Source: Actinomycetes bacterium (GTDB lineage Bacteria; Actinomycetota; Acidimicrobiia; Acidimicrobiales; Acidimicrobiaceae). From it: 32,925 nucleotides of DNA. Below are positions 1 to 32,925 of this stretch, one piece after another; positions within the stretch are counted from its first letter, which is position 1; every line of letters begins with the position of its first letter. The position numbers were made by a program, and so were the translations under genes. The notes under the pieces were generated by a model, which saw only the letters and a program-made list of their open reading frames with translations, was not told where the DNA came from and did no database searches. The stretch is from assembly GCA_021784785.1 (NCBI GenBank), contig JAJYHJ010000078.1, positions 1-32,925 on the forward strand, written 5' to 3'.

Positions 1-97
1 GGGAAACACCCGTTCCCATTCCGAACACGGTAGTTAAGACCACCTGCGCCGATGGTACTTGGGGGGAGGCCCCCTGGGAGAGTAGGGCGCTGCCGCT
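1..97 (+). rRNA. rrf: 5S ribosomal RNA, 3' part (partial at window edge)
   Basis: The first ~97 bases match the conserved body of bacterial 5S rRNA: the loop region CCCATTCCGAACACGG, then GCGCCGATGGTACTT, and the closing GGGAGAGTAGGGCGCTGCCG. About 20 bases of the 5' end lie before the window. A strong terminator follows at 108, so this is the end of an rRNA operon read on the + strand. The exact 3' end (about 95-99) is inferred from family structure. Confidence 0.95.
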
Positions 98-107
98 ATC
101 TATCTAT

Positions 108-142
108 AAGATAGGACCCATATGGGTCCTATCTTTGCTTTT
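108..142 (+). terminator. Intrinsic terminator of the rRNA operon
   Basis: A perfect 28-base palindrome (108-135, core AGGACCCATATGGGTCCT) is followed by a T-rich tail ending TGCTTTT. It lies 11 bases after the 5S rRNA. Because it is fully symmetric it could also act on - strand transcription, but no gene needing that is visible. Confidence 0.88.
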
Positions 143-159
143 AGGGAGTGACACACACA

Positions 160-306
160 ATGAACGACCAAGTCCCCACCTATAAAGATCTCCAAGAGGA
201 GATAGTAAGGCTCCAGGCAAAGGTCTCTTCCTTAGAGGAGAGGAATCGTACCCTCTCCCAACGACTAAATGCTATCTTGTATGAACGGCCACCACACTAT
301 GGGTAG
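160..306 (+). CDS. Small leucine-zipper-like coiled-coil protein (48 aa), unknown
   Basis: ATG at 160 is preceded by AGGGAG (143-148) at 11-base spacing, and the frame runs 48 codons to TAG. The product is highly charged and predicted to be one amphipathic helix. Leu occurs at 11, 18, 25 and 32 with Ile at 39, a perfect heptad ladder typical of a parallel coiled coil (residues ~9-41), followed by a short PP-containing tail. No signal peptide, membrane segment or enzyme motif is seen. It starts only 18 bases after the rRNA terminator, so read-through from the rRNA promoter is conceivable. The length is unlike any family I can name; the heptad order and ribosome binding site argue against a chance ORF. 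Confidence 0.6.
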   Translation: MNDQVPTYKDLQEEIVRLQAKVSSLEERNRTLSQRLNAILYERPPHYG

Positions 307-538
307 GTGCGATGGTAGTTGTACGGGAGTGTTGTTGGGTAGGTCGTTATCCGATAGGCATTTCGACCGTTCCTGGGCTTCGATCACCGGAGGGAATTTA
401 GTGTCCCTAGCGAAAGTTTCACAGTGAGATGTTGGCTAAGGACACGAACTATGTCTACAGCCTACGAAACTACTGATCTGAATAAGGCGATGAGTTTCAT
501 GCGCTATGGCATGATTTGTAGTACTTTGATGTGCAAGG

Positions 539-1690
539 GTGGGTTCTCATAGTGGGTTTCTGCCTGACTACATAAGTTCATGTTTTAGAGAAGACGAAAG
601 GTTGAGGAGCGTGGATGACGATCAGAATCGCAGGGACTTCGATCTCTTGGGGTTTGGTAAAAGGTTTTGGATACATCTTTGCGTAACGTTGTCCGTTCTC
701 GTTATGACTTTGGGAATTTGGCCTCAAAGGGTGATTGGTTCATATGAACTTACTTCCTTCAGCCAGAGATCGTTTGCATCTCAGTTATCTTCCTCGTATG
801 CCGCTCTCGGTGATTCGTACTCCTCGGGTCAGGGAAATGGTAGTTACTATCAGGGTACAAATACTCCAACTGATCGATGCCATCGCTCACCCGTGGCATA
901 CGGTCCTGAACTAGCCGCCAAGTATCATGTTGGATCGTTTAGTTTCGTTGCATGTTCAGGTGCAGTTACTGCCGATCTATTTGCCTCTAATCACATGTAT
1001 CCTTCCGAACCAGCTCAACTTACCTCCCTTACCACAAAGACGTCTGCAGTCACTCTCACTATTGGCGGAAACGATGTTGGGTTTGCGCAGATATTGGCGG
1101 CTTGTGTTTGGGGTATCGGATACGGCGCTCCCGGATGTTCACACAACCCTGCTGTAACGGAGATGGTCAGTTATGATTTAAATGCTCTTGCTAATCTATC
1201 TCCGAGTTGTCCGACGTCAAACCTTCCGATCTCAAAAGCGTCTTCTACTCCGATCACCTCTTGGTTATGTGTCTTGTTAGCGATCCATGAAGCTGCGCCT
1301 AACGCAGTTGTGGACCTAGTGGGATACCCACAACTATTTGCCAATTTCTCAGATCCGACTTGTCAGGTTGGTTCGTTGGATGGATTCTACCCACTCTTTG
1401 TTTCTAGCTCAGATGCCAGATGGTTGAACTCGGTAGCACTAGAGGGGATGAATGATGAGAAGGCTGCCGTTGCAGCTGCGCAGAAGATGGGTGTGCCAGC
1501 AATTGTTACAGATGTGAACCAGGTGTTTTACACCCATAGATTCTGTGATAGTGCAAAGCTATTCTTCCACCCGCTTACTCTCACGACATCTTTTTTTGGG
1601 ACCGTCGCAAGTCCAGGTTCAATGCATCCCAACAGTGATGGAGTTGCCGCTTATGTATCAGCAATTGAGCAGAGTGTCGCAAAACGCTAG
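539..1690 (+). CDS. Secreted SGNH/GDSL-family hydrolase (lipase/esterase-like)
   Basis: The product has the SGNH hydrolase blocks in order: block I GDSYSSG with the nucleophile Ser93, block III GGND (176-179) supplying the oxyanion Gly/Asn, and block V with His363 in SMHPNSDG. An N-terminal hydrophobic stretch (~42-62) after a basic segment looks like a Sec signal or membrane anchor, so the enzyme acts outside the membrane. Several Cys residues (113, 139, 190, 200) could form disulfides, as in the secreted actinobacterial esterase group, which it resembles most. The GTG start at 539 is uncertain; TTG at 602 or GTG at 611 would give a more usual signal peptide length. It stands alone, with no operon partner. 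The substrate (lipid, acyl or sugar ester) cannot be told from sequence. Confidence 0.85.
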   Translation: MGSHSGFLPDYISSCFREDERLRSVDDDQNRRDFDLLGFGKRFWIHLCVTLSVLVMTLGIWPQRVIGSYELTSFSQRSFASQLSSSYAALGDSYSSGQGNGSYYQGTNTPTDRCHRSPVAYGPELAAKYHVGSFSFVACSGAVTADLFASNHMYPSEPAQLTSLTTKTSAVTLTIGGNDVGFAQILAACVWGIGYGAPGCSHNPAVTEMVSYDLNALANLSPSCPTSNLPISKASSTPITSWLCVLLAIHEAAPNAVVDLVGYPQLFANFSDPTCQVGSLDGFYPLFVSSSDARWLNSVALEGMNDEKAAVAAAQKMGVPAIVTDVNQVFYTHRFCDSAKLFFHPLTLTTSFFGTVASPGSMHPNSDGVAAYVSAIEQSVAKR

Positions 1691-1736
1691 CCGGACATCT
1701 TAGTTTCTAACGTACTTATAAGGTGTCGTAAGTGTC

Positions 1737-1958
1737 TTGCACCTAGGAGCAGATTCGGGGCTGAGATTTAGTAGAACACATGTGCGAGAATGGGTGGCAG
1801 CTATAAACTTCGATGAAGTTGCGAAACGTTTCTCTAGCGACTCCGCATGCGAGGAGTATCTCTGTGTCAGTTGCGTCGGACAGAAGTTCAAATATCGAAA
1901 CAGTCCCTTAGTAGTTATCTTCTGTAACGAAAGCGCCTCTTCGACCAGCCATCAGTAG
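1737..1958 (+). pseudogene. Possible fragment of an IS1595-type transposase N-terminus
   Basis: This stretch between the hydrolase and the lipoprotein gene has an open frame in which FDEVAKRFSSDSACEEYL resembles the start of IS1595-family transposases (a short helix, then F-x5-AC-x2-YL before a zinc-ribbon region). The expected CxxC ribbon is degraded and no DDE domain follows. No ribosome binding site supports it as a gene. I regard it as a decayed remnant; it may also be a chance frame. Nothing else is visible in 1691-2057. Confidence 0.25.
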
Positions 1959-2081
1959 AGTGACTTGGGGAGAAGAGTATATGCATAGTGCATATGGGGA
2001 TCTGAGAAACGCTTGGGCGCACGAGCTTCAGTATGGTTGGTATGGCAGTGGCAGAGTATGAGAAGGAACTTTAGTAATAAG

Positions 2082-2858
2082 ATGAAGATCTATCATGTTA
2101 GAACATTAGTTATCGTATTTAGCTGGCTTATAGGAGCATCTACTTTGACGGCTTGCGGTCAGATATCTGGATCCACAACCAGCGCAAGCTCATCTTCTAA
2201 ACAACCGACGGTTGCAAGCAGCAGCACCAAAGCTGCTTCAGCTTTCAAAGGCGTGACATGGAGTAATGTACAGTTACCAGGAAAGAACCTTGTTCTGTCT
2301 GGCTTCAAGGCTAATACCGCGTGTGAAATGAAACCTTATAGTACGAGCAAAACGAATGCGCTTATCTACTACTTTGAGTTGGATCACAAAGCTTATGCAG
2401 TCGTTCCAGGGGTGTGCTCAACAGTCAATCAAAGTCCGGTATCCTTCTTTCTGTTTGCGGCGCAGTCCATTGGCCAACCGAAGCTGGAAGAGGTAATCTA
2501 TGAGGGAAATCTTGGTGTTGGCAAACTGACGACGGCGGTTCCAACGGCATCCATTGCAAGGACTAAGCCGCATCCCTGGTTAGGTTACTTCAACTGGAAC
2601 TGGTTAGATTTTGACAGAAAAGGTCTGGCAATCAATGCTGTAAATGGAATACAGCTGAGTGGTGACACTCTGACTATATATGGTAAAGTGATACCACCAA
2701 ATGCTAAATCACCCCTACCTTACGCAAGCGGTAAAGGTCTGGTCGCCGCTAGCTACTTGTACAGATGGGACGGCAGCCTATTTCGCTTTTTAAAGAGCAC
2801 GGCCGGCGTTCCTCCAGTATCTTTGTACAGATCGCAGATGACGCGACCAAAGAACTGA
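2082..2858 (+). CDS. Lipoprotein of unknown function (258 aa)
   Basis: From ATG 2082 the N-terminus is a textbook lipoprotein signal: basic MKIYHVR, a hydrophobic core, and the lipobox LTAC with Cys25 as the lipidated residue. A Ser/Thr-rich linker (~30-55) follows, then a folded domain of ~200 residues with aromatic-rich segments such as WLGYFNWNWLDFD. No catalytic motif or named family is recognised. AGAAGGA at 2061-2067 is a possible, rather distant, ribosome binding site for this start; an in-frame ATG at 2058 and a TTG at 2013 would only lengthen the signal. It is monocistronic and followed by a transposase remnant. It probably sits on the outer face of the cytoplasmic membrane; its role is unknown. 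Confidence 0.7.
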   Translation: MKIYHVRTLVIVFSWLIGASTLTACGQISGSTTSASSSSKQPTVASSSTKAASAFKGVTWSNVQLPGKNLVLSGFKANTACEMKPYSTSKTNALIYYFELDHKAYAVVPGVCSTVNQSPVSFFLFAAQSIGQPKLEEVIYEGNLGVGKLTTAVPTASIARTKPHPWLGYFNWNWLDFDRKGLAINAVNGIQLSGDTLTIYGKVIPPNAKSPLPYASGKGLVAASYLYRWDGSLFRFLKSTAGVPPVSLYRSQMTRPKN

Positions 2859-2960
2859 TGTGATGCACGTATAGCTCTGCCACGGACTGAATAACAGACA
2901 CGCGGTAGTGATACGCCCCCGAAATAGTGGAGACTTCTAGTCTTGAGAGATGAAGTTTAA

Positions 2961-3399
2961 ATGGCAGCAGTAAAGAGATGCTCACCAGAAGTTCGTGATC
3001 GTGTTGTTCGTATCGTTATTGATCACAAAGGAGAATACGAATCAACTTGGGCATCTTGTCAGTCAGTTGCTCAAAAACTTGGTATGGCACCTGAGACACG
3101 TCGATTTGGGTTCATCAAGCTCAAATCGACACTTGAGTGACTAAGGGTGCTACAACATAGGAGAAAGATTGTGCTCGCCCGCTAGAGAGTGAAAATGCAG
3201 AGCTTTGTCGAGCAAAAGAAGTTCTCAAAGCAGGACGATTTTCACCGCTATAGAGCAGATACGTCCAAACATGAAGCGATGCAAGTAGTTGCTTTCATAG
3301 ATTTGAATCAACAAAGGTGGGGAACCCCCTAGCTGTAGAGTTCTGGAGTTTGCTTCCTCGACTTATTACACCTATAGACCACGTCCTCGCCTAGTGTTC
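2961..3399 (+). pseudogene. Decayed IS3-family transposase (OrfA plus start of OrfB)
   Basis: ATG 2961 opens a 59-codon frame whose start, KRCSPEVRDRVVRIVIDHKG, matches the helix-turn-helix region of IS3-family OrfA (S/P-E-x-R-x-R-A/V-V-R). It stops at 3140, but homology goes on in other frames. ESENAELCRAKEVLKAG is the OrfA leucine-zipper end; HEAMQVVAFIDLNQQRWG and LEFASSTYYTYRPRPR correspond to the beginning of OrfB. At least two frameshifts and several stops separate these pieces, and the DDE integrase core is gone. The remnant runs directly into the inverted-repeat block at 3415, so it may mark the insertion that began the rearrangement here. Confidence 0.8.
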
Positions 3400-3414
3400 C
3401 TCTTCAGAGTTTCA

Positions 3415-3713
3415 CTGTGAAATGGGAATTTTAGGCAATTTGTCAGAGTTGTCAACATTTCACATCGACTTCCTTGGAAGCAGAGGCAAGGACAAAGCAG
3501 ACAGCACATGCAACTCAAGCGACAAAGGATTCGGAAGGAACCAAGAAGCGTAGTGGTCGTAGACATACCTACGTCGTTACGTTGAGCGATGAGGACAAAA
3601 TGACGATCCCATGCCCTTTATTTGGACCAAGAGTGCAAACGGCATCTTCCCTTCCATGCAAAAATGCTTGGGTCCTATTGTTATTCAAGGGAAACTCTGA
3701 GGAGGGACGATAG
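3415..3713 (+). repeat. Left copy of ~300-bp inverted repeat
   Basis: Bases 3415-3713 reappear reverse-complemented at 5310-5612. Long stretches are identical, for example over 3537-3607, with a 6-base indel near 3500 and scattered substitutions elsewhere. Both copies end at a GGAGGGACG(A/G)TAG motif on one side and CTGTGAAATGGG on the other. Just before the left end is a small palindrome TTTCACTGTGAAA (3410-3422). The repeat could be translated, but the substitutions change amino acids freely, so it is more likely non-coding: an IS terminus or MITE-like element. I do not recognise the family. Confidence 0.85.
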
Positions 3714-3743
3714 GCAACCGCGTGGAATGGATGAAATCCAGCG

Positions 3744-3984
3744 AATCGACGCTCTAATTTAACCAATTTACTAACCATTTACAACATCGCAATCTTTGGG
3801 ACATCACCCACTACCAGTATGTAAACGTCAAGCTTGCCGGAGTGGTTAGCCAAAAGGAGACTAATAGTGTCAACCGAAGAACGATCTGAATCAAGCGCCG
3901 ATCACAACGAACATCTATCAGCAGGACTCCTCCAACTACTGGAGTCTTCGGATCCACTTGAGACAATCGCACCAAAGAGTAACC
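3744..3984 (+). repeat. Upstream copy of ~235-bp direct repeat (permease leader and N-terminus)
   Basis: Bases 3744-3984 match 5660-5891 in the same orientation at high identity, apart from one 9-base insertion (a local AATTTA duplication) in this copy. The repeat covers ~100-120 bases of untranslated leader, the ribosome binding site AAAAGGAG and the first 39 codons of the permease gene at 5774. Similarity stops abruptly after the AACC at 3981-3984, marking the duplication breakpoint. Confidence 0.9.
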
Positions 3985-4268
3985 TCCTTGGATTTCATAT
4001 AGTACCCGTGCACGACCCACGTAACGTGACTTTAAAGTTGGCATACAAACAATCGGTGAATTGTACATCGGATGCGGTTCAGACACTTTATGGGATAGCC
4101 TATCAGATGGAAAGAAGGCCACTTCTCCCTTCGAACACCCTGTCCGGGATGACTCATCGATACCCCCGACGGCAGACTATTTCGCTGTCTCGACTTCAAA
4201 ATTACAGCATAAATGCGGTTGCAAAGCGTTTCTTTGTCACCATACCTCTGGGAGCCATCAATGAATAG
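3867..4268 (+). pseudogene. Truncated duplicate of the NCS1 permease N-terminus fused to unrelated sequence
   Basis: GTG 3867 has the same AAAAGGAG ribosome binding site and spacing as the intact permease gene at 5774. The first 39 residues match that protein at 32 positions (both start MSTEER and share LLQLLESSDPLETI). After residue 39 homology ends at the breakpoint and the frame continues for 94 residues that do not look like a protein domain. The frame stops at TAG 4266-4268, overlapping the ureohydrolase start by 8 bases. It cannot encode a transporter. It may still be translated and act as a leader ORF that brings ribosomes to the ureohydrolase gene; that role is inference. Confidence 0.65.
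4025..4264 (+). other. Unidentified 3' gene fragment with ATGA junction to the ureohydrolase
   Basis: In the frame +1 to the permease remnant, an open stretch follows a TAA at 4022 and has a more protein-like composition than the fused frame (for example GELYIGCGSDTLWDSL, then SPFEHPVRDDS and PPTADYFAVSTSK). It ends in TGA 4262-4264, which overlaps the ureohydrolase ATG as ATGA. This is the usual form of an operon junction, so it may be the surviving tail of a gene once cotranscribed with the ureohydrolase, its front replaced by the duplicated permease leader. I cannot assign a family and the frame could be chance. Confidence 0.3.
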
Positions 4269-5253
4269 TGAGCCAGTATTACCAGGTCGCGTTGACCTCC
4301 CATTCGTCGGCATCCCGAGTTTTCTTCGAACGAAGGTCATCAACCCAGGAGAAGATTTTAACGCAGAACTTGCAGTCTTTGGCGCGCCAACTGATGAAGG
4401 CTCTCCATTTTTCCCAGGTTCCCGCTTCGGCCCGAGGGCTCTACGAGAGCACTCTTTGCGCTTCGTATCTTCAGAGCCAGGATACTTTGATCCCAATCGC
4501 AACCGCTCCTACCTGACGCGAGAGATGCGCGATGGCCTCATAGCGGATCTCGGAGATGCAGACATTATCAGCACGAACATTATCTCGTCGTTCGATAGCA
4601 TCACCGCGCTCACTTCCCGGATTCTCGCCAAAGGCGCGGTACCAGTAGTTCTCGGTGGCGATCATGCAATCTCCTATCCAGTGGTGCGAGCGTACGAACG
4701 TCCACTATACGTCATGCACTTCGACGCTCACCTTGATTACATGCCATTTGTTCACGGAACTTCAATGACAAACCAGCATGCGTTTCGTCATATTGCCCAC
4801 ATGCAACACGTGCAAGGTCTTGTTCAGGTCGGAATCCGTAGCCTACGCAACACAGAGTGCATGTGGCGCGACACAGTTGGGGACGGCAACCAGGTCGTAA
4901 CAATGGCTAAGTTCCGTCAAATCGGCCCACAGGCCGTAGCTCAGCTAATCCCTCGCGGCGCAGACTGCTACGTCAGCCTTGATATCGACGTTCTCGACCT
5001 TCCCTTAGTTCCGGGTTGCGTTTCCGCTGAACCCGATGGGCTCTCCTACGGAGAGCTTCGAGAAACACTAATCGCACTAACTGAACAGAGTCGCATCGTT
5101 GGGTTTGATCTAGTTGAGGTAAACCCCATGCTCGATGTCGGGACAGGTATCACAGCCTATCTCGGAGCCCACACGATTATCGAGTTTCTTGGTCACCTCT
5201 GCGACAGCGACATCTGGCGTTCTGACTCACTTAGAAAAAACCACGTCTCTTGA
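4261..5253 (+). CDS. Ureohydrolase (agmatinase/arginase superfamily), substrate unknown
   Basis: This 330-residue protein belongs to the binuclear-metal ureohydrolases, which split a guanidino group to urea plus an amine (or hydrolyse related substrates). All six metal ligands are visible: His135 in GGDH, Asp155/His157/Asp159 in DAHLD, and Asp241/Asp243 in SLDIDVLD. The conserved Glu286 in DLVEVNP is also present. Length is normal for agmatinase-type enzymes. The segment after the second metal motif reads VPGCVSAEPDGLS where agmatinases have an APGTGTPEPGG-like loop, so the substrate is probably not agmatine. ATG 4261 is chosen for the GGGAG six bases upstream; an in-frame extension to 4213 lacks support. 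It lies between inverted repeats and upstream of a permease and an amidohydrolase, suggesting a catabolic module. Confidence 0.85.
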   Translation: MNSEPVLPGRVDLPFVGIPSFLRTKVINPGEDFNAELAVFGAPTDEGSPFFPGSRFGPRALREHSLRFVSSEPGYFDPNRNRSYLTREMRDGLIADLGDADIISTNIISSFDSITALTSRILAKGAVPVVLGGDHAISYPVVRAYERPLYVMHFDAHLDYMPFVHGTSMTNQHAFRHIAHMQHVQGLVQVGIRSLRNTECMWRDTVGDGNQVVTMAKFRQIGPQAVAQLIPRGADCYVSLDIDVLDLPLVPGCVSAEPDGLSYGELRETLIALTEQSRIVGFDLVEVNPMLDVGTGITAYLGAHTIIEFLGHLCDSDIWRSDSLRKNHVS

Positions 5254-5309
5254 ATCAAACTACAGCGACGAATAACATTATGGGCGAGTTAAAGTTTCAC
5301 CGCAAATAG

Positions 5310-5612
5310 CTACCGTCCCTCCTTGCAGTTTCCTTGAATTACAATAGGCTCCAAGCAATTTTGCGTGGAAGGGAAGATCTCGTTTGCACTCTTGGTCCAA
5401 ATAAGGGGCTTGGGATCGTCATTTTGTCCTCATCGCTCAACGTAACGACGTAGGTATGTCTACGACCACTACGCTTCTTGGTTCCTTCCGAATCTTTACC
5501 GCTTGGGTTGCGTGTGCGATCTGCTTGGTCGTTGTCCTTGCCTCTGCTTCCAAGGAAGTCGATGTGAAATGTTGACAACTCTGACAAATTACCTAAAAAT
5601 CCCATTTCACAG
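5310..5612 (-). repeat. Right copy of ~300-bp inverted repeat
   Basis: This is the reverse complement of 3415-3713, with the same end motifs. It sits between the ureohydrolase and the permease leader. With the left copy it brackets a ~1.6-kb segment holding the duplicated permease leader and the ureohydrolase gene. Apart from the repeats, 5254-5773 shows no gene I can support. Confidence 0.85.
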
Positions 5613-5659
5613 CAAAAATCCGATGAGAAACACTTGTAGCGCAGCGCTGAGTTACTAAA

Positions 5660-5891
5660 AATCGACACTCTAATTTACTAACCATTCACAATGCTGCAAT
5701 CCTTGGGACATCGCTCACTACCAGTATGTAAACGTCATGCTTGCCGGAGTAGCTAGCCAAAAGGAGACTAATTGTGTCAACCGAAGAACGATATGAAACA
5801 AGCGCCGATCAAAACGAACATCGTCCTGCAGAACTCCTCCAACTACTTGAGTCTTCGGATCCACTAGAGACAATCGTACCAAAGAGCAACC
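5660..5891 (+). repeat. Downstream (original) copy of ~235-bp direct repeat
   Basis: This matches 3744-3984 and contains the permease leader, AAAAGGAG ribosome binding site and first 39 codons. It is taken as the original copy because here the reading frame continues into a complete transporter. Confidence 0.9.
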
Positions 5892-7279
5892 GAGATAGTC
5901 CGGTCAAAATGTCTCTTCTTTGGGTTACCTTTCAAGCGAGTGTATCATCTATGTACATCGGCTACCTGGCTCGTTCCGGCGGCATGTCGCTTGCGAGTAT
6001 CCTCTGGGCATGCCTTATCGCCGCTACCGCGATGGTGGGATATGGAATGCTGGCAGCCAATGTGGGAACTGAGACTGGGCAGCCTCATTCAGTTTTAGCC
6101 AGAGGTATCCTTGGCAAGTCCGGTAGCGCCCTCGCCTCTGTTTTGTTGATCGTAACCGGAATGGGTTGGTATGGGTTCCAAGCAGTATTTCTCTCTCTTG
6201 TATTCAACGGACTATTTGGACTAACCCATCTGGAGTTATTTTCTGGACTCTTTGCCCTGGCAATGATCGCGAACAATCTCCTTGGATTTCGTAGCGTATC
6301 TGCGTACGCTCGCTACGTCGCAGCTCCCATCCTGCTGGCCTGGGGTATATACACCATAGTCAAGGCTTTTGCTTCAACAGCAGGACCGCATCTGTTTGCT
6401 GCACCACACGTTACTGCGACACAAGGCATCCTCTTCACCGCTGAATTCCTGATTGGAGTTGCAATGTTTGGAAATGAGCCCGATATTTTTCGATACGCGC
6501 GAAGCGACAGAAAGCATAACTCTGTATCACTAACGTTCGGGTACGGACTGGGAATGTTGGTTTTCCCCGTTGCTGGATACCTTATGGCAGAGTTGTCCGG
6601 TGCGACCACCTTGGGAGCTACCTTGCATTACTTCACACAGTTCTCTCTCTTTGGACTCACAGCCCTAGCGGCAGTCGTTTTCACAATTAACCTAGTCGCA
6701 CTAAACGATGCCAATCTTTACGAAGCAGTAAACGCTGTTCAGAACTTCCTTCGAGGTAAGCGTCGGGTCGAGACCGTAGTCTTGCTTGGCATCTTAGGAC
6801 TAGCTATAGCTGTCCTGATGGAACGATCAAACTCAGTTCAAAATAACTTCTTCATAGTCGCTGGGATCTGTGCGGTATTTCTACCCAGCGCCACAATCGT
6901 AATGGCACTCGACGTATTCCTACTCGAAAAACTCTCCGGGTGCACTCGTCCCGCCGGAGAAAACGGCATGCCTCGGGCAGTAATCTCATGGGAAGCAGCG
7001 TCAGCCGGAAACGTTGCTGGAATTGTAGCAATTCTGGCTGGTGTAGTCGTAGGTGCCCTCACAGGCGGACTAGTCCCAGGCACCCCAGGATTCGGCAAAA
7101 CAAACATTGGGATTCCGGCCGTTGAAGCTTGGTTAACGGCATCGCTGATCTATATCGGGTTCATGCTCTCAGCCCGGGTAATTAGGTCAACAAAGGTCAA
7201 GGAGGCATTGCTTGGGCTGCCGCGGCCTCTCTCTGCGAAAAACTCCGATGATGGTATTAGCGATCGAGAGTTCCCATGA
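5774..7279 (+). CDS. NCS1-family (CodB-like) nucleobase:cation permease
   Basis: This 501-residue, very hydrophobic protein has about twelve membrane helices starting near residue 45. The first helices resemble the NCS1 family of purine, pyrimidine, hydantoin and allantoin permeases, with helix-breaking Gly-rich segments such as GTETGQPHSVLARGILGKSG and a loop TGMGWYGFQAVF typical of CodB/PucI-like members. The start is GTG 5774 with AAAAGGAG eight bases upstream. The ~40-residue hydrophilic N-terminus is the part duplicated at 3867. The stop codon overlaps the next gene's start by 4 bases (ATGA), so permease and amidohydrolase should be translationally coupled. The substrate is probably a small nitrogen-rich ring or guanidino compound; that is inferred from the neighbours. 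Confidence 0.85.
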   Translation: MSTEERYETSADQNEHRPAELLQLLESSDPLETIVPKSNRDSPVKMSLLWVTFQASVSSMYIGYLARSGGMSLASILWACLIAATAMVGYGMLAANVGTETGQPHSVLARGILGKSGSALASVLLIVTGMGWYGFQAVFLSLVFNGLFGLTHLELFSGLFALAMIANNLLGFRSVSAYARYVAAPILLAWGIYTIVKAFASTAGPHLFAAPHVTATQGILFTAEFLIGVAMFGNEPDIFRYARSDRKHNSVSLTFGYGLGMLVFPVAGYLMAELSGATTLGATLHYFTQFSLFGLTALAAVVFTINLVALNDANLYEAVNAVQNFLRGKRRVETVVLLGILGLAIAVLMERSNSVQNNFFIVAGICAVFLPSATIVMALDVFLLEKLSGCTRPAGENGMPRAVISWEAASAGNVAGIVAILAGVVVGALTGGLVPGTPGFGKTNIGIPAVEAWLTASLIYIGFMLSARVIRSTKVKEALLGLPRPLSAKNSDDGISDREFP

Positions 7280-8247
7280 CCCCATCGTCTAAAGCACTAC
7301 ACTCGTCCTCGTCTCTGATCGATATTCACGTCCATCTATACGAGAACAAGGAGCTCGGCAACAATGCCAAGACAAGTTACGAGATCTGGGAGTACGGGGA
7401 AGATCCTAACGTCGAGTTCGCAACGGTCAGTGGTGACTTAGAAGACCTTTCTAACACATACAACAAAGGTGGCTTCGACCGAGCAATCATAGTGCATCTC
7501 TTCGATACCGCCCTGGCCAGGGCAGAGGCCAGGGGTCGCCTCTCTTTCGAGCAGACTAGTGGGGACATCTCAAAGGCCAACCTCGATCTTGACTTGGCCG
7601 TGGGTGAGGCGATGATCGCATCAAATGAGTGGATAGCTAACTTAGGACAGACAAATCCTCTAATTGAAGTCATGGTAACAGTAGATCCCACGGTGCTCAC
7701 TCCAAAGGACCTGGCAAGTCACCTAAGCAACCTAGCCGATAAAGGGATCAAAGGGATCAAGCTTCACCCCGTCTCTCAGGGCTACGTGCCATCCGATCCC
7801 CGACTCGCTGCTATCTATGATGTCTGTACCAATGCCGGAATGATCGTCCTCTCGCACTCGGGACCCGGACATCATGGAGGTGCGTCTGCCAGACCAAGTG
7901 AGTTTGCCTCCGTTTTAGATCAATGGCCAAACTTACACCTTGTCCTCGCTCATCTCGGTGGAGCAGCCTGGCGAGAAGCTGAAGATCTCGCGCAAGCCTA
8001 CCCCCAGGTCGTCTTTGATCTATCTGAGATCATTGAATGGGAGGGTGCACCAAATGCTCCATCAAGAAAAAAATTGTCAACACTAATTAAAAACATCGGT
8101 TCAGATAGAGTCATGCTTGGCTCTGATTTTCCTTGGTATGACCCAACGCGTACCGTGGATAAAGTGATGAGCCTACCAGGTCTTGGTTCAGACGAACTGG
8201 CCGCAATCTTAGGCGGTAACGCAGTCAATCTACTGGGGCTTGACTAA
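7276..8247 (+). CDS. Amidohydrolase-2 family metal-dependent hydrolase or decarboxylase
   Basis: This 323-residue TIM-barrel protein carries the amidohydrolase-2 (ACMSD-like) signature: HVH (18-20) after strand 1, IKLHP with His164, SHSG with His194, LAHLGG with His226, and GSDFPW with Asp284 as the last metal/catalytic residue. The family includes hydrolases and metal-dependent decarboxylases; sequence alone does not decide which. No signal peptide, so cytoplasmic. ATG 7276 overlaps the permease stop (ATGA). It most likely acts on the imported compound or on a product of the upstream ureohydrolase. A 6-bp hairpin (8308-8322) lies 60 bases downstream but lacks a strong T tract. Confidence 0.82.
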   Translation: MTPSSKALHSSSSLIDIHVHLYENKELGNNAKTSYEIWEYGEDPNVEFATVSGDLEDLSNTYNKGGFDRAIIVHLFDTALARAEARGRLSFEQTSGDISKANLDLDLAVGEAMIASNEWIANLGQTNPLIEVMVTVDPTVLTPKDLASHLSNLADKGIKGIKLHPVSQGYVPSDPRLAAIYDVCTNAGMIVLSHSGPGHHGGASARPSEFASVLDQWPNLHLVLAHLGGAAWREAEDLAQAYPQVVFDLSEIIEWEGAPNAPSRKKLSTLIKNIGSDRVMLGSDFPWYDPTRTVDKVMSLPGLGSDELAAILGGNAVNLLGLD

Positions 8248-8477
8248 TTATCCCGGATCGCCAAGCGGCGGTCGTCGCACATCTTATCCTGAACACCAGC
8301 GAAATTTTCGCCTCCAAGGCGAGGATTTATTGAACGAACCGAGTATCGAAACGTTGGACCAGTCGCATGAGCTTGAGGTACAAACAATCTACGTTATGGA
8401 ACGGATTGCCTACAAGCAAAAAGCATCGGTTCTAAAATAGTAAGCCTGCCTGTATATTCATAGCTTTAATATGACAT

Positions 8478-8837
8478 TCAGTGGTTCCCGCCGGACGCCG
8501 TCTCCGCTATTCCCTTAGATCGACACCTAGTACAGATAATAAGATCCGACCATAAGAAGCAGTTCGAGTAAAGCCCATCACCGATCCAGACAACCTTTAA
8601 CTGCGTTTGATCGACACCGGGGATCCTGAATTGACCCGCTTAATCCATTTCCGCCGCAGTTGTCGCTTTCAACGCAGATGCTTCGCCTACGATATACCGG
8701 TGGAATCGTAGCATCAAGCAGTCAGCTATAACGTTTCGGCATTTCATCGGGTCGCTCCAGAAATCACTAATCACACCCCTGCCTAGTTCATCTGCTGCGT
8801 AGTACTTGCTTCGTAGTGATTCACAAGCGACAGCTAG
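8478..8837 (-). pseudogene. Decayed DDE transposase-like fragment downstream of flhB
   Basis: Reading on the - strand from the flhB stop, one frame stays open for 120 codons except for a single TAA at 8640-8642. It includes FHRYIVGEASALKATTAAEMD before the stop (given here in part) and, after it, LKVVWIGDGLYSNCFL followed by IICTRCRSKG. The latter resembles the DGxYxN...LIGRxRxD block near the catalytic Asp of some IS4/IS701-like DDE transposases. No start codon with a ribosome binding site is seen and both ends are missing, so this would be a remnant. The match is weak and from memory. The + strand between 8248 and 8477 shows no supportable gene. Confidence 0.35.
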
Positions 8838-9961
8838 GCCATGGAAGCGGCCTTTTCCAAAAGATCCTCCGGAAGGTCCAAGAGTTTTGTTATATGATTA
8901 GTCTCGTAGTAACGAGCCATTCCGGATAACTGATAGACGAACGCCAAGAGTTTTGCTACCGCGACAAATAAAGTTGGGGGAATCTGTGCGCCTATCTTAC
9001 AACTTACGTGTAGTGTTCGAGCTAGAATCGCATCCCTTACAATCGGCACCCTATCAGCCTCTGCCACCTCTTTGATCTTCAAAGCAACGTGACCACTTCC
9101 CTTAGCAACCACTACAGGAGCTCCATGAGTTCCCGGCTTATACGCTATAGCCACGGCGTAATGGGTAGGGTTCACCACGACAACATCCGCTTCTTTCACA
9201 GCAGCCATCATGCGAGATCTGCTCAGCTGGCGCTGCATCCTACGGATTCGGCCCTTCATGAGCGGGTCACCATCCATCTCTCGCATCTCGTCTTTGATCT
9301 CTTGTTTCGACATATAGAGTCCTTGAATCATCCGATGTCTTTGATGAAAAAAGTCCAGGACTCCAAGAGTAAGACCAACTAATGAAAGTACACGCACAAG
9401 TGAAAGCGATCCATTTACAGTATTTGTGATAGCGTCGGAAAGCGAAAGTTGTCCGCTGGCAAGAGAGACCACCTGGGACTTTATCACCATCCATCCGACA
9501 CCGGCCGTTAATAGGATCTTCAGTATGGACTTTCCTAGCTCAAAAAGCGAATTTGGCGATACCACCTTTTTAACGTTGCCGAGCGGTGAAAGTCTGGAGA
9601 ACTTTGGAAGAACGTTCTTCCAAACCACAGTGACTCCACTTTGACTAACTGTGGCGACAAAAGCCACTATAAAGCCCACGCCGGCAACGATCATCACTCC
9701 ATATATGAATGTTCTGAGCCCGTAAAATAATGCGTTAAGAGCAGTACCCTGAGTGAGGGAGTTTTTATTTAGATTCTCCCACCCATAAACCATATTCATA
9801 AAAGCGGGCGTAAGGTAGTGAAATATGTACGGTCCAAGGTAGCCCAACACAAGCAGTAGAGCCCATGAAGAGATCTCGGCCGAACGAGCTACCTTCCCTT
9901 CCTTCCTGGCATCCTTTCGGCGTTTAGGAGTTGGCTTCTCCGTTTTCCCCGCCCGAGCCAT
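8834..9961 (-). CDS. flhB: Flagellar export gate protein FlhB (substrate-specificity switch)
   Basis: FlhB is part of the flagellar type III export gate in the membrane and, after autocleavage, switches export from rod/hook to filament subunits. The protein is 375 aa, normal length. It starts with the typical basic EKPTPKRRKDARKEG, has four membrane helices (~30-200), and keeps the self-cleavage motif NPTH at 264-267, followed by the FlhB-C segment YKPGTHGAPVVVAKG. ATG 9961 lies 2 bases after the fliR stop. It is the last gene of the block; flhA, which often follows, is not here. Confidence 0.96.
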   Translation of the reverse strand: MARAGKTEKPTPKRRKDARKEGKVARSAEISSWALLLVLGYLGPYIFHYLTPAFMNMVYGWENLNKNSLTQGTALNALFYGLRTFIYGVMIVAGVGFIVAFVATVSQSGVTVVWKNVLPKFSRLSPLGNVKKVVSPNSLFELGKSILKILLTAGVGWMVIKSQVVSLASGQLSLSDAITNTVNGSLSLVRVLSLVGLTLGVLDFFHQRHRMIQGLYMSKQEIKDEMREMDGDPLMKGRIRRMQRQLSRSRMMAAVKEADVVVVNPTHYAVAIAYKPGTHGAPVVVAKGSGHVALKIKEVAEADRVPIVRDAILARTLHVSCKIGAQIPPTLFVAVAKLLAFVYQLSGMARYYETNHITKLLDLPEDLLEKAASMA

Positions 9962-9963
9962 CG

Positions 9964-10725
9964 TTATTTAAGTCCTAAAAGATCGCTCTCAGCTGCAAGT
10001 ATATACTGCAGAGCGGACGCTAAAAACTCTGGAAGCAGCGCAAGGGACAGCATCATCAGTCCCAAAGACAGAAGTATCTGTAGCGGGAAAACAAAGGTAT
10101 ATGCGTTGAGCTGAGGTGAGACCTTTACTAATATTCCTACTATTACCTGAGATAGGAAAAGCACCGAAAGTATCGGTGCTGCGATCTGAATCGACGCTCC
10201 CATTACAACAGAAACACTTTTTACAATTACCACCATTCCAAGCTCTGGGGATCCAAGGACCTTTGTTCCATCAAGAGTAAGAAGACCTTGGACGACTACC
10301 GTATCTGCACCGGATATGAAAAACATCGTCATCCACAACAAACCATAGAGCTGACCAGTAACAGGGGATTGATTTAGTGAAAGTGGGTCTAACGAAGGTG
10401 GCGGTGAAAATCCTCCAAAAAGTCCGACGGCTGAGCCGGCTGATGATCCCAAGTTGATAAATACATTTGTGACATAACCAACGATCCAGCCCACGACTAG
10501 CTGCGCAAGCATGGCTCCCATCAGCCCAAAAGTCGTCGTGGGGAGAGTCTCAACTCTTGCCATATGCGACGCGCCTGCTATCGCCAATGCCATCGCGAAC
10601 GATACCCGCACAGCCCTAGGAATCGCAGCTAGAGCAAACGGCTGCGCCACAAAGACAAATCCAAAGGTACGTGCCATAACCAAGAGAAAACCAGTTAGCA
10701 GTGCCGGTTGGAGTGAGATCTCCAC
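9964..10725 (-). CDS. fliR: Flagellar export gate protein FliR
   Basis: FliR is a membrane component of the export gate, forming with FliP and FliQ the helical protein-conducting core. The 253-residue product is rich in hydrophobic helices and shows the family pattern at residues ~10-40 (ARTFGFVFVAQPFALAAIP) and a conserved Gly-Phe-rich loop (LFGGFSPPPSLDP). The start is GTG 10725, whose G is shared with the fliQ TAG stop (TAGTG). A longer in-frame extension to 11028 reads through fliQ and is spurious. The stop is 2 bases before flhB. Confidence 0.94.
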   Translation of the reverse strand: MEISLQPALLTGFLLVMARTFGFVFVAQPFALAAIPRAVRVSFAMALAIAGASHMARVETLPTTTFGLMGAMLAQLVVGWIVGYVTNVFINLGSSAGSAVGLFGGFSPPPSLDPLSLNQSPVTGQLYGLLWMTMFFISGADTVVVQGLLTLDGTKVLGSPELGMVVIVKSVSVVMGASIQIAAPILSVLFLSQVIVGILVKVSPQLNAYTFVFPLQILLSLGLMMLSLALLPEFLASALQYILAAESDLLGLK

Positions 10726-11000
10726 TAGCCACCACCAAGCAACTTTGGAATCTCGCCATACAACGTAGTAGTAAAGGTAATTAACTGTCCAATCATCCAA
10801 TGCCCCGTGACAAAAAGCACAAGCGCTATTGCGGCAAGCTTTGGAAGAAACGACAAAGTTGCTTCCTGGATTTGAGTCAATGTCTGGAAAAGCGATACCA
10901 GAAGACCTACTGCTAAAGCAGCTCCCAAAACTGGGCCAGCCAACTCGAACGCTAGATATATGGCCTGGCCAGCGATTTGAATAACAGAACTTTGGCTCAT
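10725..11000 (-). CDS. fliQ: Flagellar export gate protein FliQ
   Basis: At 91 residues with two membrane helices (about 14-38 and 49-72), this has the length and layout of FliQ, including the conserved loop LVSLFQTLTQIQEATLSFLPK between them. It forms the export core with FliP and FliR. The ATG at 11000 overlaps the fliP TGA (ATGA), and its TAG overlaps the fliR GTG, so fliP-fliQ-fliR are translationally coupled. Confidence 0.96.
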   Translation of the reverse strand: MSQSSVIQIAGQAIYLAFELAGPVLGAALAVGLLVSLFQTLTQIQEATLSFLPKLAAIALVLFVTGHWMIGQLITFTTTLYGEIPKLLGGG

Positions 11001-11710
11001 CGATAGCTAACCAACAATGTATGAACAACCAAAGTCCATCCGTCCACTAGGACGAATAATAAAATCTTAAACGGCAACGATATAAGAGTCGGTGGGAGCA
11101 TCATCATACCCATAGACATAAGGACCGAAGCGACCACAAGATCAATGATCAAGAACGGTATAAATATGACAAATCCAATGACAAAGGCGCTATAGAGCTC
11201 TGAGAGAACAAAAGCTGGAACCAACGCTGCCATTGATACGTCTTGAACCTTCGGCGGCTTGTCGCCTGTGACTTGAGTAAACATCGCCAACTCAGGGGTT
11301 CGAGTCTGTTTTAGCATCCACACCTTAAGAGGAGTCTGAGCCGCGTCATAGGCTTGCACCGCGGAGATCTTTCCAGCCATGTACGGCTTTACGGCCACCC
11401 GATCTATCGTTGACAGAGTCGGCGCCATTACGTACAGAGATATAAATAGAGCCAACCCTGCAAGAACTTGGTTCGGCGGAACCGCCGACAGTCCAAGTGC
11501 ATTTCTAGTAAGCGAAAGCACTACAACAGACCGAACGAAACCCGTCATCATAATTAATAGAGAAGGTGCAACCGCTAACAGCGACAACACGATAATAATG
11601 ACGACTGACTCCGTAGGTTTTGCAAACGAACCCGATAGATTGACGTTGACCGATGGAAGTGCACCGGCGGCTCCAAGAACCAACGAACTAGTAGGTGCCA
11701 TGGATGGCAT
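10997..11710 (-). CDS. fliP: Flagellar export gate protein FliP
   Basis: This 237-residue membrane protein is the central subunit of the export gate. It contains the family hallmarks: the early helix block SLLAVAPSLLIMMTGFVRSV, the pattern MLKQTRTPELAMF in the periplasmic domain, and the C-terminal pair of helices with FIPFLIIDLVVASVLMSMGM. The N-terminus (~25 residues) is hydrophobic but without a clear cleavage site; FliP is often made with a signal peptide. A good Shine-Dalgarno, AGGGAGG, precedes ATG 11710. Confidence 0.97.
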   Translation of the reverse strand: MPSMAPTSSLVLGAAGALPSVNVNLSGSFAKPTESVVIIIVLSLLAVAPSLLIMMTGFVRSVVVLSLTRNALGLSAVPPNQVLAGLALFISLYVMAPTLSTIDRVAVKPYMAGKISAVQAYDAAQTPLKVWMLKQTRTPELAMFTQVTGDKPPKVQDVSMAALVPAFVLSELYSAFVIGFVIFIPFLIIDLVVASVLMSMGMMMLPPTLISLPFKILLFVLVDGWTLVVHTLLVSYR

Positions 11711-11729
11711 ATCCTCCCTAAGAAGTTAA

Positions 11730-12182
11730 CTAGGCTCTAGTTGACTTAACTTTTCTACTATCCGCAAGCGCCATCCATGAATGCAACGGATTTCTACCAA
11801 ATAAAGGGGGTCTCCGTTCCCCCCACTTCGAGACCAAAATGGTCTCGGCGTCTTCCACGTTACGAAGATCTATACTCTCGACTTCGTCAAGATCAACGGC
11901 TTGGTCTAGCTCCTCAACGACAGTTTCACTCAAGGTGTTCATACTTCCTTGCGTAACGCCTACCAAGAGACGCTTACTACCAAAGCGTACAACGTACAAA
12001 GTCTGGCCCTTGCCGAGCGGAGTTCGGCCTTCGACTAGCGCTCCCACTGAGGCTGGAGAGCGTCCGTTTCTCCTTCCGAAGCTTTTAGTACTTCGAGTAA
12101 TAATTTTTGACAGACCTAGGACGATCGCCACAACCAGAACTAGTGAGATTAGGGATTTTGCAACAAGCGCTAGCTCGGACAC
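11730..12182 (-). CDS. fliO: Flagellar biosynthesis protein FliO
   Basis: FliO is a poorly conserved membrane chaperone for assembly of the FliP-FliR gate. The 150-residue product has one N-terminal membrane helix (~8-27) and then a cytoplasmic domain with the usual FliO pattern of a basic stretch, an LGKGQTLYVVRFGSKRLLVGV strand pair and a variable tail. Identification rests on this layout and on its place between fliN and fliP. GTG 12182 shares one base with the fliN TAG stop (TAGTG). Confidence 0.88.
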   Translation of the reverse strand: MSELALVAKSLISLVLVVAIVLGLSKIITRSTKSFGRRNGRSPASVGALVEGRTPLGKGQTLYVVRFGSKRLLVGVTQGSMNTLSETVVEELDQAVDLDEVESIDLRNVEDAETILVSKWGERRPPLFGRNPLHSWMALADSRKVKSTRA

Positions 12183-12523
12183 TAATTCGCCTCCGACGAA
12201 TTTTGAACCATCTCTTCTTTGGCTACAACTTCGGTAATTCGCACACCGAACTCATCGTCTACTACAACGACCTCGCCTTTTGCGACCAACGTGCCGTTGA
12301 CGAGGACGTCGACCGCGGCATTTGCGGAGCGGTCGAGTTCAATCACATCTCCAGCTGCTAGTGCTAAGAGACCTCCAACTGTCATCTTTGCCCTTCCAAG
12401 TTCTACCGCAACCTGCATCTCTACGTTCTTTAGGACAGATAGTGGTAGATTCCGGTCTGCACCAAAGCGTTTTTGAGCCTCTCTGGTCTGTGTTTGCTCC
12501 ATTACATCCATCGCGTCTTCCAC
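12182..12523 (-). CDS. fliN: Flagellar motor switch protein FliN
   Basis: FliN forms the bulk of the switch C-ring and helps dock the export ATPase complex. The 113-residue product is a single SpoA (surface presentation) domain preceded by ~30 variable residues; the family pattern VEMQVAVELGRAKMTVGGLL and LDRSANAAVDVLVNGTLVAKGE are clear. It is a plain FliN, not the larger CheC-fused FliY. GTG 12523 follows fliM by 2 bases and has GGAGGAG from the end of fliM as ribosome binding site. Confidence 0.96.
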   Translation of the reverse strand: MEDAMDVMEQTQTREAQKRFGADRNLPLSVLKNVEMQVAVELGRAKMTVGGLLALAAGDVIELDRSANAAVDVLVNGTLVAKGEVVVVDDEFGVRITEVVAKEEMVQNSSEAN

Positions 12524-12525
12524 AA

Positions 12526-13389
12526 CTACTCCTCCACAATTAGAACTGCTAACCTGCTACCGACTTTTGTAGGTCGTCCTCGATAGAGATGCACGCCGTT
12601 TACGATCACATCCAAAGGATCTGACACTCGATGACCAAGGTTTATTACATCTCCTGGTTCCATCTCAACGATCTCTCCTGACGTGAGAACGGTCGGCTTG
12701 AAAAGAACCTCCACATCTACCTCTACATCTTGAAGGCGTGTCTCCAATCCTTGATGGAACTCCTCACTTTGCTTTTCCACAACTGCATGTCCACGACTTC
12801 CGAGACTTTCGACGATTGGACGTAGAGCCGGGAAAGGAAAGACCAAAGACATAGTCTGACTACTTAGCTCTCCGATTGTTACGTCTAAGTTCACTAAAAA
12901 GCACATCTCATTCAATGGGATTCCTTGAATAAACTGGAGTGCCTGTTCGGTGCCTAGCCTCTCAAGTCGTGTCTCAATTATGGGTGAAAATGCGCTTGTC
13001 AACTGGGGCAATACCTCTCCCAAGACTCCTAAAATTATCGTCTGCTCGATGTCGGTTGGAACTCGAGCCTCAGGTTCTTGATCACCGATACCACCAAGGC
13101 GTAGGTCAACGAGACGAAGTGCAAGTGCCGCAGGAAGGAAAAGAACTATTTTTGAAGGCAGAGGAGTCAGATAGAACAACGACACTGACCCAATCTCTGG
13201 AAGTTCACCCAAGACCTCCTCCCAAGTCTTTTGAGAGGTCGATGCCATCTCTATCCGAGATGGCACTCGCAGATTTGCTCCCAACACAGTGGAAGCCGGT
13301 CTAGCAAAGCTCTCAAGCAGCATCTCAATCGATCGAGCTTGCGTACGTTCTAATGTCTTTGGCTGACGAAAGTCAAAGGACTTCGTCAT
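12526..13389 (-). CDS. fliM: Flagellar motor switch protein FliM, lacking the N-terminal CheY-binding motif
   Basis: FliM is the middle switch protein that normally binds phosphorylated CheY. The body is intact: FDFRQPKTLERTQ at the start of the middle domain, the GGxG-type LRLGGIGD, and a C-terminal SpoA domain resembling FliN. Missing is the N-terminal LSQxEIDALL-like segment that binds CheY-P; the protein begins almost at the middle domain. ATG 13389 is chosen because a sigma-28-like promoter (13435-13461) would start transcription near 13428, leaving a ~40-base leader. The only longer start, GTG 13428, would add 13 residues, still without the motif, and a stop closes the frame at 13459-13461. 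A 115-base gap separates it from fliL. Confidence 0.95.
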   Translation of the reverse strand: MTKSFDFRQPKTLERTQARSIEMLLESFARPASTVLGANLRVPSRIEMASTSQKTWEEVLGELPEIGSVSLFYLTPLPSKIVLFLPAALALRLVDLRLGGIGDQEPEARVPTDIEQTIILGVLGEVLPQLTSAFSPIIETRLERLGTEQALQFIQGIPLNEMCFLVNLDVTIGELSSQTMSLVFPFPALRPIVESLGSRGHAVVEKQSEEFHQGLETRLQDVEVDVEVLFKPTVLTSGEIVEMEPGDVINLGHRVSDPLDVIVNGVHLYRGRPTKVGSRLAVLIVEE

Positions 13390-13434
13390 CCTGCTTTTAA
13401 TTGCTGACTTTTCTCCACCCGGACCCACAGCATT

Positions 13435-13461
13435 ATATCGACAGCTAATAACCGCGCTTTA
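13435..13461 (-). promoter_or_regulatory. Sigma-28/sigma-D-like promoter upstream of fliM
   Basis: On the - strand the fliL-fliM gap reads TAAA (13461-13458), a 15-base spacer, and GTCGATAT (13442-13435). This matches the Bacillus sigma-D consensus TAAA-N15-GCCGATAT at all but one base. Transcription would start near 13428, about 40 bases before fliM ATG 13389. The overlapping TATAAT could also serve a housekeeping sigma factor, though no good -35 is seen. Confidence 0.6.
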
Positions 13462-13542
13462 GATAGTTCGAGCTTGAATCTTCAGGCTCCTCCACCTCGA
13501 ACACTTCAAGTGGTCACGCTGGTCAGAAGACGTCACATTACG

Positions 13543-14025
13543 TCATTGCATGATGAAGTTAGTAAAGTAAATCTGTTGAATCTGTGGCTTCCCAGGATCC
13601 ACCGTAAAGAGTTTGTTGAGTGTCGCTATCAGTTGAGTTGCAAAAGCTCTCTTTCCTGACGCCGGGAGCAGCGCATTGTACGACCAACTTGAAAAGGTTT
13701 CGATGACGTCATTCATGATCTCAGGAGTTTGCGCGCTCAAAGGAGTAGTTATAGTGCCGCCTTTGAACTGAAACGTCATCTGTGCCTGTACCACATGTCC
13801 ATCGTTCAGGTTTGTCGTGACCGGTCCGAAGCTGTAAACTACAGGTGGCAGTTTTGCAACGGACAGCTTTGACTTAGAAGTTGCGGGTCCAAGCAGAAAG
13901 TAGTAGGCAGCCGCCGCACCAATGAGGATTAGTGGGACCATCAAAATGATAATCTTCTTCTTCCCACCTTTTTTTCCCTCTCCATTATCTTGGGTCTTCT
14001 TTGCATCCTTAGCGGCCTTAGCCAT
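13543..14025 (-). CDS. fliL: Flagellar basal body-associated protein FliL
   Basis: FliL is a single-pass membrane protein that surrounds the stator and supports torque. The 160-residue product has a Lys-rich cytoplasmic N-terminus (1-24), one membrane helix (~25-43), and a periplasmic domain with the FliL pattern YSFGPVTTNLNDGHVVQAQM near residues 64-84 and a C-terminal amphipathic stretch ending in IYFTNFIMQ. It lies between motB and fliM, its usual place. Confidence 0.94.
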   Translation of the reverse strand: MAKAAKDAKKTQDNGEGKKGGKKKIIILMVPLILIGAAAAYYFLLGPATSKSKLSVAKLPPVVYSFGPVTTNLNDGHVVQAQMTFQFKGGTITTPLSAQTPEIMNDVIETFSSWSYNALLPASGKRAFATQLIATLNKLFTVDPGKPQIQQIYFTNFIMQ

Positions 14026-14069
14026 TTCGCCCTCCTTAGCATCGTTTTAATTTCGCATCCAACTAGATC

Positions 14070-14882
14070 TCAGTTAACTCCAACGGGAACGGTCGTAGAG
14101 GTGGAAGTCGTTACAACCGTATTCAGAATTACTACATCCACTCGACGATTCATCGACATGTTCCCCGGGTTGGTATTAGGCACTATGGGTCTTGTAGCAC
14201 CATAGCCAGTCGCAGATAACCTAGAGGGATTAATACCGTCTACTTTGTCCAGCCTTAAAAGCACATTTACTGCCCGAACCGCCGATAGCTCAAAGTTGGA
14301 ACTATACGGACCGCCAACAATGGGCTGATTATCTGTATAACCCTCTATCGATAACTGATTCGGTAATGGCGCAACAACTTTAGCGATGGTGTCTACAACT
14401 TCATCACCTTGATTACCCAAAGAGGCCGAATCCGTTGAGAAAAATGCCTGATCCGAAAGGATCCTTATCACGACACCTCTCCGCTCCTGAACAACTTGAG
14501 CGTCTTGAGAGAGACCCTGACTCGCGAGTGCGGCGGTAACTTGCTGCGCTATCTGAGATTCATTAGGAATCGTCGGTTTAGTAGGGGTAGAACTAATGTT
14601 TACACTTGGGATAGGTGGTCCTAGAACATTTCCAGGATGAGAGACCAACGAGTTATTCTGTAAGATACCCGTATTACCTTTGAGGATGGAGTTAATGGAG
14701 TTGTTTGAAAAGCTCTGAATAATGCCCGTCTTGAACTCCACAAACTTTTTCAAACTTATCGAACTCATCGAAAAAAGGATGATAAACAAAGCCAACAGCA
14801 GTGTGATCATGTCTGAGTACGTGAGGAGCCAACGTTCTGTGTTCTCTGCTTCTCCTCCATCTGTTTCGCGACGACGGGACAA
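14070..14882 (-). CDS. motB: Flagellar stator protein MotB
   Basis: MotB forms the proton-driven stator with MotA and anchors it to peptidoglycan. The 270-residue product has a short cytoplasmic N-terminus, one membrane helix starting with LLTYSDMITLLLALF where Asp24 is the essential ion-binding residue, a linker, and a C-terminal OmpA-like domain (~150-260) with IEGYTDNQPI and SAVRAVNVLLRL typical of peptidoglycan binding. The start is the rare TTG 14882, 2 bases after the motA stop; no ATG or GTG lies close in frame. Confidence 0.95.
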   Translation of the reverse strand: MSRRRETDGGEAENTERWLLTYSDMITLLLALFIILFSMSSISLKKFVEFKTGIIQSFSNNSINSILKGNTGILQNNSLVSHPGNVLGPPIPSVNISSTPTKPTIPNESQIAQQVTAALASQGLSQDAQVVQERRGVVIRILSDQAFFSTDSASLGNQGDEVVDTIAKVVAPLPNQLSIEGYTDNQPIVGGPYSSNFELSAVRAVNVLLRLDKVDGINPSRLSATGYGATRPIVPNTNPGNMSMNRRVDVVILNTVVTTSTSTTVPVGVN

Positions 14883-14884
14883 CT

Positions 14885-15682
14885 CTATGCCGCCTTTTTC
14901 TTCAACGCTTCTCGGGCAGCTTCAACAACGGCTCGTTCTTTAGGGGCTAGGTAAGTAAGAAGCTGTTGTTCAAGCAATCGAGGGCTGGCGCCAGCTTGGA
15001 TCGCAAGTATCCCATCGACGATCAGGTACCTCGTTCTAACCTCAATATCTGAGACGCGATGCAGCTTGTTCTCGATAGGAAGCCAAAAGACATTAGCCGT
15101 CATCACGCCCCACAATGTCGCAGTAAATGCACCGGAGATAGCTGGACCAAGAGAATTCGGCGACGATAGATTCCCAAGAACGTGAATCAAGCCCATGATT
15201 GTACCCAAAATTCCAATGGTCGGAGCAAAGCCGCCCATATCTTTAAAAAACTTAGCACCCGCTTTATGGCGAGCTTTCATCGAATCAATCTCACCATCTA
15301 AGAGGTCTCTAATCCTCTCGCTATCGATGCCGTCCACTGCAAGCTGAATGCCTTTTTTTAAAAAAGGGTCTTCGATGTCCTTAGTCGCAGCTTCAAGAGC
15401 CAAGACACCCTCTTTCCTGGCAATCTCCGCGAAACGAACCATCTCTTGAATGCTTTCATCAGGAGATGCCACCTTTGCCAAAATTGCTGACTTCATGGCA
15501 CCTACGATCATAGAGATGTCTTTCAATCGATACCCAGCTAGCGAGACGCCGAACGTTCCACCCAACACCAAAAGTATCGACGACGGAGCGACTAAAGATG
15601 CCGGGTTCCCGCCATCCATTATCATCGACACCAAGATCGCAACTAACGCTACGCCGATACCTATGGGGGTTGAAAAGTCCAT
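14885..15682 (-). CDS. motA: Flagellar stator protein MotA
   Basis: This 265-residue membrane protein has four hydrophobic segments and the MotA signature in the third, GGFAPTIGILGTIMGLIHVL, with the conserved Pro that takes part in torque generation. The cytoplasmic loop between helices 2 and 3 is rich in charged residues that would contact FliG. ATG 15682 has GAGGAGG about eight bases upstream and lies 1 base after flbD. flbD-motA-motB-fliL form one block. Confidence 0.96.
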   Translation of the reverse strand: MDFSTPIGIGVALVAILVSMIMDGGNPASLVAPSSILLVLGGTFGVSLAGYRLKDISMIVGAMKSAILAKVASPDESIQEMVRFAEIARKEGVLALEAATKDIEDPFLKKGIQLAVDGIDSERIRDLLDGEIDSMKARHKAGAKFFKDMGGFAPTIGILGTIMGLIHVLGNLSSPNSLGPAISGAFTATLWGVMTANVFWLPIENKLHRVSDIEVRTRYLIVDGILAIQAGASPRLLEQQLLTYLAPKERAVVEAAREALKKKAA

Positions 15683-15683
15683 C

Positions 15684-15944
15684 CTAGACCTCCTCGTGTC
15701 GATGGGAGATTAGGTGTAGACTCGGTTGACCCTCTTCCTCGGCCCGCTCAAGTTGCGAAACCATCTTTAGCACCCGAGCCTTGAACAGTACGACCAATTC
15801 AACGATCTCATCAACTGACTCTTTCACGACAAAGTGCGAGCCATTTGTAAGCGCAACAACCGAATCTGGAGTCGCCTCAACCTTCTCAATTAGATCCGAG
15901 TTTATGGTTATGTACTCACCCGAAAGTCTCGTAACTTTTATCAT
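15684..15944 (-). CDS. flbD: FlbD-family protein of the flagellar cluster
   Basis: The 86-residue protein matches the small FlbD family (found next to motAB/flgE in Gram-positive flagellar clusters): MIKVTRLSGEYITINSDLIE at the N-terminus, then TPDSVVALTNGSHFVVKESVDEI as beta strands, and a charged helical end. Its molecular job is not well known. AAGGATGG provides a ribosome binding site. It is the first gene after a sigma-28-like promoter (15972-15997) and is followed at once by motA. Confidence 0.92.
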   Translation of the reverse strand: MIKVTRLSGEYITINSDLIEKVEATPDSVVALTNGSHFVVKESVDEIVELVVLFKARVLKMVSQLERAEEEGQPSLHLISHRHEEV

Positions 15945-15971
15945 CCGTGATCACCCATCCTTATAGGTGAG

Positions 15972-15997
15972 TTATCGGCACTTATCTTCCCACTTTG
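15972..15997 (-). promoter_or_regulatory. Sigma-28-like promoter upstream of flbD-motAB block
   Basis: On the - strand, CAAA (15997-15994), a 14-base spacer and GCCGATAA (15979-15972) match the flagellar sigma-28/sigma-D consensus (TAAA-N14-16-GCCGATAA/T); the -10 box is perfect. It ends 28 bases before the flbD ATG and lies after the flgE terminator-like hairpin, so it would drive flbD-motA-motB and possibly all genes down to flhB. Confidence 0.72.
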
Positions 15998-16049
15998 AGT
16001 GACATCGCCACATTTGATAGATTTTTCTTTCTCTGACACTGCAGTTACT

Positions 16050-16120
16050 AAGTTAAAAGGACATTCCCGCGTTCAGATCCACTTCACGTAGCAAATCTGA
16101 AGCGGGCTATCCGTTAACTT
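16050..16120 (-). terminator. Terminator-like hairpin after flgE
   Basis: On the - strand, 9 bases after the flgE stop, a hairpin pairs CCCGCTTCAGAT (16106-16095) with ATCTGAACGCGGG (16078-16066), one bulged C, and an outer AAGTTAA/TTAACTT arm. The sequence TCCTTTTAA follows the inner stem. It probably ends the flgB-flgE transcript, although the T tract is short. Confidence 0.6.
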
Positions 16121-16128
16121 AAACGCTA

Positions 16129-17397
16129 CTAAGCCATTTGAACCAACGACTGCAGAACAGTTGACGTAGTAGAAACTACCTTCGTATTAGCTTGATAAGC
16201 AGTTTGGGCGACAATAAGGTCAGTTAACTGAGTTCCAAGGTTTACGTTTGAGGTCTCCACTGCACCGCCTACCAAAGTACCAAGACCTCCAGAACCCGCA
16301 AGACCCAATTGAGGAGCTCCGGAGTTTAATGTGGCCTGATACAAAAGGTTACCAATCTTGGCAAGTCCCTGATCATTGGCGAACTGTGCAAGAGCAATCT
16401 GGCCAAGCGATTGAGTATTGCCGTTCGAATAGTTACCGACGATCTCACCATTAGAACCGATGGTGAAGCCATCTAGAGTTCCCGAAGCGTTTCCATCTTG
16501 TGACGTAACTTGAATCGTTGAAGTTCCAGAGAACTGGGTTACGGCCTGTGGAGTTCCCGCTTGAGGGAAGTCAAGGTTCATCGTATATCCCGCGGGCAGA
16601 TTATTGTATCCTGTAAAGCCCGACAAAGTTATTGGAGCCGTTGATGTCATCTGGCCAGTCGTTGGATTGAATGAAATCGTGGTACCTGGAGGAGTCAAGG
16701 TATCCGTTCCGCCGGCCGGATTTGGCGCAGTTGCAACTACTGACCAGGCATTCGGTGTGGTAGACGCTGTGAAGGTCACGGTGATAGGAATCTGTCCACC
16801 CAAAGAGTCATACGCGGTAACCGTTGCGGTATACGACGGCGCAGTGCCGGTACCGTTCCACGCGGGCAAGTTACCCCCCAAGTTTATATTTTTGGTTGAG
16901 GTCGGGTTAGCCGCTTGACCTTGAGGTATAGTTAAGTTCGTCAATGGCCCCGAGGTGTTGATTACGCCAGCTGCGTTTGGCACCCAGCCCTGCACAATAG
17001 CGCCCGAGGGAGTGACGAGTTCTCCAGCAGCGTCGAGCTGAAGGTTACCAGCGCGGGTATAGAGAGTATTGCCCCCTTGCTGTACCACTAAGAATCCTTG
17101 ACCTTGAATAGCCAGGTCGGTCTGAACTCCTGTCTGCGAAAGCGTTCCCTGCGTAAAGTTAATACCAGTTGAGGCTACTCTTACACCAGAACCAATCTCT
17201 ATTGGGTTCGTTCCTCCGTTCACACCAACTTGAGGCGCACCGGCACTTTGCTGCTGCTGATACAAGAGATCAGCGAATTGAATACTAGTTGACTGATACC
17301 CGACGGTATCGACGTTAGCGATGTTATTTCCGATATTATCCAACCAAGCTTGACTTGCGTCAATACCAGATATCGCTGAAGAAAGTGATCTTGTCAC
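16129..17397 (-). CDS. flgE: Flagellar hook protein FlgE
   Basis: FlgE polymerises into the hook. The 422-residue protein has the rod/hook N-terminal motif LDNIGNNIANVDTVGYQ (19-35), the FlgE/F/G pattern GINFTQGTLSQTGVQTDLAIQG followed by GQGFLVV, a central hook domain rich in Thr, Pro and Gly, and the C-terminal heptad segment QLTDLIVAQTAYQANTKVV. No signal peptide, as expected for a type III export substrate. GTG 17397 has AAGGAGAG upstream. No separate flgG is in the window. Confidence 0.95.
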   Translation of the reverse strand: MTRSLSSAISGIDASQAWLDNIGNNIANVDTVGYQSTSIQFADLLYQQQQSAGAPQVGVNGGTNPIEIGSGVRVASTGINFTQGTLSQTGVQTDLAIQGQGFLVVQQGGNTLYTRAGNLQLDAAGELVTPSGAIVQGWVPNAAGVINTSGPLTNLTIPQGQAANPTSTKNINLGGNLPAWNGTGTAPSYTATVTAYDSLGGQIPITVTFTASTTPNAWSVVATAPNPAGGTDTLTPPGTTISFNPTTGQMTSTAPITLSGFTGYNNLPAGYTMNLDFPQAGTPQAVTQFSGTSTIQVTSQDGNASGTLDGFTIGSNGEIVGNYSNGNTQSLGQIALAQFANDQGLAKIGNLLYQATLNSGAPQLGLAGSGGLGTLVGGAVETSNVNLGTQLTDLIVAQTAYQANTKVVSTTSTVLQSLVQMA

Positions 17398-17505
17398 TGT
17401 AATTAACTCTCCTTGTCTGAGTCTTCACGTCCTAAATAGACGAGAGGAAGTTTCTTTCCGTAGTAGTTGCCTTTGGACCGTCTCGGTAGTAAGAAGCTAC
17501 GTCTT

Positions 17506-17985
17506 CTAAGAGATCTGCGTTACTGAAGATAAGGGAACTTGAGCACCTCCTATGTTGAGTAATGGACCACTTGAGCCAACCGAGACCGAACTCACCTGAC
17601 CGCTTTGAGTACTACCAGAGGAGTCTTGATAAGTCACCTGCTGGGATATAAGTGAACTTGCCTGGGTGAGAGCCTGAGTCTGTTGCATCTGGGCCACCGA
17701 TTGCTGGAGTCCCTGGAGATCTTGCACCATTGTAAGGGTTGCTGTCTGAGCGATCATCTGAGTCGGACTAACAGGATTAGATGGATCTTGATTCGTTAGC
17801 TGTGTAACTAGAAGTTGCAAAAAATCGTTCGACGTCAAAGATCCAAGACCGCTCGAAGAAGGCGCTGATCCAGTTGATCCTGTCGTAGATGATATGGGCG
17901 ACGCGGTTGATACCGGCGGCGTGATGGTCGCCGGACTAGACGCAGTTGAAAACAACGTCGATGGTAATGGCAGTATTTGTGTCAT
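17506..17985 (-). CDS. flgD: Hook cap / hook assembly protein FlgD
   Basis: FlgD caps the growing hook. The 159-residue product has a Ser/Thr-rich N-terminus (1-50), the conserved N-terminal domain DFLQLLVTQLTNQDPSNPV with QMIAQTATLTMVQ, and a short C-terminal beta domain (LISQQVTYQD... VPLSSVTQI). It lacks the larger Ig-like insertion of enterobacterial FlgD, as do many Gram-positive versions. AAGGAGA precedes ATG 17985; fliK lies just upstream and flgE downstream. Confidence 0.93.
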   Translation of the reverse strand: MTQILPLPSTLFSTASSPATITPPVSTASPISSTTGSTGSAPSSSGLGSLTSNDFLQLLVTQLTNQDPSNPVSPTQMIAQTATLTMVQDLQGLQQSVAQMQQTQALTQASSLISQQVTYQDSSGSTQSGQVSSVSVGSSGPLLNIGGAQVPLSSVTQIS

Positions 17986-18036
17986 TTAGTTCTCCTTAAA
18001 TGAGTAGTAATTTTCATTTCAGTACATCAATTGGGT

Positions 18037-19368
18037 TCAAGCCCAGATATCTATCACATGCTGCCCTCTCCCAAGTGCAGACAAACTAGAAGGTCTTTGC
18101 GGATGCGTAAGTCCCGACACTGGCGTCGGACTAGAAAGAGAACCATTGAAAAACTCCTTTTCTGTCTTACCGCCGTTCGTACCGAAAGAACCAAGGTTCA
18201 AAGAGACTTTCACTGCCAAAGCAGCCTGTAGTTCTTTAGCTAGTTGTCCCATAGCAGAGTTAAGTTGGCTACCTAACTCTGCCGACGTACCTTCCATCTT
18301 CACCGTCAGCGAACCTTCCACACCGCTCAGATGAATATTGAGGACCCCAAGATCCTTCGGGAAAATCCGCAGATGGATGGTCGAAGGAAGCGAGGGGTTA
18401 GAAGATATGTGCGCAGCCACAACGTTGGCAATTTGATCGACAGAGACATAGCTCGCTCCACCAACTGAGATGTTACTGTTCGAACTCGTCGTTGCCGTGA
18501 TGGTAGAAAAAGCACCAGGAGCGTTCGGTAAAATCGCAGCGACCTCTTGTACCTGATTGAAAGCTGGTCCCGTGTTCGAAGAACTCTTAGCTAAGGCCGT
18601 CGTCACCTGGGTCTTCGCCGTCTCTACGCTTAAATTCGATCCTCCTTTTCCGTTTGAGGTGCTTTCGGCAATAACTGCAGACACAACACTCCTAGGCTCC
18701 TGAAAAGGCTGGGGTTTGAAGGTGGTATTAGTAGTTGGCAGTGGTTCCAAGGAAACCGAAGCTCCGTTCTGCTGCGAAGTGATACTAGGCAGCGGATCCT
18801 GTCCCATGTTTCCTTTTTGCAAGCTCTGAACAGACAAGTTAATCTGACTAGTTTCAGAGCTGTTCAAGGAAGTAAGTTCGGGACTCGACGCCAGAACTTT
18901 CGAATTGGTCGCCGAGTTAGATGGAGCACTTTGATCTATCGCCACAGTTGGCTGGCCATCTATAGGCGTAGTCACCTTCTTTTTAACTACGATATCGCTG
19001 GTCGTTTTTGAAGAAGACACGAGAAACGTCGTCGGGGTATCCGTCCCTGCGTTAACCTGCGCCAGAGCTGGAAGCGGAGATGAAATGGTCGCTCCAGCGG
19101 ACTTCATTACTTGAAGGCCGGCACTCGCCACATCTACTTGACCACCTAACTTTGACTTGATCTTCAGACTGGTTGGGTCGCTCTGTTTATTAGACCGCTG
19201 CGATGCTGTTTGTTGCGAAGTTACGGAATTTGAAACTACAGTTACCTGGGCAACCACCTCAAGAAGGGCGTTGAAGCCTGGGTCTTTAGCGGTCTTTCCT
19301 TTGTTCGGCGAAACGCCCGCCTCGGCGTTCGCTACCGTTGAACTTTTTGAACTAGGCGATACGGGCAT
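18037..19368 (-). CDS. fliK: Flagellar hook-length control protein FliK
   Basis: FliK measures hook length and triggers the FlhB switch. The 443-residue product has a long Ser/Thr/Gln-rich, low-complexity N-terminal part, fitting the extended ruler domain, and a C-terminal domain (~320-400) with the family pattern IHLRIFPKDLGVLNIHLSG and a following helix of about 35 residues. ATG 19368 shares its A with the stop of the upstream hydrolase gene (TGATG). Confidence 0.9.
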   Translation of the reverse strand: MPVSPSSKSSTVANAEAGVSPNKGKTAKDPGFNALLEVVAQVTVVSNSVTSQQTASQRSNKQSDPTSLKIKSKLGGQVDVASAGLQVMKSAGATISSPLPALAQVNAGTDTPTTFLVSSSKTTSDIVVKKKVTTPIDGQPTVAIDQSAPSNSATNSKVLASSPELTSLNSSETSQINLSVQSLQKGNMGQDPLPSITSQQNGASVSLEPLPTTNTTFKPQPFQEPRSVVSAVIAESTSNGKGGSNLSVETAKTQVTTALAKSSSNTGPAFNQVQEVAAILPNAPGAFSTITATTSSNSNISVGGASYVSVDQIANVVAAHISSNPSLPSTIHLRIFPKDLGVLNIHLSGVEGSLTVKMEGTSAELGSQLNSAMGQLAKELQAALAVKVSLNLGSFGTNGGKTEKEFFNGSLSSPTPVSGLTHPQRPSSLSALGRGQHVIDIWA

Positions 19369-20486
19369 CAGTTGCTCCCTTGCATGATAGACATCACAGA
19401 CGTGACATAGTTTTGCGTCTGAGGATAAGGTGGTATTCCTCCAAAGCTTCGCACTGCCCCATCACCTGCGTTATAAGCTGCGAGAGCCAACGGAACAGAA
19501 CCAAAAGTCTGAAGTTTTTGCGCAAGTAAGTAGGCTGCTCCATATATCGCCTGGGTTGGATCCATAGGATTTACGCCGATTGAACTAGCAGTCTGTGGCA
19601 TAATCTGCATCAGACCTTGGGCCCCTGCACTTGAGACAGCGTTCGGGTTGAAGTTGGACTCCACCTGTGCTACCGCCTGTAGCATCCCTTGTGGAAGTCC
19701 ATATATGCTCGTCGCAGCCGCAAACGTCGACGCTAAAGTTGTAGGTCCATTTCCAGTGGCGTTGGTCGCATTTGATGGTGTTCCAGGATTACTAGGCGCT
19801 GAGACCTGTACGATTGAGGTCGGGTTACCTACATTAGTTATGGAAACGGTCTGCCCCGTAGTAGGCGCGTCGATCATTTGACCGTTACCAATATAGATGC
19901 CAACGTGATAAGCTGGTGAGCCATAAAATACCAAGTCTCCTGGTTGTGCTTGTCCAAGCGACGGAACTGGTGTACCAATTTGGCTCTGTTCTGCTGCGGT
20001 TCTCGGAATTGCTACGCCTAGATCGGAAAACACATGCTGAGTAAATCCAGAACAGTCAAACCCCGTCTTTGGAGAAGTTCCACCCCATAGGTATGGAACT
20101 CCTAGATACTTCTCGGCATCAGCTATCACGCTTTGACCAAACGAGACCTGACTACCGTAGTTTGATGGAGTACTAACGGGCGACGTAGAGCTGGGTGATA
20201 CAGTTCCCGTCGTTGTTGCGACAGGCCAAGACAGCAATGCGGGCGAGTTACTAGTTGAAGCGGAACTTGCGCTAACTGGACTTGTTTGTGTTGAGATACC
20301 AGTCGTCTGACTTGGAATATTCCCGAAGAGAATCTGGCTCATCTCGTTTTGGATCTGAGCCATTACGGTTGAGAACTGATCGACACCTTGCGATATGGAC
20401 GTGGGCGTAACTCCTTGTTGCGCCAACTCCGAGAAGCTTTGCGACAAGTTTTGTATAGAACTAAGTACCGCGCTAACCGACGACAC
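19368..20486 (-). CDS. Two-domain peptidoglycan hydrolase (NlpC/P60 + SLT), likely FlgJ-like role
   Basis: The 372-residue protein joins two wall-cutting domains. Residues ~117-210 are NlpC/P60 (C40 peptidase) with catalytic Cys145 in DCSGF and His194 in YHVGIYIGNG. Residues ~255-365 are a lytic transglycosylase (SLT) domain with catalytic Glu276 in VESNFNPNA and the GAQGLMQIMP and ALAAYNAG motifs. The first ~60 residues resemble an export/rod-type segment and there is no Sec signal peptide, suggesting export through the flagellar apparatus, as for FlgJ. GTG 20486 overlaps the fliJ end by 14 bases, and the stop overlaps fliK. It probably opens the wall for rod growth; the role is inferred from context. 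Confidence 0.9.
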   Translation of the reverse strand: MSSVSAVLSSIQNLSQSFSELAQQGVTPTSISQGVDQFSTVMAQIQNEMSQILFGNIPSQTTGISTQTSPVSASSASTSNSPALLSWPVATTTGTVSPSSTSPVSTPSNYGSQVSFGQSVIADAEKYLGVPYLWGGTSPKTGFDCSGFTQHVFSDLGVAIPRTAAEQSQIGTPVPSLGQAQPGDLVFYGSPAYHVGIYIGNGQMIDAPTTGQTVSITNVGNPTSIVQVSAPSNPGTPSNATNATGNGPTTLASTFAAATSIYGLPQGMLQAVAQVESNFNPNAVSSAGAQGLMQIMPQTASSIGVNPMDPTQAIYGAAYLLAQKLQTFGSVPLALAAYNAGDGAVRSFGGIPPYPQTQNYVTSVMSIMQGSN

Positions 20487-20910
20487 GGGCTATCTCCTCA
20501 GACTCAGAAATTGCTTGAAAGATCTCAATCATGTCGACCACTTCTTTACGTTCTCTTTTACGTCTTTGAACTTGGGCTTTTTTTGCCATAACCCTTTCAA
20601 GGGAGTTTTCCACCTGAACTTGTTGCTTATAGGAAAATTGGGCGTCCAATGAACTTTGAACAGCAACGTCAAGACTCTCTTGTACGTGATCACGGTATTC
20701 ATAAAGTACATCTACATAGCGGCCGGTGCTTGCGTACATACCTCCCCGTTTCCCAGACGCGTCGAAACGGAGGACAGTTTCAGATGTCGAATCAAAGGCA
20801 GTCTTCGCTTGATACTCGCAACCAAGGGCTTGTGCCAAAGCGATTTTTGCCCTTTCAGTCTCAAAGTGAGCGAGCATTGCCATTACTTCAAGGGACCGTC
20901 GCTTTGGCAT
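20473..20910 (-). CDS. fliJ: Flagellar export chaperone / ATPase stalk protein FliJ
   Basis: At 145 residues and almost wholly helical and charged, with a coiled coil over most of its length and a basic region AKKAQVQRRKRERKEV near the C-terminus, this fits FliJ, which sits in the FliI hexamer centre and links it to FlhA. FliJ is poorly conserved, so the call leans on its place directly after fliI. Its start abuts the fliI stop. Confidence 0.82.
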   Translation of the reverse strand: MPKRRSLEVMAMLAHFETERAKIALAQALGCEYQAKTAFDSTSETVLRFDASGKRGGMYASTGRYVDVLYEYRDHVQESLDVAVQSSLDAQFSYKQQVQVENSLERVMAKKAQVQRRKRERKEVVDMIEIFQAISESEEIARVVG

Positions 20911-22218
20911 CTAACGAACCTCCTCAAGAGCGCCTTGGAGCATACGCCAAGACTCACTTCCCGATACCGTCTCTTTGACATCTTGACAAAAAACCTTTTC
21001 AAGTCGAGGTATCACTTCGAGTGCTCTATCCAACGCTGGATTTGCTCCTGGCCGATAGGCACCGACTTCAACTAAATCCTTTGAAGCTGCATACGTAGCA
21101 AGATGAATCCGTGCTTGGCGGACTAAAGCGATTTGGTCCGAGTTTAAGATCGCTGACTCAAGACGCGAGATCGACTCCAAAACCTCAACAGCTGGATATC
21201 GAGACATCTGAGCGCGCTCCCTCGACAACGTAATATGACCGTCCAAAATCGATCTTGCAGAGTCAGCGACAGGATCCATGAGGTCGTCGCCATCGACAAG
21301 CACTGAGTACAAGGCAGTGATAGAACCGTGTTCGTTTCTCCCCGCGCGCTCAAGTAGTCTCGCCATAAGGGAGTTCACAGATGGTGGATAGCCCCTTTGT
21401 GATGGCGGCTCTCCACTTGACAAGCCAACTTCCCGTTGAGCCATCGCCAAACGTGTAAGCGAGTCCATTATTAAAAGAACGTCGTTTCCCTGGTCTCGAA
21501 AGTACTCTGCTATGCGCGTCGCCACCAATGCCGCGCGAATTCGAACCAATGCCGGTTGATCAGAGGTAGCCACCACAACGACCGAACTCGACAGCCCTTG
21601 GATCGTAAGGTCATTCTCTATGAACTCTCTAACCTCACGCCCTCGTTCGCCCACTAGAGCGAGCACCTTTACTGGAGCCTCTGTCCCTCTAATTATCATC
21701 GACAAAAGGGAGGACTTTCCTACGCCCGCACCTGCGAAAATACCTAAGCGCTGCCCTTTTCCACAAGGTACCATGGTGTCCAAAACTGACGTTCCCAAGG
21801 ATAAAGGTTTGTCGATAAGCGGTCGCGACATCGGTGGCGGCGCGGCCTGTGTTGCAATCACAAATTCTTCTGCATTAATGGAACCGTAACCGTCCAACGG
21901 AATCCCCTCGGCATCGATCACGCGCCCAAGAAGCTCCTGGCCGACTCCAATCCGAGGCGGTCTGCGCATCGGTACGGCAGTTGAACCGTACCTCACACCG
22001 TCTAAGTCTCCATAGGGCATACAGACCAACCGACCGTCTCTAATAGCTACAACTTCCGCAGAGATTTTACGATCTTTGAGCTCGACATATATAGCCTCTC
22101 CAATTGCAGCATCTACGCCTTCGACCTCGAGATGCAGTCCAACCATACGACACACTCGTCCTACGGGTCTAGGTCGCGCCGCATCTAAAATACTGTCTCG
22201 CCAAAGGATCGGTATCAA
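20911..22218 (-). CDS. fliI: Flagellum-specific export ATPase FliI
   Basis: FliI is the hexameric ATPase of the export apparatus. The 435-residue protein has the F1-beta-like fold signatures: Walker A AGAGVGKS (162-169, Lys168), GERGREVREFI with the catalytic Glu, Walker B VLLIMDSLTR (Asp252), and the ATPase signature near PPSQRGYPPSV. The start is TTG 22218, overlapping the fliH TGA by three bases, with GGAG seven bases upstream; no ATG is available nearby. Confidence 0.97.
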   Translation of the reverse strand: MIPILWRDSILDAARPRPVGRVCRMVGLHLEVEGVDAAIGEAIYVELKDRKISAEVVAIRDGRLVCMPYGDLDGVRYGSTAVPMRRPPRIGVGQELLGRVIDAEGIPLDGYGSINAEEFVIATQAAPPPMSRPLIDKPLSLGTSVLDTMVPCGKGQRLGIFAGAGVGKSSLLSMIIRGTEAPVKVLALVGERGREVREFIENDLTIQGLSSSVVVVATSDQPALVRIRAALVATRIAEYFRDQGNDVLLIMDSLTRLAMAQREVGLSSGEPPSQRGYPPSVNSLMARLLERAGRNEHGSITALYSVLVDGDDLMDPVADSARSILDGHITLSRERAQMSRYPAVEVLESISRLESAILNSDQIALVRQARIHLATYAASKDLVEVGAYRPGANPALDRALEVIPRLEKVFCQDVKETVSGSESWRMLQGALEEVR

Positions 22219-22901
22219 TCTCTCACTCCACTCAGTTCATCAAGTACTTCTTTGATCCGATCCGTTGCCGTCTTTAACTGAAGGTCCAATGTTGTGGGGC
22301 CTTCTTCGACCACCACCCCGCCCGGTTCTACCGTGGCGTCTGAAACAACTTTAAATGTGGAACTTCTCCCGAACTCCTTCCCGTTCAGAACTTCAGTGAC
22401 GAACGAGAGCATCGTTGGATTTACCCGAATGGCAACTTCTCTACCTACCGGAACCTCTTGGAGCGCCTCCGTCAACACGATCTCAAGTCGTTTTTGCTCA
22501 AGGTCTGGCTCCATATGCATAACGCTCTTTGCGATCTCAAAGGCAAAACTAGCGAGATCGCTTACTTTTGCCTCATAGCCCCTAGCGACCATCGACTCAA
22601 GCTCAGAGATCATCGATCCAAGTTGTCTGAGTCGTTCCTTCAACTCCTCTTCTAAGTGCAAGAAACTTCTTCTAGCAAGATCTTCGCCTTCCTTCGCACC
22701 GTCATCAAACCCGTTTTGATAAGCTTTTTTGAGGCGCTCAGCAAGAAGATCCTCAACGGATTTCGAGGATGTCCGGTGTGAGAGATCAGCTACCAGTTCT
22801 TCAACGGGCAAGAACTCTAGTCGGATCGGATCTTTCGAGCCTACACCCGAACCTTGTCGGGCAGAGTCCCCAAATATTGCTTCTACCCAAGAACCAGCCA
22901 T
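22215..22901 (-). CDS. fliH: Flagellar assembly protein FliH (ATPase regulator)
   Basis: FliH binds and restrains FliI and docks it at the C-ring. The 228-residue product has the FliH pattern: a Gly-spaced helix YQNGFDDGAKEGEDLARR (residues ~66-83), a central coiled coil, and a C-terminal domain ending with VEPGGVVVEEGPTTLDLQL, the usual PGG...DxxL motif. ATG 22901 shares its A with the fliG stop (TGATG). Confidence 0.92.
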   Translation of the reverse strand: MAGSWVEAIFGDSARQGSGVGSKDPIRLEFLPVEELVADLSHRTSSKSVEDLLAERLKKAYQNGFDDGAKEGEDLARRSFLHLEEELKERLRQLGSMISELESMVARGYEAKVSDLASFAFEIAKSVMHMEPDLEQKRLEIVLTEALQEVPVGREVAIRVNPTMLSFVTEVLNGKEFGRSSTFKVVSDATVEPGGVVVEEGPTTLDLQLKTATDRIKEVLDELSGVRD

Positions 22902-23911
22902 CAGTTAACCATCTCCTCGTTTGAGCGAGATAAGGTTATCTCCCCTGAAGCTTCAAGTTCACGAACTACTCGAACCACCGCCGCCTGTGCCGCTTCGACT
23001 GTGGAGAGACGAACTGGGCCGAGCGTATCTATCTCTTCAACAAGGTCCTCCGCCGCCCTTTCCGACAGGTTCCGAAGAACTAAATCTCTCTCGCCGTCAG
23101 GAATTCCCTTTAGCGCGACAGCTAGATCTTTCGGCGCAATCTGACGAAGAACTCGTTGTAGAGTTCTATCATCCAGCGATAGAACATCCTCGAAAACAAA
23201 CATCTGACTACGAACTCTGTCAGCTAGCTCCGGATCTACGACGTCGAGATCGGACAAGATACGTTTTTCAGTACCCTGATCGACATTGTTCAAAATTTCA
23301 ACTAAAGACTGAAGACCTGAGCGCGCTGAGGTAGGTCCAGATTTAGAGACTCCAGCTAGCTTTCTCTGTAGAATTTGAGCCGTCGTCTCTATCACGCTTG
23401 GATCAACCCTTTCTAACATTGCGATACGCCGTGCTATTTGGGCTCTCATTTCCTCAGGCAGAGCCGCCATAATCTCAGCAGATGCGTCAGAGGGTATATA
23501 TGACATGATCACAGCTACCGTTTGAGGATGTTCATCTTGCAAGAACGATGCGACCTGATATGGTTCTACGTGAGCGATAAAGCCCAGCGGATTACCAGTA
23601 CTGCCTCCTGTAAACTGCTCAAGAATTTCATCTGCTTCTTTAGGAGACAGTCGAGCAGAAAGAATCTCCCTTGCCGCGTCCACTCCACCTTGGCCGACGC
23701 TTTGGACCGCAACCACCGAGTCCACAAACTCTCCCATGATCTCAGATATCTGATCCTTGTCAAGGTTGGGCAGATTGGCGATCTCTAGGGTTAGCGCGAC
23801 AGCCTCAGTCTCAGTCATTGCTCTTAAGACTCGAGCAGCGAGGTCCTTCCCAAGTTGCACTAGCACAGCGGCTGCCTTTTGGGGGCCTGTTAGTTCAACT
23901 TGCCTTTTCAT
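22901..23911 (-). CDS. fliG: Flagellar motor switch protein FliG
   Basis: FliG is the rotor protein that meets MotA and mounts on FliF. From ATG 23911 the product is 336 aa, normal length, with an N-terminal FliF-binding domain, the middle-domain EHPQTVAVIMSY motif (contact with FliM), and a C-terminal torque domain with VFEDVLSLDDRTLQRVLRQI and its charged residues. An in-frame TTG at 23932 would extend it by seven residues, but ATG 23911 overlaps the fliF TGA (ATGA) and has GAGG at good spacing. Confidence 0.97.
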   Translation of the reverse strand: MKRQVELTGPQKAAAVLVQLGKDLAARVLRAMTETEAVALTLEIANLPNLDKDQISEIMGEFVDSVVAVQSVGQGGVDAAREILSARLSPKEADEILEQFTGGSTGNPLGFIAHVEPYQVASFLQDEHPQTVAVIMSYIPSDASAEIMAALPEEMRAQIARRIAMLERVDPSVIETTAQILQRKLAGVSKSGPTSARSGLQSLVEILNNVDQGTEKRILSDLDVVDPELADRVRSQMFVFEDVLSLDDRTLQRVLRQIAPKDLAVALKGIPDGERDLVLRNLSERAAEDLVEEIDTLGPVRLSTVEAAQAAVVRVVRELEASGEITLSRSNEEMVN

Positions 23912-25455
23912 CGTGGCCTCGAACTCATCCAAATTCGGAGCAACTTTGCTACGTCTTCCGGTTGCTGATCTATAAAGTCAAACACCTCTTCGGCGATAAA
24001 CTCTTCATGTTTTGGCATAGAGATCGCCGGAACAGACGGTCCGGCATTGAGTGCTGCAAGATTCAGAGGCTCGGTGTCCAGCTCTCGTACGAACAGATCC
24101 TCCCGCTCCTCCGACTTTGAGGACCTAAGTAGCAGAAATATTACGATCAGTATCGCCAGAGCCAAAGCAACCGTTTTGGCTAACGAGAATATCGATGATA
24201 GCTGCGAAGCGCTTGACGAAGTGGCCGATAGAGCCTGGGTTTGTGCGGCAAAAGGCATCTTTACAACAGAGATCGTGTCTCCCCGTGCCGCAACTAGACC
24301 GGCCGCTGCGCTCACCAAAGACTTGACCGAAGCAAGTGAAACTCCCTTAACCTTCGAGTCCACGAGCACCGCAACTGATAGTCGTTGAATTTGTCCTGGT
24401 GCCTGTTTCACTGTTTGGTTGACCTGTCCTATCGCGTACGAATTTGTAGTCTGGGTTTGTGAGTAGTTTGAGTTCTGATTTCCCCCAGTAGCGGGTGGGG
24501 TAATAGTACCGAGCACCCCTCCTGGTGCCGTACCAGTTCCTGTATAAGTCTGCTTTGTTGTAGAGCTCTGAGTAGGTGCCGTCACTGGCGTGCCTTTTGG
24601 AGTAGTTTGGATACTTTGAGAGTTGGTCGTTGCCTGATTGAAGTTAAGTTGCGCCGCTACTTTAACGGCCACATGATTCGGACCTAGAACATTTTGCAAC
24701 ATTGACGTCAGCGACGCGCTCAGTTGAGTATCAAACTGAGAAGTCGCACCAGAGTTAATAGAAGCCGTGTTGTTAAATCCAGGAGCAGCCAAGACGTCCC
24801 CGTTCTGGTCTACCACCGTCACGTCACTTGCAGACATATTAGGAATAGAGCTTGCAACGAGATGGACGATCGCTTGAGTCTGCGAAGGAGAAAGACTCAC
24901 TCCCGAAGCTAGAGTCACCAACACTGAAGCTGAAGGAGTTTGATTCTGCGAGATTGCAAAGACGTCCGTTGGCGGGAGAGCTAGATTTACTTGCGCACTT
25001 GTAACGCCTTGAATCGCCTCAATCGTCGTGGCAAGTTCCCCTTGCAGAGCTCTTTGATAGTCGGCCTGCTGCGTAATTTGAGATGACGTAATACCAACTT
25101 TATCTAGAAGTGAAAGGCCAACCGTCGAGTTCTGAGGAAGGCCCGCCTGTGCCATGTCTATACGCTCTTGATAGACCTCCGACTGCGGAACCATGATCGT
25201 CGACCCTCCACTTGCAAGTTGGTAGGGAACGCCAGCTGTTGTTAATTTCTGCGTAATCGCCCCCGCATCTGACGCAGAAAGGTTGGTAAACAACGGAGCG
25301 TAACTCGGAGATGAAGTAACTTTCATGAGAAAGATAGAACCCACGACGACTGCCGCTACCCCTATAATCGTAAGTACCTTTTGGCCTGAAGTAAATCCAG
25401 ACAGAAATTTGTTTACAGCTTTTTGGGCGTCCTCGACAGACTTAGATAAAGCCAT
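23908..25455 (-). CDS. fliF: Flagellar MS-ring protein FliF
   Basis: FliF forms the membrane ring on which the flagellum is built. The 515-residue product has two membrane helices (about 26-46 and 422-443) around a periplasmic region with ring-building motifs (APLFTNLSASDAG, QRALQGELATTIEAI, VTVVDQNGDVL), and a C-terminal tail, FIAEEVFDFIDQQPEDVAKL, that binds FliG. ATG 25455 has AGGAG upstream; the gene overlaps fliG by 4 bases. Confidence 0.97.
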   Translation of the reverse strand: MALSKSVEDAQKAVNKFLSGFTSGQKVLTIIGVAAVVVGSIFLMKVTSSPSYAPLFTNLSASDAGAITQKLTTAGVPYQLASGGSTIMVPQSEVYQERIDMAQAGLPQNSTVGLSLLDKVGITSSQITQQADYQRALQGELATTIEAIQGVTSAQVNLALPPTDVFAISQNQTPSASVLVTLASGVSLSPSQTQAIVHLVASSIPNMSASDVTVVDQNGDVLAAPGFNNTASINSGATSQFDTQLSASLTSMLQNVLGPNHVAVKVAAQLNFNQATTNSQSIQTTPKGTPVTAPTQSSTTKQTYTGTGTAPGGVLGTITPPATGGNQNSNYSQTQTTNSYAIGQVNQTVKQAPGQIQRLSVAVLVDSKVKGVSLASVKSLVSAAAGLVAARGDTISVVKMPFAAQTQALSATSSSASQLSSIFSLAKTVALALAILIVIFLLLRSSKSEEREDLFVRELDTEPLNLAALNAGPSVPAISMPKHEEFIAEEVFDFIDQQPEDVAKLLRIWMSSRPR

Positions 25456-25490
25456 ATCTCTCCTAACTGAAATAAGCTATACAAACTGTT

Positions 25491-25826
25491 CTAAAAAGGT
25501 GTCGACATAACTTGATTGAGTGCGGACGTTACCGCGTTGCGCAGCGAAACTGCCAGTTCTGTCTCTAAAGTGGCCTGCGTACCCGCGATTGTAGCACTAG
25601 TTACGTTACCGCCACCTGCCGCAACCTGCACGGCTTGGGACTGTGCATTGACCTGACTAGTCTGCATCTGGTCAACCGCTTGGGCCAATATATTGCCAAA
25701 TGAACTTCCAGACGTTGCCTGCGTTGCGGCACTTTGTGAAGCCGGTGTAGCCGTTGAAAGTGCCTGCGCTATACTTGCAATTCCCGATGCAGCACCGCTG
25801 CTAATTGGTGGAATAGCTGGAATCAC
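25491..25826 (-). CDS. fliE: Flagellar hook-basal body protein FliE
   Basis: FliE joins the MS ring to the proximal rod. The 111-residue product has a variable Ala/Ser-rich N-terminus and the family's C-terminal half: SFGNILAQAVDQMQTSQ, then ETELAVSLRNAVTSALNQVM. GTG 25826 lies one base after the flgC TAA, with AGGAG just inside flgC as ribosome binding site. It precedes fliF, the usual order. Confidence 0.93.
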   Translation of the reverse strand: MIPAIPPISSGAASGIASIAQALSTATPASQSAATQATSGSSFGNILAQAVDQMQTSQVNAQSQAVQVAAGGGNVTSATIAGTQATLETELAVSLRNAVTSALNQVMSTPF

Positions 25827-25827
25827 T

Positions 25828-26265
25828 TTATGCTCCTATCTGTAACGCGGATTGATAGGCCGCTTTGGCATGATTTATAACCGAAACATTTGCTTGATAT
25901 GAAGCTTGTGCTGTAACCAAATTGCCTAGCTCTTCCGCTAAATTAACCCCAGCTTGGCGGACATATCCTTGTGCATTTGCCAAAGGACTCTGCGGATTAT
26001 AGACTAAAGTGCCATTCTTGGAGTACGTGGTAACAGCAACAGCCTGGACTCCCTGACCGAGGGCATAGTCAGTCGTATTCGGAGATACAAGCGAACCAGG
26101 AATCTGAGATATAGGAGCCACAACAATCTCTTGTGGTTGGTAGACCTGTTGATTTGGAGACACTTGATCGTTCATATTGGCCACGTTCGATGCAGTGGCG
26201 TCCAACCAAGTCTGATCGACGTTTACGCCTGTTCCGGCGATCGAAATACTGGGGAAAAGCGACAC
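25828..26265 (-). CDS. flgC: Flagellar proximal rod protein FlgC
   Basis: FlgC is a proximal rod subunit. At 145 residues it has the rod N-terminal motif LDATASNVANMNDQ (21-34), a middle region with QPQEIVVAPI, and the C-terminal helix VNLAEELGNLVTAQASYQAN shared with rod and hook proteins. GTG 26265 shares a base with the flgB TAG (TAGTG). Confidence 0.95.
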   Translation of the reverse strand: MSLFPSISIAGTGVNVDQTWLDATASNVANMNDQVSPNQQVYQPQEIVVAPISQIPGSLVSPNTTDYALGQGVQAVAVTTYSKNGTLVYNPQSPLANAQGYVRQAGVNLAEELGNLVTAQASYQANVSVINHAKAAYQSALQIGA

Positions 26266-26612
26266 TAGAACGGTCCTCCCATAGATCCAGAGAGTAGCTT
26301 GAACTGACCCTCTATTAGGGTTACATCAGACTGATACCCCAAAGACGCTTGCTCCAATTGAACCAACTGTTGCGACAATGAAACGTTGTTTCCATTGATT
26401 CCAGGTGAACTTGCCGAAGGTGACAAGGTCAACGAAGCTGTTGCACTCGGCTGACTCGAACTCAGTGCATTTGCCAACGACTGCTCAAAACTCACATTTG
26501 TTTGCGTGAAGTTTGGTGTATTGCTATTGGCTACATTATTCGATATCACATTTTGTTCTACGCCTAGACCATTTAACGCGTATGACAAAGTTGAGACTGC
26601 TAGATTGGACAT
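26265..26612 (-). CDS. flgB: Flagellar proximal rod protein FlgB
   Basis: The 115-residue product has the rod motif NVISNNVANSNTPNF (21-35) and the FlgB C-terminal pattern QLEQASLGYQSDVTLIEGQF. ATG 26612 is preceded by GAGAGGA at good spacing; the frame stays open 51 bases further up, but that part is the leader hairpin (26621-26672). It is the first gene of the 12-gene flgB-flgE block. Confidence 0.93.
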   Translation of the reverse strand: MSNLAVSTLSYALNGLGVEQNVISNNVANSNTPNFTQTNVSFEQSLANALSSSQPSATASLTLSPSASSPGINGNNVSLSQQLVQLEQASLGYQSDVTLIEGQFKLLSGSMGGPF

Positions 26613-26620
26613 ACATTCCT

Positions 26621-26672
26621 CTCGAATGAAAGACCTTACTGCTAATGGCCTCTCCCTGGCCAATCATTCGAG
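26621..26672 (-). promoter_or_regulatory. Structured flgB leader: hairpin abutting the Shine-Dalgarno
   Basis: On the - strand, CTCGAATGA (26672-26664) pairs perfectly with TCATTCGAG (26629-26621). Nested inside is TGGCC-AGGGAGA-GGCCA. The 3' arm of the outer stem runs into the GAGAGGA ribosome binding site of flgB, so folding would partly hide it. The inner loop carries AGGGA, a possible ANGGA CsrA-type site, with a second GGA in the Shine-Dalgarno. The structure is seen; the control role is inference. Confidence 0.5.
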
Positions 26673-27364
26673 CCATCCATGCTCAAAAAGATCTTCGACG
26701 CGAGTCACTGGCCTCTTGAGAAAAATTTACAACAAACATACGTAAATAATTACTTTGAATATCAATGACGCGGCAAGGGGCTGGCGTGATCACATCGACA
26801 TCTTCAATCCATAATCAAGATAGACATAACTGGAAATTAAAATAAATCTCCCACTCGAGTGTCGAAACTCTGATCACTATAAAATTCGGTAGCTTCTCTC
26901 CATTTTGGCTATATCAATAGTGCTAAACTGTACACACTCATAACCGTCCAAATGGTCCTTCCAATTTCAATACGACAAAAGTTATTTTGAATCAAAGCTC
27001 AAGAATCCCTATTACCGGCGTTACTCGAACAGTCCGCCACAAAAAACTCCATCAAAGCACTTTTTATGGCACCTAAATACGTTGTGCTTTCCCAGTTCAA
27101 CCGATAACTACATCACCAATTCCCTCGAAACCGCACCATTCCCAAAGCAGCGTGGGGAAAACCACTCACGAACCGAAAGAGCCGCGCTTGAACACGAACT
27201 CCTATCTACATCGCAACCTCATGGTTAAGGCTCCGACGAATTTTTCCGAACCTCTTACTAAAATGTTCACAAGTGGACATCCCTACGACGGCATCATACA
27301 CAAGAGCCTTCATGGACTAAGGGTCCCGTGGTAACTGCTGCTAATACCTATAAGCGGATCATCT
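26673..27364. other. Long intergenic region between flgB and the MFS gene
   Basis: This AT-richer ~0.7-kb stretch separates the divergent flgB block and the transporter gene, so promoters for both should lie here. Short frames exist but none has a ribosome binding site or recognisable protein. I see no convincing sigma-28-type box on the flgB side, and no repeat or RNA gene. Confidence 0.5.
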
Positions 27365-28570
27365 ATGGAAGGAAAGCCTTTGCAAGAAAGTCATGCCCAG
27401 CTTAAGAAATCGACTATTTACTTGATGGCGTTTGCCTGTGGGGCAATAGCTGCGAACCTTTACTACGCCCAGCCTCTGTTAGAGACAATAGCTCGCTCGT
27501 TACACACTTCACCTTCGACAGCGTCACTAGTGGTAGCAATTACCCAAGGTGGCTACGCGATTGGGCTACTTTTTATCGTACCTCTTGGCGATATATTAAA
27601 CAAGAAAACGCTGATCTCAAGGATGCTGGTGAGTACTTCGGCTGCACTGTTGTTAGTCGCTCTGTCATCATCTACAAGCATATTTATGATCGGTTCTCTA
27701 CTGGTAGGCACGTCAGCAGTGGTAGCCCAAGTTATCGTACCTTACGCCTCAGTTCTTGCTCCTCCAGCGCAACGAGGAAGGGTCGTGGGAGTAGTCATGA
27801 GTGGACTCTTGCTTGGGATTTTACTGGCGAGAACTCTGTCAGGGGTAGTGGCCCAAGCGTTCGGATGGCACAGCGTATACTTCATAGCTTCAGGTATGAC
27901 TCTACTTTTAGCGGGTGCGCTCGCGAAGTTTCTCCCCAATACCAATACTCGATCTGATCTGTCCTATGCTCAACTGATCAAGTCAGTAGTAACAATGATG
28001 AGATCAGAGCGCCAACTTCAGATACGATCGCTCTACGGCTTTTTAGGCTTCGGTATGTTTTCGGTATTTTGGGCGTCAGCCGCCTTGCTCCTATCGAAGC
28101 CACCTTACTCGTACAGTAACGCAGTTATTGGACTTTTCGGATTAGTCGGTGTAGCTGGGGCCCTGGCTGCAAATCTAGCCGGAAAGCGATCAGACCAGGG
28201 GCTCGCTCGTAGGAGCACTTTGTTTTTCGTTCTCACCTGCTTGCTGGCTTATGTCATGCTCACCATCGCTCCTTACACCCTGGTCGTTCTAATATCTGCA
28301 ACCGTACTGTTAGACATGGGAGTCCAAGGCACTCATATCACGAACCAGGCGATAGTATTCTCACTCAATCCAGAGACTCGAAGCCGTCTATCTTCGGCGT
28401 ACATGACCTCCTACTTCATCGGTGGTTCTCTATCTTCTGCAGTCTCTTCCGTAGCCTTTGCAACCGGAGGTTGGTCGGCAGTCGGACTAGTAGGAATTTT
28501 GTTAGGTACTGCCTCCCTACTCCTTTGGATTTTAGAGAAAGGCACCAGCGTTTCGGCCCCTTCGGATTGA
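27365..28570 (+). CDS. MFS transporter (12-TM drug/metabolite efflux type)
   Basis: This 401-residue protein has about twelve membrane helices in two halves. Helix 1 contains ANLYYAQPLLETIA, typical of the YnfM/arabinose-efflux-like MFS group, and the loop 2-3 motif reads GDILNKKTLISR, a variant of the G-x3-D-R/K-x-G-R/K-R/K MFS signature. A long central loop follows helix 6. ATG 27365 has only a weak upstream AAGCGG. It is the only + strand gene in the flagellar region and interrupts it between fliS/FliT-like and flgB, so it is probably an insertion unrelated to motility. Substrate unknown. Confidence 0.85.
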   Translation: MEGKPLQESHAQLKKSTIYLMAFACGAIAANLYYAQPLLETIARSLHTSPSTASLVVAITQGGYAIGLLFIVPLGDILNKKTLISRMLVSTSAALLLVALSSSTSIFMIGSLLVGTSAVVAQVIVPYASVLAPPAQRGRVVGVVMSGLLLGILLARTLSGVVAQAFGWHSVYFIASGMTLLLAGALAKFLPNTNTRSDLSYAQLIKSVVTMMRSERQLQIRSLYGFLGFGMFSVFWASAALLLSKPPYSYSNAVIGLFGLVGVAGALAANLAGKRSDQGLARRSTLFFVLTCLLAYVMLTIAPYTLVVLISATVLLDMGVQGTHITNQAIVFSLNPETRSRLSSAYMTSYFIGGSLSSAVSSVAFATGGWSAVGLVGILLGTASLLLWILEKGTSVSAPSD

Positions 28571-28697
28571 TTTGACAATTAACCCTAAGGCGTAAGCAAG
28601 GATCGCTGGGATTTCCACTTGATCTACAGGATGAGATCTTTCTGTACTTGCTTTTTGTCCAAATACTCCACGCTAATTAACCGATGTAAATACCACT

Positions 28698-28976
28698 TTA
28701 CGCCTTCACATCCAGCAGCACAACCCTACCATCGGAGGCTCGTTCTTTGGACTGATCAAGTACTGATCGACACACCGCCATCTTCACTTTCAAGGTATCA
28801 GAGAGTCCCGCTGTTCGCTCCATAAGTGCTTTTGCCAGAGGACCCAGAGACTCTGGCATATCCTTTTTGGGATTTTCCATCTCGAACGGACCGGGCCACA
28901 CCCGTCTACCGTCCAACGCCTCGGCCACTAGATCTAGGTGCCTCGAGTAGGCCTCAAGGAGCTCAAGCCACTCCAC
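28698..28976 (-). CDS. Small protein after fliS (FliT-position, possible flagellar chaperone)
   Basis: The 92-residue product is helical and charged, with no family I recognise. It starts at GTG 28976, inside the end of fliS (14-base overlap), so the two are translationally coupled. A small helical chaperone such as FliT often follows fliS, so a filament-cap chaperone role is plausible on position and size only. The 127 bases between it and the convergent MFS gene show no clear terminator, though AAGGCGTAA (28588) and TTACGCCTT (near its stop) form a distant inverted pair. Confidence 0.65.
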   Translation of the reverse strand: MEWLELLEAYSRHLDLVAEALDGRRVWPGPFEMENPKKDMPESLGPLAKALMERTAGLSDTLKVKMAVCRSVLDQSKERASDGRVVLLDVKA

Positions 28977-29364
28977 TTGTCGCTTCTTCGGCGTCTAGAA
29001 TCTTGTCGGCTTGCGCCCAGGCTTCTCCCAAAGGGCGAAGCACTCCTTCCGCCTCGCGTAGATACTTTATATCTTTATATAGGTTTGCTTGAATCAGCTG
29101 AGATAGCGAAAATCCATAGAGTTCCTTGAGATCTTTCGCCCCTTCCCAAAGGTCTAGGCGTAACGAACTCATCACAAGATGAACTATGTCTTGTGCGTGT
29201 CTAAGCGACTCATGAATTCCGTAAAGGTCTCTCACTCTAAAGGCCATCTCGGCTCGATCGAGATCGACGAGCAAGTTCTCAAACAACATTATAAACTGCT
29301 TGCGAGGCGTCGACGAAAGTACCGACTCTTCCTTGTATCGTTGCCTCACCTTAGCCTGATGCAT
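28963..29364 (-). CDS. fliS: Flagellin export chaperone FliS
   Basis: FliS keeps flagellin unfolded until export. The 133-residue, all-helical product shows the FliS pattern: an early RQRYKEESVLSSTPRKQFIMLFENLL where most FliS have a Tyr-rich start and the P-x2-L-I-x-x-L-Y helix, a central helix with HESLRHAQDIVHLVMSSL, and a conserved helix with LYKDIKYLREA. ATG 29364 has AAAGGA upstream, 25 bases after fliD. Confidence 0.88.
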   Translation of the reverse strand: MHQAKVRQRYKEESVLSSTPRKQFIMLFENLLVDLDRAEMAFRVRDLYGIHESLRHAQDIVHLVMSSLRLDLWEGAKDLKELYGFSLSQLIQANLYKDIKYLREAEGVLRPLGEAWAQADKILDAEEATSGVA

Positions 29365-29389
29365 TGGGTCCTTTCTAAGTCAATATCCG

Positions 29390-31945
29390 TTAGGGAAGTT
29401 TAGAGATTTGACTAGCTATAGCCTGTGACGTATTTTGCAGACCTCCAAGGGTCGACTCCATTGCAGAGAACTCCTGTTGCAACATTGTCTGCTCGGCCTG
29501 AATCATAGGTGTATAGTTGTTATATTGCACCTGCAAGGAACTGACCTGCTGCTGTAGTGAGCCGATCGTATAGGTCAATGATCCATTTATGGGAGAAGCA
29601 GCAGAGTTGCCCACATAAGCTAACCCTCCAGCAATACCTTGGTTATAGTTAAGCGTGCCCAAGTTGGTAGATGATGTAATTCCCGGCGTGGTAACAGTCA
29701 CGGCAAATCCAGGTATGGTCGCGCTCGAAAGCGGTACTGCTAGTGTCTGGCCGGTCCCCGTTGCCGTTATGCCATCTATAGTTCCAGCAACATCTTGTCC
29801 GATAAATGATGCGCTTCCACTGGTTCCAGCAAGTCCGGTCTGTCCAGATCCCGTCGCTGTAGAGGTCGCCGAGAATGATTGAGCTGAACCGTAGTTGGTC
29901 GTGTTTACAACAAGCTCGGTTCCACCAGATACGGTTTGGACCGCCGCATTCAATGTGAGTCCTTGGCTAGAAAACGCCTGATTGAGTCCAGAAGCTATCG
30001 CCGATAAACTCTCACCAGCCGTTGCAGAGTAAGAAGCCGAGGTTCCTCCTTGAGTAAAAGTCAGCGATTCGGCACCGACAATCGTGCCGGTCGATGAGAC
30101 TGCACCCGTATCTACGGCTTGAGCCGCCGATTGGGTCACGTTGATTGCATAACTACCAGCCGGAGTAGTGTCCGGCGCGTATAATAACGAAACCCCTGAC
30201 GCATAGGCGTTAGAAGACGGAGTAAAGTTCCCTTGCTGCGAAAAAACCTGTGCTACTCCTGTGGGATTAGCAGCATATGCCGACAAAAAGGTACTCTGGT
30301 TGAAGTCGATAGTACCAGCACCAGTAACAGTAACTCCAACGGCTTGCGCGCCATCTAGGGAACCCGATCCAACTGTTTGCGCAACCACACCGAGAATCTG
30401 CTGAGTGATTGAGTTCAAGTTGGAGTCCCCCATGAGAGGACCACCGGTATTGGTCGAGTAGTTGTATCCAGCGTATTTGTTAATGTCCGACAAAGCCTGT
30501 TTCGCAGCGTTGACGAGATTCTGAACCTGTTGCGCCATGGCCTGTCCGTTGCCCGTAACCGTCACGGTAATAGGCGCTGATCCTGCAGGCTGAGCCGACT
30601 GCAGATTAATGGAGACATTCGACAGTAGTCCCGTCACATTATTTGACGCTGAATCCAAGATATATCCCTGAGACCCACCCACCTGTAGTTTCGCGTCCTG
30701 AGCTTGGGTTACCGTATTGAAGTTCCCAAGATATGACGTAAATGGGGTTTGATCCATAACAATAGCACCGTCTACCCCTGATGTGTTGGAGGCTAGCTGC
30801 AGTATGTAAGATCCGGAAGCAACCTCCACAGCACTAGCAGTGACTCCAGCTCCAGAGTTATTGATGTTGGAGACGACGTTAGAGAGACTTCCGTTGCCTG
30901 TAGATACCTCTTGAGCTGAGAACGTTCCCTGGGAGAGACCAAAACTACCTACGCCGGCAGTAATTGTTCCTCCAGTTCCGTCGCTAAGAGATACCGTAGA
31001 ACCCGCATTGATGTTATTTATCGAATTGGACGTGCCGTCCAGCGTAACGGTGCCTGCGGTCCCTGTTGTAGCCGTGCTTTGAGCTACCATTCCTAAAGAG
31101 CTCAATGCATCCCCGCCAGTTACCTGAAGTGAGGCAGAAGAACCCAAAAGAGTAGTTCCTATCTTCAAGTCGCCTTGAGGAGTCACTGTGGCTTGTAGAA
31201 GTTGAGTCCCAGAAACGGTAGATGCCGAATCGATAGCAGACGCTAGCTGGCTTTGAGTGTAGGTGCCAGCTGCAATAGTGAAGTTGTAAGCCGTACCGTT
31301 TACTGTTGCCGAGATCGTGTCGTTTGTCCCGGTAGTAATGGTCGTAGATGCCGCTAGAGGCGTCGATCCGGTCGCTAAACCACCCGTTAGAGCTTGGGTA
31401 ACGTCAAAACTGTGCGTGCCAAGGGCCAGACCCGTACCGGTTAGGGAGGTCACACCGTTTCCAGCGGCGCTCGTCGAAAGTAGGAACGGAGACGACGTAG
31501 CTACCGTAGAAGACGTCGAGGAGACGCTCTGCGAACTAGCCAGGACATTTGCCTGTGCTAGTTGATTAACGTTAAAGGAGATGCTGCCAGGACTCGCACC
31601 AGGACTTGCCGTTGCCGTCGCTACCGCTGAGTTGGATGACGAAGCAGACATCTGGTTCCATAACGAGGTCTGCGAGATCGCGTCCGCTGCACTTTGGAGC
31701 TGTGTCAAATCGCCAGATAACTGTTGATAGTCATTAACATTCGCATTTAGCTGATTAATTTGATTCTGGATATCGGTTTGAGGAAGTTTATAAGCGGTCA
31801 TAAGGGCTTGAATTATCTGGGCGGTATTAATGCCCGAGATCAAGCCATTAAATGTTAAAGCGGGCCCACTACCTGAGGTATTGAGCGTATAGTTGGAGTA
31901 AGGAAGGGTCGATGAGGTGGAAGAGGTTCCGCTTACAGTACTCAT
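29390..31945 (-). CDS. fliD: Flagellar filament cap protein FliD (large)
   Basis: FliD caps the filament and helps flagellin fold. The N-terminus shows the FliD pattern (FNGLISGINTAQIIQALM, then a helix of Gln/Asn-rich heptads), and the C-terminus has the matching coiled coil (about 800-850: IGSLQQQVSSLQVQYNNYTP, MLQQEFSAMESTLGGLQ). Between them lie several beta-rich Thr/Ser/Gly repeats, at least one with the flagellin-hook IN pattern SATVNGTAYNFTIAAGTYT. At 851 residues it is much longer than most FliD, the extra length being in these repeats. GGAGA precedes ATG 31945. Confidence 0.93.
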   Translation of the reverse strand: MSTVSGTSSTSSTLPYSNYTLNTSGSGPALTFNGLISGINTAQIIQALMTAYKLPQTDIQNQINQLNANVNDYQQLSGDLTQLQSAADAISQTSLWNQMSASSSNSAVATATASPGASPGSISFNVNQLAQANVLASSQSVSSTSSTVATSSPFLLSTSAAGNGVTSLTGTGLALGTHSFDVTQALTGGLATGSTPLAASTTITTGTNDTISATVNGTAYNFTIAAGTYTQSQLASAIDSASTVSGTQLLQATVTPQGDLKIGTTLLGSSASLQVTGGDALSSLGMVAQSTATTGTAGTVTLDGTSNSINNINAGSTVSLSDGTGGTITAGVGSFGLSQGTFSAQEVSTGNGSLSNVVSNINNSGAGVTASAVEVASGSYILQLASNTSGVDGAIVMDQTPFTSYLGNFNTVTQAQDAKLQVGGSQGYILDSASNNVTGLLSNVSINLQSAQPAGSAPITVTVTGNGQAMAQQVQNLVNAAKQALSDINKYAGYNYSTNTGGPLMGDSNLNSITQQILGVVAQTVGSGSLDGAQAVGVTVTGAGTIDFNQSTFLSAYAANPTGVAQVFSQQGNFTPSSNAYASGVSLLYAPDTTPAGSYAINVTQSAAQAVDTGAVSSTGTIVGAESLTFTQGGTSASYSATAGESLSAIASGLNQAFSSQGLTLNAAVQTVSGGTELVVNTTNYGSAQSFSATSTATGSGQTGLAGTSGSASFIGQDVAGTIDGITATGTGQTLAVPLSSATIPGFAVTVTTPGITSSTNLGTLNYNQGIAGGLAYVGNSAASPINGSLTYTIGSLQQQVSSLQVQYNNYTPMIQAEQTMLQQEFSAMESTLGGLQNTSQAIASQISKLP

Positions 31946-31985
31946 TTGGGTGTTCTCCGTTTATAGGGGCCGACAGACGTAACTC

Positions 31986-32028
31986 GAAAAAGAGTGAGAA
32001 GCCCGCCTTTCGGTAAGACCTCTCACTC
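31986..32028 (-). terminator. Intrinsic terminator after fliC
   Basis: On the - strand, 11 bases after the flagellin stop, GAGTGAGA (32028-32021) pairs with TCTCACTC (31999-31992), extended inward with a few mismatches to a GAAA loop, and is followed at once by a TTTTT tract. It is a textbook rho-independent terminator separating fliC from fliD; partial read-through would set a high fliC to fliD ratio. Confidence 0.9.
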
Positions 32029-32039
32029 AAGTTCACTAA

Positions 32040-32882
32040 CTAAGGAATCAACTTCAATAACAGCTGCGGTAGCGACTGTGCTTGGGATAGCATCGCTATA
32101 CCCGACTGCATAAGTACCTGTTGAGACGAGAACTTCGTCATCGCCTGCGCTACGTTGGTATCGACCAGGGTTGAGTATGCAGATTGCACGTTCTGTTGAC
32201 CCACTGTGTCGTTAGCAATGATCGCTTGAATTTGATTCTGAGTAGCTCCCACGGTAGCTTCAGTAGAAGCCACGTATTGAATCGCGTTCTGCACGGCACT
32301 CATAGCCTGTAGTGCAGCGCTTGAAGTTCCGATTGAGATCGCACCTGTACCAGCTGCACTAACACCCATCGCTGTCGTGTTGAGTGTCGTAATCGAGACA
32401 ACTACCTGGTCAGCAGCACTTGCATAGGCTCCAATTTGGAATGACTGGTTAGAGTAGGTTCCATTTAGGAGCTGTGTTTGCCCGAACTGGGTGCTATTGG
32501 CTATCTGATCCAACTGGTTCTGGAGTGCTTGAAACTCTTGCTGATCGGCGGAGAGTGACCCCGAGTTTGCAGTACCAGCGTTAGCCGCCTGAGTCGCCAA
32601 CTCGTTCATTCTTTGCAGAATGGAGATCTGTTGGTTCATAGCACCCGCTGCTATCTGCAGAACTGATATACCGTTTTGACCGTTATTTATTGCCACACCG
32701 AGTCCATTGGCTTGAACGTTCAAACCTTGGGAGATTACGTAGCCTGAAGCATTGTCGGCAGCAGTCTGGATCTGTAGACCCGAAGACAGCTGTGAGATGG
32801 TCTGTTGCATTGCATTGCTAGTAGCGTTCAAGTTATTGTACGCATCTATTGCTGATATGTTCGTATTCACCGAAAGGGACAT
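32040..32882 (-). CDS. fliC: Flagellin FliC (short)
   Basis: The 280-residue protein has both conserved flagellin ends: SLSVNTNISAIDAYNNLNAT, the SSGLQIQTAADNASGY motif and the ERMNEL-like ILQRMNELATQAANAG at the N-terminus, and the C-terminal helix QVLMQSGIAMLSQAQSLPQL. Almost nothing lies between, so it is a minimal D0-D1 flagellin without outer D2/D3 domains. ATG 32882 follows an excellent AAGGAGG (32894-32888). The promoter would lie mostly beyond the window edge. It is followed by its own terminator. Confidence 0.97.
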   Translation of the reverse strand: MSLSVNTNISAIDAYNNLNATSNAMQQTISQLSSGLQIQTAADNASGYVISQGLNVQANGLGVAINNGQNGISVLQIAAGAMNQQISILQRMNELATQAANAGTANSGSLSADQQEFQALQNQLDQIANSTQFGQTQLLNGTYSNQSFQIGAYASAADQVVVSITTLNTTAMGVSAAGTGAISIGTSSAALQAMSAVQNAIQYVASTEATVGATQNQIQAIIANDTVGQQNVQSAYSTLVDTNVAQAMTKFSSQQVLMQSGIAMLSQAQSLPQLLLKLIP

Positions 32883-32925
32883 TGTTTCCTCCTTGAGTTC
32901 CCTATCCTTACTTACCGCAGTACAC

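Follow-up and report, generated by a model that had tools for sequence, protein, structure and literature searches.

A permease leader duplicated upstream of an arginase-family gene: probable gene conversion between the copies and later insertion of deleted IS630 elements in an Acidimicrobiaceae genome

Comparative analysis of a 32,925-nt stretch of an Acidimicrobiaceae genome (hereafter the window) revealed a short leader present twice in direct orientation, once upstream of an arginase-family gene and once upstream of the permease gene which follows it. Taken as a whole, the most probable explanation is that the permease leader was duplicated in an ancestor of the genus, that gene conversion subsequently maintained the similarity of its copies within each genome, and that two internally deleted IS630 elements were inserted at a later stage. 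The individual parts are ordinary; the homogenised leaders nevertheless make an elegant example on a small scale. The conspicuous inverted repeats of the locus are passive remnants of insertion sequences, while the less striking direct repeat carries the signal, as it would show a short regulatory leader, common to neighbouring genes, homogenised over approximately one synonymous change per site.

The window corresponds to contig 57 (JAJYHJ010000078.1) of a draft assembly which totals 2.39 Mb and comprises 183 contigs. The contig starts within a 5S rRNA gene (1-98), with an rRNA operon probably located upstream of the locus, and continues into a flagellar gene cluster. The locus itself follows the order leader, arginase-family gene, second leader, permease, amidohydrolase. 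The arginase-family (ureohydrolase) gene lies at 4261-5253 on the forward strand (Pfam PF00491, E 6e-57), an in-frame ATG at 4213 being a possible alternative start. Its product is a full match to the family and carries the metal-site motifs GGDH, DAHLD and SLDIDVLD, but it fails to reach the NCBIfam cut-offs for agmatinase, formimidoylglutamase (hutG) and arginase, and no substrate is assigned from these models; the nearest solved sequence is the agmatinase 1wog. The permease, of the cytosine/purine/allantoin type (Transp_cyt_pur, PF02133, E 1e-12), occupies 5774-7279 on the forward strand, and its stop is overlapped by a forward-strand amidohydrolase gene at 7276-8247 (Amidohydro_2, PF04909, E 9e-31). 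As part of the explanation given above, and at the same level of confidence, the three genes probably form a small catabolic cluster. The initial annotation had regarded the ureohydrolase and the permease as unlinked, a view contradicted by a distantly related genome from the same phylum (G455), in which an arginase-family gene (57% identical) and an amidohydrolase (45%) are likewise grouped with a Transp_cyt_pur permease, all three on one strand and within approximately 4 kb. In that genome, positions 5142-12589 of locus L095 contain a luciferase-like monooxygenase, the amidohydrolase, the arginase-family enzyme, the cytosine/purine-type permease and a DUF6282 protein, a gene set which may hint at what the window's enzyme acts on.

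The direct repeat described by the initial annotation was recovered at 3765-3984 and 5672-5891 (220 nt, 89% identity), with approximately 17 further matching nucleotides on the left (3744-3760) past a 9-nt gap; in a whole-genome search the pair had an E value of 6e-79, far beyond chance. It spans the leader with its ribosome-binding site (AAGGAGAC) and permease codons 1-39, in agreement with the earlier proposal that the permease leader and 39 codons are duplicated before the arginase-family gene and that the leader sequence is common to both genes. On the basis of this repeat and of a four-leader alignment, the untranslated part of the copy upstream of the arginase-family gene (copy A), including the ribosome-binding site, was placed at 3744-3866, and the copy upstream of the permease (copy P) at 5660-5773, both on the forward strand. 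No further leader copies were found in the genome or in three genus relatives, where the other matches measured 18-20 nt, and the leader was accordingly rejected as a genome-wide element.

A same-genus relative (JAJYGI010000027.1, contig C38 of genome G002, here L051) shares the order leader, arginase, leader, permease, amidohydrolase, followed by flhB. Its permease protein is 89% identical to that of the window. Between the two species, dN and dS were 0.056 and 0.79 for the arginase gene and 0.057 and 1.02 for the permease gene, and both genes appear to be under strong constraint. A third full arrangement with leaders was not encountered in wide samples of 397 genomes of the order, searched with the permease, and 396 genomes of the phylum, searched with the arginase. 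The arrangement is thus known from two species, both represented by multi-contig drafts, the relative being a metagenome bin at 2.6x coverage. In a genome from another genus of the same family (G005), a permease ortholog (74%) precedes an amidohydrolase with neither arginase nor leader beside it, so the duplication is not polarised further.

Along their common stretch of ~190 nt, identity between copies A and P reaches 88.9% in the window and 93.8% in the relative; across the two genomes, it is only 69-74% for any pair of copies. The informative sites are distributed accordingly: 34 unite the two copies of a genome, none unites the copies before the same gene, and one is crossed. Similarly, dS in the duplicated leader codons was 0.20 in the window and 0 in the relative (few sites), versus 0.79-1.05 between species for the surrounding genes. 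A single old duplication without exchange was rejected, as the copies are closer within a genome than between genomes, which leaves either gene conversion or a pair of independent duplications as the explanation.

The distribution of differences along the leader bears on this choice. In the relative, copies A and P differ at only 1 of 116 sites across the ribosome-binding site and codons, whereas their left edge has 9 differences in 24 sites. The orthologous permease leaders of window and relative show no edge contrast of this kind, differing at 5 of 24 sites on the left and 32 of 116 on the right. The left edge of the relative's copy A matches the window permease leader at 16 of 24 sites, a score attained at three of 45,843 positions, its own among them; it is evidently still homologous. 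This mosaic divergence, seen in one relative only and in a low-coverage assembly, argues for gene conversion of an ancestral duplication: it points to the relative's copy A as an old copy whose right part would have been recently overwritten, a pattern which gene conversion is expected to leave behind. The leader pair combines paralogs closer to each other than to their orthologs with a mosaic tract edge, the latter in one species only, and homogenisation by gene conversion is strongly indicated rather than observed. As in gene conversion between repeats of one bacterial genome, e.g. rRNA operons (PMC8022953), copies within a genome are alike while orthologs diverge; here, in contrast to rRNA operons, the homogenised piece is a leader of ~200 bp with start codons placed before two non-homologous genes.

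The alternative, in which each species copied its own permease leader before the arginase gene after the split and without gene conversion, would likewise give rise to a 34:0 distribution of sites and to low dS between paralogs, and it accommodates both the unequal extent of the repeat, which reaches codon 39 in the window and codon 21 in the relative, and the unrelated spacers which follow. However, it requires the same rare event to have occurred twice in the same place, and the older left edge retained by the relative's copy A would be unexpected for a single recent copy; we consider this alternative rather unlikely.

Under an ancestral duplication with gene conversion, the permease leader and start would have come to precede the arginase gene as well in the genus ancestor, leaving that gene between the two copies of a direct repeat. 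The founding step may have been a tandem duplication or a single-crossover integration, and the arrangement itself is seen in two species. Later, in the window's lineage, each leader would have received on its upstream side a deleted IS630 copy of ~320 bp, the two copies being oppositely oriented. The later date is supported by comparison with the relative for the right-hand element and is presumed for the left-hand one, as upstream synteny ends there. Against the explanation as a whole stands its reliance on two draft-assembled species, which leaves some room for repeat mis-assembly or independent duplications, as does the lack of similarity between the two species in the spacer that follows copy A.

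A variant of the founding step, not exclusive of the above, concerns the leader ORF which begins in the duplicated codons. This ORF (3867-4268, forward strand, GTG start) matches the permease N-terminus over 39 codons and then continues into sequence unrelated to the relative's spacer; its stop at 4268 overlaps the arginase ATG at 4261, as had been noted initially. In the relative, the leader ORF stops ~70 nt before the arginase start and the overlap is not kept. Translational coupling is therefore not a common feature, and a conserved stop/start coupling was rejected. The spacers between copy A and the arginase gene are unlike in the two species, and that of the window (3985-4284) had no match elsewhere in the genus. 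According to the variant, the arginase-side leader would be the stump of a whole duplicated permease which lost its middle. Immediately past the repeat, 19-34 nt are similar (76%) to positions 6275-6308 of the permease, where such a deletion would join, and between 0 and 119 of 300 shuffles scored as high depending on the scoring. The match is nevertheless short and scoring-dependent, and the relative's spacer has no significant permease match. A permease-pseudogene origin of the spacer is only suggestive, and as a variant it has a low probability.

With regard to function, a search of the leaders of window and relative against the Rfam covariance models gave no match up to E 1, and a riboswitch or known RNA was rejected; the consensus fold is weak (-3.5 kcal/mol), and a conserved RNA fold was likewise rejected. 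In the four-leader alignment, conservation is strongest in a stretch which reads CAATC, then GACATC and CAC, and lastly CCAGTATGTA, with the ribosome-binding site after it. This stretch, which was not called in a sigma-70 scan, would resemble a promoter or operator more than a structured RNA, and the same leader promoter or operator is probably used by both genes. It is doubtful, although conceivable, that selection keeps the leaders alike, with conversion of promoter/operator and leader codons holding enzyme and transporter under matched control across species. If matched regulation were the reason, the pair would provide a testable case of gene conversion acting on bacterial control regions. 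In the relative (L051 5743-5766 and 7143-7170), a one-base difference in both leaders closes an ORF of eight codons, GTG TCC ACT TAT AAA GGA TCT GAA TGA, which overlaps through its stop the ATG that opens the permease or leader ORF. This short frame is absent from the window and is possibly a tiny upstream ORF.

The inverted repeats at the ends of the arginase-containing segment are present as initially annotated, and slightly longer than the 299/303 bp given at that time. Their ungapped blocks lie at 3393-3495/5532-5634 (92%) and 3525-3693/5329-5497 (93%), and alignment of the whole arms (~3394-3710 and 5313-5633) gave 304 identical columns of 346 (88%, flanks counted); with an E value of 5e-120 in the whole-genome search, this pair too is far beyond chance. 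A BLAST search of both copies against their own genome established their identity as IS630-derived mini-elements. The two blocks into which the repeat splits also occur separately in the genome, and in contig 43 (L013:1223-2494) they form the ends of a single element of 1.27 kb with 34-nt terminal inverted repeats, whose ORF encodes an IS630 transposase (NCBIfam NF033545, 239.8 bits against a cut-off of 100, and Pfam DDE_3). BLAST and alignment with the joined IS ends revealed that each arm consists of the left ~215 nt of the full IS fused directly to its right ~112 nt. Mini-element 1 (3394-3710, forward strand) joins a left end at ~3394-3598 to a right end at ~3599-3710; mini-element 2 (5313-5633, reverse strand), the same deleted derivative in opposite orientation, lies after the arginase stop and ahead of the permease leader. 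The deletion junction is identical in both (3598/3599 and 5423/5424), and the arms are 88% identical to each other versus only 78-80% to the full element. TA, the flank expected for an IS630 insertion, is found at 3392-3393, 3711-3712 and 5311-5312, while the fourth end, the outer one of mini-element 2, reads TT. The arms are, on this evidence, two insertions of one internally deleted, transposase-less, MITE-like derivative of IS630. The same deleted form was found twice, which indicates that it moved as such, as MITEs do, although no third copy with this junction was present in the genome assembly.

The mini-elements resemble described MITEs in sharing terminal inverted repeats with a co-resident full-length IS, here an IS630 (ISY100, PMC2170065; MITEAba12, PMC6382973, the latter an IS-derived MITE of a family other than IS630). 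As in the IS630/Tc1-mariner MITEs (ISY100, PMC2170065), they also have an internal deletion and carry no transposase; TA borders three of their four ends. They differ from IS630/Tc1-mariner MITEs in comprising two assembled junction copies only, of 317-321 bp, both around one gene.

Mini-element 2 might have provided the permease with an outward promoter, in which case the control of the two genes would no longer be matched in the window's lineage. Outward promoters have been reported in another bacterial MITE (PMC6382973), and a TTGACA-like site directed towards the permease is present at 5572-5600 on the forward strand, a 10/12 consensus match only, at the place where the full IS end has TTGACA-16-TAAAAT. 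The number of promoter-like sites in the region, however, equals the shuffle mean, and we judge this possibility improbable.

The relative carries no mini-elements at this locus. The site of mini-element 2 corresponds there to a gap of ~65 nt; upstream of the first leader, where no mini-element is present either, the genomes differ, an aquaporin-family gene being found in the relative, and the break in synteny hides the empty site of mini-element 1. As this genome has both leaders without mini-elements, the leader duplication is evidently independent of the inverted repeats, and the idea that they made or carried it is not supported. The leader-capture model of the initial annotation, for which comparison with a relative had been set beforehand as a test, fails on this result. 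Mobilisation or creation of the leader-arginase segment by the inverted repeats, as a composite transposon or a flipping cassette, would suit the opposite orientation of the flanking mini-elements but is extremely improbable, given that an identical gene order, both leaders included, is found in their absence, that neither carries a transposase, and that the right-hand one merely interrupts a short intergenic gap. A composite transposon would have its segment absent at the site in relatives, and the relative has genes and leaders there. No recombinase gene was found in the segment, its inverted orientation was not seen in the single assembly, and flipping would be possible only by ordinary homologous recombination. 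The mini-elements are ordinary insertion-sequence debris, which happens to flank the arginase-family gene.

Upstream of mini-element 1, at 2961-3345, lies a decayed ORF with internal stops (MAAVKRCSPEVRDRVVRIVIDHKGEYESTWASCQSVAQKLGM...), which we take to resemble the start of an IS3-type transposase; its first 59 codons had no Pfam match. IS630 copies and fragments are numerous in the genome and in the three genus relatives. Ten further partial matches to the repeat were found in the genome, many of them at contig ends, and IS630 copies are located at or near the ends of contigs C34, C49, C52, C90, C151 and C81. The IS630 repeat is probably one of the reasons why the genome is broken into so many contigs.

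Follow-up and report, generated by a model that had tools for sequence, protein, structure and literature searches.

The fliM locus

The window, that is, the whole stretch of 32,925 nucleotides analyzed here, corresponds to one contig (C57) in the genome of an acidophilic iron bacterium of the Acidimicrobiaceae (G000; assembly of 2.39 Mb in 183 contigs, 88% complete). Its minus strand carries the flagellar genes fliE, fliF, fliG, fliH, fliI, fliK, flgD, flgE, flbD, motA, motB, fliL, fliM, fliN, fliO, fliP, fliR, and flhB. The fliM gene (12526..13428, minus strand) starts with GTG and encodes a protein of 300 aa, being flanked by fliN (12182..12523, minus strand) on one side and by fliL (13543..14025, minus strand), motB (14070..14882, minus strand), and motA (14885..15682, minus strand) on the other. 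FliG, the switch partner of FliM, is encoded at 22901..23932 (minus strand) and has all three of its domains (N, M, and C). A fused FliQ-FliR at 9964-11028 was considered and dropped; a separate 91-aa ORF at 10725-11000 occupies that place. Also, between a fliJ-like gene and fliK, the region 19368-20486 encodes a protein in which NlpC/P60 and transglycosylase SLT domains are joined, which may serve to open the cell wall for the rod.

The middle domain of FliM (12802..13377, minus strand) is matched by PF02154 over its full length, beginning at profile position 1 (residues 18-209; 104.3 bits, above the curated cut-off of 27), and the GGIG of the FliG-binding GGxG motif is present. The C-terminal SpoA domain (12532..12738, minus strand) passes the PF01052 cut-off of 23.8 with 65.4 bits over residues 231-299. 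The equivalog TIGR01397 gives 173.4 bits, below its cut-off of 219.6, and its alignment is limited to profile positions 27-317 of 320; since it aligns only from position 27, the missing part of FliM is the N-terminal segment. This bears out the claim of an earlier note on this DNA that FliM lacks its CheY-P-binding motif, as do the scans of all frames, where LSQxEIDALL was found neither in the FliM protein, nor in the upstream open frame, nor in the other frames. Instead of the usual FliM_N of ~45 residues, the protein has a basic tail of 17 residues, MGPGGEKSAIKSRMTKS (13378..13428, minus strand), directly followed by FDFRQPK and the middle domain. The fliL-fliM intergenic gap (13429..13542, minus strand) holds no EIDALL-like peptide in any frame, and the three-frame scan thus agrees with the earlier statement that no alternative frame before fliM encodes the motif.

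Regarding the start of the gene, the nearest in-frame stop lies ~30 bases upstream of the GTG, and position 13461, given as the end in the earlier note, is this stop and not the start. In support of the GTG, 17-residue tails that can be aligned (xGSGGEESxxKxKxTKS) occur in four genomes from the same genus, two of which lack the internal ATG of FliM.

Absence of the docking motif in the family and the phylum

A three-frame motif scan of the 400 bases upstream of the FliM domain was positive at 26 of 30 control loci from the phylum. At the fliM locus of relatives, where a motif would have refuted the earlier note, the identical scan found it in none of the 28 Acidimicrobiaceae loci with a complete 5' end, one of them showing a chance ELGPMV only; two family loci (L063 and L064), whose 5' ends are cut by contig ends, were excluded from this count. 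Among the motif-less loci are those of the single-contig genome taken as Acidimicrobium ferrooxidans and of contigs taken as Ferrithrix thermotolerans DSM 19514. Of 60 FliM genomes sampled across the phylum, where motif calls come from the three-frame scan and the remainder of the sample was judged by eye, the motif is canonical in 27, divergent in 5, and absent in 28. As far as sequence can tell, the loss of the FliM_N docking peptide is a real, clade-wide feature, being neither an error nor peculiar to this locus.

A FliM tree of 69 rows, which took in the complete phylum sample of 60 and 9 of 28 further family genomes with FliM, was computed without the N-terminus by a quick method, several of its branches being long. 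It separates a clade of 34 rows (27 canonical, 4 divergent, and 3 without motif) from another of 35 (34 without motif and 1 divergent). On this tree, the motif label requires two changes for canonical against none, or three if divergent forms are counted as motif, a number as low being reached in 0 of 500 shuffles. Moreover, a divergent remnant, MPLAEIEGLIAQ (G062), sits within the motif-less clade, which suggests that the motif was lost and not gained.

Three loci of family f18 (L030, L032, and L132, from G295, G047, and G243) form a separate motif-less FliM group whose tails share VFTIK(R/K)H...HLN, and their genomes look like a second, separate loss of the motif; among this trio, CheA is found in G295 only. 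In genus g243, FliM occurs without CheA in three of nine genomes (L057, L060, and L061), the start of FliM being diverged (DFxRGDVIER).

Chemotaxis genes of the genome and its relatives

The earlier note had reported no che genes in the window. For the window ORFs that were scanned this stands, with none in a set of 20 (E<=0.01) nor in a set of 7, but it does not extend to the genome: a search for cheA and cheY elsewhere located both on contig C50, in the order flgK-flgL-fliW-cheA-cheW-cheB-cheR-cheY-cheX-CXL, with flgN there too. The idea that chemotaxis input might be missing is contradicted by this complete che operon, by the one chemoreceptor present in the assembly, and by the way cheA tracks fliM in the family. 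CheA occurs in 27 of 30 FliM-positive family genomes against 1 of 12 FliM-negative ones, and in the phylum sample in 18 of 28 motif-less against 26 of 27 motif-bearing genomes, G236 and G189 being scored as CheA-positive from weak matches. All three FliM-positive family genomes without CheA belong to genus g243. In 14 of the 20 family loci that were fetched, cheA is immediately preceded by a FliW match; the che contig of G129 terminates inside cheB.

Some further features accompany these genes. The cheY of the genome itself is broken by a 10-N assembly gap (L079:1083-1458), and TrbC-, TraG-, and VirD4-like conjugation genes lie immediately upstream of flgN (G000:C50, L034:1809-7220). A glycosyltransferase gene (PF00535; L079:2458-4473) follows CXL, and a blast relative stands behind CXL in most family che loci. 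On another contig (G000:C61:288-587), a PilZ protein is encoded in a 239-aa frame, a size that we take to fit a YcgR-like brake, and a similar one is found in G418:C48, from a genome of the same GTDB genus taken as Ferrithrix thermotolerans.

The two CheW domains of its CheA (two PF01584 stretches) and this gene order fit class F5, whose chemoreceptors are of the 38H type. Here and below, what is drawn from PMC7355467, PMC9126983, PMC10746217, and PMC11528121 concerns the sections of these papers covered in this analysis. The change from F1 to F5 has been assigned to an ancestor shared by Acidimicrobiia, Nitriliruptoria, and Actinomycetia, and F5 to the position of dominant array in their flagellated classes (PMC10746217); that paper names FliM twice, in the Methods. 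We infer that the other motif-less families correspond to these classes. F5 is also found in Caulobacter and Azospirillum (PMC10782961), and therefore membership in F5 does not by itself imply a FliM without the motif.

A changed CheY face

The CheY of this operon, CheY1, has Leu at the position of Tyr106 in Escherichia coli. Among 26 CheY1 sequences this position is L in 23, T in 2, and V in 1, and D12, D13, D57, T87, and K109 are kept in 26 of 26. CheYs from four motif-bearing and three divergent-motif loci, which represent few families, have F at position 106 in seven of seven. Over the residue sets that we take to define the two faces, mean column conservation in CheY1 is 0.94 for the phosphorylation face and 0.72 for α4-β5-α5, the values for the seven comparison CheYs being 0.92 and 0.96. 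In E. coli, the α4-β5-α5 face of CheY binds the P2 domain of CheA too; therefore, the change of this face in CheY1 need not reflect FliM.

In the genome itself and in two relatives (G418 and G080), CheY1 is the only strong stand-alone CheY match, weaker ones being found in a 138-aa frame of G418 and in a 160-aa frame of G080. Some relatives from outside the genus have a second CheY, with Tyr at position 106, between cheW and cheB. One Leu row, taken as the G407 fusion described below, was sorted into the CheY2 set by the identity threshold.

CXL, a second CheX-like protein next to CheY1

The last gene of the operon, here called CXL, neighbors cheY1 or cheX. By its profile model, it is present in 15 of 28 motif-less genomes of the phylum sample, 0 of 27 canonical, and 0 of 5 divergent ones; among CheA-positive genomes the numbers are 14 of 18 motif-less against 0 of 29 others. 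G344 gives no CheA match and carries pieces of CXL at the ends of contigs. In the family, it occurs in 24 of 42 genomes, being 24 of 28 with CheA and 0 of 14 without. These CXL and CheA counts are not independent and may represent one inherited event on the FliM tree. Outside the family, CheY1 and CXL are adjacent in 8 of 12 fetched motif-less loci, several of the other four stopping at contig ends, and in 0 of 8 loci with a motif or a divergent motif. Moreover, in G407 the two proteins are naturally fused (L126:3479-4402; 307 aa), the CXL model matching residues 157-300 with E 7e-25, ExxN being kept and Leu standing at position 106.

The Pfam CheX family (PF13690) gives CXL 12.3 bits, below its cut-off of 27, and neither an NCBIfam match nor, up to E 10, a PDB sequence match was found. 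The predicted model of CXL (pLDDT 85.3) retrieves FliM, CheC, CheX, and FliY in Foldseek with E 3e-5 to 9e-4, and structural alignment (VIA) gives Z 9.7-13.0, the best matches being FliM middle domains: 149 residues align with the FliM middle domain 4gc8 (Z 13.0, rmsd 3.4) and 146 with the CheX-CheY complex 3hzh (Z 11.3, rmsd 3.6). The predicted structure thus assigns CXL to the CheC/CheX/FliM-middle fold. From the ExxN motif, whose E99 and N102 are invariant in 20 of 20 CXL sequences, CXL is probably a CheY-P phosphatase. A peptide of CXL, TEVEGLIQKS, was considered as EIDALL-like and rejected, as it is not conserved in relatives and its motif score lies in the noise.

Discussion

In Salmonella, CheY binds FliM_N by its α4-β5-α5 face, where residue 106 is stacked against the helix of FliM, whereas α1 together with the loops around the phosphorylation site (L2, L6, L8, and L10) contacts FliM_M, with L6 and L8 also contacting FliG_M (PMC11528121). 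FliM_N is regarded as no more than the high-affinity first step of a two-step binding of CheY-P (PMC9126983). In canonical motors, CheY-P is caught on FliM_N by its α4-β5-α5 face and in a second step passes to the groove between the FliM and FliG middle domains, which it binds by its phosphorylation-site face. Since FliM has no docking peptide here, the CheY-P signal must enter the motor by another route; with the docking segment absent, the earlier suggestion that the input enters elsewhere was right in spirit.

Our preferred reading, for which we put the chances just short of even, is that the FliM_N step has gone while the motor remains under chemotactic control, and that CheY-P would dock in one step on the FliM-middle/FliG-middle groove. 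This would apply to Ferrithrix and further Acidimicrobiaceae as well as to a sister group of actinobacterial families, where CheY1 and its CheX-fold partner CXL would have replaced an older F1-type system with FliY. Because the FliM helix is gone and the α4-β5-α5 face of CheY is changed, with the second face kept, one-step docking would be the simplest reading. A. ferrooxidans is described as motile, and the genome taken as this species (G080) has a motif-less FliM, CheY1, CheX, and CXL all present; no printed report of switching in any of these species was found, and switching of such a motor would be a prediction of this model. On the other hand, CheA is absent from 10 of the 28 motif-less phylum genomes, and therefore part of the motif loss could be plain decay.

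A different role for CXL is conceivable by analogy, although we consider it rather unlikely: CXL, or a CheX-CXL pair, would bind CheY1-P and deliver it to the C ring, taking the place of FliM_N in soluble form. In line with such a carrier are the restriction of CXL to motif-less genomes (15 of 28, against 0 of 32 with a motif or a divergent motif) and, in the family, to those with CheA (24 of 28 against 0 of 14), the position of its gene beside cheY1 or cheX, the single 307-aa protein that it forms with CheY1 in G407, and a predicted fold closest to FliM middle domains; moreover, archaeal CheF, the link between CheY-P and the archaellum, engages CheY on its phosphorylation-site face (PMC9126983). 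Nonetheless, the invariant ExxN (20 of 20) fits a phosphatase, which could sit at the docking site but would not have to, CXL is absent from 4 of 28 CheA-positive family genomes and from 4 of 18 CheA-positive motif-less phylum genomes (several of them fragmented), and its co-occurrence may reflect one inherited event. The fuller proposal, that CXL is a bacterial counterpart of CheF docking CheY1-P on the C ring and arisen with the F1-to-F5 switch, we hold to be unlikely.

The signal could also act via FliN, as the earlier note had considered, or via another protein whose docking peptide is too diverged for the motif PSSM. In favor of a FliN route, a review describes E. coli pull-downs in which a CheY-FliM_N fusion associated with FliN (PMC7355467), and divergent motifs do score low in the PSSM (7.6 for LDTEQIAALVEA and -2.4 for MPLAEIEGLIAQ), therefore weak forms would escape it. 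However, the FliN of the window is a 113-aa protein with a SpoA domain only, devoid of a CheC-like domain and of the docking motif, the N-termini of family FliN proteins are short and unlike one another, neither a second SpoA protein nor FliY was found in the genome, and Salmonella CheY makes no FliN contact (PMC11528121). The search for EIDALL-like peptides in FliN and other proteins, also raised in the earlier note, likewise came back empty: over the window and C50 the best PSSM scores are 9.1-9.7, within noise, true motifs scoring 28.9-34.8 and the best of 25,000 random windows 6.9-19.4, so no substitute peptide relocated to FliN, FliL, MotB, FliG, or a che protein stands out. Taken together, a route of this kind appears improbable.

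To a similarly small degree of probability, the che operon would have another output and the motor would be one-way or tuned only in speed, for example, by c-di-GMP through a PilZ brake. Flagella without CheA, in 10 of 28 motif-less phylum genomes and 3 of 30 family genomes, and the PilZ proteins of G000 (two), G418, and G080 are in line with this possibility. Nonetheless, cheA is grouped with flgK-flgL-fliW and is missing from 11 of 12 FliM-negative family genomes, and the two CheW domains of CheA and the order AW..BR match F5, dominant in the flagellated classes named above (PMC10746217). Finally, that a frameshift, a wrong start, or an assembly error conceals the motif in this fragmented assembly (183 contigs, 88% complete) has a vanishing probability: an upstream frame restoring it was looked for and not found, and the upstream stop together with the absence of the motif in 28 of 28 family loci, those taken as F. 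thermotolerans DSM 19514 and A. ferrooxidans included, rules out a frameshift or a missed upstream start.

Current models of the switch include the tether as a set component (PMC7355467 and PMC11528121), and in 2022 the EIDALL motif was ascribed to FliM and FliY "of all motile bacteria" (PMC9126983), a statement with which the loss described here contrasts. In the open-access literature searched, no published FliM devoid of the docking motif was found for a lineage with chemotaxis retained. Bacteria of a natural clade that have flagella and che genes yet lack the tether would allow its purpose to be addressed directly, and also whether the FliM-middle/FliG groove alone can receive CheY-P, with CXL as a named candidate partner that has a natural CheY fusion.

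Comparison with known systems

The protein encoded at 12526..13428 is still a FliM; what is new is a modified version of a known switch, along with a candidate for a further partner of it. With canonical FliM (PF02154 and PF01052, TIGR01397; EIDALL in FliM_N) it has in common the middle and C-terminal domains, GGxG, and the neighbors fliL, fliN, fliO, and fliP, whereas the FliM_N docking helix is absent, a 17-residue tail stands in its place, and TIGR01397 remains below cut-off. The che system has in common with the F5 class of Actinobacteria (PMC10746217) the two-CheW CheA and the order A-W-B-R, CheX being present here too; the covered sections of that work make no mention of the FliM motif, of CXL, or of the altered CheY1.

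As for its partner, CXL has in common with the CheY-P phosphatases CheX, CheC, and FliY a predicted fold and the ExxN motif, but it falls below the Pfam CheX cut-off and has no NCBIfam or PDB sequence match. Finally, archaeal CheF provides an analogy for a dedicated CheY-P partner in a motor devoid of EIDALL, a role conceivable for CXL too; however, CheF is built of PH domains and a helical tail, whereas CXL would have the CheC/CheX/FliM-middle fold, and its binding to the motor is putative.
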